This document shows positions 1 through 51,085 of a stretch of DNA of 51,085 nucleotides, one piece after another. The number at the start of each line of letters is the position of its first letter. Position 1 is the first letter of the stretch. The position numbers and the translations under genes are program-made. The stretch comes from an uncultured Bacteroidota bacterium. GTDB taxonomy: Bacteria > Bacteroidota > Bacteroidia > JABEUT01. The DNA lies in NCBI GenBank assembly GCA_903916255.1, contig CAIWVW010000013.1, positions 1 to 51,085 of the forward strand, given 5' to 3'. Under the pieces are notes generated by a model, which worked only from the letters and a program-made list of their open reading frames with translations, was not told the DNA's origin and made no database searches.

Positions 1-1287
1 CCAGCAAATGCTGCCGTCTTTTCGCATGTAACTGGTTTCATACTGAATATATTCACCTTTAATGGCACGATTAAATATTTCCAAGGTGGTTTCTTTCGGG
101 TTATCCAATATATAATCTCCGATGAAATCGCCTTCGTTCAACGGTTTGCCAATCGCTTCCATATATTCGCTCGATGCATAGTTATTGAATGAAACAATAT
201 TCAGTTCTTTATTCAGCAGAACATAAGATATCTCAATATTATCGAGTATAGTGCGTAGGTTGGCTTCCGATTTCTGAAGGGCTTCTTCAGCCTGCTTCTT
301 AGATGTTACATCTTCCGCAATTCCAATAAGATATTGAATTTTGCCCAGCTTATCGCGCGAGCAGGAAATATTTAAATTTACCCATATCACTCTTTTATCT
401 TTTGTGATATAGCGCTTCTCCACACGGTATCCGTCTATTTCGCAACGAAGCATTTTATCCATTTCTGCAACATCGCTTGCAAGGTCGGCCGGGTGTGTAA
501 TATCTGTAAACGAAAGTTGCTTTAATTCTTCAATCGTATAGCCCAGCATTTCGCACATGCTGTTATTGGCATTGGCTACTTTTTTATCAGGGGTGGCCCA
601 AACAATGCCAATGGTGGAAATGTTTGTTATTACCCGGTGAAACTGTTCACTTTCATGAAGGGTGTCTTCGGTTTTATTTTTTTCCGAAATATCCCTCAGA
701 TTTAATACAAGGGCGTTTACATGCGAATCGTTTAATAGGTTGGTCATAGTACCCTCGCACCAACGGTAGGTTCCATTATTGTGCCGTATCCTTAACTGCA
801 GGTAGAATGATTTGCCGGGCGTTTTCATCAATTGCTTCATCATTTCGGCCATTCTCTGTAATTCTTCCTTGTGGATAATTTCAAATAATGACTTACCGAT
901 GATTTCTTCTTGAGTAAAACCTAAAATTTTATTAATAGATGGGCTTACATACGACAATACCCCTTCTGCCGACATTAATGTTTTAAGATAACTTCCATGT
1001 TCGACAAGTGCGCGGTAATACGCCTCATGCTGAAGCAGCGTATTCTCTGCTTTTTTGCGTTCTGTAGCCTGCCTGAAAATACTTTGCGCATTTACAACAT
1101 CGCCATCAATAACCTTCGTGCTCACGTAACTGTCTGCAAATTCCACGCGCTTGCTGATGAAGTCTATCTTCTCCTTGCGGAGTACCTTTTCGATAAACTC
1201 AGCTTCGTGACGGGAGTCTTCCAGCATTAATATCTTCAGTTGCATGTTCAGTTTCTTTTTGGGCTTCGTTATTTTTCTTTTACGCAT
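1..1287 (-). CDS. PAS-domain sensory protein with vestigial receiver domain (3' end beyond window)
   Basis: Open to the window edge, so the C-terminus, probably a histidine kinase, is not seen. From Met at 1245 the protein begins MQLKILMLEDS, the beta1 strand and acidic pair of a response-regulator receiver, followed by an alpha1-like helix. About 40 residues later it switches to a linker ending ATERKKAENTLL and then PAS domains, roughly at 1045-690, 690-300 and 300-1. The second and third have typical PAS/PAC endings such as NLRDISEK and IGIAEDVTSKK. The phospho-acceptor Asp and the rest of the receiver (about 80 residues) are missing. Two in-frame starts exist: 1245 (classic receiver start) and 1287 (14 extra basic residues); I give the longer because it leaves only 27 nt to the upstream gene on the same strand, so the two may be co-transcribed. 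PAS assignment is firm; kinase activity is inferred. Confidence 0.8.
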   Translation of the reverse strand, partial: MRKRKITKPKKKLNMQLKILMLEDSRHEAEFIEKVLRKEKIDFISKRVEFADSYVSTKVIDGDVVNAQSIFRQATERKKAENTLLQHEAYYRALVEHGSYLKTLMSAEGVLSYVSPSINKILGFTQEEIIGKSLFEIIHKEELQRMAEMMKQLMKTPGKSFYLQLRIRHNNGTYRWCEGTMTNLLNDSHVNALVLNLRDISEKNKTEDTLHESEQFHRVITNISTIGIVWATPDKKVANANNSMCEMLGYTIEELKQLSFTDITHPADLASDVAEMDKMLRCEIDGYRVEKRYITKDKRVIWVNLNISCSRDKLGKIQYLIGIAEDVTSKKQAEEALQKSEANLRTILDNIEISYVLLNKELNIVSFNNYASSEYMEAIGKPLNEGDFIGDYILDNPKETTLEIFNRAIKGEYIQYETSYMRKDGSICW

Positions 1288-1314
1288 GTGGGCTTTCGCT
1301 TGCCTGAAATTTTA

Positions 1315-3768
1315 TTATCGTCTTTCCTGCAACGCGCTCATCGACTCTATAACTTCCATCGAATAATTATCCTTAGCCTGCATGTATCCAACCGAATCAA
1401 CAAGAGTTGCACCTACTTTTCTCTTTTCGAAAGAGGCGGAGTAACCAAGATAAACAACTTCCTTACCTATTTCTTTGGCGCGCATTAATGTTTGGAACAT
1501 TGCTTGCCTGTAAGGCCTGTATTCTTCCTGGAAGTTGTAATCGATACCAACCATCATATAGTTGTATGCTTTTTCGGTAAGAAAACTCATCATAACAGCT
1601 ATTGGTTTTCTTTCTTCCCGGGTATCATATTCAGGTTTAAGTGTAAGTGTAAGCACTTCCCAATTTGGGTTTTGGGCCATGTTTTCAAACATTTTATAGG
1701 GAAGCGTGAATGTATTTAATTCCAAGCTCTTGTTTTTCACATTCAGATATAATTCATACCAGTAATGTATTTCCTCGGGAGTAGGGTTTTTACAAACACT
1801 TAATTCATATTTATCTTCATGGTGAAGCACGTCTTGCCTGATATGTTTTTGCATTCTTTTCGATAGGGTTTTCATGAATTCATCGCGGGTGGTCCAGTTG
1901 GCTATTTCCGCAGTATGACTCTTTGGCATGTTAATTTTAAAGTATCCGTTTTCCATCATAAAGCCATCCACTTGTTCATCGCCCTGTGGCAGGTCCCTCA
2001 GCATGGTCGAACTGGTGTGGTATTCTTCCTGAAGTGCTGTAATTTTCTTTAATAAAATATCCAGCGCATCTTTCCATAGTGCCGATGAACGGTCGAGGTA
2101 AAGATGGTTTCCGCCTGTAACGGTAGAACCTGTGGCAAGAACCTTTGATACTAAATAATAAGGGTCGCCTGCTTTACGCTGTGATTCTATTTGTGAGGAA
2201 ACATAATCCGGAGCCAACATATCGTCTTTCCATAAGGAAGTGGTTAGGAATGTAGCAAGGATTGGGTTTTTAAGAGCATCCTTAATAATGATATAATCAA
2301 AGGTCCAGTTGTTTTCCTCAATTTCATTACCGGTAAAAGAATTTTCCAAAAATTTCATTCCTTCCCAATTGAATGAGCCGCGTTCGCCCAATAGTTGGTC
2401 CCAAAGGTGCCTGTCGACTTGAGAAATGGATTTGGCATGGATAACTTCAAAGTGGGTTTCGGTTATTTCAGCCGGAGCTAATTCTACTTGTTTTTCAGTC
2501 TTTACAGGGTTCATTTTGAATGCCTTGTAAATCTGTTCCATGGTGAAACTTTCTTCGGCCAAAACTTCTTTCAGGTTTTTGGCAAGCGCCTGAATCATTT
2601 TCTCAATTTCTTTGAAACTGTGATTTCTGGTAATGGTAAACCTGACGCCCGTGTTTTTCATTGGAACGGCAGAGAAAATACCCAGGTTTAGATAGAAGCC
2701 GTCATTAATCATGCGGCTTATCATTTTATACCCGATTTTTGGCAGACTTACACCAATAAAGAATACAGGAGAATCTGTTTCAGCAATAAGCGGGAGTTCA
2801 TATTTTTTAATGAGTGAATTGGCATAGTGTATGCTGGCATGCAATTGTTGCTGGAATACGGTAATATCTTCTGAGAGGTGAATTTTAGCCGAGGCAATAG
2901 CTGCACCCAATTGCGATGGTTGCATTGGCCCGGAGAAAATCATGGGGCCGCCACAGGTTCTGAACCTGCGTGCCATTTCTGCGGTTGGAAATACGATGGC
3001 TCCTCCGCCGGTAGCAAAACCTTTTGCAAAAGATACAGCCACAATCATTCGTTCGTGAATGGCTTTTTTGCCTAATACGTAACCACGGCCGTTTTTACCA
3101 AAGCAACTCATTCCATGGGCATCATCCACATAAAAGTGAAACTCAGGGTACTTTTCGAGCAGTTGATAAATTTCTTCGACTGGGGTGGCATCACCAAACA
3201 TGGAATAGATGCCATCGGCCATATACCATACTTTCTTATAGGTTTGACGCAAAACTTTTATCCTTTCTTCCAGCAGGTCCATACGGTTGTGGCGAACCAG
3301 TTCAGTATGCACCCCCTTAGACTTGACCAGGTTCACCGCGGTTTGCACGGAATTATGAACCTGGTGGTCGAGGATAACGGCATCATTGCTTCCAATAAAC
3401 AAGGGGATGGCACCGATATGGCCCAGGGTAGTAGTTGGGGTAACTACAGCATGGGCGTCAAACAATCTTCCTAATAATGTTTCTAATTCTTTATAATAAC
3501 GGTTTGAAATATACGCACGTGAAGTAGAAAATTGGGTTCCATAGCAATCAATGGCATCTTTTGCAGACTGTTTTAAACGGGCATCAAACTCCAGCCCTAA
3601 ATAGCTGCACGAGCCAAAATTGACTACTTCTTTATTAATTTCACCATTCAGGAAAATTTTACTTCCATTTATTTTAAAATTACCTGTATTTAAATGGAAT
3701 ACACCTTTTTTTGCACCGTAGGTGGCAATTTCATCAATGGTGTCAATCATAGATATTGTTTCTTTCAT
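1315..3768 (-). CDS. Alpha-oxoamine synthase fused to GNAT/FemAB-like acyltransferase
   Basis: 817 residues, twice the usual ~400 of the alpha-oxoamine synthase family (KBL, BioF, serine palmitoyltransferase, cysteate acyltransferase). The N-terminal half is a fold-type I PLP enzyme: FYVDDAHGMS (Asp215/Asp216/His218) and the Schiff-base lysine Lys249 in SFAKGFATGGG. These enzymes condense an acyl-CoA with an amino acid, with decarboxylation. From about residue 430 there is a second module. Its later part (about 600-800), with YELYLNVKNKSLELNTF, GIDYNF and YLGYSASFEKRKVG, looks like a GNAT/FemAB-like acyl-CoA N-acyltransferase (Acetyltransf_6 or DUF482 type). The fusion could make a 3-ketosphinganine-like base and N-acylate it; that substrate is an inference. 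The upstream region holds a -7 box and ACGT-centred palindromes. The PAS protein follows closely. Confidence 0.8.
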   Translation of the reverse strand: MKETISMIDTIDEIATYGAKKGVFHLNTGNFKINGSKIFLNGEINKEVVNFGSCSYLGLEFDARLKQSAKDAIDCYGTQFSTSRAYISNRYYKELETLLGRLFDAHAVVTPTTTLGHIGAIPLFIGSNDAVILDHQVHNSVQTAVNLVKSKGVHTELVRHNRMDLLEERIKVLRQTYKKVWYMADGIYSMFGDATPVEEIYQLLEKYPEFHFYVDDAHGMSCFGKNGRGYVLGKKAIHERMIVAVSFAKGFATGGGAIVFPTAEMARRFRTCGGPMIFSGPMQPSQLGAAIASAKIHLSEDITVFQQQLHASIHYANSLIKKYELPLIAETDSPVFFIGVSLPKIGYKMISRMINDGFYLNLGIFSAVPMKNTGVRFTITRNHSFKEIEKMIQALAKNLKEVLAEESFTMEQIYKAFKMNPVKTEKQVELAPAEITETHFEVIHAKSISQVDRHLWDQLLGERGSFNWEGMKFLENSFTGNEIEENNWTFDYIIIKDALKNPILATFLTTSLWKDDMLAPDYVSSQIESQRKAGDPYYLVSKVLATGSTVTGGNHLYLDRSSALWKDALDILLKKITALQEEYHTSSTMLRDLPQGDEQVDGFMMENGYFKINMPKSHTAEIANWTTRDEFMKTLSKRMQKHIRQDVLHHEDKYELSVCKNPTPEEIHYWYELYLNVKNKSLELNTFTLPYKMFENMAQNPNWEVLTLTLKPEYDTREERKPIAVMMSFLTEKAYNYMMVGIDYNFQEEYRPYRQAMFQTLMRAKEIGKEVVYLGYSASFEKRKVGATLVDSVGYMQAKDNYSMEVIESMSALQERR

Positions 3769-3816
3769 AACAGTGGAGATTTAATAATTGAAAATAGGTT
3801 AGTCATTCTTACAATG

Positions 3817-3824
3817 CAAAAGTA
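3817..3824 (-). promoter_or_regulatory. Bacteroidota -7 promoter box for the oxoamine synthase gene
   Basis: On the minus strand the sequence is TACTTTTG followed by CA, an exact TAnnTTTG match, about 48 nt upstream of the ATG. No clean -33 TTTG is visible. Confidence 0.55.
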
Positions 3825-3885
3825 CAGAGGCTAAAAAAGGAAGCCATCAGTACATTTACGGAAAAATAAAAAAATATCTATGTAA

Positions 3886-3953
3886 TTTACTTACGTGTTT
3901 CTACGCAGTACATTATATTTTTACGTAACTTTACGTAAGTGTTTCACGTATAA
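3886..3953. promoter_or_regulatory. Cluster of ACGT-centred palindromes, possible operator
   Basis: Two perfect 8-bp palindromes TTACGTAA lie at 3921-3928 and 3931-3938, exactly 10 bp apart. Related half sites TTACGTG (3891) and CACGTA (3945) flank them. The cluster sits between divergent genes and upstream of the -7 box of the minus-strand gene. The helical spacing suggests a protein-binding array; the binding protein is unknown. Confidence 0.4.
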
Positions 3954-4022
3954 TTCCCGATTAGACGAATGCTTTATATAAGATAAAAGGGTGTTTAATT
4001 AATTATAACCGATTAATAATAA

Positions 4023-4409
4023 GTGAATAAAGCTCCTCTAATTACTCCATATGTAAGTCTTGAAATTAAAGACGATATATTATATGTTACGTACCTCCCC
4101 GGCTCTGTTATTACGTTGGATATAACGAAGGATATTATTAACAAAAGGCTGGAATATACCGACAGGGTTCCCTATCCTTTAGTAATTATGGGAGAAGGAT
4201 TAAGGTCTCTTGATAAAGAATCGCGTGATTATTCTTCAAAACAGGGTTCTGAAGGTGTTTTGGCGGGAGCACTACTGGTAAATTCCGTATATACTGAATT
4301 CTTTGGCAACTTTTTTTTAAGAATTACTCAACCGCAAATCCCTGCTAAATTGTTTACAAATGAACAGGAAGCATTAAAATGGTTGGAACAGTACAAACCC
4401 AAATCGTAG
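4023..4409 (+). CDS. Small SpoIIAA/STAS-like protein of unknown function
   Basis: 128 residues, GTG start at 4023, no signal peptide. Begins with beta-strand-rich sequence (VSLEIKDDILYVTYLPGS) and ends FTNEQEALKWLEQYK, a pattern I associate with Bacteroidota SpoIIAA-like/DUF7793-type proteins that are often encoded next to sensor kinases. The next gene, 41 nt downstream, is a PAS histidine kinase with its own promoter. Family placement is by general resemblance only; the function is not known to me. Confidence 0.6.
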   Translation: MNKAPLITPYVSLEIKDDILYVTYLPGSVITLDITKDIINKRLEYTDRVPYPLVIMGEGLRSLDKESRDYSSKQGSEGVLAGALLVNSVYTEFFGNFFLRITQPQIPAKLFTNEQEALKWLEQYKPKS

Positions 4410-4420
4410 TCATTTTATGC

Positions 4421-4428
4421 TATATTTG
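4421..4428 (+). promoter_or_regulatory. -7 box TATATTTG for the kinase/regulator operon
   Basis: TATATTTG followed by CG lies 22 nt before the ATG at 4451, giving an expected leader of about 16 nt. Confidence 0.6.
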
Positions 4429-4450
4429 CGTATTATTAAGCAAATAAACA

Positions 4451-6001
4451 ATGGATTCCAGGTTAGAGGAGATAAATAATTTATTGATTCGTTATTCGTT
4501 AGGGGATTTTGATTACAGCATTCAGCCTTCTGATAAATATGATGAAATAGATGCGTTTATTACCAATATAAATATGCTTGGGGAGGAGCTTAAAACCTCC
4601 GTTATTTCCCGCGATTATTTTAACAACATTTTTCATTCGGTTTCCGATATGTTGCTGGTATTGGATAATAAGGGCGACATTACAAGCATTAACAAGGCTG
4701 TAACCGATAAGTTGAGGTATTCCGAAAACCAGTTGCGTGAAACCTCTATCAATTTTATTGCGGGAGACGAAAGCAAACTTTTCGAATATATAAGAAGCAT
4801 GTTGAGTAAAAACAGCTTCCTTAATAACCTTGAAGTGGTATTTCATTCGCTGGAACTTACGCCAATACCGGTGAGCCTTTCGTGCAGTTATTTATACAAT
4901 CAGCATCAGGTTAGAATAGGATACCTTATTATAGCAAGGGATTTGTCGAAGATTAAAGAATATGAAAATTCATCCAAGGAAACAGAAAAGAAATTCCGGA
5001 AAGTATTCGAGGATTCTTCCGATTGCTTCTTCATTACAGATGCCGAGGGAAAGTTTATAGATTTGAACAGGGCCGGATTCGATTTGTTAAAGTGTTCGGA
5101 TAATGCCATAAATAAAGATTGCTTTTTCGACTTTGTGTATGACGGCAATGAGCGCGAAAGTTTTATCAAGCAAATTAATGATAAAGCGGTAGTGCCCGAT
5201 TGCAAGTTGAAAATAAGGGACAAAGAGAATAACATTATCGATTGTCTCGTATCGGCCAATAAAATTATAAATGAATTTGGCGAAACCAAAGGCTTTCAGG
5301 GAACCATTAAAAATATGACCAAACAAAAAGAAATTGAAAATCTTTTTGTACGTACCATTGTAGATACGCAGGAAAAGGAGCGTAAACGGATTGTAAAGGA
5401 TTTGCATGACAGTCTTGGCCAGCAATTATCAGCTATTAAGTTCTTCCTCGGAACGCTGAAAAGCATAAAAGGAAAAGTTTCTCCTGAGAAATATGATGAG
5501 TTGCTCACCAAGTCTGATAATGCCCTAAACGAAGTAATAGCCGAATTATCCAATATTTGTTTCAATATAATGCCTGGTACATTACAAAAATTTGGGCTCA
5601 GCCATGCCATTCATGAGCTTTGCAACAAAATAAGGCTGAGTAATACCATTGATTTTATTACCGATATGGCCCCTGATTTCCCGGTGCTGGATAAAAACCT
5701 GGAGGTTACCTTGTTCCGTATTGTTCAGGAGTTTATAAATAACTCCATTAAGCATGGTTTTGCCAAAAAGGTAAGTATCAAAATGGTTTCCGACCCTGCC
5801 GAAGGCAAATTATTTATAGTTTTGAAAGATACCGGAAAGGGGTTTGATGTGAGAAAATCGGAAGAATTTGGCGGCATGGGATTAAAAAATGTAAAATCGC
5901 GTATTGAATCGTATGCAGGTATCGTTAAAATTTCCAGTATTATTGGAACAGGAACCATGTATGAAATAATGATTCCATACAAAGCATACTTGCCAAAATG
6001 A
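4451..6001 (+). CDS. Soluble HAMP-PAS-PAS sensor histidine kinase (HisKA_3, NarX/LytS-NarL type)
   Basis: 516 residues without transmembrane segments, so a cytoplasmic sensor. Residues 1-50 resemble a HAMP repeat (GDFDYSIQPSDKYDEID). PAS domains follow at about 55-170 and 180-295 (KVFEDSSDCFFITDAEG...). The dimerisation/phospho-acceptor box is HisKA_3: RIVKDLHDSLGQQLSAIK with His319. The HATPase_c domain spans about 405-515, with N-box EFINNSIKHG, G1 DTGKGFD and G2 GGMGLKNVKSR. The stop codon overlaps the start of the NarL-type regulator by 4 nt, so the two are a co-translated pair. The input signal is not evident from the sequence. Confidence 0.93.
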   Translation: MDSRLEEINNLLIRYSLGDFDYSIQPSDKYDEIDAFITNINMLGEELKTSVISRDYFNNIFHSVSDMLLVLDNKGDITSINKAVTDKLRYSENQLRETSINFIAGDESKLFEYIRSMLSKNSFLNNLEVVFHSLELTPIPVSLSCSYLYNQHQVRIGYLIIARDLSKIKEYENSSKETEKKFRKVFEDSSDCFFITDAEGKFIDLNRAGFDLLKCSDNAINKDCFFDFVYDGNERESFIKQINDKAVVPDCKLKIRDKENNIIDCLVSANKIINEFGETKGFQGTIKNMTKQKEIENLFVRTIVDTQEKERKRIVKDLHDSLGQQLSAIKFFLGTLKSIKGKVSPEKYDELLTKSDNALNEVIAELSNICFNIMPGTLQKFGLSHAIHELCNKIRLSNTIDFITDMAPDFPVLDKNLEVTLFRIVQEFINNSIKHGFAKKVSIKMVSDPAEGKLFIVLKDTGKGFDVRKSEEFGGMGLKNVKSRIESYAGIVKISSIIGTGTMYEIMIPYKAYLPK

Positions 6002-6672
6002 GCAGAAACGTAAGGATATTGATAGTGGATGACCATAAAATGGTTCGCGATGGTATTCGTTCCATGCTGGAGTTTCAGGAATCGAAATTTAAATTCTTTA
6101 TTAACGAAGCCGTTGATGGTGAAGAAGGTGTGGAAATTGCAGGGCAAAATCCATATGATATTATTATAATGGATTACCAGTTGCCCGGAATTGATGGTGC
6201 TGACGCTGCCCGCTTGATTTTGGAAAAAAATCCCGAGGCAAAAATTTTGGCACTTTCCAATTACAACGAATACATGTATATCGACCGGATGATAAAAACC
6301 GGTGTGAAAGGATTTGTATTGAAAAATGTTACGCCCGAAGAGCTTATAAGGGCCATTGAAACTATATTGAATGGCAGCAACTATTTCTCCAATGATGTAG
6401 CCATTAAGTTATTAAACTTCGAGAATAATAATCCTGACTCATTCCGCAGCAGGATGCACAACTCCAAAGCAAAAATATACGATGACCTTTCAACCCGTGA
6501 AGTAGAAGTGCTTAAACTTATTGGCGAAGCACGGTCGAATGATGAAATAGCCGACCAGTTAAGCATCAGCAAAAGAACGGTAGAATCACATAAGCAGAAT
6601 TTGCTGCGGAAAATAGGAGTTAAAAACACATCCGAACTTATAAAGTTTGCGGTGGAAATGTTCCAGGAATAG
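5998..6672 (+). CDS. NarL/LuxR-family response regulator
   Basis: 224 residues. The receiver domain (about 5-125) has the acidic pair Asp11-Asp12, phospho-acceptor Asp59 in IIIMDYQLPGIDG and the conserved Lys in FVLKNVTPEEL. The C-terminal LuxR helix-turn-helix (about 160-222) has LSTREVEVLKLIGEARSNDE and SKRTVESHKQNLLRKIG. ATGA overlap with the upstream kinase gene marks it as that kinase's cognate regulator. The DNA targets are unknown. Confidence 0.95.
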   Translation: MSRNVRILIVDDHKMVRDGIRSMLEFQESKFKFFINEAVDGEEGVEIAGQNPYDIIIMDYQLPGIDGADAARLILEKNPEAKILALSNYNEYMYIDRMIKTGVKGFVLKNVTPEELIRAIETILNGSNYFSNDVAIKLLNFENNNPDSFRSRMHNSKAKIYDDLSTREVEVLKLIGEARSNDEIADQLSISKRTVESHKQNLLRKIGVKNTSELIKFAVEMFQE

Positions 6673-6700
6673 TTTCTCGTCTTTTGCGGAGGTATTCATT

Positions 6701-7636
6701 TTAAATGCCAGCCGGCCCCCGGCCCAATAGCTTGTTTGCAATTCCTTCTTTCATCGCATAGCGCGAAAGTTTCATTTTTTTTATAGAAAGAGTTTTGAGT
6801 GTAATATCCGTCAGCACTACTGAATAAGCAAACATAGGCGCCCGCATTTGAATAAGGCCGGGTATTTTCAAGCGTTCATCTACAGTGGAAATAAGTATAT
6901 CATTGTACAGTTTTTCAAATTCCTGCATAGGGTATTCAAATCCGTTTATGGCTTTTTCAGAGGAGGAAGTACGATGGATTATCATTTCGGCAAAACTATC
7001 AAATGAGCCTGAAGAGCCTATCAATTCAACAGGGTCATATCTTTTTGCAGCATCAAACATATCCTGGAGCATGGTAGAAATATGGTTTTCTACCTCTGTT
7101 TTTTTTGTAATTATTGGGTCAGCCGGATGGAATATTTCATATAGCCTCGATACTCCCAACGGGTAGCTTTTCTTCCAGAATATTTCTTTTTCGTCGGCCA
7201 TAATAAATTCGGTGCTGCCTCCGCCAATGTCCATAATCAGGGAAGGCTCCTTACCCAATACAGAAGCCTGTTTCACGCCTTCATAAATCCAAGCGGCTTC
7301 CTCATCGCCTGATAGAATTTTTATTTCAATTCCCGTTTCAATACGCATACGGCGGGTAAAATCTTTGCCATTTGCGGCATCCCTTACAGCCGAAGTTGCA
7401 AACGCGTAATACTCATCAACACCATATTCGTGCATGGTTTTTCTGTGCGTATGCAAGGCCCTTACAGCCCTGTGTGTGGCTTCCGGTGTAATTTCCCTTT
7501 TGTGTATGCCTCCTTTGCCAATTTCTACAGGCAACTCTTTGGAATAAATGAAAACAGCCTTACCCTGCTCATCTTTTTCAGCAATAAGCAGGTTGAATGT
7601 ATTGGTACCTAAATCAAGTATTGCTATTCGTGGCAT
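6701..7636 (-). CDS. Exopolyphosphatase / guanosine pentaphosphate phosphohydrolase family (Ppx/GppA)
   Basis: 311 residues, the short single-module form of the family. N-terminal phosphate-binding loop AILDLGTNTFNLLIAE and second ATPase-fold motif LIMDIGGGSTEFI are both present. This family hydrolyses polyphosphate and/or pppGpp in the cytoplasm; which substrate cannot be read from the sequence. It has its own -7 box, so it is probably transcribed apart from the GldN-like gene upstream. Confidence 0.9.
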   Translation of the reverse strand: MPRIAILDLGTNTFNLLIAEKDEQGKAVFIYSKELPVEIGKGGIHKREITPEATHRAVRALHTHRKTMHEYGVDEYYAFATSAVRDAANGKDFTRRMRIETGIEIKILSGDEEAAWIYEGVKQASVLGKEPSLIMDIGGGSTEFIMADEKEIFWKKSYPLGVSRLYEIFHPADPIITKKTEVENHISTMLQDMFDAAKRYDPVELIGSSGSFDSFAEMIIHRTSSSEKAINGFEYPMQEFEKLYNDILISTVDERLKIPGLIQMRAPMFAYSVVLTDITLKTLSIKKMKLSRYAMKEGIANKLLGRGPAGI

Positions 7637-7650
7637 AAGCGTTTATGCTA

Positions 7651-7658
7651 CAAAGATA
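7651..7658 (-). promoter_or_regulatory. -7 box TATCTTTG for the ppx/gppA-like gene
   Basis: On the minus strand TATCTTTG lies 14 nt before the ATG at 7636, in the short gap after the GldN-like stop codon. Confidence 0.6.
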
Positions 7659-7662
7659 GCGG

Positions 7663-8658
7663 CTATTTATTAAAGTGTAACCACAAATCGTTTTCGCTTT
7701 CCACTTCCTTTAAAAGGTCTTTATTAACAGCATTGGTTGCAGTGGAAACGTAAGTAACTATGGTCCCTCGGTCATATACATTGCTTACTCTCCATCTATC
7801 AACTCTAAAGCAACCGAAAATAAAAACATCGTCCAAATTTTGGAGATACGAAGGCATATCTTGAGGGGTGAGTTTTACTTGTGCCAAATATTTCCGAATA
7901 TCGGGAAAATATACGCTGAATAAGTCTGTAGTATCCTTTGGGCTGGTTTTATATACAACAAGAGGTGTTACAAAAAGAGGCCGTTCATCGGAAACAAAAC
8001 GGGAGTTATCAAAAATAAAATCTGATTTTATTCTGAAACCAACCAAGCTAAATTTGGTGCTATCAATTAGCGAAGAATCGCTTGTTGCCAAATTAAGCCG
8101 CATGGAATAGGTATCATCTTCGTCTCCTTTCTTACTTAAATAAAGTGAGATATTTTTTTTCCGGGCATTTGAATAAAGAATATTAAAAAGTGTTTTGCAA
8201 TCGAATAATAATTGAGGTGTACCTGTATAAAAACATTTGAAATTTCGTTGCTGGTAAGTACACATTCTTTCCTGCAAAAAATAATATTTCCATTCGCCAA
8301 GGTTGTCACGTTGTAGTGTATAAACTGGTTTGTCAAGTAAGGGAATTGGGCCATCTGATGAAACTGTAGGTACTATTTGCTTATATTCTAAAGGATTACT
8401 ATAAATACATTTCACTCTCAATTTTCCGGTAGAATCCCAAACGCTCCATTCTCCAATTCGGGTGTTGTATGCAAATGTCCCCTCTGATTTTTTAGTTCCG
8501 TTCTTAAAAAAGGATTCATAATGCCCATCCAGCATTCCCGATTTTAGTTCGTACTTACTGTTGAATTCTTTATCCTTATAGGTTTTTGATTCAGGCTGTG
8601 CAAAGGCTGACGTGGCAAGCAAAAGCACTACACATGTAATGGATATTTTATTCAACAT
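7663..8658 (-). CDS. GldN/PorN-like exported protein with N-terminal MORN-type repeats
   Basis: 331 residues from Met at 8658, chosen because a clean signal peptide (MLNKISITCVVLLLATSAFAQ) starts there; the frame is open to 8700. Residues about 30-80 (SGMLDGHYESFFKNGTKKSEG, then IGEWSVWDSTGK; the second splits the first from its neighbour) are MORN_2/YwqK-like repeats. The rest follows the layout I know from GldN/PorN of the type IX secretion system: an LFNILY segment, then FRIKSDFIFDNSR, then FSVYFPDIRKYLAQ, LDDVF, SNVYDRG and final EVESENDLW. GldN is a periplasmic ring protein that works with the lipoprotein GldK. The gene just upstream is GldK-like. GldL/GldM partners are not here, so this looks like an accessory paralogue pair. 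The homology call is by eye. Confidence 0.6.
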   Translation of the reverse strand: MLNKISITCVVLLLATSAFAQPESKTYKDKEFNSKYELKSGMLDGHYESFFKNGTKKSEGTFAYNTRIGEWSVWDSTGKLRVKCIYSNPLEYKQIVPTVSSDGPIPLLDKPVYTLQRDNLGEWKYYFLQERMCTYQQRNFKCFYTGTPQLLFDCKTLFNILYSNARKKNISLYLSKKGDEDDTYSMRLNLATSDSSLIDSTKFSLVGFRIKSDFIFDNSRFVSDERPLFVTPLVVYKTSPKDTTDLFSVYFPDIRKYLAQVKLTPQDMPSYLQNLDDVFIFGCFRVDRWRVSNVYDRGTIVTYVSTATNAVNKDLLKEVESENDLWLHFNK

Positions 8659-8684
8659 ATTCAGAAGTTTCAATTCCGTGCGCA

Positions 8685-9548
8685 TTATTTCAAGCCCCAA
8701 CTTTTCAGAATTTGTAAATCTATGCTTGGTTGTTGATTTCCGCCTCGTTCAAAATTAGCAGTATCAACGGGTTCTTTAATAACTCTGAAAGCCACTTGTC
8801 TGTATCCCTCATAAGAATAACCGAAAATTCCGGCATAGTCCGCCAGATTCTCAAATTTAAAGAGATACGAATCTCCAATAAAACACTTTCGCTTTAGAAC
8901 ATGGGGTTCATTTTTACCTGCGAAGCGTATATAATCAAAATAAGTCCAGTGATTAGTGCTGGTGGTTTTAATATGGTCATTAGCATCCTCATCATACGCA
9001 TCAAGCAACCAATCGGAATAATTTTGGTTAAAATCATTTTTGATGGATGCTGCCTGCAAATAATTGTAAGCATCCAGCCATTCCGATTCACTGGGCAAGC
9101 GGCAAATGAATGTAATAGCTTCTTTATTGTTGCTTGCAGTTATCCATCGGCAATAATTCATTGCAGCTTCCCAGGAGATGCCTACTACCGGAAAATCATC
9201 GTAATTATTTCCGGAAATGTATTCTTTATAATTTTCGGGCAAACATATGGCGGTATCAGGCATCTGCGATGAATAAAATTTACCGGAAGAATCTTTTTTA
9301 ATTGCCTTTAAATATTCTTTGTACTGTCCGAATGTAATCAGGGTGCTGATTTCAAAGGCATCCATATCCAGTTTAATAGAAGTTGGAGCCTTGCTATTCG
9401 AATAACCAAACTCCGTTGAGCGTGGCCCAAGTATTTTGAATGGGTCTATAGTTTGTTTTGGGATTTTGTAGAGATACTGTGCAAAGGCAGAGTGGTAAGT
9501 TATAAGTGATAAGAGATAAGCGACAAATAGGAATTTAAAATATTTCAT
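8685..9548 (-). CDS. GldK/SUMF1-like (FGE-sulfatase domain) exported protein
   Basis: 287 residues from Met at 9548 (MKYFKFLFVAYLLS...AFAQ, a signal peptide); the frame is open to 9587 but that would run into the adenosyltransferase gene. The body has formylglycine-generating-enzyme-fold motifs: FEISTLITFGQYKEYL, DDFPVVGISWEAAMNYCRWI, FICRLPSESEWLDAY and terminal YRQVAFRVIKE. GldK and GldJ of the type IX secretion/gliding machinery share this fold without catalysis. Unlike GldK there is no lipobox cysteine after the signal peptide. The GldN-like gene follows 26 nt downstream, which argues for a joint role. Part of the signal peptide is encoded by a 7-nt tandem repeat. Confidence 0.65.
   Translation of the reverse strand: MKYFKFLFVAYLLSLITYHSAFAQYLYKIPKQTIDPFKILGPRSTEFGYSNSKAPTSIKLDMDAFEISTLITFGQYKEYLKAIKKDSSGKFYSSQMPDTAICLPENYKEYISGNNYDDFPVVGISWEAAMNYCRWITASNNKEAITFICRLPSESEWLDAYNYLQAASIKNDFNQNYSDWLLDAYDEDANDHIKTTSTNHWTYFDYIRFAGKNEPHVLKRKCFIGDSYLFKFENLADYAGIFGYSYEGYRQVAFRVIKEPVDTANFERGGNQQPSIDLQILKSWGLK
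9495..9522. repeat. 7-nt tandem repeat inside a signal-peptide coding region
   Basis: Four imperfect 7-mers on the plus strand: GTAAGTT, ATAAGTG, ATAAGAG, ATAAGCG. On the minus strand they encode part of the hydrophobic core (AYLLSLITY) of the signal peptide of the GldK-like protein. Confidence 0.7.
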
Positions 9549-9568
9549 GCTTATACCAAATTTCTGTT

Positions 9569-10123
9569 TTACATCCTCGGTTTCCAAGGCGTTTCGGGGG
9601 CATTCAGGTCGTGTGCAAGTTTGCGGGACAGCATAAATAAATAATCGGACAGGCGATTGAGATATTTTATTACCAACTCATCTACCGGTTCATTTTCCGC
9701 TAAATGATTGACTCTTCTTTCCGCTCTGCGGCATACGCAGCGGGCAATATGGCATTTGGACACTAGTTCATTTCCGCCGGGAAGCACAAAACTTTTCATA
9801 GGTGGAAGCACTTCATCCATCGCATCCATTTCTTTTTCAAAGAGGGTAATATCATCCTCGGTTAGATGGGGTATTTTCACTTTCGATTTTTGCGGGTCCG
9901 ATGCCAGTGAAGAACCAATGGTGAATAATCGGTCTTGCGTTTCAACTAAAATACTTTTCTGGTGTTCATCGGAAATAGAATCTCTCAATAATCCAATCCA
10001 TGAATTTAATTCATCCACAGTTCCATAAGCCTCAATACGAACATGGTGCTTGGCTACGCGCGTACCGCCTAAGAGGCCAGTCTGGCCTTTATCTCCTGTT
10101 TTAGTATATATTTTTAAAGCCAT
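9569..10123 (-). CDS. PduO-type ATP:cob(I)alamin adenosyltransferase
   Basis: 184 residues, the full length of the PduO/MMAB family. N-terminal motif KIYTKTGDKGQTGLLGG binds ATP, followed by RIEAYGTVDELNSWIGLLR; the C-terminal half has the conserved CRRAERR and NRLSDYLFMLSR helices. It transfers the adenosyl group of ATP to cob(I)alamin to make coenzyme B12 in the cytoplasm. It links functionally with the BtuB-like receptor and cobalamin riboswitch at 46.9-49.4 kb, which suggests salvage of external corrinoid. It lies 2 nt downstream of the thioesterase gene, so they are one transcription unit. Confidence 0.93.
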   Translation of the reverse strand: MALKIYTKTGDKGQTGLLGGTRVAKHHVRIEAYGTVDELNSWIGLLRDSISDEHQKSILVETQDRLFTIGSSLASDPQKSKVKIPHLTEDDITLFEKEMDAMDEVLPPMKSFVLPGGNELVSKCHIARCVCRRAERRVNHLAENEPVDELVIKYLNRLSDYLFMLSRKLAHDLNAPETPWKPRM

Positions 10124-10125
10124 GC

Positions 10126-10647
10126 TTACTTATCTTTTTCCATAAAGAGTTCCCTTAATTCCGGTGCTTCATGGGGTTTTAATTTTCCGGCTAACAACAA
10201 ACTTAATTGTTTTCTCCGTAATGCTTTATCATAGCGCTCTTTTTCTTCATCTGTTTCCGGCACTATTTGAGGCACTTCAATAGGCCTGCCAAGCTGGTCA
10301 ACGGCAACAAATACATATGTTGCATCATTCGATTTTACTTTTTTGCCGGTGTTGCTGTCCTCCAGAAACACATCAATAAATACTTCCATTGAAGTAGTAA
10401 ATGCACGGGAAACCTTGGCTTCGACAGTTACATAATCGCCCAATTTTATAGCGCGTTCAAAGGATACATGGTTTACGGATGCCGTTACAACCACCCGTTG
10501 GCAATGCCTGTGCGCCGATATGGCTGCGGTAATATCCATCCAGTGCAATAGCCGCCCTCCCATTAGGTTTCCAAGTACATTGGTATCGTTGGGAAGAACT
10601 ATTTCTGTAGATATGGTATAACTTTCTTTCGGTGTTTTGGTTTTCAT
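10126..10647 (-). CDS. Hotdog-fold acyl-CoA thioesterase (YciA/BFIT type)
   Basis: 173 residues. The hotdog motif NVLGNLMGGRLLHWMDITAA carries the catalytic Asp region, followed by VVTASVNHVSFERAIKLGDYV and a C-terminal highly charged tail (EEKERYDKALRRKQ). It hydrolyses acyl-CoA thioesters; chain-length preference cannot be predicted. The gene lies 49 nt below the amidotransferase gene and 2 nt above the adenosyltransferase gene. Confidence 0.9.
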   Translation of the reverse strand: MKTKTPKESYTISTEIVLPNDTNVLGNLMGGRLLHWMDITAAISAHRHCQRVVVTASVNHVSFERAIKLGDYVTVEAKVSRAFTTSMEVFIDVFLEDSNTGKKVKSNDATYVFVAVDQLGRPIEVPQIVPETDEEKERYDKALRRKQLSLLLAGKLKPHEAPELRELFMEKDK

Positions 10648-10696
10648 AATTTGTTTATTTAAAGCCCGTCGTTAGCAGATTGGGGCTGTATTTTTA

Positions 10697-11428
10697 TTAC
10701 GGGGTAACACTTAACGATTGATTAAGGTCTGAATATTGGTTATATTCTTTGCAGGCTTTTAAAAAAGCGTCCCGCAACTTTCCCGAAAACGGATTATTAG
10801 CATCCATCCTTTCGGGGTGCCATTGCACTAATAGGAAAAATTCTTCGTCGTGTTTCTTCGCTTTTTCCAATCCTTCCACAACACCGTCATCCGATATGGC
10901 AGTTGCAATAAGGCCTTTGCCAATAGTATCTGCTGCCTGGTGGTGGTGTGAATTTATTTCACCTTTTTCCAATCCAATAATATGTTGGATGCGGCTGTTT
11001 TTTGTTAATGTAACTCCGTGAACCGAATCTGTTTTTGGTCCGCCCGAATGAGTTGTTTTACCTGCGCTTGGCAAATCGGGAATCAATGTGCCTTTAAAAG
11101 AAACATTCGCCAGTTGCAAACCTCTGCAAATGCCGAGTAGCGGAACTTTAAATTCTTCTGCTTCTTTTAGTATGTTTAACTCAAATGTATCACGTTCAGG
11201 ATTGAAATCATTCAAACTGTATTCTGCAACATATTCGGGCTTGCCATATAGGGATGGCTGAACATCTTCTCCGCCACTTAATATTACACCATCGCAATGG
11301 CTTACAAAACTGTCTTCACCTTCTCCGGGTTTCAACATAACTACCGACACATCCTGACTGCTGCTTTTTATCCAGCGTTCGTAGTTGGCCCACTCATTGC
11401 AATTTGTAATACCAATAGTTATAGGCAT
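10697..11428 (-). CDS. Class I glutamine amidotransferase-like, gamma-glutamyl-GABA hydrolase family (PuuD-like)
   Basis: 243 residues. Nucleophile elbow VPLLGICRGLQLANV contains the catalytic Cys; the His-Glu pair is in LVQWHPERMD. The second His-rich stretch GEINSHHHQAAD and GVILSGGEDVQP are typical of Peptidase_C26/PuuD proteins, which cleave gamma-glutamyl amides. No synthetase partner is adjacent. A TATCTTTG box upstream makes it the likely first gene of the unit running through the thioesterase and adenosyltransferase to the GldK/GldN-like pair. Confidence 0.88.
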   Translation of the reverse strand: MPITIGITNCNEWANYERWIKSSSQDVSVVMLKPGEGEDSFVSHCDGVILSGGEDVQPSLYGKPEYVAEYSLNDFNPERDTFELNILKEAEEFKVPLLGICRGLQLANVSFKGTLIPDLPSAGKTTHSGGPKTDSVHGVTLTKNSRIQHIIGLEKGEINSHHHQAADTIGKGLIATAISDDGVVEGLEKAKKHDEEFFLLVQWHPERMDANNPFSGKLRDAFLKACKEYNQYSDLNQSLSVTP

Positions 11429-11446
11429 AGAATAGAATTATAGATA

Positions 11447-11454
11447 CAAAGATA
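11447..11454 (-). promoter_or_regulatory. -7 box TATCTTTG for the amidotransferase-led unit
   Basis: TATCTTTG followed by TA on the minus strand, 18 nt before the ATG at 11428. Confidence 0.55.
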
Positions 11455-11469
11455 AAAGGTTTTATCCTC

Positions 11470-12381
11470 TTACTTAACGGGCTTCAAAATATATATCTGG
11501 CTGCTCCAGGTATTGCCGGTATCTTTGGCGTTATTATTGGATGTCCATCCATGAACCATAGCTCTGCCATAATTAACACTGCCGGCTTTATATTTTTCAC
11601 TTAGCATACAAATATAATAGGCATCCCAGGGCATAGGCAGCACAGATTCAAGTTTAAAACCCTGGCTTTCAAAAAACCGTTTTACGTCTGCAGGGGTGAA
11701 GTGCCAGATATGCCGTGGAACATCATAAGCAGCCCAGTGTTTGCCATAAAATTTTGCATCGGCAGAACTGCAATTGGGTAATGCAACAACAAAGGTGCCG
11801 CCGCTTGATAATACCCTTTTAACTTGGTTCACCTCGCGCTCCAATTCATACACATGTTCCAATACGTGCCATGCAGTTACTACATCCACGGAATTATCCG
11901 GAAATTTTTCCCAGCTATTTACATCGTTTAACTCAATACCGTAGTTCTTTTTTGCAACTTCTCTTGCTTCGGCAGATGGCTCAATTCCCTGCACTTTCCA
12001 ACCATTTTCTTTACAGATATTTAAAAACGCTCCTGTACCGCAACCCAGATCCAACAGGTTGCGTTGTTGTGAGGGCCCAAAATTTTGTGCCCCTACACTT
12101 TCATTCACCAATTTCAATTTTTTCTTTAAGGTAAATTTCCGTGCATAATGATAGAGGCTGTTGATGAGCCCCTTTTTTGTATCGGAATGCGAAATGTAAT
12201 CTTCACTCTGGTAATATTTCCCGCACTCGGCTTCCGTAGGGCGGGGATTGGTGAAGTGAAATCCGCAGGTGGCGCATTCCACAATAGCGAATGTATCTTT
12301 ACTTACGGTATAATCTTTGCACTCCAGAAAAGTTTTTAATTCTGTAGATTGGCAGATAGGGCAGGAGTTGAGTTTTTCCAT
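11470..12381 (-). CDS. Class I SAM-dependent methyltransferase with N-terminal zinc ribbon
   Basis: 303 residues from Met at 12381; an upstream in-frame Met at 12405 would overlap gpsA. Two Cys pairs (SCPIC and CATCG) form an N-terminal zinc ribbon, then the SAM site NLLDLGCGTGAFL, an acidic beta2 end VQGIEPS and the post-motif VDVVTAWHVLEHVYE: Methyltransf_23/UbiG-like. Similar proteins often modify polysaccharide or lipid-linked sugars, but the substrate here is unknown. The gene follows gpsA by 4 nt, so it is co-transcribed. Confidence 0.87.
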   Translation of the reverse strand: MEKLNSCPICQSTELKTFLECKDYTVSKDTFAIVECATCGFHFTNPRPTEAECGKYYQSEDYISHSDTKKGLINSLYHYARKFTLKKKLKLVNESVGAQNFGPSQQRNLLDLGCGTGAFLNICKENGWKVQGIEPSAEAREVAKKNYGIELNDVNSWEKFPDNSVDVVTAWHVLEHVYELEREVNQVKRVLSSGGTFVVALPNCSSADAKFYGKHWAAYDVPRHIWHFTPADVKRFFESQGFKLESVLPMPWDAYYICMLSEKYKAGSVNYGRAMVHGWTSNNNAKDTGNTWSSQIYILKPVK

Positions 12382-12385
12382 AGTA

Positions 12386-13384
12386 TTAAGCGAGTCTTTC
12401 TGCAAGTAAGCGAATTTCTACTGATGGCGACATTTTTTCATATAGTATTCTGTAAACCGCATCGCAAATCGGCATATCCACTTTATAGTTTTGGTTGAGT
12501 GTATAAATAGTTTTCACAGCATAATATCCTTCCGCCACCATGTTCATTTCCATTTGGGCATACTTCACCGAATAGCCTTTGCCAACCATGCTCCCAAGCA
12601 TACGGTTGCGGCTGAATTGGGAATAAGCGGTTACTAATAAATCCCCGAGGTAAGCGGAAAGATTAGTATCTCTTGTGGTAGGATAAGCCACATTAATAAA
12701 GCGGCTAATTTCCTGAATTGCATTTGCTACCAGCACTGCCTGAAAATTATCGCCATAACTGCCAAGCCCATGACAGATGCCACTTGCAACAGCATAAATA
12801 TTTTTTAGAGCAGCCGTATATTCTACACCTTGCATATCGTTGGAAGTGCAGGCTTTAATGTAGCGGCAACTTAATAAATTCGCCATTTTTTCAGCATTCG
12901 CCTGGTCGGAGCAGGCAACAGTTAAATAAGAAAGTTTTTCCAATGCCACTTCTTCAGCATGGCAAGGCCCCGCTATCATTCCAAAGGAAGTTAAGGGAAA
13001 ATCAAAATGCTTATGGAAGTATTGGCTCACCATTAATTTCTTATCAGGAAGTGTGCCTTTTATCAGCGAAAAAACCATCTTTCCTTCAAAATCTTTTTTA
13101 CTCAAATCTTTGAATGATTCGCTCATAAAAGCTGATGGTACGGCAATCAGCAATATGTCGGAATTGGCAATTACTTCTTTCAAATTGGAGTAAAGGGTAA
13201 TCTTCTCCAGCGGCAATTCAACATCACTTAAGTAATTTGGATTGTGCTTGTATTTCTGAATGTGTTCAATAGTTTCCTTTTTCCTTGCCCACCAATTAAT
13301 ATGGGGTGCATTGTTGGAAAGTATTTTAACCAAAGCCGTGGCCCAGCTTCCGGCTCCAAGTATGCCAATTTTTTGTTCAGGCAT
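12386..13384 (-). CDS. gpsA: NAD(P)H-dependent glycerol-3-phosphate dehydrogenase
   Basis: 332 residues, the family's normal length. Rossmann motif KIGILGAGSWATALVKIL at the N-terminus, IAGPCHAEEVALEKLS (the family's G-P-[ST/C]-x-A-x-E site), the substrate lysine in EYTAALKNIYAVASG and GDLLVTAYSQFSRNR. It reduces dihydroxyacetone phosphate to sn-glycerol 3-phosphate for phospholipid synthesis. Gene order desaturase-gpsA-methyltransferase is compatible with a lipid-related unit, although a 9-nt repeat tract fills the gap to the desaturase. Confidence 0.96.
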   Translation of the reverse strand: MPEQKIGILGAGSWATALVKILSNNAPHINWWARKKETIEHIQKYKHNPNYLSDVELPLEKITLYSNLKEVIANSDILLIAVPSAFMSESFKDLSKKDFEGKMVFSLIKGTLPDKKLMVSQYFHKHFDFPLTSFGMIAGPCHAEEVALEKLSYLTVACSDQANAEKMANLLSCRYIKACTSNDMQGVEYTAALKNIYAVASGICHGLGSYGDNFQAVLVANAIQEISRFINVAYPTTRDTNLSAYLGDLLVTAYSQFSRNRMLGSMVGKGYSVKYAQMEMNMVAEGYYAVKTIYTLNQNYKVDMPICDAVYRILYEKMSPSVEIRLLAERLA

Positions 13385-13390
13385 AATAGT

Positions 13391-13437
13391 TAAAAGTTCA
13401 TAAAGTTTATAAAGTTCATAAAGTTCATAAAGTTTTC
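13391..13437. repeat. 9-nt tandem repeat tract (AAAGTTCAT type)
   Basis: Five imperfect units of AAAGTT[CT]AT between the desaturase and gpsA. The neighbouring sequence encodes the last residues (KKVKNS) and stop codon of the desaturase, so the tract reaches into that gene's 3' end. The same unit recurs at 15784, 16187, 18384, 41884 and 44354. Confidence 0.85.
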
Positions 13438-13447
13438 GCTTTTTACT

Positions 13448-14416
13448 TTATGAATTTTTCACTTTCTTCTCGGGCCTTTTCCGCAGCATACGCGAGTAAA
13501 CAGAAATATTCCTATCGAACAAAAACCGCAGCCAAAGCAATGTCCATGATTTGTGCGAGGCAATACTGTCGTACCATTTTTCCCCCGCCTTTTTCACCTT
13601 CGGCAATTTGTTCCATGGAACAGACGGGAAATCGTGGTGTTCGTTATGGTAGCCTACGTTGAACGCAATAGTATTAAGCGGCCCATAATAGCTGTGGGTT
13701 TCCTGAACTTCATCGGTAGTGAGGAAATGCTCCTGCACCCAGCGTGCACCCAGCGGATGCAACCCAACTGAAAAGAACAAAGAAGCAACAATGTAAATAA
13801 ATGAAATAGGCCCGAATAAAAACCACACGGCTACATCTGCACCCACAACAATTACAAAATTCAAAAGAACCCATTTATCGACGTGCTTGATTTCTTTCAT
13901 GCGGGGCAGGCGCAATGTTTGAATAATCGGATAAAAAAGCAACCATACTGCTTTACCAACAAACGTATTATTAGCTACTTCAGCTTCTGTTTTTGATGGT
14001 AAATCCATATCAAACTCATGCACTCCCTGATGTGCGTGATGCTTTAAATGGTAGCGCTGGAAAGAAACGGAACTCGGGAAAAACATAGCAGAGTTGGCAA
14101 AAATCCCCGCAAGGGTATTTAATTGCTTGCGCTGAAAAATAAGATTATGTGAACATTCATGCACCATTACAAATAAGGCATGAACTAAAAATGCGCCAAC
14201 TACATAAGCCGCAATCAATGCTCCCCACCATGGTAATGATTTCATGAAGAATGCCATTCCAAATTGAAGGGATACCAGCAGGGTAATAACTAAAAAGGTA
14301 GCAGGCGTTTTGCCAATCAAATTCCGTACCTCCGGATGCTCCTTTATTATTTCAATAGGACGGGTGAAATGGATGTCTTTTGCTTCGGTATAATAAAAAT
14401 CGTGCCTCTTGGCCAT
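13448..14416 (-). CDS. Membrane fatty-acid/sphingolipid desaturase, dihydroceramide Delta4-desaturase-like
   Basis: 322 residues from ATG at 14416. A longer frame reaches a TTG at 14455, but a TATCTTTG promoter box lies within that extension, so it cannot be translated from this transcript. The protein begins RHDFYYTEAKDIHF (eukaryotic DES/DEGS proteins share a DFxW/YxxT start). It has the three histidine boxes HECSHN, HLKHHAHQG and GYHNEHHDFPSVPW and several membrane helices. The C-terminal part (SYYGPLNTIAFNVGYHNEH, then SVYSRMLR near the end) is very close to DEGS1-type dihydroceramide desaturases. It is a di-iron enzyme of the inner membrane; use of a ceramide-like substrate is inferred from this likeness. 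Confidence 0.88.
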   Translation of the reverse strand: MAKRHDFYYTEAKDIHFTRPIEIIKEHPEVRNLIGKTPATFLVITLLVSLQFGMAFFMKSLPWWGALIAAYVVGAFLVHALFVMVHECSHNLIFQRKQLNTLAGIFANSAMFFPSSVSFQRYHLKHHAHQGVHEFDMDLPSKTEAEVANNTFVGKAVWLLFYPIIQTLRLPRMKEIKHVDKWVLLNFVIVVGADVAVWFLFGPISFIYIVASLFFSVGLHPLGARWVQEHFLTTDEVQETHSYYGPLNTIAFNVGYHNEHHDFPSVPWNKLPKVKKAGEKWYDSIASHKSWTLLWLRFLFDRNISVYSRMLRKRPEKKVKNS

Positions 14417-14432
14417 TTGCTGAAAATTTGTG

Positions 14433-14440
14433 CAAAGATA
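14433..14440 (-). promoter_or_regulatory. -7 box TATCTTTG that fixes the desaturase start
   Basis: TATCTTTG followed by CA on the minus strand, 16 nt upstream of ATG 14416. It overlaps the only upstream in-frame start (TTG 14455), which is therefore rejected. Confidence 0.65.
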
Positions 14441-14567
14441 CGGTAATTTCAGCAACTCATTTAAGATATTGATGGTCTGTGATTTGGGTCACAGATATGG
14501 GCAGGGCAAAAGCTATCCAATTTTAGAATGTTCTTAAGGCAGGTTTGATAATTCGATTTTTTAATTA

Positions 14568-14575
14568 TAACTTTG
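14568..14575 (+). promoter_or_regulatory. -7 box TAACTTTG for the dienelactone hydrolase gene
   Basis: TAACTTTG followed by TATAGG, 45 nt before the ATG at 14621. The rest of the 14417-14620 gap shows no gene. Confidence 0.5.
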
Positions 14576-14620
14576 TATAGGTTATAAATCATAAGTCTGT
14601 AACGCCATAATTCTTATCCC

Positions 14621-15451
14621 ATGAAAAAGATATTATTACCTATTATTCTCTTTGCAGCATCACTTGTTTCAGCGCAAAAAATGAGTTGTTGCAGCGGCCC
14701 GTCCAATGATATGCGGACATTGGCGGATGACCCCGCATTTATAGCGGCCCATGCTGCACCCTTGCCTTTCACCTATCTTAATCAGGCTGGCAAAATGATA
14801 ACTTTTGATACGCCTGACGGCAAAACAGGCTCTGCTTATGAAGTGATGGCTTCCACGCCGACAAAAAACTTTCTAATCATAACCCATGAATATTGGGGGT
14901 TGAATGATTATATAAAAGAGAAGGCTGATGAGTTCCAGAAAATATTGGGAAATGTTAATGTTATTGCGGTAGATATGTACGATGGCAAGGTTGCCTCGGT
15001 ATCTGATTCGGCTGTATTACTTATGAAGTCCGCAGGCAATGACCGTATATTAAGTATCCTTCAGGGTGCAATTTCCTATGCCGGAAAAGATGCGCATATA
15101 TTTACGTTAGGCTGGTGTTTTGGAGGAGGTTATTCTTTACAGGCATCAATACTCGCCGGAAAGCAGGCAGCAGGTTGCGTAATGTATTATGGTATGCCCG
15201 AAACCGATATGGCTAAACTAAAATCGCTGCATTGTGAAGTATTGGGCTTGTTCGCTAATAAAGATAAATGGATAAACCCTGATGTAGTGAAAACCTTTCA
15301 GGAGAATATGAAAAAAGCAGGCAAAAAATTAACAGTTAAATCGTATGATGCCGACCATGCTTTTGCAAATCCAAGCAACCCGAATTATGACGGCGAATCA
15401 ACCGCCGATGCAAATAAAATGGCACTGGAGTTCATTAATGAGAAACTTTAA
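14621..15451 (+). CDS. Exported dienelactone hydrolase-family protein
   Basis: 276 residues. A signal peptide (MKKILLPIILFAASLVSAQ) is followed by a Cys pair (KMSCCSG). The alpha/beta-hydrolase core has the DLH nucleophile elbow LGWCFGGGYS with Cys as nucleophile, and the His in YDADHAFANPSNPNY. DLH enzymes hydrolyse cyclic esters; the exported form is common in Bacteroidota and its substrate is unknown. It is transcribed divergently from the desaturase and convergently with paaB. Confidence 0.87.
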   Translation: MKKILLPIILFAASLVSAQKMSCCSGPSNDMRTLADDPAFIAAHAAPLPFTYLNQAGKMITFDTPDGKTGSAYEVMASTPTKNFLIITHEYWGLNDYIKEKADEFQKILGNVNVIAVDMYDGKVASVSDSAVLLMKSAGNDRILSILQGAISYAGKDAHIFTLGWCFGGGYSLQASILAGKQAAGCVMYYGMPETDMAKLKSLHCEVLGLFANKDKWINPDVVKTFQENMKKAGKKLTVKSYDADHAFANPSNPNYDGESTADANKMALEFINEKL

Positions 15452-15495
15452 GTCGGAGCCCGACCGGCTATTATCTTTTGGTTGATAGGTTCCGC

Positions 15496-15783
15496 CTATA
15501 TATACTTCACCTCCGGAGGCAATGTATAAAAAGTAGGATGGCGGTAAACCTTATCGTTGGCGGGGTCGAAAAATTCGCCTACTTCTTCAGGAGTTGAAGC
15601 TATAATATATTGTGCCGGAACTACCCAAATGCTGGTGCCTTCGTTGCGGCGGGTATAAACATCTCTTGCATTTTCAAGTGCCATTGCGCCATCTGGCGCA
15701 TGTACGCTTCCGCAATGTTTATAGGGTTGCCCTGATTTCGATTGAATAAAAACCTCCCAAAGAGGCCATTGGTTATCTTGCAT
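15496..15783 (-). CDS. paaB: Phenylacetyl-CoA epoxidase subunit PaaB
   Basis: 95 residues, the normal size. WPLWEVFIQSKSGQPYKHCG, ALENARDVYTRRNEG and SIWVVPAQYI are diagnostic of PaaB, the small structural subunit that holds PaaA-PaaC heterodimers together in the ring-1,2-phenylacetyl-CoA epoxidase. In other genomes paaB directly follows paaA; here the two are separated by a four-helix-bundle gene and two repeat tracts. No paaC or paaD follows before the convergent hydrolase gene. Confidence 0.95.
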   Translation of the reverse strand: MQDNQWPLWEVFIQSKSGQPYKHCGSVHAPDGAMALENARDVYTRRNEGTSIWVVPAQYIIASTPEEVGEFFDPANDKVYRHPTFYTLPPEVKYI

Positions 15784-15827
15784 AAGTTATAAAGTTTCTA
15801 AAGTTATAAAGTTCATAAAGTCTGAGA
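15784..15827. repeat. 9-nt tandem repeat tract between paaB and the four-helix-bundle gene
   Basis: Units AAAGTTTCT, AAAGTTAT, AAAGTTCAT and AAAGTCTG start immediately upstream of the paaB ATG and run to the stop codon of the four-helix-bundle gene, whose last codons (AAA ACT TTG TAA) resemble the same repeat. Confidence 0.8.
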
Positions 15828-16181
15828 TTACAAAGTTTTTATCAATCCGGAAAGAATTCTGCAAATTTCTTCCGAAAGTTCATAGAGTTTATTAAAAACT
15901 TCCTCGGTTATCTTCTTCAAATCTAATGCTGCATATATCATTGATCGAACTTCACCACAGGAGCCTTTAGCCATGAAAAGGAAATGTTTAAACTCATTAT
16001 TGGTTTTTCTTTCGAATCCCTCCGCAATATTATTCATTACGGAAACGGCCGCTCTTTGCATTTGTTCCCTGAAATTAAAGTCGCTAGTATCATTAAAGGC
16101 TCTATACACCTGATTGACTAATTCTCTTGCCTTTTGCCATGCAATAATATCTTCAAATCTTTCAATTTTTTTATCAGCCAC
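15828..16181 (-). CDS. Four-helix-bundle protein (23S rRNA intervening-sequence protein family)
   Basis: 117 residues, GTG start. IERFEDIIAWQKARELVNQVY, AAVSVMNNIAEGFER and FLFMAKGSCGEVRSMIYAA are hallmarks of the TIGR02436/S23 family, first seen in intervening sequences of 23S rRNA and widespread as solitary genes in Bacteroidota. The protein is all-helical with unknown function; members are thought to be mobile. It sits on the same strand between paaA and paaB, with 9-nt repeat tracts at both ends, which suggests that it was inserted into the paa operon. Confidence 0.9.
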   Translation of the reverse strand: MADKKIERFEDIIAWQKARELVNQVYRAFNDTSDFNFREQMQRAAVSVMNNIAEGFERKTNNEFKHFLFMAKGSCGEVRSMIYAALDLKKITEEVFNKLYELSEEICRILSGLIKTL

Positions 16182-16186
16182 TTGCC

Positions 16187-16231
16187 TTTCACTTTATGAA
16201 CTTTACAAACTTTTCACTTTATGAACTTTTT
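16187..16231. repeat. 9-nt tandem repeat tract overlapping the paaA 3' end
   Basis: On the minus strand AAAGTTCAT/AAAGTGAA/AAGTTTGT/AAAGTTCAT units run from within the last codons of paaA into the start region of the four-helix-bundle gene. They encode the paaA tail KVHKVKSL and its stop codon. Confidence 0.8.
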
Positions 16232-17153
16232 TATTAGCATATGCGGTAGCCGCATCGCGTACCCATTTGCCATCGTTGTGGGCTTTTATACGCGCACTCA
16301 TGCGTTCTCTGTTGCACGGGCCGTGTCCGCTGATTACATCATTAAATTCTTTCCAGTCTATTTCGCCGTGGTCGTAATGTTGGGTGGTTTCGTTCCATTT
16401 CAAATCTTTATCTGGCATCGTAATCCCTAAAAAATCCGCCTGCGGAACGGTGCGGTCAATAAACTTTTGGCGGAGTTCATCGTTGCTTTCGCGTTTCACG
16501 CGCCATTTTGTCATATCTCCGGTATTTGGAGAATCCTTGTCATGTGGGCCAAACATCATAAGCGATGGCCACCACCAGCGGTTAAGCGCATCTTGCGCCA
16601 TTGCTTTTTGTTCGGCTGTTCCACGGCAAAGGGTCAGCATAATTTCATAGCCCTGGCGCTGGTGGAAGCTTTCTTCGCGGCATATCCGGATCATGGCACG
16701 CGCATAAGGGCCGTAGGATGCTCTTTGCAGCATAACCTGGTTGATAATTGCGGCACCATCCACTAACCAACCTATCGCGCCAATATCGGCCCAGGTAAGG
16801 GTAGGGTAATTGAAAATGCTGGAGTATTTTGCTTTGCCTGTAAGGAAGGCATTCAATATTTCTTCGCGGCTGGAACCCAATGTTTCGGCAGCGGAATAAA
16901 GGTATAGGCCATGCCCTGCTTCATCCTGGATTTTAGCTAATAAAGCCGCTTTGCGGCGCAGGTTAGGGGCACGGGTAATCCAGTTGGCTTCGGGCAGCAT
17001 ACCAACCACTTCGGAATGGGCATGTTGAGAAATCTGCCGGAGAAGGTTCTTGCGATACTTATCCAGCATCCAGTCTTTCGGTTCTATATAGAGGTTGTCA
17101 TCAATCTTCTTCTGGAATCTTGTTTCAAGCTCTTGTTGGGTTAGTTCAGGCAT
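16203..17153 (-). CDS. paaA: Phenylacetyl-CoA epoxidase catalytic subunit PaaA
   Basis: 316 residues. Ferritin-like di-iron protein with the ligand helices [18 protein letters not shown] and [15 protein letters not shown] and the conserved [17 protein letters not shown]. It inserts one oxygen atom into the aromatic ring of phenylacetyl-CoA. The C-terminus ends VHKVKSL encoded by the 9-nt repeat, so the native tail has been altered without loss of the core. It has a clear promoter upstream and is transcribed divergently from paaE. Confidence 0.96.
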
Positions 17154-17178
17154 AGGGTATTTTGCTGTTATTACCTTG

Positions 17179-17186
17179 CAAATATA
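17179..17186 (-). promoter_or_regulatory. -7 box TATATTTG for paaA
   Basis: TATATTTG followed by CAAGG on the minus strand, 25 nt before the paaA ATG. Confidence 0.6.
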
Positions 17187-17196
17187 TGTAAAACAA

Positions 17197-17276
17197 CTAT
17201 GAACTATGAGCTATGAAACATGAATTTGTTGTGTCACTTATAGTTTATCGTTCATAGTTCATCGTTTATAGTTATT
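17197..17276. repeat. Inverted cluster of 7-nt repeats (ACTATGA / TCATAGT)
   Basis: The left half has units AACTATG, AACTATG, AGCTATG; the right half has the complementary TAGTTTATCGTTCATAGTTC. The stretch can form a long imperfect hairpin in the intergenic region between divergent paaA and paaE. Confidence 0.65.
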
Positions 17277-17280
17277 TTTG
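17273..17280 (+). promoter_or_regulatory. -7 box TATTTTTG for paaE
   Basis: TATTTTTG followed by CACCC, at the edge of the inverted repeat cluster and 25 nt before the GTG start at 17306. Confidence 0.55.
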
Positions 17281-17305
17281 CACCCTTAAAATCAAGAAAT
17301 AGCCC

Positions 17306-18376
17306 GTGTCGAAATTCCATCAGCTTACAGTTTCCGAAATAAAGAATGAGACACCCGACTGTGTGTCTGTTACATTCGAGGTGCCATCAAACCTCCTTGC
17401 AGACTATCAATACATACATGGCCAGCACCTGACACTCAAACTTTTAGTAAACGGTAAAGAGGTGAGGCGTTCCTATTCCTTATGTAGCAGCCCATCCTTA
17501 AAAGAACCTTTAAAGGTGGCTGTTAAACGTGTGAAAGGCGGCGTAGGCTCTAATTTCATTTACGATAACCTTAAAAAGGGTGATAAACTGGAAGTAATGA
17601 CCCCAACGGGTAACTTCCATACAGAACTGAAAAGCACCAACCGCAAACATTATGTATTATTTGCCGGTGGCAGCGGAATCACGCCTATGATGTCCATTAT
17701 CAAGACTACCTTAATCGCTGAACCGCAAAGCAAACTGACTTTATTCTACGGAAACTTTGACGAAAACGCAACCATCTTTAAAAAAGAACTGGACGAACTT
17801 GTTTCGCTAAACCCGGGAAGGCTTACGCTGCACTATATATTTGAAAAGCCTGCTACTCCCAACCATCCTGCTGAATTGGTTGGTATGCTGACCAAGGATA
17901 AAGTGAAGGAAGTTATCAATAAATATTTGGAACGGAATCCTGTAATTGAATATTTCGTTTGCGGCCCCGGCCCTATGATGGATAATGTGAAAGAGGTGCT
18001 CGAAAGCAATAACGTAAATAAGAATTTTATTCACATCGAATACTTCACATCAATTATTGAAGAGCCTAAAAAAGATGCCGCCGATATTCACGGAGCTATA
18101 TGTGAAGTAACTGTTATTGCCGATGGAAGTGAAACCACCTTTCAACTGGCTACCGATGGCGATGCTATTTTAGATGCCGCTATGGATGCCGGAGTAGATG
18201 CTCCGTTTTCCTGCAAAGGTGCTGTGTGTGCAACTTGCCGCGCCAAGGTTATGGAAGGAAAAGTCAGCATGACTATGAATTATGCCCTCACCGATGATGA
18301 GGTTGAAGAAGGCTACATCCTCACTTGCCAGGCCCACCCCATTACGCCGACCGTGGTAGTGGATTACGATAGATAA
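17306..18376 (+). CDS. paaE: Phenylacetyl-CoA epoxidase reductase subunit PaaE
   Basis: 356 residues, GTG start. N-terminal FAD-binding module (RRSYSLCSSP), NAD(P)H-binding module (FAGGSGITPMMSII; VCGPGPMMDNVKE) and C-terminal plant-type [2Fe-2S] domain with SCKGAVCATCRAKV and a later LTCQAHP cysteine. It passes electrons from NADPH to the PaaABC oxygenase. It is divergent from paaA-paaB here, not downstream of paaABCD as in E. coli. A 9-nt repeat tract separates it from the following cytochrome gene. Confidence 0.94.
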   Translation: MSKFHQLTVSEIKNETPDCVSVTFEVPSNLLADYQYIHGQHLTLKLLVNGKEVRRSYSLCSSPSLKEPLKVAVKRVKGGVGSNFIYDNLKKGDKLEVMTPTGNFHTELKSTNRKHYVLFAGGSGITPMMSIIKTTLIAEPQSKLTLFYGNFDENATIFKKELDELVSLNPGRLTLHYIFEKPATPNHPAELVGMLTKDKVKEVINKYLERNPVIEYFVCGPGPMMDNVKEVLESNNVNKNFIHIEYFTSIIEEPKKDAADIHGAICEVTVIADGSETTFQLATDGDAILDAAMDAGVDAPFSCKGAVCATCRAKVMEGKVSMTMNYALTDDEVEEGYILTCQAHPITPTVVVDYDR

Positions 18377-18383
18377 CCAAATG

Positions 18384-18420
18384 AGTTTATAAAGTTCGTA
18401 AAGTTTATAAAGTAAAAAGT
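18384..18420. repeat. 9-nt tandem repeat tract between paaE and cytochrome gene
   Basis: GTTTATAAAG, TTCGTAAAG, TTTATAAAG units end directly at the ATG of the cytochrome gene. Confidence 0.8.
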
Positions 18421-18897
18421 ATGAAAAAAACGGATTTCAATAAAAGGAATTTAACCTTTATAACCTTTATGGCTTTTGCCTTTATAAACTTGGTTGTTTT
18501 AGGGTTTATATCCTGCGGAGAAAGCAACAATAATTCTTCTCAAACTACTACCGCAATAAAGGATAATTCACCTTATGCAGGCGGGAAAATAATTTACCAA
18601 AAAACTTGCATTACTTGCCATCAGCCAGATGGTGCCGGCAGCCCGGGTATATATCCGCCATTAGCTAAATCAGATTTTTTATTGGCCGATAAATTCCGTG
18701 CCATACGCCAAGTGCTGAAGGGTTCTTCCAATAAAATAATTGTAAATGGCACCGAATACCAGGGTGTGATGACCCCGCAAGCACTTAACGACAGTGATGT
18801 TGCACAGGTGCTTAACTATGTTTACCATTCGTTCGGAAACAATGGATTTACCGTTAGCTCCGCTGATGTGAAATCGGTTAGGGATACCTTAAAATAA
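18421..18897 (+). CDS. Lipoprotein c-type cytochrome
   Basis: 158 residues. N-terminal hydrophobic segment ending LGFISCGES, a lipoprotein signal with lipid-bearing Cys, then a Ser/Asn/Thr-rich linker. One haem site CITCH with His axial ligand and a downstream Met in GVMTPQALND: monohaem class I cytochrome c anchored at the periplasmic face. Its partner is unknown. It could be the last gene of the paaE transcript, as the gap is short and no TAnnTTTG box is seen in it. Confidence 0.88.
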   Translation: MKKTDFNKRNLTFITFMAFAFINLVVLGFISCGESNNNSSQTTTAIKDNSPYAGGKIIYQKTCITCHQPDGAGSPGIYPPLAKSDFLLADKFRAIRQVLKGSSNKIIVNGTEYQGVMTPQALNDSDVAQVLNYVYHSFGNNGFTVSSADVKSVRDTLK

Positions 18898-19080
18898 GAG
18901 TATCAAATATTTAGGGGCAAGCCTTACTGATTGATGATAAAAGTCAGTGTATCTTTTAGTAACTGGTTGCGTACAAATAGTTCAGATGACATCTACCTGC
19001 TAAAGGAAGCATTGTAAGTAGCTGCACGGCAATATAAAAGCAAGCGCGAATTTTTGTTTCTAAGGGTGGTAGGTTTAAAT

Positions 19081-19737
19081 ATGAAATTAATAACAGTTAA
19101 AGGAAATCAGTTCCAAATGATTAGAAATCGACTTTATAATCAAATTCATGAAGTACTTCAAAAGAATACGGGTCTTATAAAAACCGACTTTCAAATCGAG
19201 TCCTTCGCAACGCAAAAAAAGGTTTTATTTATTACCTATAAATATAACCCGAAATTTCAATTTGAATTTCAAATCCCCGATTCATGTGATGAGGATGGAG
19301 GATATACTTTCAATGGCAAAATGAGTCCCGGAATAGTTGCCATTAATGAGGCTTTTTCTGTAAAAGGCGAAGAAACAATGCTTTTGAAAATAAATACATG
19401 GGTAAATTGTGTTTGGGAAGAAATAGCCACACAGCCATTTTTAAAGAGCGCCAAAAAAATTGAAGAAAAAATCGAAACGGTGTATTCGCAGTTCTCTGTG
19501 CATGATGAAAAATATTTTACTCCCGAAGAAGCAAATAGTATAAAAATCCATCTTGACAAGTTGGAAAAAGATTTCCAGATAGAGATACAGGAAGAGATAA
19601 AAGATAAGAAAGAAGCATGGCAGAGAATAGGTGCGCTATCTGTGGAAATGGGAAGATTGAAGACTTCCGTTAATTCTTTATCACGGCCTTTGTGGCTGAA
19701 TTCGTTTTCACGGGCTACGTATGATTTATTGGGATAA
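19081..19737 (+). CDS. Hypothetical protein, no recognised family
   Basis: 218 residues from Met at 19081 (MKLITVKGNQ); the frame opens at 19054 but the first nine residues look non-native. Lysine/glutamate-rich, no signal peptide or membrane segment. The C-terminal part (about 130-200) is a predicted coiled helix (EEANSIKIHLDKLEKDFQIEIQ is split here as EEANSIKIHLDKLEKD and QIEIQEEIKDKKEAW). The stretch 18898-19080 upstream contains no clear promoter; a 27-codon frame at 18934-19017 is too short to support. Function unknown. Confidence 0.6.
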   Translation: MKLITVKGNQFQMIRNRLYNQIHEVLQKNTGLIKTDFQIESFATQKKVLFITYKYNPKFQFEFQIPDSCDEDGGYTFNGKMSPGIVAINEAFSVKGEETMLLKINTWVNCVWEEIATQPFLKSAKKIEEKIETVYSQFSVHDEKYFTPEEANSIKIHLDKLEKDFQIEIQEEIKDKKEAWQRIGALSVEMGRLKTSVNSLSRPLWLNSFSRATYDLLG

Positions 19738-19744
19738 ATTGTAT

Positions 19745-20998
19745 TTACATAGTTGCAAATAATGCAACTGCGGCAACGGTCATTACTATTAAAGTAATCC
19801 ATCCAAGAATATTGGAATGAAGTTTATTGGTGAAATCACCCATTATTTTTTTGTTGTTGCAAATGTGGAGTATAATGGCAATCAGCACGGGTGCCGTTAC
19901 ACCGTATGCAATAGCCGTAAAAATTAAAGCCTTGATAGGGTTGATACCGATTAAATTAATAACAAACCCTATGATAATTGAAATGGCAATAACCAAATAA
20001 AAGCCTTTTGCCTGGTGCCATTTATTGTTGAGCCCTTCCTTCCATCCGAAAGTTTCGGTAATCATATATGATACGGAGCCTGCAAGCACAGGGATAGCCA
20101 GAAGCCCTGTACCAATAACGCCAATTGCAAAAAGCAGGTAAGCCGAATTGCCTGCAAGGGGTTTCAATGCCGAAGCTGCATCCTGAACGGTATTAATAGT
20201 GGTAACACCTCCGCGAAACAAAACAGAGCCCGTGGCAAGAATGATAAAATACATTACAAAATTGGAAAAGAACATACCAAGATTAACATCCTTGCGCATA
20301 TCTGTAATATCCGACTTATCGACAATAATGGATTTCTTTTTAGATACTCTTTCTTCTTTCTCCATGGATGTTTGCCAGAAAAAAAGATAAGGTGAAATAG
20401 TGGTTCCCAGTATAGCTACCAAAATAGCTATGTATTCTTTATTCCATTTTATTTGCGGAATAAATGTTGCTTTCAATATAGCCCAGCCATCCTGCTTTAC
20501 CAGGAAAGGAACAATAATGTAAAGCATTAATGTGAGGCAAAGCCATTTTAATACGCTTGCTATTTTCCGGTAAGGAAAATAAATCAGTGTTACGATTAAG
20601 AGAATAACAAACACGGTGGAAAAAATAATGGCATGAACCGAAGGGCAAAGCATATTTGCAACAGCGCCCATACCTGCAATATCCGCACCAATATTCAGAA
20701 TAATTGCTGGAAAAGAAATAAGTACAAAAACATAAAGCAATGTTTTTGAATAGTACTTTTTTAAGGTTGTTGTTAATCCCGCAGAGGTAACAATGCCAAT
20801 GCGGGCGCACATGCCTTGTATGGCAGCCATTAAAGGAAATGTAACAAGCGCGGTCCATAAGGTAGTTAATCCGAAACCGGCACCAGCCTGCGAATAGGTA
20901 GCAATTCCCGATGGGTCATCATCACTTGCTCCCGTAACAAATCCCGGCCCCAGGGTTCTCCAGAATTTTTCGGTCTTTTTAACGGGATTGATGTCCAT
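19745..20998 (-). CDS. Nramp-family divalent metal transporter with non-canonical metal site
   Basis: 417 residues, about 11 membrane helices, cytoplasmic membrane. TM1 reads SDDDPSGIATYSQAGA, so the usual DPGN is DPSG (residues 28-31). TM6 reads LGTTISPYLFFWQ (about 198-208), so the MPH pair that selects transition metals is absent. These substitutions resemble the NRAMP-related magnesium transporters (NRMT) and related out-groups and differ from MntH. Mn/Fe transport should therefore not be assumed. The 5' region has only a one-mismatch -7 box (TACCTTCG). Confidence 0.85.
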   Translation of the reverse strand: MDINPVKKTEKFWRTLGPGFVTGASDDDPSGIATYSQAGAGFGLTTLWTALVTFPLMAAIQGMCARIGIVTSAGLTTTLKKYYSKTLLYVFVLISFPAIILNIGADIAGMGAVANMLCPSVHAIIFSTVFVILLIVTLIYFPYRKIASVLKWLCLTLMLYIIVPFLVKQDGWAILKATFIPQIKWNKEYIAILVAILGTTISPYLFFWQTSMEKEERVSKKKSIIVDKSDITDMRKDVNLGMFFSNFVMYFIILATGSVLFRGGVTTINTVQDAASALKPLAGNSAYLLFAIGVIGTGLLAIPVLAGSVSYMITETFGWKEGLNNKWHQAKGFYLVIAISIIIGFVINLIGINPIKALIFTAIAYGVTAPVLIAIILHICNNKKIMGDFTNKLHSNILGWITLIVMTVAAVALFATM

Positions 20999-21068
20999 AC
21001 TTGGGATACGTTTGTATGGAGTACGAAGGTAGTGAATTAATTATACCAGTGGAGTATGGTTAATTTCC

Positions 21069-21725
21069 TTACCTCTTCACAAATACAATCTTCTTGCTTT
21101 TGTAAAACTCTTCCTCAAACCAAATATCCAGCGGGTAAACATTGGTTCTTTCTTTCAATCTGCCGAGGTCAGTTTCCACATCGCCTCCGGCTAGGTAGAG
21201 TAAGCCGTTAGGCAGGGTGTTGTCGTTCTTTTTCTTATTTGGGATAATAAGGTGTTGCACACGGCTGTAAAAATCCTGCAGGTTGCTTACGGCCCTGCCG
21301 GTAACATATTCCACATCTTCATCAATGTTTTCGGCACGGGAATTTAGCGCAAAGGCATTATCAATTCCAAGGGCTGCAATTATTTCTTCCACCACTTTTA
21401 TTTTCTTCCCAATGGAATCAACCAGCAGAAAAGAACATTGCGGAAACATAATAGCCAAAGGTATTCCCGGCAGGCCACCACCGGTGCCCACATCTATAAT
21501 ACGGGTGCCGTCTTTAAAGGAAATAAGTTTGGCAATGCTTAACGAATGCAGGATATGGTGCAGGTAAAGGTGCTCCATATCCTTGCGGGAAATAAGGTTT
21601 ATCTTTTGGTTCCACTCGTGGTAGAGTAGCCCTAAATGGGTAAATAACGCTAGTTGTTTTTCCGGTAATTGGAAATATTTCTGAATTAATGCAACACTGT
21701 CTTCTGCAGGAACCGCTTCTTCCAT
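21069..21725 (-). CDS. rsmG: 16S rRNA (guanine527-N7)-methyltransferase
   Basis: 218 residues. SAM motif GTRIIDVGTGGGLPGIPLAI, N-terminal HxxNQKINLISRKD region and DVEYVTGRAVSNL are typical of RsmG/GidB. It methylates G527 of 16S rRNA. Its ATG overlaps the stop of the sigma-factor gene by 1 nt (TAATG), so translation is coupled. Confidence 0.95.
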   Translation of the reverse strand: MEEAVPAEDSVALIQKYFQLPEKQLALFTHLGLLYHEWNQKINLISRKDMEHLYLHHILHSLSIAKLISFKDGTRIIDVGTGGGLPGIPLAIMFPQCSFLLVDSIGKKIKVVEEIIAALGIDNAFALNSRAENIDEDVEYVTGRAVSNLQDFYSRVQHLIIPNKKKNDNTLPNGLLYLAGGDVETDLGRLKERTNVYPLDIWFEEEFYKSKKIVFVKR

Positions 21726-22330
21726 TAAATTTTCTCTCTTGAGTTTTTAAGTACTTGCAGCAATATTTCTTTGGCACGGTATAACTGGCCTTTTACAGTG
21801 CCAATAGGGATATTCAGGTGGGCCGATATTTCTTCGTATGACCATTCTTTGAAGTAGCGAAGTTCAATCAGTTTTTTGTAGCGTGGTTTCAATTTGTCCA
21901 CCACTTCATGCATCACTTTTATTTTCTGGTCTTTAATAAATTTTTCTTCCGGGTCCAGGTAGCCAGACTTAAGGTCCATAGTCATTTCACCGCCTTCATC
22001 ATTTTCGTAGGTGTTATCGATGGAAAGCGGTTTTATCTTTTGGCGGCGCATGTGGTCGATACAATTATTGGTCGCAATGCGGAAAAGCCATGTGCTGAAA
22101 GCATAATCGGGGGTGTAGTGGTGCAGGCTTTTAAAAGCTTTTCCAAACGCCTCCATAGTAAGGTCGTCGGCATCATCCTGATTTTTCACCATCTTAAACA
22201 TCATAAAATAGATGGCATCATAATAGCGTTTCAGTAATTCGGTATAGGCTTTTTGGTCGCCTGCCGATGCTTTTTGCACGAGGTTGTAATCATAATATGC
22301 CTTTGCCGAGAGATACTCTAAGTTTTCCAT
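21725..22330 (-). CDS. ECF-type RNA polymerase sigma factor
   Basis: 201 residues. Region 2 (about 25-95) has KRYYDAIYFMMFKMVKNQDD, the core-binding DADDLTMEAFGKAF, and FSTWLFRIATNNCIDHMRR. Region 4 (about 140-195) has LRYFKEWSYEEISAHLNIPI and TVKGQLYRAKEILL. No anti-sigma gene is adjacent; instead it overlaps a GT2 gene upstream by 13 nt and rsmG downstream by 1 nt. Confidence 0.94.
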   Translation of the reverse strand: MENLEYLSAKAYYDYNLVQKASAGDQKAYTELLKRYYDAIYFMMFKMVKNQDDADDLTMEAFGKAFKSLHHYTPDYAFSTWLFRIATNNCIDHMRRQKIKPLSIDNTYENDEGGEMTMDLKSGYLDPEEKFIKDQKIKVMHEVVDKLKPRYKKLIELRYFKEWSYEEISAHLNIPIGTVKGQLYRAKEILLQVLKNSREKI

Positions 22331-23439
22331 GCCGCTTGTTTAAATAAAAGTTTGGATATTGCTACCAGAGGATAAAAGAAAAAAAGTAAAATCCATTCCA
22401 ATAGTAGCGAATATACTACTAATTTGGTTTCACCCATCCGTTTCATGACTTTCAGGTTGACGATAAACTGAATAATAATATATCCGCCGATTATCCCCAT
22501 GGATATGAATCTGAACCGTTCGAAGAATAGAAGTGCAATAGCGGATATCCAGAAAAAATATTGCTGGAAGGTAATTAGTCCGAGTATAAGCTTTGAAAAG
22601 GGTTTATAATATTGGGCTGTCGTTAAATGTCTGCGTTTTTGTTGCAGCCACTCTTTAAGGGTTTTTTTAGGTTCGGAAAAAGTGATACAGCCTTTGCCGG
22701 CCGCTATGCGGGTATTGAAGCGGGTGGCTGATTTATTTACAAATAAGTCATCATCACCTGAAGGAATTTGCGAATAGGGCGAAAAGCCCTTTTGTTTCAG
22801 GAAAAATGATTTGCGGTAAGCCAGGTTCCTTCCTACGCCCATATATGGCATTCCTCCCAATGCGAGCGAAAGATATTGCATACCTATACGGAATGTATCC
22901 ATGCGAATCATTTTATTGAGTAATCCCTTTTTATTGGCATAAGCTCCATACCCAAGTACAATTTCTGTTTTTTCGCCGAATGTTTCCATGATTTGCATCA
23001 ACCAATTTTTACCGGATGGATAACAATCGGCATCAATAAAAACAAGGTGCTCATATTGGGCGCTCTTTATGGCTATGGTTAGTGCCAGTTTCTTGCCATG
23101 CTTATAAACTTCGTCTTCTTTTATTTCCAAAACCTTCAGGCGGGGATAGTCTTTTTGCATCTCTTTTAAAACAGTCAATGTGCTATCCCAGGAACAATCA
23201 TCTACCACGATAACTTCAAAAGTCGGGTAGTCCTGTTCCAAAACCAGTGTCAGGTTATTTTTGATGTGAACAGCTTCATTCCGGGCACAAATAATAACCG
23301 AGGCAGGTGGCATGCCACTTTTTGCAGGTGCTGTTTTTTTGCCTCCAAAAGCCAACCGGAAGTATGCTATACCGCAAAAAAACAGGTAGATAGCGAAACA
23401 AAAGCAAAGTAAACCAAGTACTATTCCGGCAAGCATCAA
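22318..23439 (-). CDS. Membrane glycosyltransferase family 2
   Basis: 373 residues. N-terminal membrane helix, then a GT-A domain: PASVIICARNEAVHIKNNL, VIVVDDCSWDST, FIDADCYPSG (DxD) and PSGDDDLFVNKSA with QQKRRHLTTAQYY (the Q/RxxRW-like motif of processive enzymes). Two or more C-terminal helices follow. The product is probably an envelope glycan or glycolipid. First gene of the GT2-sigma-rsmG unit, with its own promoter. Confidence 0.9.
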   Translation of the reverse strand: MMLAGIVLGLLCFCFAIYLFFCGIAYFRLAFGGKKTAPAKSGMPPASVIICARNEAVHIKNNLTLVLEQDYPTFEVIVVDDCSWDSTLTVLKEMQKDYPRLKVLEIKEDEVYKHGKKLALTIAIKSAQYEHLVFIDADCYPSGKNWLMQIMETFGEKTEIVLGYGAYANKKGLLNKMIRMDTFRIGMQYLSLALGGMPYMGVGRNLAYRKSFFLKQKGFSPYSQIPSGDDDLFVNKSATRFNTRIAAGKGCITFSEPKKTLKEWLQQKRRHLTTAQYYKPFSKLILGLITFQQYFFWISAIALLFFERFRFISMGIIGGYIIIQFIVNLKVMKRMGETKLVVYSLLLEWILLFFFYPLVAISKLLFKQAAWKT

Positions 23440-23461
23440 CAGTTAAAAATTGTAAATCATG

Positions 23462-23469
23462 CAAAGCTA
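23462..23469 (-). promoter_or_regulatory. -7 box TAGCTTTG for the GT2-sigma-rsmG unit
   Basis: TAGCTTTG followed by CATG on the minus strand, 22 nt before the GT2 ATG. Confidence 0.55.
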
Positions 23470-23495
23470 TCCTTAGTTCTGAGCACTATTCCTTT

Positions 23496-23503
23496 TACTT
23501 TTG
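23496..23503 (+). promoter_or_regulatory. -7 box TACTTTTG for tgt
   Basis: TACTTTTG followed by GC, 31 nt before the TTG start of tgt, back to back with the divergent GT2 promoter. Confidence 0.5.
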
Positions 23504-23534
23504 GCATCATTTCAACAAAATAATTAACACTCAT

Positions 23535-24656
23535 TTGAATTTTAAGCTGCTTCATACCGACCCAAACTCGAAGGCAAGAGCCGGAATTTTACACACTGCA
23601 CATGGCGATATCGAGACTCCGGTATTTATGCCGGTTGGCACTATAGGCTCCGTTCGCGGGGTAACCCAACCTGATTTGGAAAAGGATATCAAAGCCCAGA
23701 TTATTCTGGGTAATACCTATCATTTATATATACGCCCCGGCATGGAAGTGCTGAAAGCTGCCGGTGGCCTCCATAACTTTATGAACTGGCACAAGCCTAT
23801 TTTGACCGATAGCGGAGGGTTTCAGGTTTATTCGCTTTCGCCTACGCGGAAAATAAAGGATGACGGAGTAGAGTTTACTTCATATTTAGATGGCTCCAAA
23901 CATTTCTTCACGCCTAAATCGGTGTTAGACATACAACAAATTATTGGTTCCGATATTGTAATGCCATTAGATGAATGTGTCTCCCTGCCTGCCGAACATA
24001 ATTATGTGCGTAAATCGGTGCAGCTTACACATAAATGGTTGAAAGAAGCCAAGATATATCACGATAGCAGGGAAGTGAAAAGGCAAATGCTGTTTGGTAT
24101 TATTCAAGGCGGAACCTATGCCGACCTGCGGGAAGAATCGGCCAAGTTTGTAGCCGACTTAGATATGGATGGCAATGCCATTGGCGGGCTTTCTGTTGGA
24201 GAACCTGCCGAAGAAATGTATGCCATGACGGATAAAGTAGTTCCTTTTCTACCGGAAAATAAACCCCGCTACCTGATGGGTGTGGGCACGCCTGATAATT
24301 TATTGGAATCGGTGGCATTGGGAATAGATATGTTCGATTGTGTAATGCCTACCCGCAATGCCCGCAACGGTTGGCTCTTCACCAAAAATGGAATTGTGAA
24401 TGTGCGTAACTCCAAGTGGAAAGATGATTTTTCTCCGCTTGACCCTGACGGGGAATCCCCAGTCGACTTATTTTATTCTAAAGCATACCTGCGGCATTTG
24501 CACATGTGCAAAGAGCTTTTGGGAATGATGATTAGCAGTATTCATAACTTAGCATTTTATACCTGGCTTATGCAGGAAGCCCGCAGGCATATATTGGCCG
24601 GCGACTTTGCAACCTGGAAAGTAGATATGGTGAAAAAAGTAACTACCCGTTTATAG
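23535..24656 (+). CDS. tgt: tRNA-guanine transglycosylase (queuosine pathway)
   Basis: 373 residues, TTG start (no in-frame ATG upstream fits the conserved start FKLLHTDPNSKARAGIL). Active-site sequences LTDSGGFQVYSL and the nucleophile region GIDMFDCVMPTRNAR are intact. It exchanges guanine 34 of certain tRNAs for the queuosine precursor. The C-terminal zinc cluster CxCxxC seen in E. coli Tgt is missing: that place reads SPLDPDGESPVDLFYSKAYL, although SIHNLAFY is kept. The MITE-like repeat follows 1 nt after the stop codon. Confidence 0.95.
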   Translation: MNFKLLHTDPNSKARAGILHTAHGDIETPVFMPVGTIGSVRGVTQPDLEKDIKAQIILGNTYHLYIRPGMEVLKAAGGLHNFMNWHKPILTDSGGFQVYSLSPTRKIKDDGVEFTSYLDGSKHFFTPKSVLDIQQIIGSDIVMPLDECVSLPAEHNYVRKSVQLTHKWLKEAKIYHDSREVKRQMLFGIIQGGTYADLREESAKFVADLDMDGNAIGGLSVGEPAEEMYAMTDKVVPFLPENKPRYLMGVGTPDNLLESVALGIDMFDCVMPTRNARNGWLFTKNGIVNVRNSKWKDDFSPLDPDGESPVDLFYSKAYLRHLHMCKELLGMMISSIHNLAFYTWLMQEARRHILAGDFATWKVDMVKKVTTRL

Positions 24657-24657
24657 G

Positions 24658-24762
24658 ACTCACCCCCTAGCCCCTCTCTATCAAATAGAGAGGGGGGAAA
24701 TGAAATACGGATACAAAATGACTTTCCCTTCTCTACGGGTAGAGAAGGGGTAGGGGATGAGT
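24658..24762. mobile_element. MITE-like inverted-repeat element, copy 1
   Basis: Terminal inverted repeats ACTCACCCCCTAGCCCCTCT / AGAAGGGGTAGGGGATGAGT enclose two inner hairpins (CCCTCTCTATCAAATAGAGAGGG and CCCTTCTCTAC...GTAGAGAAGGG, given in part). 105 bp, no coding capacity. A second copy is at 49406-49513. Confidence 0.8.
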
Positions 24763-24795
24763 GATTGATTGTGAAATGGTAAAATTAACTTCGAT

Positions 24796-24803
24796 TAACT
24801 TTG
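24796..24803 (+). promoter_or_regulatory. -7 box TAACTTTG that fixes the acylphosphatase start
   Basis: TAACTTTG followed by CG, with transcription expected near 24810. It excludes the upstream in-frame ATG at 24761 and favours ATG 24821 (or 24812). Confidence 0.55.
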
Positions 24804-24820
24804 CGAAGAATATGAAAAAA

Positions 24821-25093
24821 ATGGCAAAACATCTCAACATACGCGTTTACGGAAGGGTGCAGGGTGTATTCTATCGCGCGACTGCGGCAGAAACTGCCAA
24901 TAAACTCAACATAAAAGGTTTTGCCCGGAACGAAAAAGATGAAACCGTATATATAGAAGCCGAAGGTGATGAAGACAACCTTAAAGCATTTATTAACTGG
25001 TGCCGGATAGGCCCGCCACGGGCAAGTGTAGATAGGGTTACTACGCAAGAATCGGCTATGAAAAATTATACCACTTTTGTAGTTCAGCGATAA
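24821..25093 (+). CDS. Acylphosphatase
   Basis: 90 residues from ATG 24821, the standard length; the frame is open from 24761 but the promoter box at 24796 lies within that extension. Signature VYGRVQGVFYRATAAETANK with the phosphate-binding Arg, and the second motif WCRIGPPRASVDRV. It hydrolyses acyl phosphates in the cytoplasm. The LptG-type gene follows 2 nt after the stop codon. Confidence 0.93.
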   Translation: MAKHLNIRVYGRVQGVFYRATAAETANKLNIKGFARNEKDETVYIEAEGDEDNLKAFINWCRIGPPRASVDRVTTQESAMKNYTTFVVQR

Positions 25094-25095
25094 AG

Positions 25096-26178
25096 ATGCT
25101 TAAAAAACTAGACATATATATCCTCAAAAAATTCCTCGGGACATTTGTCTTTGCTGTTGCCATTATCAGTGTCATTATTATTGTATTCGATATTTCCGAA
25201 AAACTGGAAAGTTTCCTTAAGCACCATGCTCCTTTCAAGCAAATTGTTTTCAGTTATTATCTCAACCTGCTTCCTTATTATGTAAATCTTTTCAGCGCAT
25301 TGTTCACGTTTATTTCGGTTGTGTTTTTCACTTCCCGCCTTGCTGCCCGGTCCGAAATCATTGCCATATTAAGTGCCGGAACCAGCTTCTGGCGGCTCTT
25401 GTATCCTTATATGGTAGGCTCGTTGATAATAGCAGGATTTTCGCTTTACCTAAACAACTTTCTTATTCCCGATGCCAATAAAACCCGCCTGCGTTTCGAG
25501 AATACGTATGTGAATGACCGCTCCCGAAACAACAATTTGAATATTCATAAGCAAATTAGCCCGGGTGTATTTATATATATGGAACACTTCGATAACTTTC
25601 AGAATATAGGATACCGTTTTTCGATGGAGCACATGAAGGGCCAGCAGCTTACTTACAAGCTTATGTCGGAGCAGATAACCTACGACAGCGCCCGAAAAGT
25701 ATGGAGGATATTCAATTATTTTATCCGCAAGTTTAACCCCGATGGTACCGTAAAGCTCACTTCGGGCATGATTAAGGATACCGTAATTAATCTTAACCCC
25801 AAAGATTTTGAAGAACGCATTGAAGACGTGAAAGCCATGAACTATAGGGAACTGAATGCCTACATCGATAAAAAGCGAATGGAGGGTTCCAACAATATTG
25901 CCCAATATGAAGTGGAGCGCGACCAGCGTACCGCTTTCCCTTTTGCCACTTTTATACTTACCGTAATCGGCGTATCGCTCTCCAGCCGCAAGGTTAGGGG
26001 TGGCACGGGCCTGCACCTCGGCCTTGGGCTTATGATAGCCTTTTCATTCATACTCTTTATGCAGGTCTCTACCACCTTTGCTGCCGGAGGGCTCATTTCT
26101 CCTTTAATATCTGTCTGGATACCCAATTTTATTTTCGGCATTGTTGCTTTTTTTATGATTCGGATGGCGCCGAAGTGA
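25096..26178 (+). CDS. LptF/LptG-family permease (LPS export)
   Basis: 360 residues. Three N-terminal membrane helices (LDIYILKKFLGTFVFAVAII; then helices near 55-75 and 95-120), a periplasmic beta-jellyroll region of about 150 residues with FEERIEDVKAMNYRELNAYI, and three C-terminal helices (FPFATFILTVIGVSLSSRK...). This is the YjgP/YjgQ topology of the inner-membrane LPS transporter LptBFG. Whether it is the F or G subunit is not certain. Only one such gene is here. Confidence 0.92.
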   Translation: MLKKLDIYILKKFLGTFVFAVAIISVIIIVFDISEKLESFLKHHAPFKQIVFSYYLNLLPYYVNLFSALFTFISVVFFTSRLAARSEIIAILSAGTSFWRLLYPYMVGSLIIAGFSLYLNNFLIPDANKTRLRFENTYVNDRSRNNNLNIHKQISPGVFIYMEHFDNFQNIGYRFSMEHMKGQQLTYKLMSEQITYDSARKVWRIFNYFIRKFNPDGTVKLTSGMIKDTVINLNPKDFEERIEDVKAMNYRELNAYIDKKRMEGSNNIAQYEVERDQRTAFPFATFILTVIGVSLSSRKVRGGTGLHLGLGLMIAFSFILFMQVSTTFAAGGLISPLISVWIPNFIFGIVAFFMIRMAPK

Positions 26179-26211
26179 GTAGAAAGTAGAAAGCTCAAAG
26201 CGAAAAGTATT

Positions 26212-26228
26212 CCCCTCCGTTGGAGGGG
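26212..26228. repeat. Short hairpin after the permease gene
   Basis: CCCCTCC-GTT-GGAGGGG stem, followed by TTAGCC and no T tract. It resembles half of the MITE-like element at 24658 and may be a decayed copy; a terminator role is possible. Confidence 0.45.
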
Positions 26229-26266
26229 TTAGCCAATGTTAAATTTTTGTGCAAAATTCTTTAAAG

Positions 26267-26380
26267 TGAAATGTCCGGGTTTTTCACGTATTAGGAATTT
26301 GGACATTTGCCTCTAAGCCAATACTGATATGCCTTTGAGGCATGTCCCGCGAAAAATGCAAATCTGGACATTTTTAGTGA
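26267..26380. repeat. Imperfect long palindrome with internal hairpin
   Basis: Outer arms AAATGTCCGGGTTTTTCACG and CGCGAAAAATGCAAATCTGG...CATTT are complementary with a few bulges. Inside are another GGACATTTG and a perfect hairpin ATGCCT-TTG-AGGCAT (26329-26343). No coding sequence. It lies in the 26179-26661 gap, which otherwise holds only repeats and the hicB promoter. Confidence 0.6.
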
Positions 26381-26413
26381 TAGGCAAATGCCACACAAGC
26401 CGGAGCCCGGCAA

Positions 26414-26536
26414 GCAAATAGAAAAGTCATTGACTTTCGGGAAAGATGATATTATTTTAGTTTGAGGTAGACGGGTAAATATCAAAAACGGCACATACAC
26501 TAATTAGCGGTACCGAATTAGGTCGGAGGTCCGAAC
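26414..26536. repeat. Left 123-bp direct repeat flanking hicBA
   Basis: Begins GCAAATAGAAAAGTCATTGA and ends GGAGGTCCGAAC; nearly identical, over the same length, to 27102-27224. It is followed at 26537-26590 by two further partial units of the form CGGACGGGCAAA...TTGACTTTC. Confidence 0.9.
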
Positions 26537-26633
26537 CGGACGGGCAAAGTCCGAGCCCGGACGGGCAAATATAAAAATCGTTGACTTTCTTTTGGATTTT
26601 TATGAGTAGTTTTATTACATGCAAATTTTTGTA

Positions 26634-26641
26634 TATTTTTG
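26634..26641 (+). promoter_or_regulatory. -7 box TATTTTTG for hicBA
   Basis: TATTTTTG followed by CAAAT, 20 nt before the hicB ATG. The region has several other T-rich near matches. Confidence 0.5.
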
Positions 26642-26661
26642 CAAATATTAACTGAACCCAA

Positions 26662-26886
26662 ATGCAACTGACATATAAAATTTTACTGCATAAAGAACCG
26701 GAAGGGCAATATACCGCAATGGTTCCCGCTTTGCCCGGATGCATTACATATGGCGAGGATGTAGACCATGCCATTGCAATGGCTAAGGAAGCTATTGAAC
26801 TTTATATTGAGCATTTGCAGGAAACGGGACAAGATATACCCGACGACAGCGCAACACTTGAATACTCCTTAAACCTAACTGCTTGA
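26662..26886 (+). CDS. hicB: HicB-family antitoxin
   Basis: 74 residues. The partial RNase H-like fold of HicB is seen in YKILLHKEPEGQYTAMVPAL-PGCITYGEDVDHAIAMAKEA. HicB neutralises HicA and often represses the operon. The C-terminal DNA-binding domain of longer HicBs is absent, so this is the short form. Its stop overlaps the hicA start by 4 nt. The order antitoxin-toxin is the reverse of E. coli hicAB. Confidence 0.88.
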   Translation: MQLTYKILLHKEPEGQYTAMVPALPGCITYGEDVDHAIAMAKEAIELYIEHLQETGQDIPDDSATLEYSLNLTA

Positions 26887-27086
26887 GCCGTTCTGCAAAA
26901 GACCTCATCAAAATTCTGGAGAAAAACGGGTTCGTTTTCAAACGTTCCAAAGGCAGCCACCATCTTTATTATAATTCATCCAGCAATAAAACCGTGATTG
27001 TTCCCGTGCATGGGAATAACGATATGCCTAAAGGAACCTATTATGGTATCCTGAAACAAGCCGATATTGATAAAAACGATTTATAG
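26883..27086 (+). CDS. hicA: HicA-family mRNA interferase toxin
   Basis: 67 residues, TTG start inside the hicB stop region; no ATG alternative. dsRBD-like fold with LIKILEKNGFVFKRSKGSHH, the catalytic His in GSHH, VPVHG and the closing MPKGTYYGILKQADI. HicA cleaves mRNA independently of ribosomes. Together with hicB it is a complete type II module, bounded by the 123-bp repeats. Confidence 0.88.
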   Translation: MSRSAKDLIKILEKNGFVFKRSKGSHHLYYNSSSNKTVIVPVHGNNDMPKGTYYGILKQADIDKNDL

Positions 27087-27101
27087 GTCCGAGCCGGACG
27101 G

Positions 27102-27224
27102 GCAAATAGAAAAGTCATTGACTTTCGGGAAAGAGAATATTATTTTAGTTTGAGGTAGACGGCTAAATATCAAAAACGGCACATACACTAATTAGCGGTA
27201 CCGAATTAGTTCGGAGGTCCGAAC
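27102..27224. repeat. Right 123-bp direct repeat flanking hicBA
   Basis: Same orientation and length as 26414-26536 with only a few mismatches (for example GATGAT/GAGAAT and CGGGTAAA/CGGCTAAA). The repeat ends 11 nt before the stop codon of the next, convergent gene. Confidence 0.9.
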
Positions 27225-27235
27225 CTAACTGGCCA

Positions 27236-27493
27236 TTATTTAACAGAAGGGAAAATATTTCTACGATAATGCAAATCCTTTCGCGCCTCTTTTAATTTGG
27301 AATTGCTATAATTTATTATTTCAGTTAGATAGTCCGGTTGGTTCCAATCAGTTAGCTTATGGTTCTTCTCAAATTCTTTCGCCCAATAAATGAATTCAGA
27401 TATATCTGTTCTTGAATTACCGGAATAATATCCTGATTTACCAGCTATATAAGCTATGTCTGCAACTGATTCGAGCAGTTTCCGGCTACTCAT
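27236..27493 (-). CDS. Small hypothetical protein downstream of HNH nuclease
   Basis: 85 residues, no recognised family, no signal peptide. Aromatic-rich sequence (IAYIAGKSGYYSGNSRTDIS; WAKEFEKNHKLTDWNQPDYL). It starts 5 nt after the HNH gene on the same strand, so it is probably co-transcribed and may be a partner or immunity protein; that is inference. Confidence 0.6.
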   Translation of the reverse strand: MSSRKLLESVADIAYIAGKSGYYSGNSRTDISEFIYWAKEFEKNHKLTDWNQPDYLTEIINYSNSKLKEARKDLHYRRNIFPSVK

Positions 27494-27498
27494 TATTT

Positions 27499-28272
27499 TT
27501 AATGTTTGAATCTTTCATGATTATGATATTTAAGAAATTCAACATTCGGTAATGACCTGTAAGGCATTATCATTGGCTTGTTATCGTATCTCAAAAAATA
27601 TTCTTGAATGACTGTATCTTTACTTTGTTTTTTCAAAATGGACGAAATCTTTATTTTAAAATCAGGAGTTATTGTTAGTAATCCGTTTTCAAATGCTTTA
27701 TCATGCAAGGCATTTATGGCAATTCCATTCTGGTAATTTAATCTGTTCTTTTCGTCAATACTCCAAGGTTTTATGTGTCCTGCAATTAAAAATTCGGGTT
27801 GTTTAATTCCTGTTATGCAGCAAGTATTATCGTAAGAAGCTAAAATGAAACTTCTGAAAAGTGCTTGATTTACCCTTACTTTGACTATACGCTCCCTCAT
27901 TTTACCTTCTTTTGGCAATTCATTTTCAGGAATATCAAATAGTTTTTCGACAGTTGTATGCTCCAGTTTTGCAAGTAATTTCTCGCTTTCATAAGGAACT
28001 TCATCTGTATGGTGAAAATATTCATGCCATATTACTTCATCCAACTTACTCGCGTTCGATGCTCCTTTGATTCCTCTTGCTTTTTGAACAGGGTCAATAC
28101 TTGCAAAGTTTACAAGTTTGTAGGCAACAGCACCAGAAGTTCTTCCAATAAGTTTAGCAAGATGTATTACATCCGGATTGCGCTGATGTAATCGACCAAA
28201 AGTTAGTTTGCTATAAAGATTAATCGTTAAAATTAATTCTTCCCGCGTCCACAATTTTTCGCCTTTTTTCAT
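27499..28272 (-). CDS. HNH endonuclease (HNH_2 type)
   Basis: 257 residues. The C-terminal domain has CCITGIKQPEFLIAGHIKPW (His166) and NGIAINALHDKAFENGLLTI (Asn183, His190), the beta-beta-alpha metal HNH core of PF13391. The N-terminal half (TREELILTINLYSKLTFGRL) resembles a helix-turn-helix or specificity region seen in putative restriction endonucleases. No methyltransferase is encoded nearby, so it could be a modification-dependent or solitary nuclease. It overlaps the upstream zinc-ribbon gene by 4 nt. Confidence 0.87.
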   Translation of the reverse strand: MKKGEKLWTREELILTINLYSKLTFGRLHQRNPDVIHLAKLIGRTSGAVAYKLVNFASIDPVQKARGIKGASNASKLDEVIWHEYFHHTDEVPYESEKLLAKLEHTTVEKLFDIPENELPKEGKMRERIVKVRVNQALFRSFILASYDNTCCITGIKQPEFLIAGHIKPWSIDEKNRLNYQNGIAINALHDKAFENGLLTITPDFKIKISSILKKQSKDTVIQEYFLRYDNKPMIMPYRSLPNVEFLKYHNHERFKH

Positions 28273-28454
28273 GCTATATAAAATATATTTCCCATTTCTA
28301 AATTAAATTCATCGTGATCTTCCAATACGAATATAGTTTTACATTTTTTGTCCGGGCATTCATGAATTTGTGTTTTAGCCATTGAATGAGATAAATTTAA
28401 AATAATATCTGTTCTGCTTCCGCAATATGGACAAGTTGCAGGTTGGTAATTCAT
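28269..28454 (-). CDS. Small zinc-ribbon protein
   Basis: 61 residues from Met at 28454 (MNYQPATCPYCGSRTDII); the frame is open to 28550 but the added residues lack protein-like character. Cys pairs CPYC and CPDKKC suggest a zinc ribbon. ATGA overlap with the HNH gene makes it part of that operon. Function unknown; a nuclease accessory or immunity role is possible. Confidence 0.6.
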   Translation of the reverse strand: MNYQPATCPYCGSRTDIILNLSHSMAKTQIHECPDKKCKTIFVLEDHDEFNLEMGNIFYIA

Positions 28455-28645
28455 TAGAAAAACAATTTGAAATAATTTCTTATGCCAAACCCAATATTTA
28501 ATCTGCCTCTTAATATGACAAACATACATAATATTCTGTTTATAGCACAAATTTATAAAGGGATTTTCTTTCGGGCGTTGTCATATATGCCACAATCGCC
28601 TGTTGTTATCAACAGGAAAGAGGGATTAAAAGAGTAACAAGATTT

Positions 28646-29017
28646 CTAAAATTCTGCGGGGAGCTTAAACAGGGTTTTATCCAGTTTTGCTTTTTTAAGG
28701 CTGCATTCCCAAAGGGTAATAACCTTCCATCCGGCTTTTTTTAAAAGCCTTTTGTTTTTTGTGTCGTGCTGCTTATTGGTGGTAATTTTATTCAGCCACC
28801 ATTTTGTTCTGGTTTTGGGCACCACAAAGTATTTGCATCCTTTGTGCCCATGCCAAAAGCACCCGTGTACAAATATTACAGTTTTGTATTTTGGTAAAAC
28901 AATATCCGGTTTCCCTGGCAGGCTTTTATCATGCAGTTTAAAACGGAATCCTTTTGAAAACAGAAATTTACGGACTAGAAGTTCAGGTTTCGTATCCTTA
29001 CTCCTAATCCTGCTCAT
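28646..29017 (-). CDS. vsr: Very short patch repair (Vsr) endonuclease
   Basis: 123 residues from Met at 29017 (MSRIRSKDTKPELLVRK). A longer frame starts at 29062, but a TATCTTTG box overlaps that codon. Motifs: GFRFKLHDKSLPGKPDIVLP with catalytic Asp38, VIFVHGCFWHGHKGC with zinc/catalytic His and Cys, and ending LLKKAGWKVITLWECSL. Vsr nicks beside T:G mismatches that arise by deamination of 5-methylcytosine. The usual partner, a C5 cytosine methyltransferase, is not in the window. Confidence 0.93.
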   Translation of the reverse strand: MSRIRSKDTKPELLVRKFLFSKGFRFKLHDKSLPGKPDIVLPKYKTVIFVHGCFWHGHKGCKYFVVPKTRTKWWLNKITTNKQHDTKNKRLLKKAGWKVITLWECSLKKAKLDKTLFKLPAEF

Positions 29018-29059
29018 ATTATAGCTTCTAACGCTATGGAATGCACATCGGCCATAATG

Positions 29060-29067
29060 CAAAGATA
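29060..29067 (-). promoter_or_regulatory. -7 box TATCTTTG for vsr
   Basis: TATCTTTG followed by CATTATGG on the minus strand. It covers the upstream ATG (29062) and so places translation at 29017, with a leader of about 35 nt. Confidence 0.6.
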
Positions 29068-29198
29068 AGTTTAGAGGTTGCTTTGTTCATGCTATAAGAT
29101 ATAGCTCATATAATCATAACGTTACGCATTAAAACTAATCAAATTCCATTATTTTTCACTTTTCACTTTTCATTTTACGCTTGTGTTGATAAAATTCC

Positions 29199-29206
29199 TA
29201 TATTTG
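29199..29206 (+). promoter_or_regulatory. -7 box TATATTTG for the rpmB operon
   Basis: TATATTTG followed by CAG, preceded at 29181 by TTGTGTTG as a -33 candidate, and 23 nt before the rpmB ATG. Confidence 0.65.
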
Positions 29207-29229
29207 CAGCCCGAAAAAAAAGGATAGAT

Positions 29230-29508
29230 ATGTCGAGAGTATGTCAAATAACAGGTAAAAAGGCAATGGTAGGAAACCGCGTTTCCCACTCTAATGCCAA
29301 GACTAAGAGGAAGTTCAATGCCAACCTCCAGCAAAAAAAGTTTTATGTTGCTGAAGAAAAAAGATGGGTAACATTGAAGGTAAGTACCTCCGGTATTAAA
29401 ATTATCAACGTGAAAGGCATATATGCTTGCCTGAAAGAAGCCAAGGAAAAAGGCTTTTACACCGAGAAAAAAGTTAGAAAGCCGGCCGTAACAGCAGCTA
29501 AGGCTTAA
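29230..29508 (+). CDS. rpmB: 50S ribosomal protein L28
   Basis: 92 residues. N-terminal SRVCQITGKKAMVGNRVSHS and TKRKFNANLQ are diagnostic of L28. First gene of the rpmB-rpmG-DUF4295 operon typical of Bacteroidota. The C-terminus has a short Ala/Lys-rich tail. Confidence 0.97.
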   Translation: MSRVCQITGKKAMVGNRVSHSNAKTKRKFNANLQQKKFYVAEEKRWVTLKVSTSGIKIINVKGIYACLKEAKEKGFYTEKKVRKPAVTAAKA

Positions 29509-29526
29509 TTTTAAAAACTAAACACA

Positions 29527-29712
29527 ATGGCAAGGAAAAGAGGCAACCGCATACAAGTGATTTTGGAATGTACCGAGCATAAAGCCAGCGGACTACCAGG
29601 CACATCGAGGTATATTACCAAGAAAAACAAAAAGAACACTCCGGAACGTATGGAGTTGAAAAAATACAACCCCATCCTTAGAAAGATGACGGTTCATAAA
29701 GAAATTAAGTAA
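29527..29712 (+). CDS. rpmG: 50S ribosomal protein L33
   Basis: 61 residues. [20 protein letters not shown] and [20 protein letters not shown] identify L33; the C-terminus ends [13 protein letters not shown]. The zinc Cys pairs of the C+ form are absent (only one Cys). It follows rpmB by 18 nt. Confidence 0.97.
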
Positions 29713-29719
29713 AACAATA

Positions 29720-29764
29720 GTGAATAGTGGTTTGTGGATTGTAAATTCACTATCCACTATTCAC
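29720..29764. repeat. Hairpin-forming repeat between rpmG and the DUF4295 gene
   Basis: Perfect arms GTGAATAGTGG and CCACTATTCAC with a 23-nt loop; the arms are built from 7-nt units (ATAGTGA). It lies within the ribosomal-protein operon and could attenuate or stabilise the distal message. Confidence 0.6.
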
Positions 29765-29783
29765 AAATCACAATTAAAAAGTC

Positions 29784-29939
29784 ATGGCAAAGAAAACAGT
29801 TGCAACATTTAAAGCAGGAAAAGGAAAAGATTTCGTTAAAGTGGTTAAAACCGTTAAAACCCCAAAGGGCGGTGTTAGCTTCAAGTCGGAAATAGTTCAC
29901 AAAGACCACGTTAAGGATTGGTTAGCTGCTGCTAAGTAA
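29784..29939 (+). CDS. DUF4295 small basic protein
   Basis: 51 residues: begins MAKKTVATFKAGKGKDFVKV and ends DHVKDWLAAAK. This Lys-rich protein follows rpmG throughout Bacteroidota (DUF4295) and is likely ribosome-associated, although its role is not known to me. A strong hairpin terminator follows. Confidence 0.9.
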   Translation: MAKKTVATFKAGKGKDFVKVVKTVKTPKGGVSFKSEIVHKDHVKDWLAAAK

Positions 29940-29958
29940 TTAAAGAATATTCCATTTG

Positions 29959-29996
29959 AAAAGCTTTCTTCCTTAACTTGGGGGAAAGCTTTTTTA
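29959..29996 (+). terminator. Rho-independent terminator of the rpmB operon
   Basis: Arms AAAAGCTTTC (29959-29968) and GAAAGCTTTT (29984-29993) with a 15-nt loop, followed by more T residues. Confidence 0.75.
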
Positions 29997-30008
29997 ATTT
30001 ACGCCCCT

Positions 30009-30536
30009 ATGAATAACTATTTAGAAATTTGCAAAACGGTTTTCGCTCAGTACAAAGCACTGGCTGAAAAGGCCATGAGCCAGGTGAGTGACGAGCAACT
30101 GAACTGGGCTCCGTCAGCCGAATCGAATAGTATCGTATTAATAGTGAAGCACCTTTACGGCAATATGCTTAGCCGCTGGACCGACTTTTTGACAACCGAC
30201 GGCGAAAAGGAGTGGCGCAACCGCGATAATGAATTTATATTGGAAAAGCCCCTTACCAGGGAAGAACTTAACTGGATGTGGGAAGATGGCTGGGCTTTAT
30301 TTTTCCGTACGCTATATGCTCTGAATGAGGATGATTTGGATAAAATTGTGAAAATTCGGGGCGAAGACCATACAGTAATTGAGGCCTTGCAACGTCAGAC
30401 CGCTCATTACAGTTCACACATCGGACAAATAATATATATTGCTAAACTTTGCAAGGATAAGGACTGGAACTCACTATCTATTCCAAGGGGTAAATCGAAA
30501 GAGTTTAATGATAAAATGACGGGCAAAAAGTACTAA
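30009..30536 (+). CDS. DinB-superfamily protein (DUF1572)
   Basis: 175 residues. Four-helix DinB/YfiT fold with likely metal-binding histidines in IVKHLYGNML and RQTAHYSSHIGQIIYIAKL. N-terminal QVSDEQLNWAPSAESNSI is typical of DUF1572. Members may be thiol-dependent metalloenzymes; the substrate is unknown. It lies 6 nt upstream of ftsY. Confidence 0.88.
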   Translation: MNNYLEICKTVFAQYKALAEKAMSQVSDEQLNWAPSAESNSIVLIVKHLYGNMLSRWTDFLTTDGEKEWRNRDNEFILEKPLTREELNWMWEDGWALFFRTLYALNEDDLDKIVKIRGEDHTVIEALQRQTAHYSSHIGQIIYIAKLCKDKDWNSLSIPRGKSKEFNDKMTGKKY

Positions 30537-30542
30537 AGGAAA

Positions 30543-31487
30543 ATGAATTTACGGAGCATATTTGGCGGAGGCAGTAAATCGAGCTTTGACATAGGCCTCG
30601 AAAAAACCCGTAAAGGATTTTTCTCCAGGCTGGCTGCTGCCATTTTGGGCAAATCTACCATCGATGCCGAGGTAATGGAAAACATTGAAGAAACGCTGCT
30701 TTCTTCGGATGTGGGTATTTCAACAACAGAGAAAATTATTGAAGGGTTACAGCAGAAAGTGGAGGCGACAAAAGGTGTCAAAACAACTGATATTTATGCG
30801 ATGCTGAAAACGGAAATTACCCATCTTTTAGCCAATAGTAATAATGGAACGGCGATAGAATTACCAAAAGAGAAACCTTATGTAATTATGGTTGTCGGTG
30901 TAAATGGTGTTGGTAAAACAACTACCATTGGCAAGTTAGCATCTCATTTCAAAAAATCAGGATTAAAGGTTATGCTTGGTGCAGCCGATACATTTCGTGC
31001 AGCCGCGGTTGACCAACTGCAAATATGGGGTAAACGGGTAGATGTTCCGGTTGTTTCCAGAGGTATGAATGCAGACCCGTCGGCGGTGGCGTTTGATACG
31101 CTGCAATCGGCTGTGGCACAAAAAATGGATGTAGTAATTATTGATACTGCGGGCCGCCTCCATAACAAAGTGGGACTGATGACGGAACTTTCTAAAATCA
31201 GGAGGGTGATGCAAAAGGTTATTCCTACTGCACCTCATGAGGTACTCCTTGTGTTGGATGCATCTACTGGACAGAATGCGATTGAACAATGCAAGGAGTT
31301 TACCAAAGCAACCGATGTAACCGCACTTGCCCTCACCAAATTAGACGGCACCGCCAAAGGTGGCGTAGTTATTGGTATTTCCGACCAATTTAAAATCCCG
31401 GTGCGCTACATTGGCATAGGTGAAAAGATAGATGACCTCCGCTTGTTTGATAAGGATGAGTTTGTGGAGGGGTTATTTAAACAATAA
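30543..31487 (+). CDS. ftsY: Signal recognition particle receptor FtsY
   Basis: 314 residues: N domain (about 15-95) and GTPase G domain with VVGVNGVGKTTTIGKLASHF, DTFRAAAVDQLQIW, IIDTAGRLHNK and LTKLDGTAKGG. The acidic N-terminal A domain of E. coli FtsY is absent, as in other Bacteroidota. It docks SRP-ribosome complexes at the inner membrane. Confidence 0.97.
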   Translation: MNLRSIFGGGSKSSFDIGLEKTRKGFFSRLAAAILGKSTIDAEVMENIEETLLSSDVGISTTEKIIEGLQQKVEATKGVKTTDIYAMLKTEITHLLANSNNGTAIELPKEKPYVIMVVGVNGVGKTTTIGKLASHFKKSGLKVMLGAADTFRAAAVDQLQIWGKRVDVPVVSRGMNADPSAVAFDTLQSAVAQKMDVVIIDTAGRLHNKVGLMTELSKIRRVMQKVIPTAPHEVLLVLDASTGQNAIEQCKEFTKATDVTALALTKLDGTAKGGVVIGISDQFKIPVRYIGIGEKIDDLRLFDKDEFVEGLFKQ

Positions 31488-31489
31488 AA

Positions 31490-31936
31490 CTATTGTTTGT
31501 CACCACCTTCAGATAGGTTCTGCGTAAATTCAACTTTAGAATTACTGTTTATTTTAGGTATAACTATTCCAATAGTTATACAAATATTCATTGCGCAATT
31601 TCCATGTTTGATAATGTGGTAATTGCACAGCACCTTATTTCCAATAAATTTAATAGTCTCCAAAAAATCCGGTAGTTTACATCCACCAATTTGGATCGGT
31701 ACCAATAAAAGTGTTTCGTTTTTGAAGTCAATATCTGCTGTAGAAGTACAATCAACTGTATTAAATTCTTCTTGAGAATTAATACAACTTGGCTGTTTTT
31801 CAGAAGGACAAGAAATATTTATTCTACGAATTAAGCTATCAGGCAATGTTATGGTATCCTGTTTGGTAGAATCTTTAGCACTTGCAAACAAGATGCAAGG
31901 TAAAATCATAAGTAAAATAAATAATAGGGGTCTCAT
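31490..31936 (-). CDS. Exported hypothetical protein, cysteine-containing
   Basis: 148 residues. Signal peptide MRPLLFILLMILPCILFASA, then a domain with six or more cysteines (ISCPSEKQPSCINSQ; VDCTS; IGGCKLPD; NCAMNICI), consistent with disulfides in the periplasm or outside. No family recognised. It is convergent with ftsY, 2 nt apart, and followed upstream by a remnant of an aroC 3' end. Confidence 0.7.
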   Translation of the reverse strand: MRPLLFILLMILPCILFASAKDSTKQDTITLPDSLIRRINISCPSEKQPSCINSQEEFNTVDCTSTADIDFKNETLLLVPIQIGGCKLPDFLETIKFIGNKVLCNYHIIKHGNCAMNICITIGIVIPKINSNSKVEFTQNLSEGGDKQ

Positions 31937-31947
31937 AAATTTGATAT

Positions 31948-31995
31948 TAAAAATTCTGCCCCTTATTTCTCAAATAATGGTCCATCAAAGCTACG
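31948..31995 (-). pseudogene. Duplicated fragment of the aroC 3' end
   Basis: On the minus strand it reads ALMDHYLRNKGQNF followed by a stop, matching the AroC C-terminus VLMDHYLRNKAQNGK at 32811-32861. 33 of 36 core bases are identical, and the differences are mostly third-position. No further aroC sequence is upstream. It forms a direct repeat around the two genes at 32062-32790. Confidence 0.8.
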
Positions 31996-32061
31996 ATTTA
32001 ATTAATAATTTCGTATTTTTACCAAGTAAACACCTTTAAAGTGTAAGGGAAATAAGCTAAA

Positions 32062-32313
32062 ATGATTAAAATATCAAATAAGTTTAAGCAAGACGAAATC
32101 CAATCGGATGCTGATTACTGGGCAGATAAAACCATGGATGAATGTTTTGAAGCTACTTGCTTTATGGTGGAACAATATATTAGTTGGAATAATTTACCCG
32201 CAAGAATGGATAAGACTGTTTTTGAAAAAACTAATAAACACAAAGAATGGGCGGAAGAACAAAAGATATGGGATAGTTTTTCCGATAGAGAAAGGGAAAT
32301 GTTTTATAAATAA
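32062..32313 (+). CDS. Small protein upstream of nucleotidyltransferase, putative antitoxin or partner
   Basis: 83 residues, acidic, no signal peptide: DADYWADKTMDECFEATCFM and NNLPARMDKTVFEK. It resembles the short partner proteins (YW..KT..E....) that precede solitary nucleotidyltransferase genes in Bacteroidota. 9 nt separate it from the nucleotidyltransferase gene. An antitoxin role is an inference. No exact TAnnTTTG box was found upstream (nearest TATTTTTA). Confidence 0.65.
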   Translation: MIKISNKFKQDEIQSDADYWADKTMDECFEATCFMVEQYISWNNLPARMDKTVFEKTNKHKEWAEEQKIWDSFSDREREMFYK

Positions 32314-32322
32314 AGCCAGCCG

Positions 32323-32790
32323 GTGTTTGCAAAAGACTTATACGATTTTATCACTTTGTTAAACAAGCATAAAGCCGAATATTTGATTGTTGGTGGTTAT
32401 GCAATAGGTAATTATGGCTATCCCAGGGCAACGGGAGATCTGGATGTTTGGCTTAACCCTGTAAAAGAAAATTATCAAAAAATTAAGAATGCTATAGCGG
32501 AATTTGGTTTCCCTCCTTCCGATTTTCTTACAGAAAATGAGTTTCTTTCTCAAACCATGTTTCGCATGGGAAACCCTCCACTCCGAATTGAAATATTAAC
32601 CGACATTTCTGGTGTTACCTTTCCCGAAGCATATAAAAACAGGGTTGAAAGAACCATTGAGGGATTAACAATTTACTATATAGGATATGATGATTTAATA
32701 AAAAATAAAATAGCAAGCGGGCGGCCCAAAGATATTTTAGATGTTAAATATTTCGAAAATAAGAACAAGGGGAAAACCCGCCCGAATTAG
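32323..32790 (+). CDS. Nucleotidyltransferase-fold protein (MNT/AbiEii-like, DUF6036 type)
   Basis: 155 residues, GTG start. The polymerase-beta-like motif is YLIVGGYAIGNYGYPRATGD followed by LDVWL, giving Gly-Gly (24-25) and Asp39/Asp41; a later basic end has IKNKIASGRPKDILDVKYFE. Such proteins act as toxins or modifying enzymes in two-gene modules. It lies between the upstream small partner and the convergent aroC, inside the aroC 3'-end duplication. Confidence 0.82.
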   Translation: MFAKDLYDFITLLNKHKAEYLIVGGYAIGNYGYPRATGDLDVWLNPVKENYQKIKNAIAEFGFPPSDFLTENEFLSQTMFRMGNPPLRIEILTDISGVTFPEAYKNRVERTIEGLTIYYIGYDDLIKNKIASGRPKDILDVKYFENKNKGKTRPN

Positions 32791-32810
32791 TTTCAGTGAC
32801 AATAAGTATC

Positions 32811-33935
32811 TTATTTCCCATTCTGCGCCTTATTCCTCAAATAATGGTCCATTAAAACCAAGGCAGCCATTGCATCTACAATAGGTACGGCCCTTGGTAA
32901 AACGCAGGGGTCGTGGCGGCCTTCAACAGATAGTTTGGTTGCTTTTCCGGAACGGGTAACGGTGTTTTGTTCCAGCGCAATACTTGCCACAGGCTTAAAT
33001 GCAACTCGGAAATAAATATCTTCTCCGGTACTGATTCCACCCAAATTTCCTCCGGAATTGTTGGTTTTAGTGGTGATATTTTTCTTTTTGTCGGTTGGGT
33101 AAGATTGCTTCGTTCCTCGCAATGACGAGAGGACAAATTCGTCATTATGATCGCTGCCACGCATGATAGAGCCACCAAAGCCGGAGCCGAAATCAAAACC
33201 TTTTACAGCATTGATGCTTAACATGGCTTTACCTAAATCAGCAGGAAGTTTATCGAATACAGGTTCGCCTAATCCGGCGGGAACATTGCGTATCAGGCCG
33301 CGAATAATTCCACCAACGGAATCACCTTCCGCACGGACTTGTTCAATTAATTTTAGCATTTTATCTGATGCATTTTTATCTGGGCATCTTACCAAACTTG
33401 CATCTATCGCTTTTGAATTAATCTTTTCAAGGTCAATATCTGCACGGATTGTACCAATTTGCACAACATGACTCAAAAATTCCACGCCGCATTTTTCTTT
33501 CAAATATTTTTTAGCAATAGCACCTGCGGCTACACGTGCCAATGTCTCCCTTGCGCTTGCCCTTCCACTGCCACGCCAATCACGGATGCTATACTTTAAA
33601 TCATACGTATAATCCGCATGGGACGGGCGATATAGGTCCTTTATTTTTTCATAATCTTTCGGGTTGGCATCTTTATTATATGCCATCAGCATGATGGGAG
33701 TGCCGGTTGTTTTCCCATTAAATACACCCGATAGAATATGGATTTTATCTGCTTCATTCCGTTGCGTGGTAATTTTGCTTTGTCCCGGTTTACGCCTGTC
33801 TAAATCCGGTTGTATATCCTTTTCAGATAAGGCTAATCCGGGTGGGCAGCCATCTACAATTACACCAATTGCTTCTCCATGTGATTCACCAAAAGTGGTA
33901 ATACGAAACAGTTGTCCGAATGAATTGCCCGGCAT
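32811..33935 (-). CDS. aroC: Chorismate synthase with in-frame repeat insertion
   Basis: 374 residues. Family motifs TTFGESHGEAIGVIVDGCPP, YRPSHADYTYDLKYSIRDWR, GSGRASARET and SIMRGSDHNDEF. It makes chorismate from EPSP using reduced FMN. Between HNDEF and ITTKTNNSGGNLGGISTG there are about 15 extra residues (about 269-283, with SLRGTKQS) that correspond to the palindromic repeat family found at 49881 and 50899. The reading frame stays open, so the gene may be functional. It is the last gene of the shikimate operon, 3 nt after aroD. Confidence 0.95.
   Translation of the reverse strand: MPGNSFGQLFRITTFGESHGEAIGVIVDGCPPGLALSEKDIQPDLDRRKPGQSKITTQRNEADKIHILSGVFNGKTTGTPIMLMAYNKDANPKDYEKIKDLYRPSHADYTYDLKYSIRDWRGSGRASARETLARVAAGAIAKKYLKEKCGVEFLSHVVQIGTIRADIDLEKINSKAIDASLVRCPDKNASDKMLKLIEQVRAEGDSVGGIIRGLIRNVPAGLGEPVFDKLPADLGKAMLSINAVKGFDFGSGFGGSIMRGSDHNDEFVLSSLRGTKQSYPTDKKKNITTKTNNSGGNLGGISTGEDIYFRVAFKPVASIALEQNTVTRSGKATKLSVEGRHDPCVLPRAVPIVDAMAALVLMDHYLRNKAQNGK
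33098..33128. repeat. Palindromic-repeat arm inserted within aroC
   Basis: Core AAGATTGCTTCGTTCCTCGC followed by AATGACGA on the plus strand, matching the arms at 49881-49913 and 50954-50985. It lies in the aroC reading frame and encodes the SLRGTKQS stretch. Confidence 0.9.
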
Positions 33936-33938
33936 AAT

Positions 33939-34619
33939 TTATTTATTTAAATAGTTAAAAATCGGTTGCAGGTCCCTTTCTTTTAGCATTCCCGGTGCAA
34001 TATTTTTTGCTCCGCTCATAGTTACATACGCTATATAACTTCCTGCTGGGGGAAAGGTGAGGCGGGTAACTTCCCCTTTTTTGCCCATACCAATCACGAC
34101 TAATTTTTCGCCCCGCATCCGTTTCCTTAAAAGAGATGACAACGTAGGTACATCATACATTTTTTTAACATAGGTGGCTATTTTAATGACAGCAGGATTC
34201 ATAGAGCGCATGTGGTTCAATAGCTTTACCAGTTCAGTAATAGCGGGTGTTCCTTCATGGTTATGATATGAGAGGAGGAGTTGTTTTTTTTGTTTTGCAT
34301 CCAATTTATTAATTACCCGATTGCCCATCGCAACATCCACATACGTGAATCCGGAATTAAATGCTTTTAAAATAATATCCTGTTGGTTTGTCATCGAACC
34401 TGTATATAAACCACCTTCGTTAAGATGCCTGCAGGTAAATATGCAAGGGAGTTTTACCAGACCCTCAATAATCGGAATATCTTCTACACTAAAATCCTTA
34501 ATGGAGTCAACACGGAGTTCAATCATGGACGCGGTTTTCTGCGCCTTCTTCAGGTTCCTTACAAAAGTTTCAAGGTTTTTACCCTGAATAACCGTGCATA
34601 TTTTGAAATCCTTATTCAT
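33939..34619 (-). CDS. aroD: Type I 3-dehydroquinate dehydratase
   Basis: 226 residues. Class I (Schiff-base) motifs: MIELRVD, SYHNHEGTP with catalytic His119, and PAVIKIATY with Lys146; MGKKGEVTRLTFP near the end. It dehydrates 3-dehydroquinate to 3-dehydroshikimate. It overlaps aroE by 4 nt, and aroC follows 3 nt later. The class I type is also the one in eukaryotic AROM. Confidence 0.94.
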   Translation of the reverse strand: MNKDFKICTVIQGKNLETFVRNLKKAQKTASMIELRVDSIKDFSVEDIPIIEGLVKLPCIFTCRHLNEGGLYTGSMTNQQDIILKAFNSGFTYVDVAMGNRVINKLDAKQKKQLLLSYHNHEGTPAITELVKLLNHMRSMNPAVIKIATYVKKMYDVPTLSSLLRKRMRGEKLVVIGMGKKGEVTRLTFPPAGSYIAYVTMSGAKNIAPGMLKERDLQPIFNYLNK

Positions 34620-35428
34620 TTGTATAACGCTTCCCTCATGGCTTCTTCCGGGGCTTTCAATCCTGTATATAATTCAAATTGCAATTTCCCTTGTTGTAAA
34701 AGCATTTCCAATCCATCAATTACAATTGCTCCTTTTTGCTTTGCCAAATTTAGCAATTGTGTGCCTCCTTTTTTGTAATTCACATCAAATATAATGTGCT
34801 TCTCTGTAATATTTTCAACTGATATTGGACTTGCATTATCTTCTCGCCCAATTGGGGTTGTATTAATAATTATATCCGCGTTTGTAGCTTCATTCCGGTT
34901 TTCCCAGGGGTAGACTTTGCATTCATACTGTTCTGCAATATTTTCGGCTGTAGTTTTGTTTCTGCCGTATAATATTACTTGTGAACCTTCTTTTGAAAGC
35001 CCATAAACAATGGCACGTGCAGTGCCACCGGAGCCAAACACAGCAACCTTTTTATTTTTCAGTGAAGTACATTTTAATAAAGAATTGATTGCGCCTTTCC
35101 AATCGGTATTATAACCCTTTAGTTTTCCATTTGCATTTATTACAGTATTCACCGCACCAATTACTTTGGCAGTTTCATCAATTTCATCCATGTATTTTAT
35201 AATAGCCTCTTTATGGGGAATGGTAACTGCAAAAGCGCAAATATTCGGAGCGCATAATTCATTTTGCATGGCAAAACCAAGTTCTTCAGGTTTGATTTGC
35301 TTCGCTAAAAATATATACTCCGAATCAATTCCTAAAGCCTTATATGCCGCGTTGTGCATAGCAGGAGATAAGGAATGTGAAACTTTGTCCTTAATTACAA
35401 AACATATTTTCTTCTCGCTACTTTGCAC
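34616..35428 (-). CDS. aroE: Shikimate dehydrogenase
   Basis: 270 residues. Substrate pocket SHSLSPAMHNAAYKALGID, catalytic Lys in AVTIPHKEAI and Asp in GYNTDWKG; NADP Rossmann motif VAVFGSGGTARAIVYGL; final KQGKLQFELYTG-like segment QQGKLQFELYTG. It reduces 3-dehydroshikimate to shikimate. It overlaps the aroA-aroK gene by 11 nt and aroD by 4 nt, indicating translational coupling. Confidence 0.96.
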   Translation of the reverse strand: MQSSEKKICFVIKDKVSHSLSPAMHNAAYKALGIDSEYIFLAKQIKPEELGFAMQNELCAPNICAFAVTIPHKEAIIKYMDEIDETAKVIGAVNTVINANGKLKGYNTDWKGAINSLLKCTSLKNKKVAVFGSGGTARAIVYGLSKEGSQVILYGRNKTTAENIAEQYECKVYPWENRNEATNADIIINTTPIGREDNASPISVENITEKHIIFDVNYKKGGTQLLNLAKQKGAIVIDGLEMLLQQGKLQFELYTGLKAPEEAMREALYK

Positions 35429-37229
35429 TTTTCAAAGTTATTTTAGATGCAATAATATTCGCTATTTCAGCGGGAGTTAATGTGTCTGTTTGAATTACCT
35501 CATCGGCATATTGCGTGTATAGTGGCAAACGTATTTGGTAAAGCAGGTTTGCCATCATTTCATCTTTGAATAATGGGCGGGAATCAGTACTATTCAACCG
35601 TTGTTTAATAGTATCGAATGAAGCTGCGAGGTAAATTATTTTGCCATGTTTTCTCAATGCTGCAATGTTATCATAATTCATAACAACACCGCCGCCACAG
35701 GAAATTATTACCCCTGTTTTTATAGAGGCTGCGGTAACAGCCTTGTTCTCTAATTGACGAAAATGAGTCTCACCATGATTTTCAAAAATTTCACTGATAC
35801 TTGCTAGCCCCGATAGGGCGAGGGTTTCCGAGTCAGTCTCAATTAAGGGTAACCCTGTCTGCTTAGACAATAACTCTGCAATAGTAGTTTTTCCGGCACC
35901 CATATAACCAATGAGCACAATATTCATAGGCTTTTCTGCCAGTTGAGTTTTTAATCCTGTTTCTCCAAGTTTTTGCCAGAATTCAGGAAATGATTTACGT
36001 ACAACTTCGGGCGATTCAATTTGCATACCCGGAATTTTTGCGCCTGCAATTGCAAATGCCATTGCCATCCTATGGTCGTTGGAAGTGCGGATTAGCGCCC
36101 CATGTGGCTGCCCTCCGCGAATCATGATGTGGTCTGCCCCAATGGTAGATTTAATACCCATCCGGAGGAGTTCTTTTTGAAGTGCTGTTAATCTTTGGGC
36201 CTCTTTCAGTTGAAGGTTTTTCACTCCGGTAATCATTGTATCTTCATTGGCAAATGCCGCTACCACAGCCAGAGTCTGCGCCACATCCTGCATATGTTTC
36301 ATATCCGCCGTAATACCGCGCAACTCATTTGTCCCAGTCACTTCTATGTAATTTTCACCATTGGTAACTTTGCAACCCATTTGTTCCAACAAGCCTGCAA
36401 ATTTCACATCGCCTTGTAAGCTTGATGGAGAAATATTATTTACCCGAATAGTGCTTTGAGTAATTGCCGCTAATGCAAAAAAATAAGATGCGGAAGAAGC
36501 GTCTCCTTCAATTGCATAATTTGTTGGCTTATATATAGAGCCCGCTTTAATACTATGTTTTCGGGGGTTTGCTTCAACATTTGCTCCAAACTCCTTCATG
36601 GTTGAAATCGTCATTTCGATATACGGTGCAGAAGCAATTTCGCTTTCTGAAATTATTTCCAGATCGGAATTCAAAACAGGGGCAATCATTAGTAATGCAG
36701 AAATAAACTGGCTGCTGTGCGATGCATCCATTTTAACTTTACCGCCTTGCAGATTTCCTCCTTTTATTTTTAATGGCGGGCAACCGGATTCACCTAAATA
36801 AGTGATATTGGCGCCTAACTGTTTAAGCGCATCTACAAGCCCACTGATGGGCCGCTGATGCATACGCGATGAGCCTTCCAATATAATTTCTCCCGGAATA
36901 ATGCAGCATAATGCAGTGAGGAAACGCATAACGGTTCCCGCATCTTCCACATCTATTTTTCCATGAAACTCTTTAAATTTTCCGCTATTCCCCTTTATGG
37001 TAATCAGGTCTTTTTCCACGGATATATCTATACCAAATAATTTAAGTATATTTATCAGAAGTAAACTATCATTTGAATTTGAATAGCCTGTTAAAGTGCT
37101 TATGCCATCTGCCAGCGATGCAATAACCAAAGCCCTGTTTGTGAAACTTTTTGAGCCGGGAACATGTAGTTCGGCTTCAATAGGGCCGGTTAAAGGATAT
37201 ATGTCTGCAATGCTCCTTACCAAACTCAT
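35418..37229 (-). CDS. aroA-aroK: EPSP synthase-shikimate kinase fusion protein
   Basis: 603 residues in one frame. Residues about 12-425 are 3-phosphoshikimate 1-carboxyvinyltransferase: VPGSKSFTNRALVIASLADG, LEGSSRMHQRPISGL, EGDASSASYFFALAA, RTSNDHRMAMAFAIAG and VVRKSFPEFW. From Met435 a complete shikimate kinase follows: MNIVLIGYMGAGKTTIAELL (Walker A), ETDSETL, HFRQLENKA, ISCGGGVV and RPLF. The linker is about 10 residues (GLKTQLAEKP). The fusion covers steps 5 and 6 of the pathway, although kinase acts before EPSP synthase. The gene begins 3 nt after aroB. AroA-AroK fusion recalls the central part of eukaryotic AROM. Confidence 0.96.
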   Translation of the reverse strand: MSLVRSIADIYPLTGPIEAELHVPGSKSFTNRALVIASLADGISTLTGYSNSNDSLLLINILKLFGIDISVEKDLITIKGNSGKFKEFHGKIDVEDAGTVMRFLTALCCIIPGEIILEGSSRMHQRPISGLVDALKQLGANITYLGESGCPPLKIKGGNLQGGKVKMDASHSSQFISALLMIAPVLNSDLEIISESEIASAPYIEMTISTMKEFGANVEANPRKHSIKAGSIYKPTNYAIEGDASSASYFFALAAITQSTIRVNNISPSSLQGDVKFAGLLEQMGCKVTNGENYIEVTGTNELRGITADMKHMQDVAQTLAVVAAFANEDTMITGVKNLQLKEAQRLTALQKELLRMGIKSTIGADHIMIRGGQPHGALIRTSNDHRMAMAFAIAGAKIPGMQIESPEVVRKSFPEFWQKLGETGLKTQLAEKPMNIVLIGYMGAGKTTIAELLSKQTGLPLIETDSETLALSGLASISEIFENHGETHFRQLENKAVTAASIKTGVIISCGGGVVMNYDNIAALRKHGKIIYLAASFDTIKQRLNSTDSRPLFKDEMMANLLYQIRLPLYTQYADEVIQTDTLTPAEIANIIASKITLKSAK

Positions 37230-37232
37230 GGC

Positions 37233-38324
37233 TTATTTCAGGATATAATCGAGTCCTTCGTCAATAATTTCATCAGGCAGCAGAATATCCACTTTTACAT
37301 TTCCAATATCTTCGAGGAACACCCATTTTATTTCGTGATGCGAATTCTTTTTATCGAACAATATCTTATTCAGAACTTCAATTTTATTGAGGGACTTAAT
37401 TTTGTCAGGCAGTTTGGCTTTGCTGATTAAATTTTCAATATCCCTCAATTTATTTTCCGGCAAATACCTTGACAGGAAAGACATTCTTGCTTCCGCAATC
37501 ATGCCAAGGGCGATAGCTTCCCCATGCAATAAACCTCCTTTGCTGGCCATTTCAATTGCATGGCCGACCGTATGCCCAAAGTTTAATTTCTTGCGCTCTT
37601 TCTTTTCATAAGGGTCTTTGCGGACAATCTCACATTTTATATTGGTGGATTGTTCGAGTAGGGGCACAATATATTGTGCCCTATTAGCAGGCGAGCTAAA
37701 ATTTGTATTCAATAAATAATCAAAAAGTCCATCGCCGGTGATAACAGCATGTTTAATAATCTCTGCAAAGCCCGAGCGGTATTCGCGTTGCGGAAGTGAA
37801 GAAAGAAAAGATGTATCGCTGATGATTGCTATGGGAACTGCAAAAGTACCAATCGTATTTTTTAATCCGTTAAAATTAAAACCGGTTTTCCCTCCAATGG
37901 CAGCATCAGCTTGGGCAAGCAGGGTAGTGGGTACTTGCACAAAATCAATTCCGCGCATATAGGTGCTTGCTGCAAAAGCTCCTACATCGCAAACCATGCC
38001 TCCTCCAATATTTATAACGAGGGATTTCCTGTCAAATTCCTTTTTAGAAAGCGTAGCCCAAATTTTTTCCGCGGTAGCAAGTGTTTTGTTTTTTTCGCCA
38101 GAGGGTATAGTAATGGAAAAGGTATTTTCACCAAGAACCTTGCGTATCCTATCTGTCCAATGGCGTGCGACATTTTTATCTATAATGGCTAATACAGAGG
38201 AATATTTTTGCAAATCAATTATAGAATTAATTTCATCAAAAATATTTACACCAATGTATATCGGAACGGTAGTTTTTTTGCCCGCAACAGAAAGAGCGAT
38301 ATGTTCCATTTGCGGTGTTTTCAT
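37233..38324 (-). CDS. aroB: 3-dehydroquinate synthase
   Basis: 363 residues. Motifs SITIPSGEKNKTLATAEKIW, NIGGGMVCDVGAFAASTYMR, FVQVPTTLLAQADAAIGGKT and the metal-binding KLNFGHTVGHAIEMAS. It converts DAHP to 3-dehydroquinate with NAD and a divalent metal. It follows the DAHP synthase gene by 12 nt and precedes aroA-aroK by 3 nt. Confidence 0.97.
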   Translation of the reverse strand: MKTPQMEHIALSVAGKKTTVPIYIGVNIFDEINSIIDLQKYSSVLAIIDKNVARHWTDRIRKVLGENTFSITIPSGEKNKTLATAEKIWATLSKKEFDRKSLVINIGGGMVCDVGAFAASTYMRGIDFVQVPTTLLAQADAAIGGKTGFNFNGLKNTIGTFAVPIAIISDTSFLSSLPQREYRSGFAEIIKHAVITGDGLFDYLLNTNFSSPANRAQYIVPLLEQSTNIKCEIVRKDPYEKKERKKLNFGHTVGHAIEMASKGGLLHGEAIALGMIAEARMSFLSRYLPENKLRDIENLISKAKLPDKIKSLNKIEVLNKILFDKKNSHHEIKWVFLEDIGNVKVDILLPDEIIDEGLDYILK

Positions 38325-38336
38325 GCTATGAAAGGC

Positions 38337-39320
38337 TTAGTTGAAGCCGGCAGGGCGGATAAAAACTTTTTCAGCGGGTGCTGTAATATCCCTGAATTTG
38401 GCAAGTGAATTAACCAATCCCTGCAATTCAATATGCGTAATATGCTGGCCCGAATCGGTGCGTGATGTTCCCGCTTCAATCAGTATTCCGTCATATAAAT
38501 ATTCATCTTCCGACAGTTTCATTTTCATGGCATCCAACGTACCATCAACTATCTTATCGCGCAACTTGGGCCCGAATGAGTGGCTGGGGTCAAAATACAT
38601 TTTCGCGCCCGTTAATTTCTTTATTTTTTTAGCAGATTCATGAAGTGGCATATTGCGGTACATACCGCTTTCAGAAATGCTTACACCCCTATGTATAAAA
38701 ATAACACGCTCTTTAAATCCGGCTGCATATGTGCTTAACCCGAGCCAAGCCTTTTCCATAGATGAAAGCTCCGTTTGCGCTATGGCATCAAACTTTTGTT
38801 TGCCTTGCCATTTGGGGTTTTTAAGTCCGAGTTTCCAGTTTGTGTTTTGGAAAAACTGCGTCATTTCAAGGAAATTCCAACCTATCTGTGATACGGCGGG
38901 GTTCCACAACAGCAACTCACTATCTTTCATCAAGCGTTCATAGAGGGGCACTTGCATAAGTGGTGATACAATTTCCGTTGCCACCAGCAAGCCTGTTTCA
39001 TTCGCAAAGCGTTTAGCCATTTCAATGCTGGGCATCATTACGAAATCTTTCGTGCCTCCGCCTTGCTGGAAAACAGAAAGGTTATGCAGGAAATGGGAAT
39101 AGTCAATACCTAAATCATTGCTCTCCGGATTGTAATACGTGCGCGATTTCAGCCCCACCACACGCACTCCGGCAATGGCCCTTTGAACAGCGCCATGCAA
39201 GTTGCGCACCTCCATAGAAGCTAATTGGTATAACTCGTAGAAATTGTCTTCGTTAATGGAGCAGGGGCCTGCTATAATCGAAACCTCTGGGTTCTTTGTC
39301 TCTTCAATCATAAATGCCAT
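38337..39320 (-). CDS. 3-deoxy-7-phosphoheptulonate (DAHP) synthase
   Basis: 327 residues, DAHP_synth_1 fold without a chorismate mutase domain. VSIIAGPCSINEDNFYELYQ, VVGLKSRTYYNP, SPLMQVPLYERLMKD, KMYFDPSHSFGPKLRDKIVD and YDGILIEAGTSRTDS line the active site (PEP and metal ligands). First gene of the shikimate operon. KSRT replaces the KPRT of better-known type I enzymes. The promoter is not clear; upstream reads CGTTTTTTGCG without the TA of the -7 box. No feedback domain is visible. Confidence 0.9.
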   Translation of the reverse strand: MAFMIEETKNPEVSIIAGPCSINEDNFYELYQLASMEVRNLHGAVQRAIAGVRVVGLKSRTYYNPESNDLGIDYSHFLHNLSVFQQGGGTKDFVMMPSIEMAKRFANETGLLVATEIVSPLMQVPLYERLMKDSELLLWNPAVSQIGWNFLEMTQFFQNTNWKLGLKNPKWQGKQKFDAIAQTELSSMEKAWLGLSTYAAGFKERVIFIHRGVSISESGMYRNMPLHESAKKIKKLTGAKMYFDPSHSFGPKLRDKIVDGTLDAMKMKLSEDEYLYDGILIEAGTSRTDSGQHITHIELQGLVNSLAKFRDITAPAEKVFIRPAGFN

Positions 39321-39426
39321 GTAAAATTACGCAAAAAACGGGAAAGAGGGTATGGGATGAAATTAATGCCCTAATAAACAGTCTAATAGACGTGCAGGAT
39401 TAAACCTAATATTCGCAAACAAATCC

Positions 39427-39434
39427 TAAATTTG
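39427..39434 (+). promoter_or_regulatory. -7 box TAAATTTG for the helicase gene
   Basis: TAAATTTG followed by GAC, 20 nt before the ATG at 39455. Confidence 0.5.
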
Positions 39435-39454
39435 GACTTTATTAAGGAAGTACA

Positions 39455-41890
39455 ATGGAGATAACGCTGACAGAGGAGTTTAATTTAGCATACCGTTTTG
39501 TTACCGAAACGAATCAAAATATTTTTTTAACGGGGAAAGCGGGAACGGGTAAAACGACATTTTTAAAATATTTGCGGCGCAACAGCCGCAAGAATATGGT
39601 GGTTGCCGCACCCACAGGAGTGGCTGCCATAAATGCAGGTGGTGTTACATTGCATTCCCTGTTTCAATTGCCATTCGCGCCGTTTGTGCCTGCGAAAGAT
39701 TCATCGAATGAAAATGCGGTGAACAGCCATTCGCTGCTGTCGCAGATACATTACCACAGCGACAAGCTGAATTTAATGCGCAAGCTGGAATTGCTGATTA
39801 TTGATGAAACCAGTATGGTGGCTTCACATGCAGTGGATGCTATTGATACTATTTTACGGAGTGTGAGGCGCAGATATAATGAACCTTTCGGGGGAGTACA
39901 GGTTTTATTTATCGGCGATTTGCACCAGCTTCCACCGGTGGTGAAGCGCGATGAATGGGAATTTTTGAAAAATTATTACGCCTCTATTTTCTTTTTCGAC
40001 AGCCTTGTTTTAAAGGAAAATATTCCGGTGATGATTGAGTTGAAGCAGATATTCCGCCAGCAGGATGATGCTTTTATTGAGATATTGAATGGTGTTCGGA
40101 ATAATGACCTCACATTTGAAAATTATGAGTTGCTGAATTCACGTTTAAAGCGGAATTTTATTCCCGAAGAAGATGAGGGATATATCACGCTCACCACGCA
40201 TAATTCCCAGTCTGATGCCATAAACAAAGGCAAACTGCGGGATTTAGATGCGCAGCAAATCACCTATCTCGCCAAGGTGGATGGCAACTTTCCGGAGCAT
40301 ATTTTCCCCGCGGAACAATATTTAGATTTGAAATTGGGTGCGCAAGTAATGTTCCTGAAAAATGACACGGAAGAGCGCAAATATTTCAATGGCAAAATTG
40401 GAACGGTTACCTATTTGGACAACGATACCATCCGTGTAAAATGCAAGGGAGAAGATTATTCTATAGAGGTGCAAAAGTATGAATGGAAAAATATGAACTA
40501 CACGCTCAATCCCGTTACACGGCAGATTGAGGAGGAGGAGTTGGGCAGTTTTCAGCAATACCCATTGCGGCTTGCATGGGCCATCACCATTCATAAAAGC
40601 CAGGGACTGACATTTGACAAATTGATTATTGATGCCGAAAATGCTTTTGCCAACGGGCAGGTGTATGTGGCATTAAGCCGCTGTACAAGTTTGGAAGGTT
40701 TGGTGCTTACTTCGCCTGTTAACCAACGGTTCATGGGGGCAACACAAAACCTTACCGACTGGACGGAAAGGAATCAAAAGGAAAAGGATTTGGAACGGCG
40801 TTTTGAAGAGGAACGGGAATTATTTATACAGAAAGAACTGTACCTTATTTTCACCTGGAAAAATTGGGGATATGAATTGCGGGAATTGAACCAGGCAATG
40901 AATGAAAATCGGGAAAGCCTTACCCCTGAAGCTTTTGCCTGGATAGAAAAGTTGATGAACGAACAGCGGACTTTAGAAGGAGTGGCAAATAAATTCAAAG
41001 ACTACATGACGGGTGCTTTCAACCAAAACCCGGATGCGGAGAAGAATGAAGCATTACAAAAAAGGATAAAAGATGCAGCCAATTATTTTTCAGCCGAATT
41101 AGGAAAATGGATAGAGAATTTGAAGGCGCATCCATTAAGTGTGAAGACTAAAAAAGTGTCGAGAAAGCTGGATGAGCCGCTGGAAGAAATCAATATCATA
41201 GTTCAGGAAATAATACGGAAAATTAATTTTTGCAAAGAAGGTTTTTTACTGGATGCCTATTTGGAACACAACAAAAAAGCCGCTGTACCTATTGAAAAAA
41301 TCAGGTCTTCCAATGCGGTTACCGGCACTATTGAAAGCGGCACGGGGCTGAATATACTTTACAACCGCATTAATGAATTGCGGAAACGATTGGCGAGGGA
41401 AAACCATATTCCAATCTCTCGCGTGTTTAGCAACAGGGTAGTGGAGAAAATATGCGAGAACCTGCCCTGCGATATGAAGTCGCTGCTGAATATAAAAGGG
41501 ATAAATAAAGTAAAAATAAATCCGTTTGCGGAGGATATTGTGGAGATTGTAAATACTTATTGCAGAGAGAAAAATATCGAGCCAAAACAGATAACCGACA
41601 CGGTTGGCGAAACGCTGAAACTGATTAGAAGCGGCAAAACGATTGCCGAAACCGCCACTGAACGGAACTTTGCAGAAAGCACCATTGAAGCGCATTTGGC
41701 GAAAGCGATTGAAAGCGGGCAACTGAATATTAACGAAGTTATGCCCATGGCCGAAGTGGATGAAATAGCAAAATATTACACTCCCAATGGAGGTGGCGTG
41801 CAACTGACAGGGATTAAAGAACGGGTGCCTGCCGATGTTTCATGGGGCAAGTTGAGGATGGTGCTGGCGTGGTTGCAAAGGAGTTCATAA
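39455..41890 (+). CDS. Pif1-like SF1 DNA helicase with HRDC and RecQ-type HTH C-terminus
   Basis: 811 residues. Helicase motifs in order: IFLTGKAGTGKTTFLKYL (I), AAPTGVAAINAGG (Ia), LLIIDETSMV (II), FIGDLHQLPPV (III), ELKQIFRQQDDAFI, TTHNSQSDAIN, and AWAITIHKSQGLTFDKLIID with VYVALSRCTSLEGL (V/VI). About 640-720 is an HRDC domain (NRINELRKRLARENHIPISR), then an HTH_40-like module (LIRSGKTIAETATERNFAES). This is a 5'-3' helicase of the Pif1/RecD group probably used in replication or repair. The stop codon lies in a 9-nt repeat tract (AGTTCATAAAG). Confidence 0.93.
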   Translation: MEITLTEEFNLAYRFVTETNQNIFLTGKAGTGKTTFLKYLRRNSRKNMVVAAPTGVAAINAGGVTLHSLFQLPFAPFVPAKDSSNENAVNSHSLLSQIHYHSDKLNLMRKLELLIIDETSMVASHAVDAIDTILRSVRRRYNEPFGGVQVLFIGDLHQLPPVVKRDEWEFLKNYYASIFFFDSLVLKENIPVMIELKQIFRQQDDAFIEILNGVRNNDLTFENYELLNSRLKRNFIPEEDEGYITLTTHNSQSDAINKGKLRDLDAQQITYLAKVDGNFPEHIFPAEQYLDLKLGAQVMFLKNDTEERKYFNGKIGTVTYLDNDTIRVKCKGEDYSIEVQKYEWKNMNYTLNPVTRQIEEEELGSFQQYPLRLAWAITIHKSQGLTFDKLIIDAENAFANGQVYVALSRCTSLEGLVLTSPVNQRFMGATQNLTDWTERNQKEKDLERRFEEERELFIQKELYLIFTWKNWGYELRELNQAMNENRESLTPEAFAWIEKLMNEQRTLEGVANKFKDYMTGAFNQNPDAEKNEALQKRIKDAANYFSAELGKWIENLKAHPLSVKTKKVSRKLDEPLEEINIIVQEIIRKINFCKEGFLLDAYLEHNKKAAVPIEKIRSSNAVTGTIESGTGLNILYNRINELRKRLARENHIPISRVFSNRVVEKICENLPCDMKSLLNIKGINKVKINPFAEDIVEIVNTYCREKNIEPKQITDTVGETLKLIRSGKTIAETATERNFAESTIEAHLAKAIESGQLNINEVMPMAEVDEIAKYYTPNGGGVQLTGIKERVPADVSWGKLRMVLAWLQRSS

Positions 41891-41925
41891 AGTTTATAAA
41901 GGGGAAAGTTCATAAAGTAAGAACG
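41884..41925. repeat. 9-nt tandem repeat tract at the helicase 3' end
   Basis: TTCATAAAG, TTTATAAAG, (GGG)AAAG, TTCATAAAG units. The first unit contains the helicase stop codon. The right end of the tract abuts the transposase remnant. Confidence 0.8.
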
Positions 41926-42120
41926 TGATTTTGTAATGTTAAGCGTAATGCTAACACCTTCATTATTATATTTGATAAGCATGTCTTCATCTTTCTTGCT
42001 GCAAATGCGGTATGTGTAATTACCTCTTTGATTTTTCTTGCAACTCTTACACTTATATTTTTGTTTACCATCCTGGAATCCTTTTTTAATACAGATTCCT
42101 TTGCAATATTTACAATTCAT
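41926..42120 (-). pseudogene. IS1-type transposase (InsA-like) N-terminal remnant
   Basis: Starts MNCKYCKGICIKKGFQDGKQ, continuing with YKCKSCKK and NNEGVSI: the zinc-ribbon (CxxC...CxxC) and the beginning of the HTH of IS1/InsA-like transposases. After about 70 residues the frame runs through the repeat tract and into the antisense of the helicase gene, so the rest of the transposase is lost. No terminal inverted repeats were identified. Confidence 0.7.
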
Positions 42121-42196
42121 TTCTATTTTAGGTTACGAAGTGAACACTAAGGAAAATAGAAACCTTATTGGATAAGGTTTTAAGAAGTTTAAAAGT

Positions 42197-42224
42197 AAAA
42201 AGGAGGGTGCACACCCTCCTTTTT
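42197..42224. terminator. Strong bidirectional terminator
   Basis: Perfect 13-bp stem AAAAAGGAGGGTG / CACCCTCCTTTTT with a run of T on each strand. It lies between the transposase remnant and the exported hypothetical gene. Confidence 0.85.
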
Positions 42225-42309
42225 ATCACGTTATTATTTTATTAAATTATTGGTTTACAATAGAATGTTTTAAATGATTTTTCTCAGGCTACGATTTGAA
42301 CACTACCCA

Positions 42310-43152
42310 CTACCGAATAAGCAAACTATCTTCGCCTAAATTAGAAATTAAATATGAACCGTATAAATTATCCTCAACTTGTTTTGATATAATTTTTGAG
42401 TGAGTATTTATTTGCAAAAATACCCTTCCAATAGATTGAGGTTTATCATTTTCACATTTAATTGTATCAAATAAAGTTGATTTACTAAGTATTCTATAGG
42501 TTTTACAATTTCTATCTGATGCATTGATGCTAATACTTTCGACACTTAAAATTTGAAATAGGTTCATTCTATCTCCTATGTCATAGTAATGGTCAATTTC
42601 AGCATTATAAGTAGTTCCATCATGAACTCTTTCTTTTATCTTTATTTCATCCTTTCCATCAGAATTAATATCTTCGAACGAAATCAATGGAGATGTTAAT
42701 AACCTAGCTTCTGGTTGAAAATCCCCCTCGTTATTTTCCATATAATTCCCATATAAGGACGGTGGGTTATTTGTAGCCATACCAGTCCCTGCATCATATG
42801 CAACTATATAATAAAAGGGACCATCACCCTCATAAATCTTAGCTATATATATAGAAATTAAAGGTGTCATTTTAATTTTATAAACGCCCCCAAGTATACT
42901 ATAACCAAGATTGCTAGAATTTTTTTTAATAGAATCAACGATTTGATTAATAATTATTGCAGCTTTTTCAGGAACATTTTCTAATTCGCCCGACTTATCA
43001 TTATTTGTAACAAAACCATTATCTTTTCTACAAATTGCTCTCAATTTATGTAGGTACTTTTTATTTAAGCAGATACTCGTATTGGCATCGAAAACAAAAG
43101 ACATAAAAACTAAAAAAATCAGAAACCACGAAGTCTTCAATATTTTATTCAT
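42310..43152 (-). CDS. Exported hypothetical protein with FG-GAP/EF-like motif
   Basis: 280 residues. N-terminal signal peptide or anchor (WFLIFLVFMSFVFDANTS). The middle has SFEDINSDGKDEIKI, the Ca-binding DxNxDGxxE signature of FG-GAP/VCBS or dockerin-like repeats. More AT-rich than its neighbours, with isoleucine/asparagine-rich composition, which may indicate transfer. No family recognised. It stands alone between a terminator and the heptose epimerase. Confidence 0.65.
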   Translation of the reverse strand: MNKILKTSWFLIFLVFMSFVFDANTSICLNKKYLHKLRAICRKDNGFVTNNDKSGELENVPEKAAIIINQIVDSIKKNSSNLGYSILGGVYKIKMTPLISIYIAKIYEGDGPFYYIVAYDAGTGMATNNPPSLYGNYMENNEGDFQPEARLLTSPLISFEDINSDGKDEIKIKERVHDGTTYNAEIDHYYDIGDRMNLFQILSVESISINASDRNCKTYRILSKSTLFDTIKCENDKPQSIGRVFLQINTHSKIISKQVEDNLYGSYLISNLGEDSLLIR

Positions 43153-43193
43153 AGAGAAATTTAATTATCATTATTCAAATCCATTTAATGGTT

Positions 43194-43343
43194 CTATTTT
43201 TTATAGTTTGGCGTTACTGAATAAAAAATTATATAAGTAGGGCCCTTATCCACTGTGCCAGTCTTTTTATTATTATAGAAGGGACCATATTGTTTTACAA
43301 TAGTAACTGTATTAGTATTATAATTAAGTCCGGAATGAAAAAG
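43194..43343 (-). pseudogene. Possible C-terminal remnant of a lost protein
   Basis: A minus-strand frame without start codon reads protein-like sequence ending TVDKGPTYIIFYSVTPNYKK and a stop. It is about 49 codons, preceded by a stop codon. The AT-rich composition matches the exported hypothetical gene next to it. It may be noise; I flag it because the amino-acid pattern looks real. Confidence 0.25.
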
Positions 43344-43352
43344 TCACTACCA

Positions 43353-44345
43353 TTAGTAATACTTATTTGGAACCAAATAATTCTTTACATAATCTGTAAC
43401 GCCTTGTTCAAGGCCGTGGAAGGGAATGTCGTAACCAATGGATATTAATTTATCCATATTGGCTTCTGTAAAATATTGGTACTTATCGCGGATGTCTATC
43501 GGTGTATCTATGAATTGTATGTTGGGTTCCTTATCCAATGCGTAAAAGATATTTTTGGCAAGGTCAAGGAAGGTGCGTGCTTTGCCGGAACCAAGGTTGT
43601 AGATGCCTGAATCGTGCCTGTTTTGCATCAGGTAATAGCAAACTGCAACTACGTCTTTTACATAAACAAAATCACGTTTTTGTTCGCCGTCGTTATAATC
43701 GGGACGGTGTGAGCGGAATAATTTCATTTCACCGTTTTTCTGAATCTGGTTGTAAGCATGAAAAATTACCGAGGCCATCCTTCCTTTATGGTATTCATTC
43801 GGCCCGTAAACATTGAAGAATTTCAACCCCGCCCAAAAGTATGGTGCATTACTTTTCACTTTTAATTTTTCACTTTTAACTTGTTCTAACGCCCACTTAT
43901 CAAATTCATTTTTTGAGTCACCGTAAGGGTTAAGCGGCTTTAATTTTGGAATATCAGCTTCATTATCATCGTAACCAAATTCACCGTCTCCATAAGTCGC
44001 AGCCGAAGAAGCATAGACCAGCGGCAAGCCATATTCAATGCATAAATTCCAGACTTCTTTGGTATAATTCAGGTTAAGTTTATCGAAAATTGCTTTGTTC
44101 ATTTCGGTAGTATCGGTCCGTGCTCCGATATGAAAAATGAACTGCACAAAACGGTGATTTTGTTTTAGCCAGGTGGCAAATTCATCGCGGTGTACTTTTG
44201 CTGAAAACCTTTTGCCTTCAAGGTTTGGGGCTTTATCTTTGTTTGAGAAATCATCCACTACTACCACATCAAAAAAACGCTCGTCATTCAGTTTCCTTAC
44301 AAGGCAACTGCCAATAAATCCTGCGGCTCCGGTTACAACAATCAT
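43353..44345 (-). CDS. hldD: ADP-L-glycero-D-manno-heptose 6-epimerase
   Basis: 330 residues. SDR Rossmann motif IVVTGAAGFIGSCLVRKLN, FHIGARTDTTEMNK, catalytic YGDSK (Tyr141, Lys145) and FFNVYGPNEYHKGRMASV, which is specific for HldD/RfaD. It makes the heptose precursor of LPS inner core. Residues about 156-165 (VKSEKLKVKS) are an extra loop encoded by a 7-nt-type repeat. It follows the ABC-F gene across a 9-nt repeat tract. Confidence 0.94.
   Translation of the reverse strand: MIVVTGAAGFIGSCLVRKLNDERFFDVVVVDDFSNKDKAPNLEGKRFSAKVHRDEFATWLKQNHRFVQFIFHIGARTDTTEMNKAIFDKLNLNYTKEVWNLCIEYGLPLVYASSAATYGDGEFGYDDNEADIPKLKPLNPYGDSKNEFDKWALEQVKSEKLKVKSNAPYFWAGLKFFNVYGPNEYHKGRMASVIFHAYNQIQKNGEMKLFRSHRPDYNDGEQKRDFVYVKDVVAVCYYLMQNRHDSGIYNLGSGKARTFLDLAKNIFYALDKEPNIQFIDTPIDIRDKYQYFTEANMDKLISIGYDIPFHGLEQGVTDYVKNYLVPNKYY
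43851..43883. repeat. Short tandem repeat inserted in hldD
   Basis: Plus strand ACTTTTCACTTTTAATTTTTC then ACTTTTAACTTG (given in parts); units of CACTTTT/AACTTTT. On the coding strand they give VKSEKLKVKS in frame. The same TTTTCAC repeat is intergenic at 29155-29175. Confidence 0.8.
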
Positions 44346-44353
44346 CTAAATCG

Positions 44354-44393
44354 AGTTTATAAAGTTTGTAAAGTTATAAAGTTTATAAAGTCA
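44354..44393. repeat. 9-nt tandem repeat tract between the ABC-F gene and hldD
   Basis: Units GTTTATAAA, GTTTGTAAA, GTTATAAA, GTTTATAAA. It fills the spacer between two same-strand genes. Confidence 0.85.
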
Positions 44394-44401
44394 GGACTAA
44401 T

Positions 44402-46318
44402 TTATTGCACCATTTCACTCAACTCCAACCAGCGCAATTGCTTCTCATCAATCAGTTGGGTTGTTTCACCTAGTTTAATTGCTATGTCAGATAACTCTTT
44501 GTGGTCCGTTATTCCGCTCGCCATCTTTTCGGTTAGTTCGGCTTTTTGTTTTTCAAGGCTGGCAATGTCTTTTTCCAATCCCTGAAACTCGAAACGTTCC
44601 TTATTCGTCATTTTCCTGCTGTCTGAACTGTGATTTTTTTGATTTGTCTGATTACTTTGATTCGTATCTTTAATCACATTAATCTTTGAATCAGATAAAT
44701 CCTGGTTCTGACGTTTTTTATTTTCTTTTTCCTGCTCACGGTATTCGGTATACGAACCGATAAAATTTTTCACTACGCCATCTCCTTCTAAAATAAATAA
44801 TTGGTCAGCTAATTTGTCCATGAAATACCTGTCGTGCGATACCATAATCAGGCAGCCTTGAAAATCTAACAGGAATTGTTCTAATGTGTTAAGTGTTATT
44901 AAGTCAAGGTCATTGGTCGGCTCATCCAAAATTAAGAAGTTCGGATTTTTCATTAAAACCGTGAGCAAATACAAGCGCTTTCTTTCGCCACCGCTTAATT
45001 TCGAAACGTATGTAAACTGCATTTCGGGGGGGAACTGGAACATGGTTAATAGTTGTGAAGGCAATAGTTTACTGCCATCGCCCATAGGGATATAATCGCC
45101 CACATCTTTTATAACTTCGATTACGCGCTTATCCTCATTCAGAATAATTCCTTTTTGAGAATAGTACCCAAATACAATCGTTTCGCCAACAGCAATTTTT
45201 CCCGAATCAGGCTGTTCGAGGCCGGTAATCAGGTTTAAGAAGGTAGTTTTTCCGGCGCCATTTTTTCCGGCAATGCCAATGCGTTCGCCTTTTTTGAAGG
45301 TATAATCAAATCCTTTCAGGATGCTTTTTTCGCCATAACTCTTCGTTACTTTTTTCAACTCCAGAATTTTTCCGCCAATGCGGCTCATCTTCACTTGCAG
45401 TTTTAATTCTTGTTCTTTTCTTCTCCCGGCAAGCGATTCATTCAGCTTATCAAACTGGTCAACCCGCGCTTTCGACTTGGTGGTTCTGGCTTTGGGCATT
45501 TTACGCACCCATTCCAATTCTCTTCTAAATAAATTTCGTGCACGTTCATATTCTTTACCCTCGTTAAACTCCCGTTCGGCTTTCTTTTCTATAAAATATT
45601 CATAATTACCACGATAGCGGTACAATTGTTCGTTTTCCAATTCTAAAATATCGGTGCAGACATTATCTAAAAAGTACCTGTCGTGGGTAACTAAAAGGAG
45701 AGAAACATCATTCCGGATAAAATAATTTTCCAGCCACTCAATCATATCCAAATCAAGGTGGTTGGTTGGTTCATCCATTATTAAAAGCTCGGGTTCTTCA
45801 ATAAGTACCCTCGCCAATGCCAATCTTTTACGCTCACCCCCTGATAATGAACTTACTTTTTGCTCCAAATGATGAATATTAAGGGAAGAAAGTATCTGTT
45901 TTACCTTGGTTTCATAGTTCCAGGCATCTTGTGCCTCAACCATTTCCATGGCTTCACCCAATAGTTTCTGGTTGGCTTCCGAAGGGTCTTCTTCCTGCTT
46001 TTCGAGGGCTATTTCGTAAGCGCTAATCGCCTTTTGCATATCATTCTCCGAATGGAAAAGGGCATGATATACAGTGTCATTTGGGTTAAACTCGGGTTCC
46101 TGCTCTAAAAAGGAGACGGCAATATCGTTCCGGAAGGTAACATTGCCGCTGTCGGCTATATCGCCCCCTTGCAAAATCTTCAAAAGGGTTGATTTTCCGG
46201 CCCCATTTTTGGCTACAAGTGCCACACGCTGACCTTGTTCTATTCCAAAACTGATGCCCGAGAATAGTTGCTTATCACCATAAGCTTTGTACAGGTTTTC
46301 AACGGATAATAGGTTCAT
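44402..46318 (-). CDS. ABC-F family ATP-binding protein (Uup-like)
   Basis: 638 residues, two ABC domains and no membrane part. ABC1: VALVAKNGAGKSTLLKIL, SLSGGERKRLALARVL, LLIMDEPTNHLDLD. ABC2: IAGKNGAGKTTFLNLITG, KLSGGERKRLYLLTVL, FLILDEPTNDLDL. A C-terminal coiled coil (about 560-636) fits Uup, which acts on ribosomes or branched DNA. The linker before the coiled coil contains NQSNQTNQKNHS encoded by four 9-nt units. A promoter lies so close (8 nt) that the message must be almost leaderless. Confidence 0.93.
   Translation of the reverse strand: MNLLSVENLYKAYGDKQLFSGISFGIEQGQRVALVAKNGAGKSTLLKILQGGDIADSGNVTFRNDIAVSFLEQEPEFNPNDTVYHALFHSENDMQKAISAYEIALEKQEEDPSEANQKLLGEAMEMVEAQDAWNYETKVKQILSSLNIHHLEQKVSSLSGGERKRLALARVLIEEPELLIMDEPTNHLDLDMIEWLENYFIRNDVSLLLVTHDRYFLDNVCTDILELENEQLYRYRGNYEYFIEKKAEREFNEGKEYERARNLFRRELEWVRKMPKARTTKSKARVDQFDKLNESLAGRRKEQELKLQVKMSRIGGKILELKKVTKSYGEKSILKGFDYTFKKGERIGIAGKNGAGKTTFLNLITGLEQPDSGKIAVGETIVFGYYSQKGIILNEDKRVIEVIKDVGDYIPMGDGSKLLPSQLLTMFQFPPEMQFTYVSKLSGGERKRLYLLTVLMKNPNFLILDEPTNDLDLITLNTLEQFLLDFQGCLIMVSHDRYFMDKLADQLFILEGDGVVKNFIGSYTEYREQEKENKKRQNQDLSDSKINVIKDTNQSNQTNQKNHSSDSRKMTNKERFEFQGLEKDIASLEKQKAELTEKMASGITDHKELSDIAIKLGETTQLIDEKQLRWLELSEMVQ
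44627..44662. repeat. In-frame 9-nt minisatellite in the ABC-F linker
   Basis: On the coding strand: AATCAAAGT, AATCAGACA, AATCAAAAA, AATCACAGT, which encode NQS-NQT-NQK-NHS. Period 9 keeps the frame. Confidence 0.85.
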
Positions 46319-46326
46319 AATGGGTG

Positions 46327-46334
46327 CAAAGGTA
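46327..46334 (-). promoter_or_regulatory. -7 box TACCTTTG directly before the ABC-F start
   Basis: TACCTTTG followed by CACCC on the minus strand, ending 8 nt before the ATG. It implies a leaderless or nearly leaderless mRNA. Confidence 0.5.
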
Positions 46335-46342
46335 GTATATGC

Positions 46343-46369
46343 AAGTTATAAGTTATGAGTTATAAGTTA
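46343..46369. repeat. 7-nt tandem repeat (AGTTATA/AGTTATG)
   Basis: AGTTATA, AGTTATG, AGTTATA, AGTTA upstream of the ABC-F promoter. Confidence 0.75.
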
Positions 46370-46450
46370 GGGCGGAAGGGCCTAAACATAATAAATTGAT
46401 AAAAGTTGCGTTATTGATTGTAATAATAATGTTCTTTAAACCCAATTATT

Positions 46451-46903
46451 ATGAAAAGAGACACGATTTTTATAGCGTTGGCTATCGGGTTGGCAGTTTT
46501 TTTAATGCGTTGGTTCAGGGCATTTACGCCTATTGAAAATTACCAGATACATTTTCTTCCTTTATTCGGTATTTATTTCGGAATGCGATTGTATTTCAAG
46601 AAAATTAAAATGGGAAATCCTGATTACCAGGTAACTTTTGTGCCTGTGTTTTTCCTCGGATTGATAATGAGCCTCATAGCCTCAGTCGTTACTTGCCTAT
46701 TCTGCCTTCTTTTTGTAGAGTATCCGGCAGACACCATGAAGTTCTTTTCACCTCTGCACTTATATTCTCTTCCGTTTCTGAGCACTGCATCTTACGGCAT
46801 ATTGGTATCGATACTTTGTTCTGCTGTTATTGTTTATTTCAAGCCTATTAAAATAAAGCCCGATACCCATTTCAAATGGCATACCGGGCATTTTATTTAT
46901 TAA
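46451..46903 (+). CDS. Four-helix inner-membrane protein (DUF4199-like layout)
   Basis: 150 residues with about four hydrophobic segments (6-22, 34-50, 66-90, 110-130). The second half with FVPVFFLGLIMSLIASVVTC resembles DUF4199 proteins of Bacteroidota. Function unknown. It stands alone on the plus strand and is convergent with the BtuB-like gene 10 nt away. Confidence 0.65.
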   Translation: MKRDTIFIALAIGLAVFLMRWFRAFTPIENYQIHFLPLFGIYFGMRLYFKKIKMGNPDYQVTFVPVFFLGLIMSLIASVVTCLFCLLFVEYPADTMKFFSPLHLYSLPFLSTASYGILVSILCSAVIVYFKPIKIKPDTHFKWHTGHFIY

Positions 46904-46913
46904 GGGTTTTAGC

Positions 46914-49076
46914 TTAGAAAGCGTACCTCAAATTCAAATAGAAACTTCTTCCCCGGGTAGTATATCCTAAGATTTCGTAATAGGTGGTATTAAACAAATT
47001 TTCTCCCCGCAGGGTAATTGCAAAATGTTTGGTAACATCGTATCCGGCAGATGCGTCAAGCAAAGTGTAATCTGATAAGGTAGTAGGAACATCGGCGCCA
47101 TAAGGGCCCAGATTTTCATTGTACTGGGCATCTGTTCGCTGGCCTGCATAACGCACCATAGCAGAAAGGCTAACCTGCTTTATAGGCTTGTAGGTAAGCG
47201 TAATATTAGCCATTGCGCCCGGACGGCGTAATAAAGCTGTATATTTTATATTGCCGCTGTTTTGTGTGAGAAAATTTCCGCCTTCAAAAATCTGTACATA
47301 ATTGCCATGCGTGTGTGTCGTATCAATGGTAGAATTGGAGTAGGTGATACTGCTGCTTAATATGCTGAAGTTTGCAGACACAAAGAGTTTTTTATCTAAT
47401 TGGGAGGAAACGCTTAACTCTATTCCTTGTGTGGTCTCCTGCCCGATGTTTAAATAGGTATCGCCCATGAAATCTGCATAGCCGAGAGAATCTATAGGTT
47501 TGTTTTTATTCCATAAATAAACGTAATCGATATAATTATTTACAATAGTGCTGAAATAAGAGAGCGTTAAATATACCTTGTCGATTCTATGTTTTATACC
47601 AAACTCAACCGAATTGGATGTCTCGGGTGTGAGAGTGGTGTTGGCGAGAGATATAGGGTCTCCTGCAATATCGTCAGGGCCGTAGAGTTGGTAAAGTGAA
47701 GGTGCATTAAACCCGGTGGAAAATGAGAAATATAATAAAGAATTTTCATTTAGTTTGTAAGAAGGGTTTATTTCATAGCTCACATTATTTCCAAAGGTTG
47801 AATTGGAACTGAACCTTGCTCCCAGCAATAAGGAAAGGTTCTTCAGTCCTTTTGCAAAAGTAGCTCCATTCAGGTCGGCCTGAATAAATGCGTCATAAAT
47901 AGTTTGATGGGGTTTTAAACTGTCAAGGTCGGATATAGTTGGGAAACCGTCGTATGCATAGTCCGTATAAGAATCCATCATTTCATAAATACTTCCTCCG
48001 CCTGCAATAAATTGCGATGTTTTGTAGTCATATTCCAGTTGCACATCATTGGTGATAGTTTTGCTGGAGTAGTATTCATATTGATAATCCTTATCTCCAT
48101 ATGTATCTGTAACCGTAGTATCCTCCATATACTTGCGTTCCAAAGGGGAGTAGCTGCCGGTATATTGAATATGCAAATGAGGGGTGATGTTGTATTTTGC
48201 AAAAAGATTGTAATAATCTCTCACCAAACTTCCGGTGTAATTATTCGCCGGTTCAAAAGCACCGATGGGCAAGCCAAATGTTTGAATGGTATTACGGTAT
48301 TCAAAGTAAACATTCAGGTTTTGGTTTTTAAACCCTACTCTAGAAAACACATCGCCTTTATCGAAATCATTCTGCGGATTCACCTGATAGGGCAATGGGT
48401 TTTTAAGCGTATCGACTGCGGCGCTTTGAGCTTTGTCATCTAAGCGGTGGTATCCGCCTTCGGCATAAATACCATTTTTAAAAGTATAATTCAGAAAAGC
48501 ATTTCCTTCGAATAATTTTGTATCCGGGCCGAATTCCCCGCCTGTTACGCTGATATTGCCATGCAGGCCGGGTGTGTAATTAGTATTGGTGATAATGTTG
48601 ATTACCCCGCCAATGGCGGAAGAACCGTATAGCGTGCTATGCGAGCCGCGGATTATTTCTATCCTGTCCACATCGGCAAGTGAAATTTCAGAAAGATAGA
48701 TTTCGCCATGTTCGGTAGATGCATCTGTAAGCGGAACGCCATCAATCATTATTAAACTATGGCTGTTGTCTGCTCCCCGTAGAAACATAGTCTGCACACC
48801 GCCGGGAGTTTGTCCGGTACCTACCACATAAATACCTTCCTGGCGGGAAAGAAGGTCGGCAACGGTATTGCATCCGGGTTGTTTTAAATCATCGCCGGAA
48901 ATAACAGTTACACTGCGGCCCACGTCCATCACATCTTTTTCTGTGCGGGTGGCGGTAACGGTTACTGTTTTAATGGAATCCGTAAGGTTTTTTGTACTGT
49001 CGGATTTTGTTTGTGCATAAGCACCAAAGCCCAGGAATGTACCTGCGCAGAAGAATAAAGTGGTTAACTTTTTCAT
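46914..49076 (-). CDS. btuB: BtuB-like TonB-dependent vitamin B12 receptor
   Basis: 720 residues. Signal peptide (MKKLTTLFFCAGTFLGFGAYAQ). TonB-box-like KTVTVTATRTEKDV, plug domain with SVTVISGDDL, FLRGADNSHSLIMIDGVPL and RIEIIRGSHSTLYGSSAIGG, then a 22-strand barrel ending in aromatic RGRSFYLNLRYAF. B12 specificity is inferred mainly from the cobalamin riboswitch directly upstream. No btuF/btuC/btuD genes are downstream in the window; the adenosyltransferase at 9569 would convert the imported corrinoid. Confidence 0.92.
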   Translation of the reverse strand: MKKLTTLFFCAGTFLGFGAYAQTKSDSTKNLTDSIKTVTVTATRTEKDVMDVGRSVTVISGDDLKQPGCNTVADLLSRQEGIYVVGTGQTPGGVQTMFLRGADNSHSLIMIDGVPLTDASTEHGEIYLSEISLADVDRIEIIRGSHSTLYGSSAIGGVINIITNTNYTPGLHGNISVTGGEFGPDTKLFEGNAFLNYTFKNGIYAEGGYHRLDDKAQSAAVDTLKNPLPYQVNPQNDFDKGDVFSRVGFKNQNLNVYFEYRNTIQTFGLPIGAFEPANNYTGSLVRDYYNLFAKYNITPHLHIQYTGSYSPLERKYMEDTTVTDTYGDKDYQYEYYSSKTITNDVQLEYDYKTSQFIAGGGSIYEMMDSYTDYAYDGFPTISDLDSLKPHQTIYDAFIQADLNGATFAKGLKNLSLLLGARFSSNSTFGNNVSYEINPSYKLNENSLLYFSFSTGFNAPSLYQLYGPDDIAGDPISLANTTLTPETSNSVEFGIKHRIDKVYLTLSYFSTIVNNYIDYVYLWNKNKPIDSLGYADFMGDTYLNIGQETTQGIELSVSSQLDKKLFVSANFSILSSSITYSNSTIDTTHTHGNYVQIFEGGNFLTQNSGNIKYTALLRRPGAMANITLTYKPIKQVSLSAMVRYAGQRTDAQYNENLGPYGADVPTTLSDYTLLDASAGYDVTKHFAITLRGENLFNTTYYEILGYTTRGRSFYLNLRYAF

Positions 49077-49182
49077 AATGTTACATTTTTTGTTGTAACA
49101 CTTCAGGCAAAAAAAGAAATAGAAAAATCTCCCGTCTTTCCACTCCTCGCTCTTTACCCGAAAGCGTTGAATTAATTAGTTG

Positions 49183-49370
49183 TGCCTTGGCAGGTCTTCT
49201 GACTCGCTCTGTTTTTGAGGCCTTCCCGTTCATTTGAACAGTGGCTAAAAGCCCCGATAGTTATCGGGGTCAAAAACATTTCTAAGAGCTTACAGCAGCG
49301 GGAACTGTCCGGGATTTACACCCGGTTCCCTTTTAATCCGCCCCGAATTGAACCAGGAACGAAACCATTG
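49183..49370 (-). ncRNA. Cobalamin riboswitch upstream of btuB
   Basis: On the minus strand the conserved blocks occur in order: GGGAACCGGGTGTAAATCCC, then GGACAGTTCCCGCTGCTGTAA, AGCCACTGT (B12 box region), GGGAAGGC and the 3' AGTCAGAAGACCTGCC. It lies about 107 nt before the btuB ATG, with a TACATTTG promoter just upstream. Binding of (adenosyl)cobalamin should switch off btuB. A perfect palindrome (49252-49269) extends one peripheral stem. Confidence 0.93.
49252..49269. repeat. CCCCGATAGTTATCGGGG palindrome within the riboswitch
   Basis: Perfect hairpin of 8 or more bp between the GCTGCTGTAAGCTC and AGCCACTG blocks, a variable peripheral position. It looks like a small dispersed palindrome adopted as a stem extension. 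Confidence 0.6.
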
Positions 49371-49375
49371 CGGGG

Positions 49376-49383
49376 CAAATGTA
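49376..49383 (-). promoter_or_regulatory. -7 box TACATTTG for the riboswitch-btuB transcript
   Basis: TACATTTG followed by CCCC on the minus strand, a few bases upstream of the first riboswitch block. Confidence 0.55.
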
Positions 49384-49405
49384 ATAAAAGATTCGAATTT
49401 AATAT

Positions 49406-49513
49406 ACTCACCCCCTGCCCCCTCTCTCTATATATAGAGAAGGGAAAAGTCACTTTGCAATCATTTTTCACTTGTCCCCTCTTTACTTGGTAGAGAGGCG
49501 GTAGGGGGTGAGT
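49406..49513. mobile_element. MITE-like inverted-repeat element, copy 2
   Basis: Ends ACTCACCCCCTGCCCCCTCT and GAGGCGGTAGGGGGTGAGT are the same terminal inverted repeats as at 24658-24762; the inside also has TAGAGAAGGG and CCCCTCTTTAC hairpin arms. 108 bp, non-coding. It separates the riboswitch promoter from the divergent small-protein gene. Confidence 0.82.
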
Positions 49514-49559
49514 GGTAGGTTTTACAATACTTTAACACCAAATCCGTCTACAAAATCAT

Positions 49560-49567
49560 TATCTTTG
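49560..49567 (+). promoter_or_regulatory. -7 box TATCTTTG for the small exported protein gene
   Basis: TATCTTTG followed by CC, 31 nt before the ATG at 49599. Confidence 0.6.
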
Positions 49568-49598
49568 CCTTAATTCAAACCATATAAAATTAAAAACA

Positions 49599-49802
49599 AT
49601 GAAAAAATTATTTTTAGCTGCCGCACTGCTTGGAATGACAAGTTTCGCATTTGCACAACAGGCTGCTTCCGCTTCCAAGGATAGCAAAGCAACCACCAAA
49701 ACCTGTAACGATAAAAAATGCTGCAAAAAAGGCGGCTCCTGCACAAAGGACAGCAAGGCTGCCACCTCCACTACTAACAATACAACCGGCGACAAGAAAT
49801 AA
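49599..49802 (+). CDS. Small exported Cys/Lys-rich protein
   Basis: 67 residues. Signal peptide MKKLFLAAALLGMTSFAFAQ, then a short mature part of about 47 residues rich in Lys, Ser and Thr with four Cys (TCNDKKCCKKGGSC). No family recognised. The cluster could bind metal or form disulfides. Its own promoter and terminator make it a monocistronic gene. Confidence 0.78.
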   Translation: MKKLFLAAALLGMTSFAFAQQAASASKDSKATTKTCNDKKCCKKGGSCTKDSKAATSTTNNTTGDKK

Positions 49803-49823
49803 TTGCTTGTTGGATTAAAATGG

Positions 49824-49857
49824 AAAAGTCCCGGATTAATTTTCGGGACTTTTTTGT
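49824..49857 (+). terminator. Rho-independent terminator
   Basis: Stem AAAAGTCCCGG / TCGGGACTTTT with a T tract (TTTTTTGTTTT). Confidence 0.85.
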
Positions 49858-49880
49858 TTTAGGGGTTTGATAAAAATTGG

Positions 49881-49957
49881 GTAAGATTGCTTCGCAAAGC
49901 CTCGCAATGACGAATTAGCAGTATGTACGTCATTGCGAGGAACAAAGCAATCTTACT
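49881..49957. repeat. Palindromic repeat element (paired arms)
   Basis: Arms GTAAGATTGCTTCGCAAAGC...CAATGACG (49881-49912) and CGTCATTGCGAGGAACAAAG...CTTAC (49929-49957) form an inverted repeat with a 16-nt spacer. Same family as the aroC insertion (33098) and 50899-50985. Confidence 0.88.
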
Positions 49958-49978
49958 AATACGGAAAGGAAAACAGAG

Positions 49979-50776
49979 TTACTTTTTAATAGCAAACCCA
50001 ATCCCCTTGCGGTGGCGGATTTCAAAGAAATCGAAATCGTTGCTGTTTTTTTCTTTAAACTTATTCCAAACACTTTGCAGGTTATAGCTTTCGGGCATAA
50101 TATCATCGAACAGAATAATGCCGCCCTTAGCACAATGAGCCACTACATTATCCAAATCTTTGGTGGCAATTTCCTCGGTGTGGCCGCCGTCGACTAAAAT
50201 ATAATCGAACTTTTTATTGGGGTTTTGTTTGAAATACTCCGGTACTTTAACAGTGGAATCGCCGGAAATGAATTTTATTTTATCGGTCTTGATATTAAAT
50301 GCGGCAAGGTTTCTGCGGACTTTATCAGTGGACTTCTTTTCCACATAATTACCCATCAGTTTTGTAAACCGTTCCGAAATATTGATGTTGCGCTTCTTGC
50401 CCATCAGTTTGGAAAGAAAGGTAGCAAAAGGGGTTATGCTCACATATTCCCTCCACATATCAAAGCTCAATACTTCTTCTATTTTATCATATTCTTCGTT
50501 GGAATAAACGCAAAGCAACGCTATGAGAGAGCCACCGGCACGGGTGCCTATTTCCAAAATACGTTTGGGTTTGCGGGTAGCCCCAACCCACGATTCCACC
50601 ATATTGCTTTCAAGGAAAATTCCATTTCTTGACAAGTTGGTTTCATTGGAAAGGTCCTGCCAATAGTAGTCGTTAGGGTCAAGCTGGGCCAGCTTTTTAC
50701 CATTGGAAAGCAGCAAATCTTTATATTTTAATATATCCTGGAAGTCTTTTTCATCCAGGTTGTGAAGTTTCTCCAT
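49979..50776 (-). CDS. Class I SAM-dependent methyltransferase (CmcI/Methyltransf_24-like)
   Basis: 265 residues. SAM motif RILEIGTRAGGSLIALLCVY, FISGDST, DYILVDGGHTEEIATKDLDN and KGGIILFDDI: the metal-dependent methyltransferase group related to cephalosporin hydroxylases. Often found in glycan or natural-product clusters; here it stands alone, so the substrate is unknown. A good -7 box lies upstream. Confidence 0.85.
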   Translation of the reverse strand: MEKLHNLDEKDFQDILKYKDLLLSNGKKLAQLDPNDYYWQDLSNETNLSRNGIFLESNMVESWVGATRKPKRILEIGTRAGGSLIALLCVYSNEEYDKIEEVLSFDMWREYVSITPFATFLSKLMGKKRNINISERFTKLMGNYVEKKSTDKVRRNLAAFNIKTDKIKFISGDSTVKVPEYFKQNPNKKFDYILVDGGHTEEIATKDLDNVVAHCAKGGIILFDDIMPESYNLQSVWNKFKEKNSNDFDFFEIRHRKGIGFAIKK

Positions 50777-50829
50777 GAAAGTATATGTTTTTCAAAAGGG
50801 TGCCCGTCCGAACGATTCATCCGGGCGGA

Positions 50830-50837
50830 CAAAGATA
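50830..50837 (-). promoter_or_regulatory. -7 box TATCTTTG for the methyltransferase gene
   Basis: TATCTTTG followed by TCCGCCCGG on the minus strand. The 50-nt leader can fold into a small stem (GCCCGG / TCGGACGGGC). Confidence 0.55.
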
Positions 50838-50898
50838 AGAAAAGGGAAAAGATTCCGAATTCCGCAGCTCCAAACCCCTAAAGGGGCTTTGAAAAGGC

Positions 50899-50985
50899 CG
50901 TCATTGTGAGGCTCTGCGAAGCAATCTTACCGCTATATATACGTAGCGATTGGGCAAGATTGTTTCGCAGAGCCTCGCAATGACG
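50899..50985. repeat. Palindromic repeat element, reversed arm order
   Basis: Arms CGTCATTGTGAGGCTCTGCG...CTTAC (50899-50930) and GCAAGATTGTTTCGCAGAGC...GACG (50954-50985). Same family as 49881-49957 but with the outward ends swapped. The rest of 50838-51085 shows no gene; a related single arm AGATTCCTCACTTCGTTCGG is at 51012-51039 and a GCGGGC-TTC-GCCCGC hairpin ends the window. Confidence 0.85.
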
Positions 50986-51011
50986 ATATTACTCTGCGGA
51001 AACCCAAAAAC

Positions 51012-51039
51012 AGATTCCTCACTTCGTTCGGAATGACAA
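51012..51039. repeat. Related short repeat (AGATTCCTCACTTCGTTCGG...)
   Basis: A single arm of a second dispersed repeat type, next to the palindromic element; no coding capacity. Confidence 0.55.
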
Positions 51040-51085
51040 TACGGTTTTCTTATTGGGTGGGATAGTTGCGGCGGGCTTCGCCCGC

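Follow-up and report, generated by a model that had tools for sequence, protein, structure and literature searches.

The stretch of DNA analysed here (the window; 51,085 nucleotides of a contig from an uncultured Bacteroidota bacterium) carries on its reverse strand two neighbouring genes, which we call K2 and N2. K2 (8685..9548, ATG at 9548) is an intact open reading frame encoding a short GldK homologue of 287 aa, exported and non-lipidated, which consists of a signal peptide (AFA/Q), an FGE-like core, a GldK-type VR4 segment and a C-terminal xLKxWGLK tail. After a spacer of 26 nt between the K2 stop and the N2 start (8659..8684, same strand) follows N2 (7663..8658, reverse strand, ATG at 8658), likewise intact, which encodes an exported GldN homologue of 331 aa. 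Its N-terminal part holds a MORN_2/YwqK-type repeat region (8374..8571, reverse strand, approximately residues 30-95; Pfam MORN_2) and is followed by the GldN-homologous region (7690..8256, reverse strand, residues 135-323), which includes FRIKSDFIFDNSR as its PorK-docking turn; the end of the C-tail E-x-D-L-W lies shortly after this region. An earlier sequence-only reading had described a GldK-like exported protein with a GldN-like one 26 nt further on. Frames and spacing are as described there, and the N2 motifs which it quoted (FRIKSDFIFDNSR, FPDIRKYL, LDDVF, SNVYDR and ESENDLW) were all found.

The same reading had placed the pair apart from GldL, GldM and GldJ. This holds for the locus, as none of the three was found among the ORFs scanned in the window, but not for the genome, in which GldK, GldL and the beginning of GldM lie on contig C46, the end of GldM and GldN on contig C127, and a GldJ on contig C12 (GldL and GldM were identified by position and by eye). 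Elsewhere in the window, EPSP synthase and shikimate kinase are encoded by one fused ORF of 603 aa (35418-37229) within a run of aromatic-biosynthesis genes (32811-38324), and a Vsr mismatch endonuclease lies close to an HNH endonuclease (28646-29062 and 27499-28272), perhaps as a restriction-modification remnant or island.

K2 matches the FGE-sulfatase family of Pfam with E=4e-13. Against the GldK model TIGR03525 it scores 45.6 bits, which does not reach the equivalog cut-off of 350, and the GldJ models score lower; TIGR03525 matched all ten members of family A5, with a best E of 3.5e-18. A K2 family profile reached the PorK structures with E=4e-17, compared with 0.4 at best for true FGE enzymes. 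An identity as a plain sulfatase-modifying enzyme was rejected, since the site holds no catalytic cysteines and the closest solved structures are those of PorK; window K2 has cysteines after the signal peptide at positions 102, 133, 149 and 222 only, with none in the C-terminal GxS region. AlphaFold models of K2 and N2 (7 sequences) were of low confidence (pLDDT 54 and 59), and a fold search with the K2 model returned the FGE/EgtB superfamily in general. In the tree, all K2 form one clade with a support of 100/100, apart from GldK and GldJ. The match of the family to PorK and the shared VR4 segment show a common descent of K2 with PorK/GldK, though as a separate clade.

The FGE-like core is common to K2 and the PorK/GldK proteins (TIGR03525; 9ots, 9mzu, 9myj, 9p6h), together with the motifs PDT, YDDYPVVGxxW..A..FCxW, RLPxExEW and, in VR4, NxYDExxYDF...DPPVLKRK, and K2 also resembles them in being encoded directly beside a GldN homologue. 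However, K2 has 287 aa instead of about 480, carries an extra WGL tail, is not encoded with gldL/gldM and is without the lipobox, InsH and the VR3/RGCF client loop. When aligned to 11 canonical GldK sequences, every K2 is devoid of the lipobox, of the segment from RDS to YPDT and of a block containing RGCF and FKPMRGSYxDDGG. The missing lipobox, already pointed out for the window's protein, thus extends to all 11 K2, several of which have a Sec/SPI-type cleavage site followed by Gln. The RDS-to-YPDT segment comprises about 10 aa in K2 versus about 150 aa in PorK, and because the PorK H-helix N70-L89 (PMC12421860), which is NAQYRQFVYYVRDSIIRERL, fixes the numbering on the alignment, it can be assigned to InsH (R81-P230), the bridging element of PorK self-association (PMC12421860). 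By placement on PorK, the third missing block comprises VR3, on which the PorN C-tail docks (PMC12421860), and the client-bonding cysteine; PorK Cys356 or GldK Cys343 is disulfide-bonded to PorG or SprF (PMC12635249). GCF is present in 11 of 11 canonical GldK examined and in no K2. The FGE domain by which PorK docks PorN (PMC12421860) is represented in K2, whose VR4/VR5 region is kept and includes the GldK-type VR4 segment absent from other short FGE proteins.

GldJ, the FGE-like lipoprotein of the gliding track, resembles K2 in having little or no InsH but possesses large insertions of its own, of which K2 has none. An assignment of K2 to GldJ instead of GldK was rejected for this reason and because the GldJ profile scores K2 lower overall than the GldK profile. 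Short exported FGE-like proteins of the Bacteroidia (e.g. L083, L087, L088) also are without InsH, show the PDT motif and have a length similar to K2; unlike K2, they keep the central FGE block and have neither a GldK-type VR4 segment nor a GldN-like neighbour. We observed such proteins of about 290-330 aa, with GldK-like motifs, in several Bacteroidia families (L080, L083, L087, L088, L089 and L092). For most K2 members a profile of short InsH-less FGE proteins scores above the GldK profile, so that InsH may never have existed in K2, and its absence, being common to GldJ and other short FGE proteins, need not be a loss. To say that K2 "lacks" InsH would be safer than to say that it was "lost".

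The GldN/PorN identity of the downstream gene, which had been set as a test, is well borne out. N2 matches Pfam GldN (PF19841) over residues 135-323 with E=2.4e-13 and 50.8 bits (cut-off 23), and the model matches 12 of 12 N2 family members; the score against the GldN equivalog TIGR03523 is 21.1 bits, below its cut-off of 85.9. A PDB search with the single N2 sequence gave nothing useful, but the N2 family profile reached the PorN structures with E=1e-13, and a fold search with the low-confidence N2 model returned the PorN crystal structure 7pvh as best match (E 6e-4, probability 1.00). In the tree, the N2 proteins likewise group in a single clade apart from GldN, with a support of 100/100. 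As to the proposed MORN_2/YwqK repeats, window N2 scores 26.1 bits against MORN_2 (PF07661), slightly below the cut-off of 29.6, but E<=0.01 is reached by 9 of 12 proteins of the family. With a mean N2-N2 identity of 0.52 over its core, the MORN region ranks with the best conserved of the N2 segments compared.

N2 shares with PorN/GldN/GldO (PF19841; 7pvh, 9ots, 9mzu) the GldN fold, the KEDxFFDxxR turn, LDDVF, SNVYDR and the E-x-D-L-W tail. It differs from them by the missing DLREKINxPLYYP loop and central insert of GldN and by its N-terminus, where the alignment shows the MORN domain and a linker in place of the PorN-type helix; in addition, it is encoded outside the gldKLMN operon, at a locus made up of K2-N2 alone, with the canonical operon on other contigs. 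Helix 25-37 of PorN binds a PorK groove that includes InsH (PMC12421860), so that the lateral lock is missing on both sides, from N2 with the helix and from K2 with InsH. The docking turn KEDxFFDxxR, in contrast, shows an N2-GldN identity of 0.47, as high as that among N2 (0.46); it corresponds to PorN F156-D162, whose contact with PorK lies near VR4 and VR5 (PMC12421860). PorN A241 is a crosslink site to PorM (PMC12421860) and maps, by our own placement, to the N2 motif SNVYDRxIxxY. This PorM-contact motif (ESNVYDRxIxxY) is kept in about 10 of 14 N2 and lost in G003, G004, G005 and G352. As K2 has no VR3 and yet the N2 tail is kept, either the contacts must be different ones or the tail is there for another partner; its retention would agree with N2 docking on canonical GldK, or with a contact of a new kind.

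In addition, weak GldN-domain matches (2e-4 to 1e-11) were seen in proteins of about 180-390 aa that are exported or resemble lipoproteins, including a tandem of two (L189:3689-4855; L190:2-1150 and 1216-2364 in G010; L191:4145-4711 and L192:4203-4739 in G073), which possibly form another branch of the GldN fold that has gone unrecognised. Among the open-licence papers searched on GldK/GldN with MORN, on paralogues, on GldO and on PorKN structures, none describes a pair such as K2-N2. The closest known precedent is GldO, a plain GldN paralogue encoded beside GldN in F. johnsoniae.

Altogether 11 K2 loci were found in several Bacteroidia families, each adjacent to N2 or fused with it. Conserved adjacency elsewhere, on which the sequence-only reading had staked its proposal, is thus seen in all ten further K2, nine of which lie directly 5' of N2 and the tenth of which is fused. 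The distance from stop to start is 26, 8, 1, -1 or -7 nt, and -4 nt in five genomes. The pair is present in 5 of 11 genomes of the window's genus, several of which are just 50-70% complete. Outside the genus it was found in G028, G086 and G739 and in the GenBank MAGs UBA4660 and ES-bin-35, always in the order K2-N2. It is rare, with K2 in 3 of about 385 genomes of the class sample outside the window's genus and, in a 395-genome sample of the phylum, in the window's genome only. The flanking genes vary by lineage with the K2-N2 order kept, and among them no operon partner is conserved across lineages and none encodes T9SS machinery. Three N2 (in G047, G073 and G150) have no K2 neighbour, suggesting that N2 may act alone; those of G047 and G150 (L126:575-1567 and L234:4806-5726) lie near genes for a thioredoxin-like protein and a membrane protein of 705-708 aa. 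As to whether such genomes also hold a canonical set, which had been asked, all carriers that are at least 84% complete have full-strength canonical GldK and GldN, and the window's genome has gldKLMN. In G003 and G004, which are about 60% complete, no canonical GldK or GldN was found.

In G352, K2 and N2 are encoded by one ORF of 579 aa, which retains the MORN region and has no internal signal peptide; the genome has a separate GldK-GldL-GldM-GldN run. In other genomes an overlap of 4 nt separates the two reading frames, and a frameshift artefact was considered and rejected because the second signal peptide is gone from the fused frame. By the gene-fusion argument, such a natural fusion suggests that the two products share a compartment and cooperate there at 1:1, for which it is the best single piece of evidence. 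The same genome encodes a second large GldK-like protein of 644 aa with TGCF (L196:3286-5220).

Pairwise distances of K2 and N2 are correlated (r=0.79, Mantel p 0.0005), to which shared species history contributes. Between G000 and G010, K2 and N2 show 59-61% identity, compared with 93% for GldK and 80-96% for the flanking genes. Their dN is about 0.28-0.29 with dS saturated, which indicates purifying selection without allowing an exact ratio to be stated. A pseudogene reading was rejected on this ground. The large missing segments and the fast divergence are what a functionless, decaying duplicate of gldK and gldN would show, but the grouping of each protein in one clade across families, the intactness of the ORFs and an order kept amid changing neighbours, besides the purifying selection, make this reading hardly credible.

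Homology, separate clades, conserved gene order and one natural fusion show K2 and N2 to be a two-gene unit whose members are paralogues of GldK and GldN, subunits of the T9SS/gliding machinery. As their genes stay together across distant Bacteroidia and have been fused once, the products very probably form a partner complex, and the kept order, overlapping genes, natural fusion and correlated divergence speak for the "alternative complex" that had been put forward as one option. We infer with fair confidence that this complex is soluble, periplasmic and 1:1. Both proteins would be exported as soluble periplasmic proteins and would join as a heterodimer via the retained surfaces, VR4/VR5 of K2 and the KEDxFFDxxR turn of N2. 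With neither InsH nor a lipid anchor on K2, the dimer would not extend into a PorKN-type ring or a GldK track, and with no RGCF cysteine it would not carry PorG or SprF by disulfide. The MORN domain would provide a different binding site on the dimer. In a weaker step, the dimer might attach to the canonical GldKLMN machine and act there as an end cap, an adaptor or a brake, an accessory subunit that does not propagate. We argue this from the canonical set kept by the carriers and from the PorM-contact motif and the PorK-VR3-binding tail, mostly kept by N2; a role as accessory of the T9SS/gliding track is put forward with low confidence. Taken as a whole, the explanation of K2-N2 as a soluble periplasmic heterodimer, not a ring, and probably accessory to the track, is one that we hold tentatively, at somewhat short of even chances.

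A complex independent of the T9SS, in which the docking geometry of GldKN is reused, the MORN domain binds a target of the envelope (for example peptidoglycan, lipid or a surface protein) and the motor is not contacted, would account for the lineage-specific neighbours with no T9SS machinery among them, for a K2 with neither a client cysteine nor a lipid anchor nor the ring domain, for the high conservation of MORN and for the fast divergence of the pair between G000 and G010. The PorM-facing motif of most N2, the kept GldN C-tail and the canonical GldK and GldN of every carrier at least 84% complete sit poorly with it, and we regard it as a rather unlikely but serious explanation.

That both subunit types are retained as a pair and that about 10 of 14 N2 keep the PorM-contact motif might instead be taken to mean that K2N2 build a ring or filament of their own, which is joined laterally by another contact and has the same GldLM motor as its drive. 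This is the "specialised ring" suggested earlier, and it is disfavoured: all K2 lack the PorK-PorK bridge InsH, N2 lacks the PorN N-terminal helix and a lipid anchor is absent, which makes it unlikely. K2N2 could also be internal subunits of the canonical GldKN(J) track, placed at intervals as spacers or markers and not as caps. The N2 tail would then find the VR3 on which it docks in PorN-PorK, as canonical GldK has VR3 and K2 has not, and GldJ, a known track component, likewise has little InsH (PMC12421860). K2, however, has no lipid anchor and none of the GldJ insertions, and the GldK profile scores it above the GldJ profile; we consider internal subunits decidedly improbable.

The GldKN ring was solved lately and redefined as a moving track which carries outer-membrane clients by disulfide. 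Against this background, K2-N2 is a natural separation-of-function variant, which has no ring-bridging domain, no anchor and no client loop but keeps part of the partner contact, and it could show which parts of GldK and GldN make the complex and which make the track. More speculatively, and with considerable doubt, the soluble heterodimer may be an unrecognised regulatory unit, which as a client-less dimer would cap or end the mobile GldKN(J) track or take the place of a track subunit at the motor, thereby setting track length, ends or load, with the MORN domain bringing in a lineage-specific partner. K2-N2 may thus point to a regulator of the track or to a second use of the GldKN architecture.
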